From a virus, in the IMG/VR virus record IMGVR_UViG_3300042473_000568, positions 1 to 29,909 of that record: a stretch of DNA of 29,909 nt; one strand, 5' to 3'. Below the pieces are notes generated by a model. It did not search any database and was not told the origin of the DNA. It saw only the letters and a program-made list of their open reading frames with translations. Shown here piece after piece: positions 1 to 29,909 of this stretch. Made by a program: the position numbers and the translations under genes. Each line of letters begins with the position of its first letter. Position 1 is the first letter of the stretch.

Positions 1-1130
1 AGGCCCTCGGGAATCACGCCCATGTTCACTAGGTCGATCTTCTCCATCCGTTCCATGTCACCATCAGCGACATTACGGAAGAGCCAGAGCATCTGCTCAA
101 AGACCGAGTCGGTGAACTTACAGCGCAGGCGATTTTGAAGGTGGCACACCGCATAAAGCAGGTAGCCAAGGGAACGCACCGAGTGCCAGCGGAACGGCGG
201 AACCACAGCGCCGTCAGCGAACTGGATGTGCATCAGCTCGAAGATATCCCGGCCGTAGCAGCGGTCGCCGGCATCGAAGAGCCATTGGCCAGCGGTCTGC
301 ATATTACCGATGCCGCTGTTGTACTGGTCAACGATGATGCGGCGGCGCCAAGAAGGATCGTCGCTGGTCGTGTCTAGGAAGTAGAAATCGTAGCACCGCA
401 GCACCGGAGTCGCATCGGAACCCCAGTAACCAGAGTTCTCCTTGAAGTCTTCCTCAATCTTTTCAGGGAAGTATTGGCCGGACCAATCATTCACCTGGAG
501 ACTCGATGCCTCGCGCTGGATCATCGCGGCCAGCAGCTCGTTCACCAGCTTTAGGTTCCAGCCGGGATCGACGTTCTCACCGCGAGTCATGCGGATTAGG
601 TCCGCAGCTGTGAAGGAGGTGTAGATCGCGAAGTGCGACATATTCTCCATCGTGGTCAGCGTGTTCGTAGGAACCAAAATGTCTTCGGTTCCACGAGCCG
701 ACGGGCACCATTCACGATCACGTAGCCAAGTCACCGGCCCGATACCATGAAGAACCGTCGCAGCAAACTGAGATTCCAAGACCGTGGAATACTTCGGAGA
801 CCGCTTCATCACGCGGTTCAACTGCTTGGTAATGATGTTGCCCCACTCGGTGCGCTTATCCCGGGGGCCGGTATCAAGGCCCACAGAAAAGTAATTCTGA
901 GGCTTTAGGAACGCGTTCGTAAACTGCTGGCGTGCCGCATGAATGATGCGCGTACCTTCCAGGAAGTTGACGTTTGTCTGGATCTTGTTGTCGCGAGCCT
1001 CCTCTTCGCTGTATGGAGGATTACCGTTAAAGGTAGCGTTAATGCGAGCGCGATTGCGAGAACGAGGCTGTTCAGCCTCTAGCATCGCACTAACAACATT
1101 CCAGACTCTACTTGGTTCTTTGAAACTCAT
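1..1130 (-). CDS. Phage portal protein, C-terminus cut by window edge
   Basis: The frame is open on the minus strand from an ATG at 1130 to the left edge (about 376 codons), so the 3' part lies outside the window. It starts MSFKEPSRVWNVVSAMLEAE and continues with an arginine/asparagine-rich stretch and an FNGNPPYSEEEA motif at about residues 36-47, the N-terminal signature I associate with portal proteins of short-tailed phages. A portal is the dodecameric ring at one capsid vertex through which DNA is packaged and ejected and to which the tail attaches. The gene starts 7 bases after the stop of the upstream cysteine-motif gene and sits in the same leftward block as the terminase, which supports the call. 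No Shine-Dalgarno sequence is visible. The portal assignment is inference from pattern and context; a collar/connector protein is the alternative. Confidence 0.75.
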   Translation of the reverse strand, partial: MSFKEPSRVWNVVSAMLEAEQPRSRNRARINATFNGNPPYSEEEARDNKIQTNVNFLEGTRIIHAARQQFTNAFLKPQNYFSVGLDTGPRDKRTEWGNIITKQLNRVMKRSPKYSTVLESQFAATVLHGIGPVTWLRDREWCPSARGTEDILVPTNTLTTMENMSHFAIYTSFTAADLIRMTRGENVDPGWNLKLVNELLAAMIQREASSLQVNDWSGQYFPEKIEEDFKENSGYWGSDATPVLRCYDFYFLDTTSDDPSWRRRIIVDQYNSGIGNMQTAGQWLFDAGDRCYGRDIFELMHIQFADGAVVPPFRWHSVRSLGYLLYAVCHLQNRLRCKFTDSVFEQMLWLFRNVADGDMERMEKIDLVNMGVIPEG

Positions 1131-1137
1131 ATTGATC

Positions 1138-1530
1138 TCAGATTGCTTTTCGTTCCTGCGAAATCCAGCATTTATCAGGCATTTCACGATCGCCTAGATA
1201 ACTCAGTGGCACCCAGACCTTGAGTTTAAGATAGCAGCCGCAGACTTCGCAGGTGCCAGCATTAGACTCACCTTGAAGGATCATAGCCATGTCGTGGCGC
1301 AGTTGCTCCTGCTCAATGATAACCTCAGCGACAGTCTTCTCGATCGCGTCTGGCTTCGTTGGTTTGTTGTGTAGGCAGTGCAGACACGTATCAAGACGAT
1401 GCTGCGCTACTGAGCGATCAACGGGAATACCGCCATCGCCCAGCCATTCCGCAAGAATCCTTACCCCTTGCGCCGTATTTTTAACCCTTTCCACCGCACG
1501 AGCGACAGCCTGATACCCTTGGTTGAGCAT
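1138..1530 (-). CDS. Small CxxC-motif protein upstream of portal
   Basis: This is a 130-residue protein of unknown function. A WLGDGGIPV segment is followed by a CLHCLHN motif and later by a CEVCGCYLKLKV motif and a final DKCW. The two paired-cysteine clusters suggest a metal-binding fold. I recall similar WLGDGG...CxxC...CxxCxC proteins next to portal/terminase genes in many uncultured phages, but I cannot name a family. The start is uncertain: a GTG at 1596 gives 152 residues but overlaps the upstream gene by 116 bases; the ATG at 1530 used here reduces this to 50 bases; a GTG at 1494 would leave 14. None has a good ribosome binding site. The stop is 7 bases before the portal start, so translational coupling is likely. 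Confidence 0.7.
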   Translation of the reverse strand: MLNQGYQAVARAVERVKNTAQGVRILAEWLGDGGIPVDRSVAQHRLDTCLHCLHNKPTKPDAIEKTVAEVIIEQEQLRHDMAMILQGESNAGTCEVCGCYLKLKVWVPLSYLGDREMPDKCWISQERKAI

Positions 1531-1759
1531 TAGTTTGAGTGGATTGAGTTGTTGTTTGCTGGGGAAGACGAGCTTTTGTGTAGGCTTCCAAATCACTCAC
1601 CGCTTTTTCAAATGACGACGGAAGGTGGTTAGCAACCCGGTGCTGCTGGATCAATCGCGCCATCGAATGAAAATCGTAATTCATCGGGTTTGGCGCGGTC
1701 CACTTGGTTGCGGGTTCGTAGAACTGCCATCCACCGTTTGGAAACGTGTTGTAATTCAT
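1481..1759 (-). CDS. Hypothetical 92-residue protein with C-terminal CxxC
   Basis: I do not recognise this protein. Its N-terminus is rich in aromatic residues and asparagine/proline (MNYNTFPNGGWQFYEP). A helical middle is followed by a low-complexity Gln/Thr stretch, and it ends in SGCRSCGGKG. The terminal CxxC resembles the short cysteine tails of small structural or assembly proteins, and two cysteine-pair genes in a row are notable. It lies 12 bases downstream of the SSB stop and overlaps the next gene, so it belongs to the leftward terminase-portal operon. Upstream of the ATG there is only a weak AGG-type ribosome binding site. A role in head assembly is a guess from position. Confidence 0.65.
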   Translation of the reverse strand: MNYNTFPNGGWQFYEPATKWTAPNPMNYDFHSMARLIQQHRVANHLPSSFEKAVSDLEAYTKARLPQQTTTQSTQTNAQPRVSGCRSCGGKG

Positions 1760-1771
1760 GCTGCCTGATTT

Positions 1772-2191
1772 TTAAAACGGCAGATCATCGGCGTCGAGAT
1801 CAGGCTTCGGCGCAGTCGGCGCGGACTCCTGGCGCGGCGCGGACGCGACACCTTCGCTGCGTTCCTTAAGAAACTGGAAGGTTTCGATCATAATCCGAGT
1901 GGTGGACCGCTTGTCGCCGGTCTTCTTGTCGTCCCACTCTTCCCGGGTTAGACGCCCTTCAATCATCAACGGATTACCTTTCCTGACGTATTGAGCGAGC
2001 GTTTCAGCCTGCTTCCCGAACGCCTTGCACTCAGCAAAGTACACGTCTTCCTTTTCCTCACCAGCCTCGGTCTTCCAGCGGCGATTCACTGCCATGCTGA
2101 GATTACAAACAGCAGTCCCTTTCGGAAGGTACTTGAGTTCTACGTCTCGGGTGAGGTTGCCGATCAGGATGACTTTGTTGAATGATGCCAT
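1772..2191 (-). CDS. ssb: Single-stranded DNA-binding protein (SSB)
   Basis: This 139-residue protein is a standard-length bacterial/phage SSB. It begins MASFNKVILIGNLTRDVELK, the typical first strand of the SSB OB-fold, with the conserved NRRW segment (about residues 36-39), the AFGKQAE motif and the VRKGNPLMIEGRL segment following in order to about residue 110. The linker is short and proline/alanine rich, and the last residues, DDLPF, form the acidic tip that recruits partner proteins. SSB coats single-stranded DNA during replication and recombination and would pair functionally with the RecT/RecE-like proteins encoded at 23.3-25.1 kb. Oddly, it lies between the terminase (4 bases upstream) and the head genes rather than in the early operon, so it is probably co-transcribed with packaging genes. 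No clear ribosome binding site is seen. Confidence 0.95.
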   Translation of the reverse strand: MASFNKVILIGNLTRDVELKYLPKGTAVCNLSMAVNRRWKTEAGEEKEDVYFAECKAFGKQAETLAQYVRKGNPLMIEGRLTREEWDDKKTGDKRSTTRIMIETFQFLKERSEGVASAPRQESAPTAPKPDLDADDLPF

Positions 2192-2195
2192 AAGG

Positions 2196-3968
2196 TTAGG
2201 AATAGGTTAGCGAATGCTCAGTATCCATCGTGCGACGCTTATCTGACAGACGTGTCAGCCACTTTGGTGTCTGTCGCTTGACAATACCAACCCCCTGCCC
2301 GCCTGCAATCTCAAATCCCGTTCTGCGAGCCATTTCGAGTGCGACCACGAAAGAGTCCCATAAATCAGGGGATCGGCCCATGCGTTCCTTGGTTTTGTGC
2401 TTGGGCTCCACGTCGATCAAACCAGTGCGGGAAATTCCCCATTCGCGCATCGACCCTTCCTCGGCGACTTCCCGGGGAAGTTTCCTCAGCTGCTTGGATT
2501 CGATCAGCAGGCGCGACGAATACCAAAGGGCCGTGACCATCTTGCCGTAGGCTTCACGCTCGGTCTTTGGATCACCTTTCCGAACAGGGCGATCCGTCGG
2601 GCGACCACCAAACTCGATTGGCACAACCTCAGGCGACCACAGGCGGGCAAACGCAGACATCAGCGTGCCGCGTCCAGTGGAATCGAATCCCACCTGATTA
2701 GGCGGGATGTTGCGCTGCTTGCAGTAAAGAAGCACGTACTCGGCAATCTGCTCCTCCGCCTGCTGCGCTTTGACGGCCGTCACAGGGATTACGATCGGGG
2801 CCTCAGCGAATGCTAGCACGATTCGCCCAGTGCTGTCCGGACCGTACTGAAGGTCGATCATAACGCATCGGTCACCACCGATGCCTGAGTACGCCGCGTC
2901 GATCCCGATGATTCGTGTGATCTTGTCGGCGCCCTGCCAAATAATTTCATCGAACGCCTGGTTCTGCTCGCACAGCGACATGGTTACCACGCGCCGCGTA
3001 CCGCCGTCTCGGGGCAGCAGCCCGAGGTTCATCATCGAGAACTGCAACGAGTCTCGGCCGTAGTAATCCAAGTCCGCCTGAATCTGCTCTGGCGTGATAA
3101 TGCCTCGGTACGGATTGGTTCCTTTCGGAAACTTCGCGTTCGGAGTGTCGTACCCGCACAGCTGGACAGCAACCCCTCCTGGCGCCCGCGTTCTCCAGGT
3201 GCGTGTCTGCTCAAGGTATTCAATGCCTTCCCAGCCACCCATCGTAGAGTGCGGCTCGCAGACTACCCCAAGCGCGTCGTTGCGGTCCTTGGGATTCCCC
3301 ATCGCGATCAGCTTAAACTCCGGATTCTTGCGAAGGTTAGCGACTGAATCGAGGAACCCTCGGCTCATAAGAGACGCCTCGTCTGCAATCAGCATCACTC
3401 GGTCGTTCTTGAGCCCGACGTAGTTCGAGAGACCAACAAACGTACCGCCAACCTTGCACGCCACGCCGATGATTCCGTCGCGGAAATCCTGCGCCTCGGC
3501 GTCTTGGTCAGAACTGGTCAGGATAAACCGGCTCTCGATAACGCGCCCAGGAAGCCATTCCCGGCGGGCCTTAGCCTTGTTGTGCAACTCCTTGATAGAG
3601 CCCCAGATTCGCAGCTGGAGACCCTCACGCGTCGTTGACGACATGATGATTGAGGTGCCAGTCGGGTAGATGTAGAACGTGCAGAGCCCGAAAGCTGCGG
3701 AGGTGTAGGTCTTGCCAGATGATCCTGGGCCCATGATTCCAACCTCTTGATTTTCCGCAAAAGTCTTAATCAGCAGGTCAGACCAGATGTGCCAATCGAA
3801 GTGAGGCCAAAGCGCCGTCATGGCCGCTTTGAAGTGATGATATTTCCCGCATCCGTACTTGACGCCACCGGACATTATGTAACCGCCGCGACGAACCATT
3901 TCGGCTTCGATGAGAAAGCGGTCTTTTGTACGCCACGGTATAGACAGGTAATCTGGGCTTTCATTCAT
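2196..3968 (-). CDS. terL: Terminase large subunit (packaging ATPase-nuclease)
   Basis: This is the DNA-packaging motor: it hydrolyses ATP to pump DNA through the portal and cuts the concatemer. With the ATG at 3968 (MNESPDYLSIPW) it has 590 residues. Counting from that start, a Walker A P-loop GPGSSGKT is near residue 80, Walker B VMLIADEA near 191 and a coupling motif AMGNP near 222. The RNase H-like nuclease domain follows, with GIDAAYSG (Asp near 357), VGFDSTG (Asp near 429) and SPDLWDSF (Asp near 535). All expected catalytic motifs are present, so the enzyme looks intact. The frame could extend upstream to 4052, but this would run antisense through the start of the divergent tail gene, and the extra residues look non-coding. 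It is the first gene of the leftward block, 4 bases before ssb. No small terminase subunit is visible in the window. Confidence 0.95.
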   Translation of the reverse strand: MNESPDYLSIPWRTKDRFLIEAEMVRRGGYIMSGGVKYGCGKYHHFKAAMTALWPHFDWHIWSDLLIKTFAENQEVGIMGPGSSGKTYTSAAFGLCTFYIYPTGTSIIMSSTTREGLQLRIWGSIKELHNKAKARREWLPGRVIESRFILTSSDQDAEAQDFRDGIIGVACKVGGTFVGLSNYVGLKNDRVMLIADEASLMSRGFLDSVANLRKNPEFKLIAMGNPKDRNDALGVVCEPHSTMGGWEGIEYLEQTRTWRTRAPGGVAVQLCGYDTPNAKFPKGTNPYRGIITPEQIQADLDYYGRDSLQFSMMNLGLLPRDGGTRRVVTMSLCEQNQAFDEIIWQGADKITRIIGIDAAYSGIGGDRCVMIDLQYGPDSTGRIVLAFAEAPIVIPVTAVKAQQAEEQIAEYVLLYCKQRNIPPNQVGFDSTGRGTLMSAFARLWSPEVVPIEFGGRPTDRPVRKGDPKTEREAYGKMVTALWYSSRLLIESKQLRKLPREVAEEGSMREWGISRTGLIDVEPKHKTKERMGRSPDLWDSFVVALEMARRTGFEIAGGQGVGIVKRQTPKWLTRLSDKRRTMDTEHSLTYS

Positions 3969-4011
3969 CTTGCGGGAATGCTGCTGCGGCCTTTCAATAC
4001 GTTCAAGCGTC

Positions 4012-6051
4012 ATGGTCGCAGAAAAAAATCGCATAGTAGATGGCCTCCTCACCGCTGAAGGTGGGGTGGATAGCGGTTTTTCGCCCTCACTTATTCAACC
4101 GAACCAGCTAGCATGGGCGGTAAACACGACGGTGCGCGGAGGATTCCCGAAAGCGCGACCTGGAATTTGGACCAAACTGCTGACGTTTAACGATCCCGCT
4201 GTTCTCTACAACGGAGGTTACTACAACGCTGCGGTGCAATCGGCGTTTAAAGAGGGGTTTTTTCAAGGGTGCGGATCTTACACCAACGACAACGGAGACC
4301 CCTACATTTACGCTTCAATCGGAGGCAAAGTCTTCCAGATCGACATAGGAAATAATTTCCTAGTCACAGATCAAACTCCGCAAACCAGCACATTTTCCGT
4401 AAGCACACGTGGCCGCGTGTCAAATGTTGCGACTTACGTTTGCGGAGCGCCGCATGGGCTATTTCCAGGAATGGTGGTGCGACTTCCGGAACCTGTCGGA
4501 GCAAGTTTTTCCGCAGGATTTTTCGGAGACTTCATTGTCCAGACGATTCCCAGCCCAACAACTTTCACGACCTACAGCCCAGGAGTTGATGCCGGACCTC
4601 TTCTGGGGCCGAATTTCACCGGATATTTGCTAGCGGCAAATAATCCGAATGCGGATCACGTTTACTTTCAGCAGGCAGAGAACTGGTTAATCATTCAAGA
4701 CGAGCAGAATGCGCCATATCTCTACGACGGAACTTCGTTTAGACGAGCTGCAAGCAATGAGGTTCCCGTTGGAGGCCCGATGGCTTATGGAAAAGGCCGG
4801 CTCTGGGTTGCCAATGGATCAGAATACTACGGCGGAGACCTAGTCTACGGCGATCCTGCTTTTGGTCGAGACAGCGTGATTCGATTCACGGAAAACACGT
4901 TCATCAATGAAGGCGGCGCCTTTGCGGTCTCAAACGGTCCGATTACAGGGCTGGCATTCGCGGCCAACCTGGACACGTCCCTTGGCGACGGCGACCTACT
5001 GGTGTTCACCCCGACCGCCACTTACGCGTTTAACGCGCCTGTGGACCGGGATGTTTGGAAGGATCTCAGTTATCCTATCCAGCGATTTGCACTCCTGAAC
5101 TTCGGATCGTTCAACCACGAATCCATCGTGCCGGTAAACGGTGATCTTTTCTTCCGTGCTCAGGACGGTATTCGCTCGTTGATCTACGCCAGGCGCGACT
5201 TTACTGAGCTTGGAAATACTCCGATCAGCCGACAAGTGACCCGTGCGTTGGCTTACGACACGGATTTTTACCTGACGGCTGCTAGCTCCGTGAACTTTGA
5301 CAATCGGATGCTGATGACCATTCAGCCTCAGAAGGTCAACAACCGAGGTATCGTACATCGAGGGGTCGTAGTGCTGGACTTTGATCTGGTCTCGGGCATA
5401 GGCAGAAAACTCCCGCCGGCATGGGAGGGAGTCTGGACTGGAGTCGATGTGTTCCAGATGCTGACGATCCGAATCCAGAAGCAAGAACGCTGCTTTATGT
5501 TTGGACTGAATCAAGGGGACATCGGTCTTTTTGAAGTCACGAAGAACGGCCAGTTTGACTTCGATGGGTTCGATGATGTACCGATCGACTGGACCATTGA
5601 GACCCGCTCACTGACATTTGGTGAACCCACAAACAAAAAGCGCCTTGTTAGCGCCGAGCAGTGGTATGACCAGGTGATGGGCAATATCGAAGCCAAGGTC
5701 TACTTCAAGGCTAACGAGGGTGAGTGCTGGCAACCATGGGCCGAGATTAAAGACTGCGCCAAGTACCGCAACTGCGAGCCGGGCGAGATTTCCTGCCCTC
5801 CTGCGGTGATTAACTGCCAAGAGGTCAAATACTACCAGCCGCCAGCCAGATCGCGCATTGCCCTCCCGCAGCCTCCGGACAAGTGTGACGTGCAGACCGG
5901 AGGGTTTACTCGTGATGGTTACGAGTTCCAGTTGCGCTACGTGAACACTGGCCGCTTCCGGCTCAAGCGCGTGGCAATGGTTGCTCAACGCCTTCAGGAA
6001 GATATCTATGGCGATCTGAGCCGCGTTGCCTGCCCGTTACTCTCCGAATAG
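4012..6051 (+). CDS. Tail hub/stabilisation protein (P22 gp10-like)
   Basis: This 679-residue protein is probably the beta-propeller-type tail hub that plugs the portal channel in short-tailed phages. The N-terminus has the signature of this group: GGVDSGFSPSLIQPNQLAWA followed by VRGGFPKARPG. The body has repeated aromatic/Gly-Asp strands consistent with propeller blades (for example PYLYDGTSFRR, GRLWVANGSEYYGGD, DLFFRAQDGIRSL). A roughly 60-residue module inserted at 4408-4600 matches modules repeated in the next gene. A cysteine-rich stretch (five Cys over about 60 residues, roughly residues 571-627) lies near the C-terminus. An ATG at 3970 is in frame, but the start at 4012 (MVAEKNRIVDG) is preferred because it avoids overlap with the divergent terminase start. 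The stop is one base before the tailspike ATG. Confidence 0.8.
   Translation: MVAEKNRIVDGLLTAEGGVDSGFSPSLIQPNQLAWAVNTTVRGGFPKARPGIWTKLLTFNDPAVLYNGGYYNAAVQSAFKEGFFQGCGSYTNDNGDPYIYASIGGKVFQIDIGNNFLVTDQTPQTSTFSVSTRGRVSNVATYVCGAPHGLFPGMVVRLPEPVGASFSAGFFGDFIVQTIPSPTTFTTYSPGVDAGPLLGPNFTGYLLAANNPNADHVYFQQAENWLIIQDEQNAPYLYDGTSFRRAASNEVPVGGPMAYGKGRLWVANGSEYYGGDLVYGDPAFGRDSVIRFTENTFINEGGAFAVSNGPITGLAFAANLDTSLGDGDLLVFTPTATYAFNAPVDRDVWKDLSYPIQRFALLNFGSFNHESIVPVNGDLFFRAQDGIRSLIYARRDFTELGNTPISRQVTRALAYDTDFYLTAASSVNFDNRMLMTIQPQKVNNRGIVHRGVVVLDFDLVSGIGRKLPPAWEGVWTGVDVFQMLTIRIQKQERCFMFGLNQGDIGLFEVTKNGQFDFDGFDDVPIDWTIETRSLTFGEPTNKKRLVSAEQWYDQVMGNIEAKVYFKANEGECWQPWAEIKDCAKYRNCEPGEISCPPAVINCQEVKYYQPPARSRIALPQPPDKCDVQTGGFTRDGYEFQLRYVNTGRFRLKRVAMVAQRLQEDIYGDLSRVACPLLSE
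4408..4600 (+). repeat. Tail module copy in hub gene
   Basis: This segment encodes RGRVSNVATYVCGAPHGLFP and then a strand pattern ending SPTTFTTYSPGVDAGP. It matches the R-x-x-GVATYxT-x-PHGL...PTxTxFT...PGPD pattern found repeatedly in the tailspike gene. Only the protein pattern is conserved, not the DNA. Confidence 0.75.
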
Positions 6052-6052
6052 T

Positions 6053-9019
6053 ATGCCTTCTTCAAACCCAGTCGATTACGGCGCCGATCCCTGTGGACTG
6101 AGAAACAGCGCGTGGGCGATCAATGAATGCCTATTCGCTGCGCTGCGCTGCGATTTTCCAGTGGGGACATTCCTGCTTGGATCGAGTCCAGGGGCGAAGA
6201 TTATCGATCGTGTCCGCACCGCAGGCGTTGCGACGTTTAACACGTCCACCCCGCACGGGCTCGTTGTCGGCGAGAAGATTACCTTGTACGGATTTACCGA
6301 CGGTACATTCAACGGCACCGGGCCGTTACAGTTTGGATTCACGGTTCTCAGCATACCTACTCCGACGCAATTTACAGCAGCGGTTCCTGGAGCTGATGCA
6401 CCTCTGGTAACCGAAGATGGTTGGATCAACCTGATCGGCGGCGGTTACACCTCGTCACTTGTGATGGGATACCCACCATTCACAGGCGTAATCAACAACA
6501 TCGCATTCACCGGCCAGGGCATCGGTAAGACCACCCTGAAGTTTGCCGACCACACCTCCACAAAAAGAGGGGACACTTTTGGATTCAACATTCAGATGCT
6601 GAAGACCCTTGGAAATTACACAGGGTTTGGAGTTGTAGGGGCACCTGGAGCTTATGCAGGTGCGCCGCTAGACAGCATCAACTGCAAAAACACGATAATT
6701 GAAGGGATTACTTTCGACGGAAACTACGCCAACAATTCGGTCGCAGACACTAAGATAATTTCCATTCAACGAACAAGCGGTGTAAACACTTACAATACGG
6801 CGTATCCACACTTTATTACACCGACTGCAACACCGGCTTACATTCCTCCGGTTGTTCCTGCTCCGTACACCAATGTTAGCGCAGTCAACCAGTACATAAG
6901 CAACGTAATTACAGTTGGACCAGGAAACGATTCTTCGTTTGTTGGATTTGGTCAGGTTGAAAACATTACCTCGATGTCTTTTCAACGCGATCTCAGGTCT
7001 GTAATTATTGGTGCACTTAGGGTAAATTACATTACTTTCAGCTACATAACACTAACAAAACACCCGTCTTGGAACTTTGGATTTACCGTTGGTGATTCAA
7101 TCATTGTCACGGGGATGACGGATGCAACATTCAACGGAACTTTTACGGTTGCAGGGTTTGTTTCAGCCAACGAAGTTTACTTTCTTGATACTGCACCAAA
7201 TCCAACCATTACGCTTCCCGCTCAAAACGGACGCGTCTACTCTCCGACACAATACCCAGATGTCTTGTTGACGGCTCAATCAACAGCTGGCGTAAACTCG
7301 TCATTCACCGTCGCGGGAATCAACCACGTCGGCGAGAACGCGCTCATTCAGAACAACCAGTTCTACGATTTTGGAGTTGGAATTGCGGATGCCGAGACGT
7401 TTATCGTGAAGTCGTTTCTTCCGATGAATGTTCCTGACAACACTCAGGGAGCAAGAGTGCTGAACAACGATTTCAGCTACCAAGGACGCAACTCGATTCA
7501 AAGCACCCTGTACCCCGGTAGCGCAGAATCGAACACTCAGTGTGTGGTTGGCGGGTTTTCGAGTCTGATTAACCCTATCAATGTGGTTTCTCGCGTTGGT
7601 GGAGTTGCGACCTACACCTGCGTGATGAAGCACACGTTGAGGGTAGGGGATGTAGTGATCGTAAATTCTTTTTCAAACCCCACTTTCAACGGAACTCTGA
7701 CCGTAATCTCGACTCCAGACGCGTTTCGATTTACAGCAAACACAGGTGGACCAGATGTACTCCCCGGCCTCTACCTCGACGGCCAGGTAACCATGCTCCG
7801 AAGTCAGCGCATTTTTGCTACAGGATGCGAGTTCAAATACAACCGGGTTCAGGGTGGCCCTAATCCAGTTGACCAGCAGAGCCCGGTTACTGCTATCACA
7901 GTTCGTGAAGCCAACGGTGCGGATATCAGCTACAACAATTTCGACGGGTTCCGTGGCACCTGCTTCTACGTCGATTCCTACCAGCACAAGGGAACACACA
8001 TCCATCACAACTCGGCGCTGAACATATCAGCTTTTATTGCCTTGGTTGTGCAGGATTGGTTTACGTTGATTTCAGGGGTTCCAACTATTACTAACCCAGA
8101 GGCTTACTCAACCTTGATCTCAGGGCATAAGGATATGTTGATCGAGAACAACGATGTTCTCCTGACAGGGCCAGGATCATGGTTCTACCAGACCGCGTAC
8201 ACCCCCTTGGACGCCGTTTTCCTGGTCAACAACCATGATGTCAACAAGTCCACCTGGTACTATCCGACGGACTACCAGATACCGATTAGGCCACTGGCTC
8301 CGCCGGCCCCATTTCCGACAGGGGCGTCAAGAGACGCAGCTGGTATATCGACGTTCACCACGGTCTCCCCGCATGAACTTCAGGTAGGAATGGAAATTTC
8401 GATGGTTAGCGTGGCAGACGGCACGTTTAACGGCGTGTTTACCGTCCTTTCAACGCCTTCGACCACGCAGTTTACGGTTAATAACCCGGTGGGTCCGCTT
8501 CCAAATACGCCAGTTACGTCAGGAAGCGGATTCCTCGGCATCAACAGCCCGATCAACTTCCCGTGGGAAATCAAACCCATCGGATTCCAGCGCACCGCCG
8601 GAGTCGCCACGTACACGACGAACAAGGCGCACCAGATACTCCTTGGATACCACGTAACCGTTGAGGGGCTCAGCAACGCTTCGTTCAACGACCAGGTGAT
8701 CGTGACCGGAACACCGACGGCCACGACGTTTACCTGCGCGAGTCCTGGCCCAGACGTAGCGTTCACCTCCTCAATCGGCAACTTCTTCCGGTACGTCGAT
8801 AACATCCAGATTGGATGCAACAGCGTGCGAAGGCTCAGCGGACAAGGTTTGGTCCGCAATAACGGAGGCCAGTTCGGTAACGCATTTCTCACAGGGCGCC
8901 CGAACCGCTGTGTTGCGCCTCTTGAGCAGTTTTTCTATTTCGATTGTCCCGAGGGCTGTTTGGCGCTTGAATGCGACCCAGGCCCGTGTAAGCCAAACGA
9001 CTACCTTTACCGCATCTAA
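6053..9019 (+). CDS. Tailspike with beta-helix fold and repeated modules
   Basis: This 988-residue protein is likely a receptor-binding tailspike, possibly with glycan-degrading activity. The N-terminus (VDYGADPCGLRNSAWAINEC) resembles the first turn of pectate-lyase-3-type right-handed beta-helices. Later rungs carry the usual short strands with Asn/Asp turns: IIEGITFDGNYANN, ENALIQNNQFYDFG, GADISYNNFDGF, DMLIENNDVLLTG. Five or six copies of a roughly 60-residue beta-rich module are inserted between helix segments (near 6209, 6770 partial, 7021, 7592, 8330 and 8591). The C-terminal end is cysteine rich (CPEGCLALECDPGPC). No catalytic residues can be assigned by eye. The ATG at 6053, one base after the hub stop, is preferred over an in-frame ATG at 6026 inside the hub gene. 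Confidence 0.8.
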   Translation: MPSSNPVDYGADPCGLRNSAWAINECLFAALRCDFPVGTFLLGSSPGAKIIDRVRTAGVATFNTSTPHGLVVGEKITLYGFTDGTFNGTGPLQFGFTVLSIPTPTQFTAAVPGADAPLVTEDGWINLIGGGYTSSLVMGYPPFTGVINNIAFTGQGIGKTTLKFADHTSTKRGDTFGFNIQMLKTLGNYTGFGVVGAPGAYAGAPLDSINCKNTIIEGITFDGNYANNSVADTKIISIQRTSGVNTYNTAYPHFITPTATPAYIPPVVPAPYTNVSAVNQYISNVITVGPGNDSSFVGFGQVENITSMSFQRDLRSVIIGALRVNYITFSYITLTKHPSWNFGFTVGDSIIVTGMTDATFNGTFTVAGFVSANEVYFLDTAPNPTITLPAQNGRVYSPTQYPDVLLTAQSTAGVNSSFTVAGINHVGENALIQNNQFYDFGVGIADAETFIVKSFLPMNVPDNTQGARVLNNDFSYQGRNSIQSTLYPGSAESNTQCVVGGFSSLINPINVVSRVGGVATYTCVMKHTLRVGDVVIVNSFSNPTFNGTLTVISTPDAFRFTANTGGPDVLPGLYLDGQVTMLRSQRIFATGCEFKYNRVQGGPNPVDQQSPVTAITVREANGADISYNNFDGFRGTCFYVDSYQHKGTHIHHNSALNISAFIALVVQDWFTLISGVPTITNPEAYSTLISGHKDMLIENNDVLLTGPGSWFYQTAYTPLDAVFLVNNHDVNKSTWYYPTDYQIPIRPLAPPAPFPTGASRDAAGISTFTTVSPHELQVGMEISMVSVADGTFNGVFTVLSTPSTTQFTVNNPVGPLPNTPVTSGSGFLGINSPINFPWEIKPIGFQRTAGVATYTTNKAHQILLGYHVTVEGLSNASFNDQVIVTGTPTATTFTCASPGPDVAFTSSIGNFFRYVDNIQIGCNSVRRLSGQGLVRNNGGQFGNAFLTGRPNRCVAPLEQFFYFDCPEGCLALECDPGPCKPNDYLYRI
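6209..6408 (+). repeat. Tailspike module copy 1
   Basis: Encodes RVRTAGVATFNTSTPHGLVV, then FTDGTFNG, then PTPTQFTAAVPGADAP. This is one of the most complete copies and defines the module pattern. Confidence 0.85.
6770..6815 (+). repeat. Partial tailspike module
   Basis: Encodes RTSGVNTYNTAYPHF, which matches only the first strand pair of the module. The expected VGD and TFNG segments do not follow; a proline/tyrosine-rich stretch replaces them. It may be a decayed copy. Confidence 0.45.
7021..7215 (+). repeat. Divergent tailspike module copy 2
   Basis: The first strands are diverged (YITLTKHPSWNFGFTVGDSI), but the VTGMTDATFNGTFTVAG core is well kept. It is shorter in the last strand than the other copies. 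Confidence 0.6.
7592..7768 (+). repeat. Tailspike module copy 3
   Basis: Encodes RVGGVATYTCVMKHTLRVGD, then SNPTFNGTLTVISTPDAFRF and a final GGPDV. It follows the module pattern throughout. Confidence 0.8.
8330..8510 (+). repeat. Tailspike module copy 4
   Basis: Encodes RDAAGISTFTTVSPHELQVG, then ADGTFNGVFTVLSTPSTTQF. It lies 27 codons before copy 5, so two modules sit almost in tandem near the C-terminus. Confidence 0.8.
8591..8769 (+). repeat. Tailspike module copy 5
   Basis: Encodes RTAGVATYTTNKAHQILLGY, then SNASFNDQVIVTGTPTATTF and PGPDV. The usual TFNG is changed to SFND. Confidence 0.8.
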
Positions 9020-9021
9020 CC

Positions 9022-10005
9022 ATGCCAACCATTGACATTTCCGCTGGCACACTGCCGCCACCAACCTGCTACGCCTCGGAACAGGATCGGCTTGACGCCT
9101 ACGCCTCCGCGCTGATTGGCAACCTGAACACTGGAGCAGAGTGGGCAAGCTCTCAGACCGTGCCCGGGAACACTGGACTCTACTGGCTTCGTACCGACAT
9201 CAGTAATCGCCCAGTTGAGGTGTTGAAGTTTTCGTCGGCAGCCGGAGATGCTCAGTTCATTCGACTGTCGAGTGAGGTGGTGTTTGCCGGAACTGCTAGC
9301 GGCGCCGCTGGAGCTTACGCAGTCATAAACTCGCCGCCATATCCAAGCCCAGGGTCCGCCTATCGGACCGGCCAGATTTACACCTTCCTTGCGAATCACA
9401 CCAACACTGCCGGCTGTACGTTGAACGTCGATGCTCAGGGCGCCAAGACGATCACAAAGGACGGCACAGCGGCGTTAATAGCAAATGACATCCTGATTGG
9501 GCAGGTGGTTTCAGTGATGTACGACGGGGTGAATTTCCAGTTGCTTACGCAGAAGCGGGATTTTACACGGCTGAGTTTAAAGCAGTTTTTGACGTATGCG
9601 TCAGCACCAATACCAATCGTTCAGAATGGCGTTCTGATGCCGTTTAATCACGGTTTTGGCGTGATGCCGTTCATGGTTCGAGCCGTGCTAATTCGTCAAA
9701 CTGGTGTCCCAGGTTCGTTTAGTACCTTTACCGATTCACTGCCAAGCCCTGCGGTAACTTTTGATTGGTACGAAGGCCAAGAGGTTGACTGCTTAAATTT
9801 CGTTGCGGATCGAACAAGCGACTTGCCGGCCTTCAAATATCTTTGCGATCCAACTCAAGTTAACGTCCAAGCGGTTGCGTTTAATTCGACTCTTGGCGGC
9901 ATCATTTTCCCCTACATGACGCCACCGCTTGGAACCTCAAGTAACGCGTCAGATTACAGGATCAAAGTCTACGCTACCGCACTAAACCCGGCTTACGTCC
10001 CATGA
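9022..10005 (+). CDS. Tail fibre-like protein
   Basis: This 327-residue protein begins two bases after the tailspike stop. The central segment (about residues 90-175) has the pattern GxIYTFLANHTNTAGCTLNV ... AKTITKDGTAAL ... GQVVSVMYDGVNFQLL. I recognise this as a beta-rich module common in phage tail fibre and appendage proteins, where it precedes a receptor-binding tip. The C-terminal third (about 185-327) is beta-rich and has no recognisable family. Position between the tailspike and the adaptor-like gene supports a virion role as a second host-recognition protein. The stop overlaps the next start as ATGA. A baseplate/decoration role is the alternative. No coiled-coil trimerisation stretch is evident. 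Confidence 0.65.
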   Translation: MPTIDISAGTLPPPTCYASEQDRLDAYASALIGNLNTGAEWASSQTVPGNTGLYWLRTDISNRPVEVLKFSSAAGDAQFIRLSSEVVFAGTASGAAGAYAVINSPPYPSPGSAYRTGQIYTFLANHTNTAGCTLNVDAQGAKTITKDGTAALIANDILIGQVVSVMYDGVNFQLLTQKRDFTRLSLKQFLTYASAPIPIVQNGVLMPFNHGFGVMPFMVRAVLIRQTGVPGSFSTFTDSLPSPAVTFDWYEGQEVDCLNFVADRTSDLPAFKYLCDPTQVNVQAVAFNSTLGGIIFPYMTPPLGTSSNASDYRIKVYATALNPAYVP

Positions 10006-11099
10006 GAAAAACCCTCGCCCAAGCCAAGAACTCCACGATCCCGCAGGCAGTCGGTCTGGCCACCTGCGACGAGCGTTTCGTCCAGCTGCTCAACGAGGCT
10101 CAGGCTCGTTTGGCGGACATGGGCAAGTGGTGGGGCACGTACAAGAAGCTGCGCGTCTGCGTCACCGCTGGCTGCATCACCTGGCCTCGGGAGGTCAAGA
10201 CAATCGAGGCGATGAACCTCTGCGGCTACAACATCCCCATCCAGAACCAGTGGTACGAGTTCCAGACGGACACCCGGGCACCACGCACCGGATGCGGCCG
10301 GGAAGGATGCGAGCAAGACCAGCTGCTGGATCGTGGCATGGTGACGCAGTTTCGGGATTTCACAGGCGCGTCTAAGATCCGCATCTACCCGCAGCTAGCA
10401 GCTGATGCAGGCAAGCGCGTGCTGCTTCAGGGTTTGAATGCTGCCACCAACCAGCCGATCCGGACCTTAGATGCGGTAACTGGAGAGTACGTCTGGGGTG
10501 AGTACGTGACGCTACCCAACCCATCGGTGGTCGCATACGTCGAGACATCCGCAATAAACATCTTCAAGATGCCAGGTCTGACTGGCGCCCAGAAGCCATT
10601 GACCCAAGGGAGTCTAACGATCAACGCGGTTAACACGACGACCGGCGTACAGACCCAGATCGCCATTTGGGGCCCGAGCGAGCAGAACCCTGAGTACCGA
10701 CGCACCTACCTTGTCGGGATGCCCGAGGTGTGCGGTGGCGCCAACTCGTGCAGCACCACTCAGGACAACTGCTGCATCGACAACGGAGACGGCTGCGTGC
10801 CAGCAGACGAGACTTGCACCAACACGGTCGTGGAAGCGATCGTTCGCCTGGACTTCATACCGGCGATCGTTGATTCAGACTGGCTGTTTATCGGGAACCT
10901 TCAGGCGATCAAGCACATGATGAAGGCGATCCAGAAGGAAGACCGAAATCAGTACACCGAGGCCGAGCGCGAGATCCAGCTAGCACTGCGGTCGCTTCGG
11001 AATGAGCTTGAGGCGTACAGCCCCAACGAGCGCAGCGTAATTAACGTGCAGCCGTTTGGGTCCGCGAAGATTCAATTTCGGTTCGGTGGATTCATCTGA
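10002..11099 (+). CDS. Tail adaptor/tubular-like protein with Cys-rich insert
   Basis: This 365-residue protein probably connects the portal to the tail, like head-tail adaptor or T7 gp11-type tail tubular proteins. The support is the N-terminal helical region (LLNEAQARLADMGKWWGTYK) followed by a strand and WPREVKTIEAMN, a layout I associate with such connectors, and a helical C-terminal segment (EAEREIQLALRSLRNELEAY). Two cysteine clusters are unusual: GCGREGCEQD near residue 100, and a denser one near 243-272 with about seven Cys in 30 residues (including NCCIDNGDGC). Both flanking junctions are overlapped start/stops, ATGA upstream and TGATG downstream, indicating coupling with the tail fibre and cupin-like genes. 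The exact structural role is inferred. Confidence 0.6.
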   Translation: MRKTLAQAKNSTIPQAVGLATCDERFVQLLNEAQARLADMGKWWGTYKKLRVCVTAGCITWPREVKTIEAMNLCGYNIPIQNQWYEFQTDTRAPRTGCGREGCEQDQLLDRGMVTQFRDFTGASKIRIYPQLAADAGKRVLLQGLNAATNQPIRTLDAVTGEYVWGEYVTLPNPSVVAYVETSAINIFKMPGLTGAQKPLTQGSLTINAVNTTTGVQTQIAIWGPSEQNPEYRRTYLVGMPEVCGGANSCSTTQDNCCIDNGDGCVPADETCTNTVVEAIVRLDFIPAIVDSDWLFIGNLQAIKHMMKAIQKEDRNQYTEAEREIQLALRSLRNELEAYSPNERSVINVQPFGSAKIQFRFGGFI

Positions 11100-11584
11100 T
11101 GACTGAGGAGCTTCCAGTAGCCGTTCAACCTGTTACGTGGCTCGATATCCTGACGGATGAGACCATCACGTTCGACGATCGTTTGGACAGATGGGAAGCG
11201 TTCGTGGCGAATCTTCCGCAGCAGGAGTGCCCGCTGAAGCACACGTTCCCAGAGGGGATGTACGTGCGTGAAATCTTCATGCCGGCTGGGTCAATCGTAA
11301 CCAGTCGCATCCATAAGTTCGACAACCCGTTCTTCATCACCAAAGGCAGGGTCACAGTCATCAGCGAGAACGAAGGTCTAGTTACCTACGTAGCGCCGTA
11401 TTCTGGCATCACGAAGCCAGGAACCCGCCGTGTGCTGTTTATCCATGAAGATACCACTTGGACGACGGTCCACTTAAACCCCAGCAATAAGACGGATCAC
11501 GAAGACATCCTGAACGACATTGCGTCCGTGAGGGAAAATCAATACTTACTATGTCAATATTCGCATCAGCAGTTGGGCCAGTAA
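11099..11584 (+). CDS. Cupin-like phage protein
   Basis: This is a 161-residue protein with a predicted small beta-barrel. The segment YVREIFMPAGSIVTSRIHKF is followed by FFITKGRVTVISENEG and a late RVLFIHEDTTWTTVHL, the strand order of a single cupin domain (glycine-rich turns and a histidine in each half). Cupins bind metals or small ligands, but no function can be assigned. Similar cupin-like proteins occur among phage structural genes, so a capsid or tail decoration role is possible. It overlaps the adaptor gene by one base (TGATG), and its last 34 bases are shared with the next gene. The putative metal ligands (His in SRIHKF, His near HED) are only partly conserved, so binding is uncertain. 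Confidence 0.65.
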   Translation: MTEELPVAVQPVTWLDILTDETITFDDRLDRWEAFVANLPQQECPLKHTFPEGMYVREIFMPAGSIVTSRIHKFDNPFFITKGRVTVISENEGLVTYVAPYSGITKPGTRRVLFIHEDTTWTTVHLNPSNKTDHEDILNDIASVRENQYLLCQYSHQQLGQ

Positions 11585-12321
11585 TCGCAGGCGGAATTGT
11601 GTCGGCAGGGATTGGTGCCGGTATGTCGGCATCGTCTGCTAGCGCCTCGCGCCGGCAGGCCCGTGACGCCGCTAACCTCCCGGGAATCAACATTGGCTCA
11701 GTGATGGGAGAATCCTCCCTAAACGCGCCTCGTGCCCGTGAGATGGAGGCTGAGCGAAATGCGATTAGTCGCGCCCAGCTTCTGGAGTCGCTCGGTATTC
11801 AGATTCCTGGTTATCAGGAAGGCCAAGCTCAGCGCACGCAGAACGCGCTAGCGCTGCTTCGAGGGGAACTGCCACCTGATGTCGCGGCTCAGATTCAACG
11901 TAGAGCGGCCAGCCAAGCTCTTGAGAAAGGGTTTGCTGGAAGTGGAGCCGGGAAGAATTTGGTTCTTCGAGACATCGGTCGGGGTTCTTATGAAGCCGCA
12001 AGACTCGGTGAACAACAATTCGCCAACATCATCGGAACAACGCCAATGGCTCCGTTGGCCAACTACGAGTTTACTCCGCAACAGATAGCGGCCCTGCGAG
12101 GCGGTGAGCGTGGAGGCCAACAGCAGGCGCTCCTTTCAGCTGCCGGTATGCCGAGCGGAACTGGTGTCGCTGGTCAGGCATTTGGATCGCTTGGATCAGG
12201 GTTAACCAACCTTGGATTCGCGCAGCTGGGGGCGCAAACTCGCGCTAATGCTGGCACAGGTGGTGATTGGGATTATTCAACCGGAATGCCGACAGGTTAC
12301 GGTCGCCAAGGACTAAGCTAA
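11551..12321 (+). CDS. Glycine-rich internal virion/ejection-type protein
   Basis: This 256-residue protein begins with a hydrophobic glycine/alanine-rich stretch (VGPVIAGGIVSAGIGAGMSA) followed by a basic helix (SASRRQARDA). A long Gln/Ala/Arg-rich helical region follows (about residues 60-150), then a glycine-rich, low-complexity C-terminus. A membrane-active N-terminus plus helical body is the usual look of small internal virion proteins that short-tailed phages eject to cross the cell envelope. The gene overlaps the cupin-like gene by 34 bases and is 6 bases before the next coiled-coil gene. No family name can be given. The AUG at 11551 lacks a Shine-Dalgarno sequence. An alternative reading is a tail needle/assembly protein. 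Confidence 0.65.
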   Translation: MSIFASAVGPVIAGGIVSAGIGAGMSASSASASRRQARDAANLPGINIGSVMGESSLNAPRAREMEAERNAISRAQLLESLGIQIPGYQEGQAQRTQNALALLRGELPPDVAAQIQRRAASQALEKGFAGSGAGKNLVLRDIGRGSYEAARLGEQQFANIIGTTPMAPLANYEFTPQQIAALRGGERGGQQQALLSAAGMPSGTGVAGQAFGSLGSGLTNLGFAQLGAQTRANAGTGGDWDYSTGMPTGYGRQGLS

Positions 12322-12327
12322 AATTTT

Positions 12328-13275
12328 ATGGCAAACCCCTTCTCAGGACTCGAAAACATCGGGCAATCGTACCTTCAAGGCGTGCAGCTGGCGAATCAGC
12401 GGCAGGCCAGGGAGGAAGCAACAGCGCAGCGTGGTGAAGAGACGCGGATGCGAGGGCAGTATTATCAGGACCTCGTTGACCAGCGGAGGGAGGCGGCGGC
12501 GTTGGCGGCGACGGCGCGCGCGGATGAGTTAAAACGGCGAACTGACGCAGACGTGTTAGCAGCAAAGCAGCGTGACGACACGCTGGGACTTAAATTTGGA
12601 AAAAGCCTTGTCCGTGATGCAAAAGGAAACATTGACCTGATTGCATCTGCCACCAAATTGGAAGAATCTGAAAGTCAAGACAAATTTAACGAGACCGCTG
12701 GATTAGCTGCAGCCCTTGGAAAACCACTAGAGGGAATTGACCCTAATATCCTTAAATCCAAATCATATCAGAGGGGCGTGGCGCAGGGGATGGTGGAAAA
12801 TCTGAAGAACGATACCGCGCTTCAAAAGGTTCTGGCGTCGCAAGGGGGGATGTTACTGCAACCGAAAGCGATACCGGCAGATCTTGAGCCAGCAATCAGT
12901 GGGCCGTCACAAGACACTGAGTTAAACGTGTTGAATGAGATTAGGCAAACACAAGGTGTCCCTGAAACTTTAGTTCAACCGCCTGCAAGGACTTCTCTTA
13001 AAAAACCTCCAGAAGGATATCAATATATTGACATTGGAGGAGGCAAAACAGCCCTTATAAAGATACCTAAAGCAACGAAGTCAGATCGGCCGGTTTTCGT
13101 TAAAACCGTCAAGGTGAAAGATGCTGAAGGAAACGAAACTGAAATGAAGTACACAAAGGAGGAGGTAGATGCTGGACTTGATAGGCTTGTTGCGCCTCCC
13201 GGTTTACCTGCCTCCACGAATGCGGCTATTTTAAGAGTAATCGGTGGCGCCGGAAACAGATCTATTCAAAGATAA
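12328..13275 (+). CDS. Coiled-coil virion protein, probable ejection protein
   Basis: This 315-residue protein is not assignable to a known family. Residues about 15-75 form a strongly charged, alanine/arginine/glutamate-rich heptad-like helix (LANQRQAREEATAQRGEETR). A mixed region follows, then a proline-rich linker, and a lysine-rich C-terminus containing an IDIGGGKTALIKIP strand pair. It lies between the glycine-rich small protein and the giant helicase protein, all in one direction with gaps of 6 bases, so a role in the internal core or ejection complex is likely. I infer this from position and composition only. No ribosome binding site is visible before its ATG. Confidence 0.6.
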   Translation: MANPFSGLENIGQSYLQGVQLANQRQAREEATAQRGEETRMRGQYYQDLVDQRREAAALAATARADELKRRTDADVLAAKQRDDTLGLKFGKSLVRDAKGNIDLIASATKLEESESQDKFNETAGLAAALGKPLEGIDPNILKSKSYQRGVAQGMVENLKNDTALQKVLASQGGMLLQPKAIPADLEPAISGPSQDTELNVLNEIRQTQGVPETLVQPPARTSLKKPPEGYQYIDIGGGKTALIKIPKATKSDRPVFVKTVKVKDAEGNETEMKYTKEEVDAGLDRLVAPPGLPASTNAAILRVIGGAGNRSIQR

Positions 13276-13281
13276 CCAGCC

Positions 13282-16200
13282 ATGCCTAAGCTCGTTGACG
13301 TTGAAAATATCGGGTTGATTGAGGTGCCCGACGACATGGGTGAAAACGAGCTTCTAGAGTTCGTTGGTACGTTAGATCAAGGCGCGCTACCCGCCGCAGG
13401 ATCCGCGCTGATGCGCGAAGGTGGCCGCATGGTCGGTGGAGGTATGATGGGCCTGACGCGTGTAGGCCTCGAAGAGCCAGCGCCATTAATCTCAGCAGCA
13501 CAGGCTGAAAGCCCAGCTGCGATGGCGGCCTACGAACGTAGGCAGGCAGCCTGGGAAAAGCGCGTCAAGGAGGTGTCGCCGGAGGAAACCATGGCTCGTG
13601 CAGCGATGCTTGAGGCCAGCCCGACATTCCAGATGGGCAAGGCGCTTCAAGAGGGCGCAAGAGAAGCATTCCCAGTCAATCCCCTTCGAGAAGATGATTT
13701 TCTCACACAAGTAGCAAGCGGGCTCGGCTCTTTGCCGGTGTCAGCGATGCCTGGAGGCCAGATTGTGTACGGACTCAGCACCGCAGAAGATGCGGCTCAA
13801 CGGGCTGGCCAGTTTTACGACGCCAAGATCGCGCAGGCATTGGCTGAAGGGAACATAACAGAGGTCAATCGCCTACAAGCTGAAAAGCCTACCAAACAGT
13901 ACCAAGCGGCTTTTTACACTGCGCCGATTGGTGGGCTTACGGAGCGGGTTATCGGAGCGGTGCCGGCAATCAATCAGGCGATAGCGGGCAAGGCAGGAAA
14001 AAACCTCCTACAAGATATCTTAAAACCGTTGGTCGGAGAAGCTGGTCAGGAGGGGTCAGAGCAATGGCTTGGCAACGCAGTCGCCAGGAAGACTTACAAC
14101 CCCGATCAGAAACTAAGCGAAGGCGTTTATGATTCGACTTCAGTCGGCGGAACGGTAGGTGGCCTGGTTGGATTAGTGACTGGCGGAGCAGGCCGTTATG
14201 GACGAGTTCGCAGGATGGGCCAGATCCAGGAGCAACGCCTTGTCGAAGGGCCTGCACCTGGAGGGCAGCGCCTTCAGGAAATCATCGACCGCCAAGCAGC
14301 CGGCGTCGCTGCTATCGGCGGCGATCCCAACCTCCCACTCCCCAACGCCACCGCCACCCTTGCTGGCATCAACTCCGGCGGCGCGCCTTCTGGACCGATT
14401 AAGCTCGTACCTCCAGGTAGGGCTGTTGTGCCGGCAGATGAAGAAGCCAAGATTCCAGACATAGCCCTAGAGACGGACGTAGGTGATGAGGAGACCCCAT
14501 CCGAAGTTACCGCTGTTGCGCCTGAGACGGTCGCTGCCGCTGAGACATCGGTCTCTACTACTCCCACCGAAGTCCAGCCGCTGACGGTTGAGGAGACTCA
14601 GGAATTTCTCTCAATCGTTGACGCCATCGGAGAAGGCTCAGTCACTGATGTTCTCCTTACTGATGAAGAGTTGATTCGTTTCGAGGGTTTTGTTGGCCGT
14701 ATTCGCCAGCTGCAAGATGCTGGGTTTCAGTTCGATGAGACCACGGGGTGGACTAAGCCTGAAGCTGCGGCCACCCCCGCCGTGGCCGAGACGCCGGCCG
14801 CGCCACAAGAGCCAACCCCGTTCAAGGTGGCGCCTGATTTCCGGTACACGATCACGGAGGCTCCGAATTACGGGTTTAGCCCGCTTTTATACGAAGACGC
14901 GGACTTCGATCTGGAGAGACTTCAAACACAAGCGGAACGAGGTCGTCTAACTGCGGAAGGATTTGCCCAATCCGAAATCGGAATGCGGATGGACAGCAGT
15001 CAGATGAGCGGTGTTAACAGCGGTTTAAAGGTAGATCCCGTTGGGACCATCAAAGCCTTGAGGGCCGCGCTGGTTCCTGCGCCGGCTGCGACTCCCACTC
15101 CCGCTGCTGTACCCACCTCACGCACGTTCCCGTTCCAGAACCGCACCGTGGATGGGATGATTGATCGTGACACTGGCGACATCGTTGCCTTCGCTAAGTC
15201 GATCGTTGGTAAACCTGAAGAACGTGGAAGCCAACCGAAGTACACCATCAGGGTTGATGAGGACGTCACGATTGAAGCGCAGTCCGAAAAGTCACTCGAC
15301 AATGCTCTTCAGAAGATTTCCAGCGGCGCTCCAGTTCGCGTGTTCCGGAACGCTGGTAAGGGTGTGACGCTGGATTTCAATAAGCCAGGGCCGGTGACGC
15401 CGACTCCTGCAAAACCACCCACCCCCGCCCCCGCACCCCGCCCCGCCCCTGCTGCTACACCCGCAATCGCCAACCAAAACGTTGGTCACGGGAAGTACGC
15501 CGCCCTCTTAGTCAAAGACCTCTTCGCGCAACAGCCGGACTACGCTATGTGGTTGGTCCGAAGCACCAGGAGCGCCGCCCCTGGGTCGCGCTCGCGCCAA
15601 GTTGGCGACTACATTAATTCACTGCCGGAATACCAGAACGCGGTCACAGAAGAGAAAGCGAAAGCCGAAGCAATCCTTACCGATGAAAACCAATCCTTCC
15701 TCACTGGCCTCAAGATTAAAGCCCGGCAGAACCCAGATGGTAGCATCACCCTCCGGGGTAAGACTTACGACCGCAAAGAAGAACTCACCAATGCCGGCGG
15801 ACGATATTCCGGAGCAGACAAGTCCTACACCATCTCTGCCGCCGGTCTTGGGCAGTTTATCGAGCGATCAAGAGCTGATTCGGGAGCTACTGGCGGACAA
15901 AGAAGTAGTAGCCCGGCTTATTCCCGTGATGTTGAACTCCGAAAACTCCGAGAGAATGCGGACAACCGGCCCGACCGAAGCGGATTGGACGGAGGCGTTG
16001 ACAAGTATCTTGACGTAGAAACTCAGGAGCTTATCCGCCAAGGTGAAGAGTTTGGCATCCCAAGAGAAGTTGGAGATGAGCAGATTGAAGACGCGGCCAT
16101 GATAGTGCGAGCGTTTGCGGAACGAGACACCCGGCCGTTCTTCATGCTTTCCAGCGCACCTGGAACCGGAAAGACCTTCGTGTTGGGGGCTGCTATTCGC

Positions 16201-19200
16201 GAGATAAAGGATAATTATTTCGCCCGCAAGATCATCTACGTGACCCTCAATCAAGGGTTGATTAATCAGATCAAACAGGATCTCAAGGCTTACAATATCG
16301 GCCCCGTGAAGTTTATCACCTACTCGGAGATGAAGAATCTCCCAGCGGAAGACTCAGACGTGATAATCTTCGACGAAGCGCACGCGATCAAGAACCTGGC
16401 TGGAAGCGGCTCAGAGCAGGCTAAGAAGGCTCAAGAGTGGATTCTTAAGACCAAGTTCCCAATCTTCTCAACCGCGACGCCGTTCGAGAACCCGACTCAG
16501 ACAGCCTACCTGCTGAACACTGGAATCTTTGATTCGTTCAACGGTGATTACAAACAGTTTGCTGCGGCCTACGGAGCAACTCCAATCAAAGGCGAAGGTG
16601 GTCAGGTAGTAAGAACCGTTTGGCTCCCAACTAAAACCAACGAGCAGGATCAAATTGCGGCGAGAAATTTCTTCCGCAAGGAGGGTATCTTTACGGCCCG
16701 AAAGACCCGGCTGCCAGCAAGCCAAGTTGATTCGCGCCTGGTGCCCATCAAAGGGGATGAAGAATGGACCAACACCTACAATGCGTTTGCGGCTGAAGCC
16801 GAGGCTCAAAAGGGCTCCCTCGATGGCACTGAAAAGATGTGGATCATCAACTACAAGAAGCGCCTGCTGGAAGCGTCTAAGATCAAGAACGCAATCAGCG
16901 AAGCACGCCGGGCCCTCAGTGCCGGAAGATGGCCGATCATATTCGTTGAGACCAAGGCAGAGAGAAGCATCGACATCCAAGAGCAGCTGAGGCTCCAGGA
17001 GCAATTCAAGCGAGCCAAAGCCATAGCAGATAGGACGGGAGGCGAAAGGCCGAAGCGTTCGGATTACCAAGGGTTGCTGTCAGACGGCATAATTAACGTG
17101 CTGGAAGCGACGATGGGGCAAATTGGCACCACTGTAATTTCGATACCGTCCGCTGAAGACGTGATCAAAAACGAGATTGGCGCCAACGATGTCGCGATCT
17201 TCACGGGTTCGGTGTCAGATGCGCGGGCCCAGAAAAATCTCGAACTCTGGCGCGGCGACAAGCCTATGGTCCTGGTCGCCACGATGGCCAAGGGCGGCAC
17301 AGGGCTATCGTTGCACGACAAGACTGGAACGCACCCGACAACCCAGATCAACGTCAACTTGCCGTGGACCGCATCTCAGGTGGAGCAGGTGTCGCTGCGG
17401 TCTGCGCGCTACGGACTCAGAGGTAAAGCCCAGATGATGTGGCTCTTCGCGGACAACATTCCGTTTGAGCGCGAACTGGCGACCCGAGTTGGTGGCCGCA
17501 TGAGGGACATGGGCGCGCTGGTTCAAGGAGAGGTGGGAGCTACCGCTACCAACATCAAGAACTTCAATTTCGAGGATGAATCATTCTCAGAGGCTAACGC
17601 TGCTGAGGCGGCCAAGAAGGACCTGACGAAGAAGGAGCCGACGCCTCCGGTGGCACTCACACCTCCTGTTACACCCGCACCCCCAGTCGCGCCTACACCT
17701 CCGGCTACACCTACCGCTCCCAAGAAAAGCTACAAAGCCCGCGCGTGGGCGTTCAAAGGAGACATCCTGGATGACATTATCAGCCTCGGTGGCGTCATGT
17801 CTAAGTCACAGGCCAGCAAAACGGGAAGACTCAAGGCGATCAAAGACCTGTACGATGACGCTCCAACGCTAGATGTGTATTTCAATAAAATCTTTGGAGG
17901 AAGGATAAGGGGCTCAAGAAGCGCAAATCAGCCTGACGTGTTACTCCAGGAACTCGCCATGGAAAACCCTGGCAAGTACGGAGACATGAGTGTGTCTGAG
18001 TTCTGGGATGAAGTTAAGAAGGCAGCACGCGGCCGCAAGGGGGACGTCGCTGCTGCTAAAGAGGAAACTAAGGCAGCGGAAGCCGGCGCCAAAGAGGCGA
18101 TCTTACAGGCGCAGGATGAAGCCTTCGTTGATGCTCAAACCGAGGGGATGCAGAATGCTAAAGAGCAAATCTCAGTCGGAAGCCTTGCGATTGGAGACAA
18201 GTTCAAGATTCAAGGTGAACAGTTTGAGGTTACAGCTGTTACTCCAGATGGAGGTTACACGATTCGCGATGGCGATAAATTTGGAGCTCAGCAACTGACC
18301 GAATACGACACATTGTTTGTCGATGAACCTCCTGATCGCGGAGGCGGAGATGCGTTTGAATTTCCTACCGAAGGGCCGGCTGCGCCCACCGAGCGTAAGC
18401 CACGTCTCGCAGCTGGACAGAACCAGGGAGACTTAATCTCCAGCACACAGGTCGAAGACTTTGCCCTGGTTGGAGAGAAGGGTGTAGACCTCGAAGCTCG
18501 TAAGCAAAAAGCCCAGGCCGCCGCACGTGCTGCTGCTGAAGCAAAGGCTGCCCAGGACAAGGCGCAGACGCAGATAGATCTAGGCGACGCCGTCGCCGAA
18601 GCCTCCGACGCGATCGCCCAGTTCGTCGAGTCTATCACCCCTAAGGCTGGCATCACCGAGGGTCCGACGCCCGAGGAGTCTGCGCGCCGGGTTCTCGAAG
18701 CCCTCGTTAATCTGGCATCCGTCGCGATTCGAGCCGGCGTCCGAAACGCATCGCTATGGGCGACCAGCTTGCAACTGAAGCTCAGCCCGGCGTTGCAGTA
18801 CGCCTGGGACCGCGCTCAGGGATCTACGGCCGAACCCACACCAGAGGTGATCGCTGATGTAGCCACCTTGCCGGAGCGTGCGAATAGCAGCGACTTCGGT
18901 GTGATCTACAGTACGCCCGGCAAGCCTGTAACCACCAAGCGTGGCGCATACGAGGACACTGTCGCCGGCCGACGGTCTAGGACTCCTGAGGTTGTAAATG
19001 CTGGTATCCAGCTGGCGGTTGATGCGTTCAACGAGGCGGGGATTAAATTCCGCCAGGTGGCAGACGGGTTGTTCGCGCCGGTCGATGGGGTTAACCAGGA
19101 GGATGCTGGAAGAAAACTGATCGAGGTCGCCAAAAAGAAGATCGCCAAAGCTAAGTCTGATGGACGCAGCGATACCATCGCAGAACTGATTCAGTCGCTA

Positions 19201-22200
19201 CGCAACGACTTCGGAGTCTCTGAGGCATTCAGCCCTGATACCCGAGATGAACTCTACCTGATCGGTCAGTCTGAGGCGTCTGAGTTCGGCCGCAACCTGG
19301 CGAGCCTGAAGGCATCAGTGAAGGACTTCGTGGCCATGGCTCGCAATGTGCGCGGATTCCTTACATCAGCCATCTACGACAGCTTCAACGGTGAGAGCGT
19401 TAAGGGTGTGATGGACAAGATCATGACCGAGTTTCGAGGCCAGTTCACTGAAGCGGAGATACAGAAGATCGTTGGCGAGAAGCCTGACCTCCAGGAGATG
19501 CTGAATCGGTTTGGAGTCCTGGCGCTGGCCGATACCGGTGGCCGCGTTTACCGCACTGTCCAGGCGCGCCTGACTACCAAGAAGCCGAAAACTCAGAAGG
19601 AGAAACAGGAACGCGAGATTGAGAATGAAGCTATCGACCAGATTATCGAGAACGCTTTAGCCCTCGGGGTTACCGAGCCTCCCCAGCCTCCGAATCGAAA
19701 GCTCACTCCCGACGAGCGCCTCGCGCTGATGACCAAGCCTGCGACCCAGGCCAAGGTCCAGAAAGCCACCGAGGATGCAGTCAAGCAGGCCGAGTTCAAC
19801 GCTGGATGGGCGGTTATGATGGCCAGCGCAGCCGGCAATGAGGAGCTTCGCGCTCAGTATCAGGAAGCCATAGACGCCAAAGAAGAGCCCGATCCAGAGG
19901 CGATCGAGGAGGGTCTCGACCTCCCGGAGTACGCCCACTGGCGCACGATCCGCGACGGGTTCCTAAACTACTCGCCGACCACCCTGAAACTCGCCCAGGA
20001 CGTAATCCGTGGCCGGTTCAAGGGCACGCAGTTCGGAACCAAGAAGGTCACCCCTGCGGCGCCTGCCAAGATCAACCTCGTTCGCCTGGTGCAGTCTCCC
20101 AATGCCGAGATGAGCCGCGTGATCGGAGAGCAGCTGGCCGCCATCGAAGGAGTGATGGACCTGGCCGGCGCGTCCCCCGAGGCTAAAGCCCGCGTGATGC
20201 AGATGGTTACGGCCAATGTGGGGTCACAGATCCAGCTGGCCCGCCAGCGTGTGTTGAACAACTTCCTAGAGGTGAAGGCTAAGGCTGGCCCTACCACGGC
20301 CAGTGATAGTCTACAGCGGCTAATCAACGCCGGCATCACTGAAGATAAACGCTACCAATCCGAGCCCACCCGTAAACTCCTGAAGCGCGTCGCTAAGACC
20401 TACCTGACGGCCGACGAGCTTTCCGGGATGGCGACCAGGACTCGGGCCGAGAAGCTCGCGTTCCTCACCGGCAAGCTGAACCAGATCGTCGCAGCCGAGA
20501 ATCTGGCCGATGAGTGGATGCAGGGCGCTGTCTGGACTTACCTCACCGAGCGGATGATGGAAGCTGAGAACGCAGTAGTCTCCCAGATCGTGGGAGCCAA
20601 GGACGTGAGCTTCGATCCAGCACAGCCGAAGACTGATGCTCAGCTGGCGGCCGACCGGGCTAAGGCCGTCGAGCGCTTAGAAGGCGGTATCCGTGCCGGC
20701 CTGCTGGACCAGCGCATCGCTGAGAGCGTCGCTAGGAACCCCGCGTTGCAGCGGCTGGTTCCCAAGATGAGTGACCTAGTGAAGCGGGTTCTCAACACCC
20801 CGCAAGCTGGCCAGGCCAATCTAGCTAAAGCATTCTCAGAAGCGTTGCTGTCAGAACTAGCGATCGACCAGGCGCTGGCTGACAAGACTGGCGTTGCGTT
20901 AGCTAAGGCGTTCGAGGCGAAGTTTGAGCGGGCGCGCATTCAGGCGCTAGACAAGGCGACCCAGAAGCTCACCGGCAAACAACGCGAGGAGGCCGGCCCG
21001 GGCACCCCGCTCTGGCAGAAAATCGAGCAGTTCGTGAACGCAGGCGGCATGAACTCGGCGGCGCTTCTGCAAAGCATCGCGAAGAAATCAGGCTGGAAGG
21101 TTCCGACCGATGAGGAGGTTTCCCGCTTCCGAGACTTAGCGCGCCTGGAGCAGGAACTCAGCACGGCTACCGAAGAGGAGATCAACGCCGGCATCACGGA
21201 TGACATCAAGGCTGCGATGAACGAGGGCAAGCGCATGGACGTTATGCGTGAACTCCAGATGCGTTGGGCGCGGATGACCATGCCGATCCGTGGCAACAAG
21301 CAGAACCTGGCAAGGGCGGCCAAGGAATACGGGTCGGCAAACACGATTTTCAAATTTGGTTTCATCACCAAGCAGCTGATCGACGTGGCTACCCAGATGT
21401 TCGTTTACACGCCGTCGCGTGCAGGTGCGACAGCGATCCAAAGATTCATATCCAGTCGCGACCCGAATCGCACACTCCGCCTCTGGAAGGATACGGCGAC
21501 CACCCTCGAAGATGCCTACAAGGCGCGCTTCAACGCGCTTAACATGGCGTACAAATCCGCGCTCCAGGCCGCCAAAGGCCGCGCTGAAAAGGATACCATC
21601 ATGGGTCTGCAGAGCGGGATGCGGGCACTGGATCGCGCTAACGCGGAGGCTGCTGAGTACTACAAGACCGGCAAATACGCGCAGGCCACGGTGCTTCGCA
21701 TTCTTGGGCTCGCGCAGTTGTCCTATCGCTTCGCCTCATCCCTCGACGCATTCCAAGGCGTCCTGGCTGAACAACAGGAAATTGGGGCTTGGACAGAATC
21801 ACAGCTGCGCCTTCAAGGCATGGCGCCGGCCGAGGCACGTAAGGCTGCGAAGACAATTATGGGCGACGCTTTGGCTGAGTACGCGCTGGCTCAGACACTG
21901 GTCGGGGATAATCCCAATATCGCGCCCAAGGATCGTAGCGCCGCTGCATGGAACGTGGTGCGAGCACGGCAGTATCAACGCATTGCGACAGCTGGTTTGG
22001 ATGCGGGAGACATCAAAGGTATCACGCAAAATCTACGGTCTACCATTGGATGGAACGTCGAAGAGGAGGGCGGCCCTGGTGGCGTCATTGGGCAAGCGAT
22101 GAAATCCACCGGGAAAATCCTGTCGCGCGTCGGGATTCCGGATCTTCTGGGAATGTTCTCGAACGCCGTTGCAATCGGAGTCAACCGAGGGTTCACGTTT

Positions 22201-23223
22201 GCTGGCGGCGGCTTTGTTCCCAGCGCGTTTGAGGGGTCAGCCTGGTACAAGACTGAGACCGACAAGGTGCAACGGAAGATCGAGGCTGCGGCAGGATTGG
22301 GGCTTTCTGGTTTGTTTGTTGGATTAGTGCTCTCGGGCGCACTGCGAGTCTTCACTCACTGGCCTGACGACAAGGAAGAGGCTGATCTTTGGGAGCGTGA
22401 GGGTCATAAGCCGAACACCATGGAACTTGATTTACCAGGCGGGAAAATACTCCGCGTTTCGCTTAGCACTGGACCGTTCCAGTTCGTTCGACCAGCGCTG
22501 GCCGCTGTCGGTGAGCTTCAGTACCAACAAGCGAGGCGCGACCGTCTCAATCAAAAAGCTGGAGCCGCTGCCAAAAAGAAAGGTCTGAAGTTTGAGCCCC
22601 GAGAACTCACCGCCATGGATATTGTCAGCGCACTGGGTTACGGCGCCTGGTCTGCCATAGCCCAAGGGCGCACTACTTCCGGTCTTATCGGAGCCGGCAC
22701 CTATCGCGGAACAGCAGATGTAGGCAAGATCGCGGCCGCTGCCGTGAGCCCCTTGATTCCGTTTGGCCCCCTCATGCGCGAGGCAACCGCTATGTCCGGC
22801 GCGCAGTTCAATCCCAAGGACCAAACCTTCATCAACCTCCTGGTCCCGACACCCTGGAGCGGAAAGGTTGACCGAAACTTCCTGGGAGACCCGGTCGGAA
22901 CACCGCGCGCCCAGGAGCGCATCATGTCTATCCTGACCGGCGGCACTGCAATCGTGGGCGGCGAAGATCCTGATCGCGCTTACCAGGTACTAGCCAAGAC
23001 TGGATGGACGCCGGCCACCCCTCAGAGCAACAAGTTCTTTCAGTTCGGGCGCGTGCAGCGCCAGGCTACACCAGAGGAGCTGACCAGGATGCAAGAGGTG
23101 CGAGCGGTCGAGCTTAAGACCCGCATCTCGCAACTCGATCCAGCTACGGCGACCAAGAGGCAGCTGGATCGCATCGAAGATATCGCGAACGCAAAATCGA
23201 AAAAATCAGTGGGAATCCGATAA
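13282..23223 (+). CDS. Giant polyvalent protein with Snf2-like helicase core
   Basis: An unbroken 3313-codon frame. Residues 1-40 carry the IEVPDDMGENELLEFV segment seen at the start of large ejected phage proteins. About 140-310 is glycine/alanine rich with a hydrophobic stretch (VGGLVGLVTGGAG). Proline-rich linkers lie near 700-730 and 1453-1480. Near 733-761, NVGHGKYAALLVKDLF...PDYAMWLV resembles an ExoX-type C-terminal module; near 808-862 an RGKTYDRKEEL segment is a second small module. The helicase core has Walker A APGTGKT (959-965), DEAH (1031-1034), STATP (from 1063), and motif VI with Q1369, R1373, R1376 and G1378 in the Snf2 spacing. A beta-barrel-like segment is at 1634-1672 and a probable membrane helix at 3002-3025. 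The C-terminal half is long and helical. It is likely packaged and ejected to act on DNA early; substrate unknown. Confidence 0.85.
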   Translation: MPKLVDVENIGLIEVPDDMGENELLEFVGTLDQGALPAAGSALMREGGRMVGGGMMGLTRVGLEEPAPLISAAQAESPAAMAAYERRQAAWEKRVKEVSPEETMARAAMLEASPTFQMGKALQEGAREAFPVNPLREDDFLTQVASGLGSLPVSAMPGGQIVYGLSTAEDAAQRAGQFYDAKIAQALAEGNITEVNRLQAEKPTKQYQAAFYTAPIGGLTERVIGAVPAINQAIAGKAGKNLLQDILKPLVGEAGQEGSEQWLGNAVARKTYNPDQKLSEGVYDSTSVGGTVGGLVGLVTGGAGRYGRVRRMGQIQEQRLVEGPAPGGQRLQEIIDRQAAGVAAIGGDPNLPLPNATATLAGINSGGAPSGPIKLVPPGRAVVPADEEAKIPDIALETDVGDEETPSEVTAVAPETVAAAETSVSTTPTEVQPLTVEETQEFLSIVDAIGEGSVTDVLLTDEELIRFEGFVGRIRQLQDAGFQFDETTGWTKPEAAATPAVAETPAAPQEPTPFKVAPDFRYTITEAPNYGFSPLLYEDADFDLERLQTQAERGRLTAEGFAQSEIGMRMDSSQMSGVNSGLKVDPVGTIKALRAALVPAPAATPTPAAVPTSRTFPFQNRTVDGMIDRDTGDIVAFAKSIVGKPEERGSQPKYTIRVDEDVTIEAQSEKSLDNALQKISSGAPVRVFRNAGKGVTLDFNKPGPVTPTPAKPPTPAPAPRPAPAATPAIANQNVGHGKYAALLVKDLFAQQPDYAMWLVRSTRSAAPGSRSRQVGDYINSLPEYQNAVTEEKAKAEAILTDENQSFLTGLKIKARQNPDGSITLRGKTYDRKEELTNAGGRYSGADKSYTISAAGLGQFIERSRADSGATGGQRSSSPAYSRDVELRKLRENADNRPDRSGLDGGVDKYLDVETQELIRQGEEFGIPREVGDEQIEDAAMIVRAFAERDTRPFFMLSSAPGTGKTFVLGAAIREIKDNYFARKIIYVTLNQGLINQIKQDLKAYNIGPVKFITYSEMKNLPAEDSDVIIFDEAHAIKNLAGSGSEQAKKAQEWILKTKFPIFSTATPFENPTQTAYLLNTGIFDSFNGDYKQFAAAYGATPIKGEGGQVVRTVWLPTKTNEQDQIAARNFFRKEGIFTARKTRLPASQVDSRLVPIKGDEEWTNTYNAFAAEAEAQKGSLDGTEKMWIINYKKRLLEASKIKNAISEARRALSAGRWPIIFVETKAERSIDIQEQLRLQEQFKRAKAIADRTGGERPKRSDYQGLLSDGIINVLEATMGQIGTTVISIPSAEDVIKNEIGANDVAIFTGSVSDARAQKNLELWRGDKPMVLVATMAKGGTGLSLHDKTGTHPTTQINVNLPWTASQVEQVSLRSARYGLRGKAQMMWLFADNIPFERELATRVGGRMRDMGALVQGEVGATATNIKNFNFEDESFSEANAAEAAKKDLTKKEPTPPVALTPPVTPAPPVAPTPPATPTAPKKSYKARAWAFKGDILDDIISLGGVMSKSQASKTGRLKAIKDLYDDAPTLDVYFNKIFGGRIRGSRSANQPDVLLQELAMENPGKYGDMSVSEFWDEVKKAARGRKGDVAAAKEETKAAEAGAKEAILQAQDEAFVDAQTEGMQNAKEQISVGSLAIGDKFKIQGEQFEVTAVTPDGGYTIRDGDKFGAQQLTEYDTLFVDEPPDRGGGDAFEFPTEGPAAPTERKPRLAAGQNQGDLISSTQVEDFALVGEKGVDLEARKQKAQAAARAAAEAKAAQDKAQTQIDLGDAVAEASDAIAQFVESITPKAGITEGPTPEESARRVLEALVNLASVAIRAGVRNASLWATSLQLKLSPALQYAWDRAQGSTAEPTPEVIADVATLPERANSSDFGVIYSTPGKPVTTKRGAYEDTVAGRRSRTPEVVNAGIQLAVDAFNEAGIKFRQVADGLFAPVDGVNQEDAGRKLIEVAKKKIAKAKSDGRSDTIAELIQSLRNDFGVSEAFSPDTRDELYLIGQSEASEFGRNLASLKASVKDFVAMARNVRGFLTSAIYDSFNGESVKGVMDKIMTEFRGQFTEAEIQKIVGEKPDLQEMLNRFGVLALADTGGRVYRTVQARLTTKKPKTQKEKQEREIENEAIDQIIENALALGVTEPPQPPNRKLTPDERLALMTKPATQAKVQKATEDAVKQAEFNAGWAVMMASAAGNEELRAQYQEAIDAKEEPDPEAIEEGLDLPEYAHWRTIRDGFLNYSPTTLKLAQDVIRGRFKGTQFGTKKVTPAAPAKINLVRLVQSPNAEMSRVIGEQLAAIEGVMDLAGASPEAKARVMQMVTANVGSQIQLARQRVLNNFLEVKAKAGPTTASDSLQRLINAGITEDKRYQSEPTRKLLKRVAKTYLTADELSGMATRTRAEKLAFLTGKLNQIVAAENLADEWMQGAVWTYLTERMMEAENAVVSQIVGAKDVSFDPAQPKTDAQLAADRAKAVERLEGGIRAGLLDQRIAESVARNPALQRLVPKMSDLVKRVLNTPQAGQANLAKAFSEALLSELAIDQALADKTGVALAKAFEAKFERARIQALDKATQKLTGKQREEAGPGTPLWQKIEQFVNAGGMNSAALLQSIAKKSGWKVPTDEEVSRFRDLARLEQELSTATEEEINAGITDDIKAAMNEGKRMDVMRELQMRWARMTMPIRGNKQNLARAAKEYGSANTIFKFGFITKQLIDVATQMFVYTPSRAGATAIQRFISSRDPNRTLRLWKDTATTLEDAYKARFNALNMAYKSALQAAKGRAEKDTIMGLQSGMRALDRANAEAAEYYKTGKYAQATVLRILGLAQLSYRFASSLDAFQGVLAEQQEIGAWTESQLRLQGMAPAEARKAAKTIMGDALAEYALAQTLVGDNPNIAPKDRSAAAWNVVRARQYQRIATAGLDAGDIKGITQNLRSTIGWNVEEEGGPGGVIGQAMKSTGKILSRVGIPDLLGMFSNAVAIGVNRGFTFAGGGFVPSAFEGSAWYKTETDKVQRKIEAAAGLGLSGLFVGLVLSGALRVFTHWPDDKEEADLWEREGHKPNTMELDLPGGKILRVSLSTGPFQFVRPALAAVGELQYQQARRDRLNQKAGAAAKKKGLKFEPRELTAMDIVSALGYGAWSAIAQGRTTSGLIGAGTYRGTADVGKIAAAAVSPLIPFGPLMREATAMSGAQFNPKDQTFINLLVPTPWSGKVDRNFLGDPVGTPRAQERIMSILTGGTAIVGGEDPDRAYQVLAKTGWTPATPQSNKFFQFGRVQRQATPEELTRMQEVRAVELKTRISQLDPATATKRQLDRIEDIANAKSKKSVGIR

Positions 23224-23230
23224 TCCTGTA

Positions 23231-23259
23231 TTGACGTTGCGTGCCACTTGCCATACGTT
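23231..23259 (+). promoter_or_regulatory. Candidate early promoter before recT
   Basis: TTGACG at 23231-23236 is close to the sigma70 -35 consensus. With a 17-base spacer, TACGTT at 23254-23259 is a weak -10 (3 of 6). Transcription would begin near 23266, only a few bases before the ATG at 23269, so the transcript may be nearly leaderless. It is the only gap over 40 bases between the giant gene and the early operon. Confidence 0.4.
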
Positions 23260-23271
23260 GCCATACGTATG
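23248..23271 (+). promoter_or_regulatory. Tandem repeat plus palindrome over recT start
   Basis: TTGCCATACG occurs twice in direct tandem (23248-23257 and 23258-23267). The second copy runs into the perfect 10-base palindrome CATACGTATG (23262-23271), whose last three bases are the ATG. This could be an operator that a repressor uses to block the early promoter and start codon together. No binding protein is identified, although HTH genes lie in the same operon. Confidence 0.45.
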
Positions 23272-24252
23272 AGCAACCTACAAGTCGCAACACAGCAAGC
23301 ACAACCTCTCAGCGCCTTCTCTTCGGAGAACGCGTTCGTCTCAGTCCAACGCATGGCCAAGGCCCTTGCGTCCAGCACCCTCGTTCCCGACGCCTACCGG
23401 GGCGAGGCCAACCTCGGAAACTGCATCATCGCTCTGGAACTCAGCCAGCGCATTGGCGCCTCGGTCATGGCTGTCATGCAGTCCATGGTTCCTATCCACG
23501 GCAAGCCCACCTGGTCTGCTAGCTTCCTGATCGCCACCGTCAACAGCTGCGGTCGGTTCAGTCCGATGCGTTTCCGCTGGGTTGGAAAAGAGGGGACAGA
23601 TGAGTGGGGCTGCCGCGCCTTCGCAGTCGAGCGCGACTCGAACCTCGAACTCGTTGGCGCCCTCGTGAACATCAACATGGCCAAGGTCGAGGGTTGGTAC
23701 GGCAAGTCTGGCTCCAAGTGGAAGACCATGCCGGAGCAGATGCTCCAGTACCGGGCTGGCGCCTTCTGGTGCCGCACCTACGCGCCCGAGATCGCACTTG
23801 GTATGCACACCTCGGAAGAGGTTCAGGACACGCCTGTGGCCCAGCAGGTAGTCCAGTCGGTCAGCGCGACTGTCAGTTCATCCATCGTAGACGTGACACC
23901 GACGCCGGCCGAACCGAAGCCGCGCAAGAAGAAGGAGGCCGAGGCTATTGCAATCGTGGAGCCGCCCGCTCCCGCCGCTCCTGAACCCGCACCGGAGATC
24001 GTTGAGACCGCACCCGCCCCGGTCGCACCTGTTCCCGCGCCGGAGCCTGAGCTTGAAACCGTCGAAGGGACGCTAGCATCCGCTGGGATCACCTACGAGC
24101 AGCTGGTGAAGCTGGTCATAGACCTGAAGTGGTGGGAAAACCCCGAAGCCTATCCCACGGTGGCAGACCTTCCTCCTGATATCTGCAACTGGATCATCCG
24201 GAATAAGCGCGGTATCGGCCGTGCAGTGGTGAAGGCGGGAATGAACGCGTGA
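23269..24252 (+). CDS. recT: RecT-family single-strand annealing recombinase
   Basis: This 327-residue protein anneals complementary single strands in phage recombination. The core (about residues 1-185) has the family layout: NCIIALELSQRIG, then VMAVMQSMVPIHGKPTWSA, IATVNSCGRF, a cysteine-containing strand, GALVNINMAKVEGW, and the distinctive SKWKTMPEQMLQYRAGAFW stretch ending in ALGMHTSEEVQD. The tail (about 195-265) is a proline/alanine/glutamate-rich linker followed by a small acidic helical domain that may bind a partner such as SSB. The ATG at 23269 is preferred over an in-frame ATG at 23248 because it begins the conserved region and sits at the palindrome. It is the first gene of the early operon, followed by a RecE-type exonuclease. 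The assignment is strong from motif pattern; no search was run. Confidence 0.85.
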   Translation: MSNLQVATQQAQPLSAFSSENAFVSVQRMAKALASSTLVPDAYRGEANLGNCIIALELSQRIGASVMAVMQSMVPIHGKPTWSASFLIATVNSCGRFSPMRFRWVGKEGTDEWGCRAFAVERDSNLELVGALVNINMAKVEGWYGKSGSKWKTMPEQMLQYRAGAFWCRTYAPEIALGMHTSEEVQDTPVAQQVVQSVSATVSSSIVDVTPTPAEPKPRKKKEAEAIAIVEPPAPAAPEPAPEIVETAPAPVAPVPAPEPELETVEGTLASAGITYEQLVKLVIDLKWWENPEAYPTVADLPPDICNWIIRNKRGIGRAVVKAGMNA

Positions 24253-24299
24253 AGGTAAACCCAGCTTGGCGCACAGCTGAATACCGATTAGATCCACCC

Positions 24300-25094
24300 A
24301 TGAAACTTATCCACCCCATCGACGTACATCAGTACCGCAGTCACCCCGCGATCAACATCTCCAGCCTCAAGGCGTTCAGCCGGTCGCCGGCCCACGCTAT
24401 GATTGGCTTCGAGGAAGAACGCGAGCCGTCCGAGGCCATGGCGATCGGCTCCCTGCTGGATCACAAGGTCCTCGGGACGCCGTACCTTTGGACCACATCT
24501 CCCTACGACGACTTCAGAACCAAAGAAGCACGCGCCTGGCGAGAGGACCAGGAGTACCGCCGGGTCACCGTGTTTAAGCAGGACGCCATCGAAACCGTCG
24601 AGCGCATGGTTGAGGCGGTCCGATTGCATCCAGTTGCCGGCCGCCTACTGGCCGAGCCGGGTAAGGCCCAGGTTGGGATGTTTGGCGAGTTCGAGTCCTG
24701 CGAACGCAAAGGCTTGATCGATTGGTTGCCCAACACGACCCCGGTAATCGTGGACCTGAAGAAATGCCGCGATGCTAGCAAGGCTGGGTTCCGCCGGCAG
24801 ATCGGCCAGCTGCGCTACGACGTGCAGGCGGCGTACTACCGGGACCTCTACCGGGATATCACTGGCGAGACCCGCGCATGGCAGTGGATTTGCGTCGAAG
24901 ACCAGGCGCCCTACGCGGTCGCTGTTTACCAGATGGACACCGAATCCTTGGACAAGGGTTCAGCCACATGGCAGTCGTGGATCCGACAGTGGATGGTCTG
25001 CGAGGACACCGACAGCTGGCCGGGTTACAACGGCGACTCCATTCAAATCATTCAATCGCCCACCTGGATTCTCAAAGATGAAACTCTCCCGTGA
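24300..25094 (+). CDS. RecE/PD-(D/E)XK-like exonuclease
   Basis: This 264-residue protein likely degrades duplex ends to make the single strands used by the RecT-like partner. The N-terminus (YRSHPAINISSLKAFSRSPA) matches RecE-type nucleases (exonuclease VIII C-terminal domain). GSLLDHKV (His55) stands where RecB-type nucleases place their active-site histidine. Catalytic acidic residues appear in GLIDWLP (Asp141) and VIVDLKK (Asp152, Lys154), followed by a QLRYDVQAAYYRDLY helix with the family's Gln/Tyr pattern. The frame continues to a GTG at 24249 that overlaps the recT stop as GTGA; that start would add 17 residues and favours coupling, while the ATG at 24300 fits the family length. Its last 17 bases overlap the next gene. 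Confidence 0.8.
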   Translation: MKLIHPIDVHQYRSHPAINISSLKAFSRSPAHAMIGFEEEREPSEAMAIGSLLDHKVLGTPYLWTTSPYDDFRTKEARAWREDQEYRRVTVFKQDAIETVERMVEAVRLHPVAGRLLAEPGKAQVGMFGEFESCERKGLIDWLPNTTPVIVDLKKCRDASKAGFRRQIGQLRYDVQAAYYRDLYRDITGETRAWQWICVEDQAPYAVAVYQMDTESLDKGSATWQSWIRQWMVCEDTDSWPGYNGDSIQIIQSPTWILKDETLP

Positions 25095-25332
25095 AGCCAT
25101 TGAACGCCTGATGGGGCCACAGCCCACGATCACGAAAACCGTTGTAGTCGAGAAACCCAAAGAAGGTTGGAGCCCGATGACCGAGAAAGAGAAGGCGGCC
25201 ATCGAGCGGTTCGTAAAAGACAACCCCACGTTTTCCTACAAAGAGCTATCCAAGAAGTTCGGCCGCGCTCCGAGCGTGATCTGTGGTCTGTGTAAAAAAG
25301 CTGGATTGAAGATTCAAAAGAAACGCCCATGA
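25078..25332 (+). CDS. Small helix-turn-helix protein
   Basis: This 84-residue protein has a lysine/proline N-terminal half (KTVVVEKPKEGW) and a C-terminal helix-turn-helix (KAAIERFVKDNPTFSYKELS followed by KKFGRAPSVICGLCKKAGL). The final region is strongly basic. A small DNA-binding or regulatory role is likely. The frame is open further upstream inside the nuclease gene, but those residues are out-of-frame translation of it. The ATG at 25078 has a weak GGA-like site. It overlaps the nuclease end by 17 bases and the next gene by an ATGA. Confidence 0.7.
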   Translation: MKLSREAIERLMGPQPTITKTVVVEKPKEGWSPMTEKEKAAIERFVKDNPTFSYKELSKKFGRAPSVICGLCKKAGLKIQKKRP

Positions 25333-25577
25333 ACTCACTCATCCAAAACGCAGTGGCCCGAGGTTGGATCAGCTTCCCTCACCCAGCTGCGGTGACGGCA
25401 CATCCAGACGTGGTCAAGGCACGCCTCAACTCACCAGACTACAACGCCCAACGCGCCTGGAAACTGTGGAACGAAGGCCAGAGCTTGGCCTACGTGGCGA
25501 AGGCCATCGGCGTAAAGAAGCGGTGCGTGATGGCAATTATTGAAGAGGGGAAATCTAAAGCGAAGGAGGAGAAATGA
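25329..25577 (+). CDS. Small putative DNA-binding protein
   Basis: I do not recognise this 82-residue protein with confidence. The C-terminal half (AQRAWKLWNEGQSLAYVAKA followed by IGVKKRCVMAIIEEG) has the spacing of a resolvase/Myb-like helix-turn-helix. The N-terminal half is proline/alanine rich (FPHPAAVTAHPDVV). The stop of the previous gene overlaps as ATGA, and its own end overlaps the next gene in the same way. A DNA-binding role is a guess from the helix pattern; any target would lie elsewhere in the phage or host. Confidence 0.6.
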   Translation: MNSLIQNAVARGWISFPHPAAVTAHPDVVKARLNSPDYNAQRAWKLWNEGQSLAYVAKAIGVKKRCVMAIIEEGKSKAKEEK

Positions 25578-25813
25578 CTCCCCGTGAATTAGCCAACGAG
25601 CATTCCAGGAAACACAATGCACGGACAACGAGCGGAGGCAGTGATGCGCCGAAAAAGATCCGCGAGCTACAGGAGCGCATCAAGCGGTTGGAGGAGGCGG
25701 GGGATGCGCTATGCGAAAACTCCAATCCATCACGCTGGGATTCACTAGCAGACGCTGCTCGAAAACTTACGGAGCAATCAAACTGGATTAAAGCCAAGGA
25801 GGCCAAGCCGTGA
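25574..25813 (+). CDS. Small coiled-coil hypothetical protein
   Basis: This is a 79-residue hypothetical. A central heptad-like helix (KKIRELQERIKRLEEAGDAL) predicts a coiled coil, so dimerisation is likely. The ATG overlaps the previous stop (ATGA), and GGAGGAG just upstream is a strong ribosome binding site. The protein is highly charged and has no signal or membrane segment. No function is assigned. Confidence 0.65.
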   Translation: MTPRELANEHSRKHNARTTSGGSDAPKKIRELQERIKRLEEAGDALCENSNPSRWDSLADAARKLTEQSNWIKAKEAKP

Positions 25814-26019
25814 GCGCACTAATCAACGACGGAGGACCGGCGTTTCCAACACCACCGGGAATACAACACAACGATGGCCCAACCATGCGCGACCTATTCG
25901 CATTAGGGGCGTTGCCAGTAGCGTGGAAAGCATACGAGTCTTTTGATGTTAATACTATTTCCAAATGTGCCTATCAACTGGCGGACGCAATGCTCAAAGC
26001 GAGGGAGGGCGTCAAGTGA
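25810..26019 (+). CDS. Conserved small phage protein (INDGGPAFP type)
   Basis: This 69-residue protein has the N-terminal INDGGPAFPTPP and TMRDLFALGALP segments that I recall from a widespread family of small phage proteins of unknown function. A short C-terminal helix follows (SKCAYQLADAMLKAREG). The GTG start overlaps the previous stop (GTGA) behind an AAGGAGG ribosome binding site. It sits in the middle of the chain of small early genes. Its function is unknown. Confidence 0.7.
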   Translation: MSALINDGGPAFPTPPGIQHNDGPTMRDLFALGALPVAWKAYESFDVNTISKCAYQLADAMLKAREGVK

Positions 26020-26243
26020 GCGATCATATTCCTGACGCCACGAAAATGATCAGCGACACGCCCATCTCAGACAGCACTCCGCATAACGTAGGCGATCTAG
26101 CGATGGTATGCAGGAGGCTGGAGCGCAAACTAGCCGCGACTCGGAAGTATTTGAGTGAGGTTACGGAGCGCGTGAAACAACTCGAAACCGAGAACGATGC
26201 AATGAGAGCGGATCTTCTACTGTGGAGGGACACAAAACCATGA
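26016..26243 (+). CDS. Small coiled-coil hypothetical protein
   Basis: This 75-residue hypothetical begins with GTG at 26016, overlapping the previous stop (GTGA), with GAGGGAGG upstream as a ribosome binding site. The C-terminal two-thirds form a helix rich in Leu/Glu/Arg with heptad spacing (RRLERKLAATRKYLSEVTER and a KQLETENDAMRADLL tail), predicting a coiled coil. The frame runs further upstream, but those residues lie inside the previous gene. Function is unknown. Confidence 0.65.
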   Translation: MSDHIPDATKMISDTPISDSTPHNVGDLAMVCRRLERKLAATRKYLSEVTERVKQLETENDAMRADLLLWRDTKP

Positions 26244-26452
26244 CCCAAATCAGCCCCGACACAGTGGCTTTCATTTACCTTCACGCATGGAACGGCATCG
26301 TTCGCGTTGAGAGTCTTGATACAGCCAAACACATTGATGGCAATCCAGAATGGAAACACGTCGCGACAATCAACCCTCACGTTGTGCTGGAACAAATCCT
26401 CCGAGCTTCGATCAAAGATCGGAATCTAATCATCAAACACCTGCTAGCATGA
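26240..26452 (+). CDS. Small hypothetical early protein
   Basis: This is a 70-residue protein without a recognised family. The segment DTVAFIYLHAWNGIVRVESL suggests a beta-strand pair, followed by a helical C-terminus (VVLEQILRASIKDRNLIIKH). The ATG at 26240 overlaps the previous stop (ATGA) with GGAGGG upstream. A GTG at 26222 is an alternative start but would lengthen the overlap. No function can be given. Confidence 0.6.
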   Translation: MTQISPDTVAFIYLHAWNGIVRVESLDTAKHIDGNPEWKHVATINPHVVLEQILRASIKDRNLIIKHLLA

Positions 26453-26991
26453 CCTACTCACAAGCTGGGCAAATCCCCCACCACCAATACTGCTACGTCG
26501 ATGCCTCGTTTATATCCAGTCGCACCGGGTTTATCCCCTGCGTCTGGTTTGGCCTGGTCTCGATCCCTGGTCGAATGTGGGGCTGCACGATCATGTTGGA
26601 ATGCGGAGCGGTCTACCGGGCCGTACCGCCGCACGCGCTAGCATTCTATGAGAACCCAGAACCCGACTGGGCCCCACAACAGGCTCAACGCTGGGACTGC
26701 TACGGCCGCGAGTTCTCGACCATCGAGTATACTTACCTCCGAGGCGTGGAGGTTGTCGCGAAGTGCTCTGATACACTCAGAGGCGGCGACTACCTCTTCA
26801 CCGCCGCACCCATCGACGACGGCTTCTCTCGCCACCCCGAGCAGGCCAAGGAGTTCATGTTTATCAAGCTGAACACCGGCCGTCTCACCATCCAACCCAC
26901 CGACAAAGTCCTGTTCACTGACCCCTCTTTCGTCACGCCTGAGTGGCCGACGGATCTTAAAACCACCACCGAAACCTACAGCTGCGAATGA
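26449..26991 (+). CDS. Hypothetical 180-residue protein
   Basis: I do not recognise this protein. Starting at the ATG at 26449 (ATGA overlap) it has 180 residues and is rich in aromatic residues and cysteine. The middle (MWGCTIMLECGAVYRAVPPH, then ALAFYENPEPDW) suggests a compact beta fold; a YTYLRGVEVVAKC segment and a GGDYLFTAAP segment follow. The C-terminus is polar. There is no signal peptide or membrane helix. An upstream extension to 26350 is a reading inside the neighbouring gene and is unlikely. It is the largest protein in the small-gene part of the early operon, and its stop overlaps the next ATG. Position suggests an early host-interaction role, but that is only inference. Confidence 0.6.
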   Translation: MTYSQAGQIPHHQYCYVDASFISSRTGFIPCVWFGLVSIPGRMWGCTIMLECGAVYRAVPPHALAFYENPEPDWAPQQAQRWDCYGREFSTIEYTYLRGVEVVAKCSDTLRGGDYLFTAAPIDDGFSRHPEQAKEFMFIKLNTGRLTIQPTDKVLFTDPSFVTPEWPTDLKTTTETYSCE

Positions 26992-27215
26992 AACTCATCG
27001 ACCGAATCAAAAAATTCCTTGGATTCAAATCCAAAGTCGGACGGCCTAGGATTTCGCAATCCAAACAAGACGCCATCAAATCCGCTCCCATCGACGTGAC
27101 GGATGCCGATCTAGCACGCCTCTTTCGCCTCTCCTATACCACCATTCAAAGATACCGTTACGCCGATGGAAGACCGCGCAGAAAAATTCGCTCAGATCGC
27201 CAGGGAACTCCATGA
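26988..27215 (+). CDS. Small helix-turn-helix DNA-binding protein
   Basis: This 75-residue protein starts with a basic helix (MKLIDRIKKFLGFKSKVGRP) and has a classical helix-turn-helix (DVTDADLARLFRLSYTTIQR) ending in an Arg/Lys-rich tail (RYADGRPRRK). It is probably a small repressor or activator of phage genes. The ATG overlaps the previous stop (ATGA). The next small gene begins inside its 3' end. Confidence 0.7.
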   Translation: MKLIDRIKKFLGFKSKVGRPRISQSKQDAIKSAPIDVTDADLARLFRLSYTTIQRYRYADGRPRRKIRSDRQGTP

Positions 27216-27339
27216 GCGCATCGCCTGTGGTTGTCATCCAAACCCATGCTGGACCTGCCAGCAGGTGAAACGGAAATATGAAGCAATCGCCCGCGAAGAC
27301 GCCCGCATCAACGCAGCGCCGGATAAACCTCAGCGGTAA
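27166..27339 (+). CDS. Short Cys-rich protein, 57 residues
   Basis: A 57-residue open frame starts with ATG at 27166 inside the HTH gene and ends at TAA 27337-27339. It reads MEDRAEKFAQIARELHERIA followed by CGCHPNPCWTCQQV and a helical tail. The CGC-H-x3-C-x2-C cluster could bind a metal. It overlaps the previous gene by 50 bases and lacks a clear ribosome binding site. The amphipathic helices and metal-site-like motif suggest a real gene, but a search for relatives would be needed to be sure. Confidence 0.5.
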   Translation: MEDRAEKFAQIARELHERIACGCHPNPCWTCQQVKRKYEAIAREDARINAAPDKPQR

Positions 27340-27487
27340 CCGCGTGGTGATCGTCGAGACCAAGGACATATCCGACCGAGGTGAGAAGGATATCATCGGC
27401 AGCTGCGTGTCGAACTCGCAAGATCCAGTGGCGCTCCTGGCAAACCTCAAGAGGATTCCTGGGGTGATATCAGCACAGTATCGGTAA
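27278..27487 (+). CDS. Small hypothetical at end of early operon
   Basis: This is a 69-residue frame starting inside the Cys-rich gene. The part after 27344 (VVIVETKDISDRGEKDIIGS, then DPVALLANLKRIPGVISAQY) looks protein-like, with alternating strands and a helix. A GTG at 27344, five bases past the previous stop, would give a 47-residue version and is a plausible true start. No family is recognised. It is the last rightward gene before the leftward terminator. Confidence 0.45.
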   Translation: MKQSPAKTPASTQRRINLSGNRVVIVETKDISDRGEKDIIGSCVSNSQDPVALLANLKRIPGVISAQYR

Positions 27488-27521
27488 AAGAAAACCCCCA
27501 GGACCTCACAATCCCGGGGGT
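27486..27521 (-). terminator. Rho-independent terminator for leftward genes
   Basis: Read on the minus strand, an ACCCCC arm (27521 to 27516) pairs with GGGGGT (27499 to 27494), with inner CC/GG pairs and one mismatch, and a TTTTCTTTT tract follows directly (27494-27486). The T-run is on the left, so it ends leftward transcription from the lysozyme-HU block. No comparable T-run follows on the plus strand. Confidence 0.75.
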
Positions 27522-27556
27522 AAAAACAACCAAAAACCACTACAAGCGGTAGTACC

Positions 27557-27859
27557 CTACTTCTTAGAGGCCACAACAGCAAGTGTTTTTATCACCCGAT
27601 CGGACAGATCCTTGCAGGGCTTGAAGAATATCTTCGGCCTCGGCGGGATCTCGATCTCGATCTTGGGCTTCAGTGGATTCCGGCCAATCATTGTCTTGGT
27701 CCAACGCACCTCGAACTTACCCACGCCGGGCAGTTCAAACTCCCCCTTGAGGATTTCCTGCACGATGATCTCGGTCAGCGAACCGACAACCTTGTCGGCG
27801 TGCATGACCAGGAGCCCGCACTCATCGCTCAGGCGCTGCGCTATGTGCCGGCGCTTCAT
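27557..27859 (-). CDS. HU/IHF-family DNA-binding protein
   Basis: This 100-residue protein matches the HU/IHF fold: N-terminal helices (HADKVVGSLTEIIVQEIL), then the beta saddle with ELPGVGKFEV (about 42-51), a GRNP motif (59-62), and FFKPCKDLSDRV at the end of the arm region. Length and the GRNP motif are as expected for the family. It would bend or compact DNA, either phage DNA during replication or packaging or the host chromosome. It is the last gene of the leftward block and shares one base (TGATG) with the upstream gene. The terminator near 27.5 kb follows about 36 bases downstream. Confidence 0.85.
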   Translation of the reverse strand: MKRRHIAQRLSDECGLLVMHADKVVGSLTEIIVQEILKGEFELPGVGKFEVRWTKTMIGRNPLKPKIEIEIPPRPKIFFKPCKDLSDRVIKTLAVVASKK

Positions 27860-28071
27860 CAGTTAGCGGCCTCGGGCGGTGCCTCGGGCGTCTGCCGGTT
27901 TACCAACTCTTCAATCGCCCGGCGAGCGACTGATCCAGCCATCAGCGCCGGAGTCGGACGCACCTGCGATCCATCAGCTTCGATCGGAGGCACGCAATCC
28001 ATCGAGAGAGTAAACCCACCCTCGGCGTCTTCGATCACGATCGTGACCTTGCGGTGTACGATATCGCTCAC
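27859..28071 (-). CDS. Small hypothetical protein
   Basis: This is a 70-residue protein of unknown function. The N-terminal half (VTIVIEDAEGGFTLSMDCVP) forms a strand pair, and the rest is helical with a proline-rich tail (RQTPEAPPEAAN). The GTG start overlaps the stop of the previous gene (GTGA), with a GAGGG site about 8 bases upstream. It is coupled to the HU-like gene by TGATG. Confidence 0.65.
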   Translation of the reverse strand: MSDIVHRKVTIVIEDAEGGFTLSMDCVPPIEADGSQVRPTPALMAGSVARRAIEELVNRQTPEAPPEAAN

Positions 28072-28418
28072 GATACAACCCTCCCCTGTACTCGGACGGT
28101 GCGCTCACCGGCCCACGGTGTCGGCTTCTTCGACTCCTGTGCGATCTGTTCGACCAAGGCAGGGTTCGTCACCTGCTGAATCTGGGGGGCCTTCACTCGT
28201 TGCTGCACCGTGGTGTTACCACCTGGGCTGTTCACGACGATGCCCTGCACGCGCACGGTTCTGCGCTTCTCGTTGATCGCCCCCATCTGGTCAACCCGGC
28301 GCTGCCGGTCCTCGGGGGTGAGTGTCTTCGCTTTGCCTCGGCCGCGTTTACCCAGCTGCGAGGCAGCAAGCTGAACCTCGGTGGGTTCGATGGGTTGAAT
28401 AGGTGTTTCGTTTTCCAT
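28068..28418 (-). CDS. Hypothetical protein with duplicated TVRVQG motif
   Basis: This 116-residue protein begins at ATG 28418 (MENETPIQPIEPTEVQLAAS). A longer frame reaches 28496 but overlaps the lysozyme gene. It is rich in Gln, Lys and Arg (KRGRGKAKTLTPEDRQRRVD), with a basic central helix that could touch nucleic acid. The motif RTVRVQGxVV occurs twice, near residues 53-61 and at the C-terminus. No family is recognised. It lies between the lysozyme-like and HU-like genes in the leftward block. Confidence 0.6.
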   Translation of the reverse strand: MENETPIQPIEPTEVQLAASQLGKRGRGKAKTLTPEDRQRRVDQMGAINEKRRTVRVQGIVVNSPGGNTTVQQRVKAPQIQQVTNPALVEQIAQESKKPTPWAGERTVRVQGRVVS

Positions 28419-28432
28419 GTTAGTATACCGCG

Positions 28433-28807
28433 TTACTGACGCGGATCGGTGCCACCTTTCGAGGGAGCACCCATCCGAGCCCGCACCCGCTTCCAATACG
28501 CCGCCGTCTTCGGCCGCTTCCAGCCGGTCGGGCCGCCGTGCCAGATCCTAGCGCGGTCCTGGTCGGTCACCGCCCTACCCAGGCGCCCCGTCGCGCAATA
28601 GTGCCCGGTGTAAATCTTGAATACCCCCATCGCGGCCCATCGGTTAGTCATCTCGGCCCATCGGTAGTGCGTGCCTGCGATCCGGTTCACGTCCTTCACG
28701 ACACAGGGACGCACCTGGAGAGCGCCAAGTTCCCCGTGCCGGCCTCGGGCCAGGTCATCACCGCCGGATTCCACGGCGATCAGTGCGGCCAGTAGTTGTG
28801 ATGTCAT
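28433..28807 (-). CDS. Lysozyme/lytic transglycosylase-like endolysin
   Basis: This 124-residue protein probably cleaves peptidoglycan. The start (LLAALIAVESGG) carries the usual catalytic Glu13 of SLT/goose-type lysozyme folds; GELGALQVRPCVV (26-38) matches the next helix, and ARIWHGGPTGW plus AAYWKRV near residues 86-106 match the fold's later helices. The length is typical of a single-domain enzyme. There is no signal peptide or membrane segment, so release for lysis would need a holin or another route, or it might be a virion-associated lysin. It is the first gene of a leftward block and follows the structured leader at 28808-29012. No ribosome binding site is clear. Confidence 0.75.
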   Translation of the reverse strand: MTSQLLAALIAVESGGDDLARGRHGELGALQVRPCVVKDVNRIAGTHYRWAEMTNRWAAMGVFKIYTGHYCATGRLGRAVTDQDRARIWHGGPTGWKRPKTAAYWKRVRARMGAPSKGGTDPRQ

Positions 28808-29012
28808 AAAATCGAGCGCGTTGGCCAGGCGCGCCCCTGGGGTGATACTCGCCTCACCGGGGCTAAATCAGAGGGCCTGAGTGTTTCTATAGGATAGACC
28901 CACCCCGTTGCGGGCTCTCCCCGCACACCATGCTCAGGCCCAGCCAGAACGCCCCGCTGTCACCGAGGCGCTCGCGCTAAGTCAGAGGATCGTAAACCGC
29001 TTGGCGGGTCGG
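28808..29012. other. Structured gene-free stretch (possible leader RNA)
   Basis: There is no gene in this 205-base stretch. It folds well on either strand. A 9-bp hairpin with a 3-base bulge lies at 28834-28862. A larger element has an outer stem GGGCCTGAG (28873-28881)/CTCAGGCCC (28933-28941) enclosing a TCTAT-AGG-ATAGA hairpin (28886-28898) and a TGCGGG-CTCTC-CCCGCA hairpin (28909-28925), which together form a three-way junction. A candidate leftward promoter lies at its right end, so it may be the leader of the lysozyme operon. It is not a tRNA. Confidence 0.55.
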
Positions 29013-29016
29013 TCAA
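28989..29016 (-). promoter_or_regulatory. Candidate leftward promoter for lysozyme block
   Basis: On the minus strand TTGACC (29016-29011) is followed after 16 bases by TACGAT (28994-28989), which resemble -35 and -10 elements (5 of 6 and 4 of 6). The -35 overlaps the stop of the upstream gene. The leader to the lysozyme ATG would be about 175 bases and would contain the structured region. The evidence is sequence pattern only. Confidence 0.35.
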
Positions 29017-29348
29017 TCTTCAATCTGCGCCTTGGCCTTCGCGATCGCTGAAACGATCTGATTATGTAAGGCAAGCGGGCGGTCTGTCAGGGTTCCGTCG
29101 TCACCATACAACCCCACCAGGTGATCTTCGGCAGCTTCCAACGCGGCCAATAAATCCGGAGCCGCAGCCATCAACGCAGCGTTCGCCAGGGCGTGGTGTA
29201 CGTGCGGCGCAAACGGCATCACATTAACCTGAGCTAATACTAACGGCCCCTGGGGGTGGTCCCGGTCGCGGTCGTCGAGGATCCTCAGGACATCCCACGT
29301 CGAGTTAAACCTGTCCGGCTGGTAATCAACGACCCAGCGCTTACACAT
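29013..29348 (-). CDS. Small phage accessory protein
   Basis: This 111-residue protein has the C-terminal segment NAALMAAAPDLLAALEAAED, a helical signature common among small phage proteins of unknown function. The first half (VVDYQPDRFNSTWDVLRILD) is a mixed strand region. The ATG at 29348 has a strong ribosome binding site (GGAGGT about 6 bases upstream) and overlaps the previous gene by 8 bases. No function is assigned. Confidence 0.7.
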   Translation of the reverse strand: MCKRWVVDYQPDRFNSTWDVLRILDDRDRDHPQGPLVLAQVNVMPFAPHVHHALANAALMAAAPDLLAALEAAEDHLVGLYGDDGTLTDRPLALHNQIVSAIAKAKAQIED

Positions 29349-29909
29349 AAACCACCTCCACAGTTACCGTCGGCGCCTGGACCACGCTGCCGTCAATAAA
29401 CCGGACATCGACCCACCCGGCGCCTACAGCGATCACCATCCCGGTCATCCCGCTGCGCGTCGTGACGAAATCCCCCAGGGTGGGCGGGCGCTGAGCCTCG
29501 GCCGGCCAATCGGCGCGCGCGGACCCGACAGCGGCAAGCTCGGCCTGGCCTTCCTCTTCGAGCGCATCCTGGCGCATCCTGGTCATCCCTGCGGGCGTCA
29601 TCGGGTAGGCTCGGGCTCTGGGCGCTTCCACCTGGCGACCGTCTCGGAGCCAGCAGACCTCGGGCAGACCTCGGCCGTCGTGGTCCGTCCATTCTCCGCC
29701 GACCAGGAACGCGCGGCCCGCGATCATCTGGCGACCGTTCAGGACCCAGACGGTCTTCTCGTGCCGCATCATTCCCTCTTCATCAACCCACAGCTCGCCA
29801 CCGTCGAGGCGGACGCATTCGAGTAGGTCGCATTTAACCCAGGCTTTCGCGCTGTCCCAGGTGTGAGTCTGGGCGGTTATGGTTCGTTTGGTTGGGTCTA
29901 TTGCCCAAC
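29341..29909 (-). CDS. DUF3846-like protein with beta-barrel tail, 5' end cut
   Basis: The reading frame is open without a stop to the right edge, so the apparent ATG at 29772 is internal and the true start lies outside the window. The visible product (about 188 residues) contains WAIDPTKRTITAQ, ELWVDEEGMMR and RQMIAGRAFLVGGEW in the order I know from DUF3846-type phage proteins (unknown function). After a low-complexity helix, the C-terminus has GDFVTTRSGMTGMVIAVGAG followed by VDVRFIDGS, a pattern of an SH3/KOW-like barrel. The two parts together may be a fusion. The 3' end overlaps the next gene by 8 bases. The family name is a recollection, not a search result. Confidence 0.65.
   Translation of the reverse strand, partial: WAIDPTKRTITAQTHTWDSAKAWVKCDLLECVRLDGGELWVDEEGMMRHEKTVWVLNGRQMIAGRAFLVGGEWTDHDGRGLPEVCWLRDGRQVEAPRARAYPMTPAGMTRMRQDALEEEGQAELAAVGSARADWPAEAQRPPTLGDFVTTRSGMTGMVIAVGAGWVDVRFIDGSVVQAPTVTVEVVYV

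Follow-up and report, generated by a model that had tools for sequence, protein, structure and literature searches.

The lambda cI gene is transcribed from the promoter P-RM into a leaderless mRNA with an A/C-rich 5' sequence after the AUG. Leaderless mRNAs with downstream CA repeats were reportedly treated by Martin-Farmer and Janssen in 1999. Conserved boundary sequences, finally, are a feature of the borders between phage modules. In an excerpt of PMC9031893, lambda cI mRNA is named as leaderless, and leaderless translation is described as enhanced by CA repeats by the start codon and hindered by 5' distance and by structure. An excerpt of PMC4611024 also treats CA multimers, with and without a 5' UTR, and one of PMC10986495 reports leaders of Lactococcus cremoris (L. 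cremoris) of <5 nt or of about 40 nt, with none between 4 and 14. The excerpt of the AR9 paper (PMC5312081) mentions as an aside that phage transcripts often have no leader, and the kind of start discussed here is thus already known.

The window, by which we mean the whole stretch of DNA analysed, is 29909 bases long and constitutes a virus record. An earlier note on it had singled out the 41 bases 23231-23271 in front of a recT gene. We consider it likely that they form a compact promoter of the host sigma70 type, which would serve an early unit of recT and exonuclease and start its message close to the AUG. The following features are used throughout.

23231..23236, + strand: -35 hexamer TTGACG; relatives have TGGACA, TAGACA or TTGACA, with 5/6 or 6/6 matches in 35/35 haplotypes
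23254..23259, + strand: -10 hexamer TACGTT of the TAnnnT type; TACNNT in 35/35 haplotypes
23248..23267, + strand: tandem decamer, two units of TTGCCATACG (23248-23257 and 23258-23267)
23262..23271, + strand: palindrome CATACGTATG, containing the ATG at 23269-23271 and read here as a by-product
23267, + strand: likeliest transcription start, a G giving a 2-nt leader, as predicted from the -10 hexamer; the alternatives are A23269 (leaderless) and A23265
23269..24252, + strand: gene of a recT-like ssDNA annealing protein with ATG start (phrog_561, E 2e-63)
23272..23316, + strand: the 15 codons that follow the ATG, rich in CA and poor in G, with 9 CA in 45 nt
24249..25094, + strand: exonuclease VIII-like gene (DUF3799, PDDEXK), which follows recT as the second of the unit (phrog_412, E 2e-62; PF12684, E 1.3e-29)
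13282..23223, + strand: ORF of 3313 aa with helicase motifs, upstream of recT; its stop codon lies 7 nt 5' of the -35 hexamer

The locus shares with lambda cI that a phage gene would be read by the host RNA polymerase from a start at or near the AUG, with no Shine-Dalgarno sequence and A/C-rich sequence after the AUG, the polymerase and the start point being predictions in the case of recT. Unlike cI, recT serves recombination and is grouped with an exonuclease gene; no repressor circuit is seen, and a leader of 2 nt is likely, the start being predicted from sequence. Its first codons are CA-rich after the AUG as in the CA-repeat leaderless mRNAs, whereas the recT start is a natural sequence with no CA multimer. 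Gene content and neighbourhood resemble those of phage RecT/exonuclease VIII modules (phrog_561, phrog_412). The match to named phages, in contrast, is limited to 49-51% over about half of the protein for the RecT of phi297 and Magia, and the five phage records with DNA matches cover recT coding sequence only and not the promoter. Like the conserved module-boundary sequences, this is a short kept block where different upstream genes join, but here the block is a unit of promoter and start codon. In our best reading the recT promoter is ordinary in kind. Among the titles and abstract openings listed for phage promoters with leaderless starts, none concerns this phage family or a leaderless recT, and a search on recT, early operons and freshwater gave no such paper either. 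The interest of the case is that it is natural and well conserved: in 35 haplotypes of uncultured phages the promoter is locked to the start codon, and the locking comes with a codon choice that fits leaderless initiation.

With respect to the genes concerned, the phrog_561 profile assigns the product of recT to the RecT-like annealing proteins; against the Pfam RecT profile it scores 22.1 bits, which is under the cut-off of 24 bits. Profile searches of the exonuclease used the segment 24297-25091, and an exonuclease VIII-like gene is found in 39/39 loci having sufficient downstream sequence. These two genes downstream are the reason why we infer an early timing. The helicase-like part of the upstream 3313-aa ORF comprises ResIII, AAA_34 and a weak strawberry-notch C-terminal match, and among the relatives the gene ends found in its place vary. 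No match in phage records was obtained for two proteins from what is presumably the virion region, and RNA family models gave 0 hits in the window at gathering score.

Relatives were collected by an IMG/VR protein search with RecT, which gave at least 79 distinct loci, and by a search of genome contigs, which gave 12 further ones. Of the latter, L081 (65% identity) and L082 (80%) fit the group; both are short contigs, labelled Nitrospiraceae and Gammaproteobacteria, and the other genome-contig loci have 33-51%. The analysed set of 52 recT starts consists of the window, L001-L049, L081 and L082. The tallies leave aside the 30 loci L050-L079, which are mostly distant RecT matches (L061 and L065, in contrast, are close but truncated), and the comparison does not include L084-L092. 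The upstream regions of L050-L054 and L083, inspected by eye, show no promoter of the recT type. The string ATGAGCAA served to locate 51/52 starts; L048 does not have it, and its start codon was picked by hand. After dropping L005, which has just 10 nt upstream, 51 loci remain for the haplotype counts, and these collapse to 35 distinct haplotypes over the region -45..+12. Column statistics are based on 30 haplotypes, leaving out L042, L043, L046, L048 and L081. Counts of loci are not independent, because the loci were picked by recT similarity, 51/52 starts were found via ATGAGCAA, and the loci are related.

The TTGACG box claimed by the earlier note is indeed present at 23231-23236, and in the window it is separated from TACGTT by a 17-bp spacer. 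The same arrangement recurs in 35/35 haplotypes: a -35 hexamer matching at 5/6 or better, 16-17 bp, TACNNT, 8-9 nt and the ATG of recT. The -35 match is 5/6 in 34 haplotypes and 6/6 in L048, the spacer has 17 bp in 32 haplotypes and 16 bp in 3, and the distance from the -10 to the ATG is 9 nt in 32 and 8 nt in 3. Conserved hexamers 16-18 bp apart, as in sigma70-type promoters, are thus present in all 35/35. For comparison, 0/2457 control ATG contexts show even a looser form (TAnnnT with a -35 of 5/6); these controls are the starts of ORFs of at least 100 codons on both strands of the same loci, many of which are not real genes. The -10 hexamer is mostly TACGTT or TACGGT, with TACAGT in L046, TACGCT in L081 and TACGAT in L048; in L046 and L081 it lies in altered surroundings, still 9 nt from the ATG. 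Among the 30 haplotypes, four of six columns of the -35 hexamer are invariant, and mean column identity is 0.92 for the -10 and 0.89 for the nine bases 5' of the ATG, compared to 0.63 for 66 fourfold sites within recT and 0.47 over -100..-51.

Support for this recT-proximal promoter comes from conservation and not from its score. The best score per haplotype is 8/12 in 33 cases and 9 and 10 in the remaining two; the window has 8/12 and is absent from the output of the promoter scan, since the -10 is weak. The core ATACGKTGACTGACGYATG occurs in 39 IMG/VR stretches, and all 39 contigs, going by their names, are within the loci of the recT search. A TTGAC-TAC pattern matched 22 times in 21 records. 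Of these matches, 14 are those of recT, and the 8 at other places are as many as the reversed control gave; records with no TTGAC-form match at recT carry TGGACA or TAGACA. Of the eight matches elsewhere, the five checked (all except those in G003, G008 and G013) include none that leads an ORF in this geometry. The site before recT is probably a conserved, compact and near-leaderless promoter of the sigma70 type, to which RNA polymerase would bind via TTGACG (23231) and TACGTT (23254).

The block also coincides with a border between modules. By a rough clustering at 70% identity, the upstream gene ends fall into 8 modules, 4 of which have more than one locus, and in 51/51 loci an open frame upstream has its stop 2-9 nt 5' of the -35 (set at -38). 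Module 0 pairs with the core types A' (4), A (5), B (3) and C (1), and module 1 with A, A' and B. As one module is thus combined with several core types, exchanges have probably occurred within the stretch from -35 to -10 or close to it. One might suppose on these grounds that the block is kept chiefly for its homology, as a joint at which virion and early modules recombine, and not as a promoter, and the combination of 8 upstream modules with several core types is what such a joint would give. We judge this very unlikely, because the spacing of -35 and -10 is fixed and the -35 varies by module yet keeps its match: the forms TTGACG, TGGACA, TAGACA and TTGACA track the upstream module, so that the box is kept through different bases. 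Moreover, a joint is compatible with the promoter explanation and does not compete with it. In our best reading the recT promoter also marks a mosaic joint.

Further upstream there are other candidate sites, from which a leadered message could start. In the window, TCGAAA-16-GATAAT (23197-23224) scores 9/12, above the proximal site, and TCGAAA-16-AAAAAT (8/12) is found in 14 other loci; in total, 29/51 loci have a site of 8-9/12 at -120..-39, equal to or above the proximal one, which counts against our preferred explanation. RecT could thus be made from such a message, or by read-through from the upstream operon, while the 41-base site is weak or not used. That this is so appears quite unlikely to us. 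The 9/12 combination TCGAAA-GATAAT is present in 8/51 loci, compared to 35/35 haplotypes for the proximal promoter, and the 13 loci with GATAAT are the 13 of one upstream module. The same scan finds no site at -120..-39 in 20/51 loci, the kinds of upstream site differ among loci, unlike the proximal promoter, and in the window there is no Shine-Dalgarno sequence for such a message.

For the proximal promoter, the nominal start as counted from the -10 is about 23266-23267. Seven bases lie between the end of the -10 (23259) and G23267, and a gap of seven bases is usual for a start at a purine that follows a pyrimidine. Position -2 is a G in 51/51 loci, and position -3 is a C in 50/51. Transcription would hence begin at about G23267, and given the invariant G the message most likely starts with GUAUG or with AUG. 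A start at G23267 would leave GU as the leader, and one at A23269 would leave none; with the ATG 9 nt past the -10, a 2-nt leader is more usual than a true AUG at +1. In 40/51 loci a stop codon lies in frame 6 nt 5' of the ATG, so that translation of recT cannot begin upstream in those loci; the window does not have this stop, and its frame is open back to a TTG at 23248. The start codon is AUG, as in the leaderless class, the ATG being also part of the string by which 51/52 starts were located. With the conservation of the promoter and the in-frame stop, the prediction of the earlier note that transcription starts a few bases 5' of the recT ATG gains support.

It had likewise been noted that recT in the window has no Shine-Dalgarno sequence. 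This is borne out by an anti-SD energy of about 0, and the nearest types of the window also have no match. Over 13 distinct recT leaders the mean is -3.6, near the background of -4.0. In L081 a GGAGG is present, but too distant upstream to serve. A GGTGA just upstream, formed by TACGGT and GA, occurs in 17/51 loci; it is weakly Shine-Dalgarno-like (about -6 kcal/mol) and usable by a longer message, which speaks against our explanation in these loci. Another point against it is that several further window genes also have no good Shine-Dalgarno sequence, their starts being partly nominal; strong ones are found at the genes 25574, 25810, 27859 and 29013, again with partly nominal start positions.

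The first codons of recT are in good agreement with what leaderless translation would predict. In the first 45 nt, 9 or more CA are reached by 0/206 control ORF starts, and the mean folding energy is -4.7 kcal/mol at recT starts versus -11.8 kcal/mol in the controls, of which 20/206 fold as weakly as the recT start of the window. The CA-richness is partly that of a Gln/Thr/Ala-rich N-terminus. It does not reflect amino-acid choice only, because synonymous codons are shifted as well: in 27 recT genes, comparing codons 1-15 with codons 31-200, CAA makes up 74/106 versus 13/196 of the Gln codons, GCA 36/53 versus 39/586 of the Ala codons and CTA 21/54 versus 3/297 of the Leu codons, and ACA has 19/43 versus 21/244. 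The first and later codons of 105 other long ORFs give 31/75 and 237/915 for CAA, 37/156 and 337/2027 for GCA, and 8/163 and 98/1305 for CTA. The recT median of A-ending codons is reached by 3/92 other long ORFs. CCA and GTA show no excess in the first codons of recT over those of other genes, and L048 has a different 5' coding sequence. The CA-rich codons are possibly an enhancer of leaderless initiation. Ribosomes would then initiate on the near-leaderless 5' end with no Shine-Dalgarno sequence, aided by CA-rich and weakly structured codons. On a read-through message from the upstream gene, the recT AUG would be internal and, in the window type, have no Shine-Dalgarno sequence. Such a message would presumably be translated poorly, and we therefore propose that recT is made mainly from its own promoter.

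The start codon of the window is embedded in the perfect palindrome CATACGTATG, present at 23262-23271 as the earlier note had described and called operator-like there. Perfect 10-bp palindromes number 18 in the window, against 30.5 +/- 5.7 in 60 dinucleotide shuffles. Looking for this one elsewhere, as had been proposed, we found it to be the sole copy in the window within one mismatch (0.40 expected), and among relatives it occurs in 5/52 loci (the window, L001, L003, L019 and L045), always at the recT start. In the 21 records it is found in 2, at a single place each (window, G003). The operator of a temperate-phage repressor would be conserved or repeated, which this palindrome is not; the outcome is thus the one that the earlier note itself had named as speaking against its reading. 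On the grounds of both conservation and chance, the palindrome was discarded as an operator. It arises as a by-product where the duplicated CATACG meets the widely kept CGTATG at the start codon, and it is incidental, being confined to a few members of the family. The comparison thus tells a supported feature, the promoter geometry, from a striking incidental one.

A wider dyad, CATACG-N7-8-CGTATG at the start point, might still be a repressor operator that blocks the promoter, as might CATACGTATG. The dyad is present in 26/35 haplotypes, including the distant L081 with a different middle, and HTH-like proteins follow within the early unit. Half of it, however, is fixed by the ATG and by the TAC of the -10, and it is broken by changes at -17 and -1 with no compensation. 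Of the lysogeny genes one would look for, the Phage_integrase profile, which covers that integrase type, matches 0/21 and HTH_3 matches 2/21 records of unrated completeness. The window's HTH-like proteins at 25084, 25329 and 26988 are found in 33/37, 31/36 and 18/28 loci, respectively, and loci that do not have them still have the promoter, among them L040, L041, L047 and L048, where those at 25084 and 25329 are not found. An operator at the start point is therefore highly doubtful. The idea of the earlier note that repression is coupled to the start of translation finds no support; what appears to be coupled is the start of transcription with the start of translation. In both records with HTH_3, a match to sigma70 region 4 lies in a nearby open frame of equal length, a few kb beyond recT, on the same strand. 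This HTH_3 (Cro/CI-type) plus sigma70 region 4 combination of about 207-213 aa in the early unit is located at L039:9412-10035 (+), where it is seen as one protein, and in the record of L027 at G006:C1 about 1659-2129 (-), and is possibly a phage transcription factor.

The tandem repeat that the earlier note had seen at the recT promoter is exact, two units of TTGCCATACG at 23248-23267. An origin by chance is unlikely: unit-10 exact tandems number 2 in the window and 2/60 shuffles had one, while a 10/10 adjacent repeat occurs in 0/3000 random 41-nt segments of the same loci. The exact tandem is found in 5/51 loci, and its 24-base form in IMG/VR, among the matches listed, occurs beyond the window only in the contigs of L001, L003, L019 and L045. 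In most relatives the second unit differs, being TTGACTGACG, GTGACTGACG, TTGACACACG or another sequence. The decamers, near TNGNCATACG and one of them over the -10, could be direct-repeat sites of a regulator on one face of the helix. Agreement of 10/10 in the window type, and of 9/10 in both L048 (TAGACATACT-TAGACATACG) and L081 (GAGACATACG-GAGGCATACG), compares with 9/10 or better in just 3/3000 random segments, and columns outside the hexamers, e.g. TTGC, are invariant in the 30 haplotypes. Against this, the units agree at 5-8/10 in most haplotypes, and 7/10 or better is reached by 93/3000 random segments. The second unit also lies downstream of the -10 unit in the window and upstream of it in L048 and L081, and an IMG/VR scan with the distant form of the decamer gave 66 stretches, whose contexts are rarely promoter-like. 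Altogether we regard such regulator sites as unlikely. The scan was incomplete, as its output does not include the L048 contig, in which the pattern is present.

A widespread decamer operator was likewise rejected on the few promoter-like contexts among those 66 IMG/VR stretches, in a scan that missed the known positive L048. Near-by gene content was looked at for one stretch, L140. This unrelated contig has three tandem decamers like TGACATACGG at L140:3559-3605, between terminase-like and portal-like, i.e. packaging-like, genes as named by eye. In the window, the minus-strand ORF 29341-29772 contains two more exact tandem repeats, with units of 10 and 11 bp (29562-29582 and 29653-29674).

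Taking the repeats and the start codon together, one may imagine phages, probably lytic, in which translation separates early from late recT, the AUG being 5'-terminal only in messages from the promoter, and in which a regulator on the tandem CATACG decamers controls the site. If true, read-through messages from the virion operon would have no 5'-terminal AUG, and the second CATACG copy would lie on either side of the -10, depending on the lineage. We give this combined scheme very little probability, and retain the reading as a near-leaderless sigma70-type promoter.

Two other regions of the window deserve mention. The protein encoded at 26350-26991 matches phrog_3704 (label ferredoxin, E 4e-20, residues 47-213), and its segment 26440-26991 is present in 25/29 relatives. 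A leftward unit includes a gene of an HU/IHF-type DNA-binding protein (27557-27859, - strand; PF00216, E 3e-14), just past which lies a terminator-like hairpin of 12 pairs (27521-27494, - strand).
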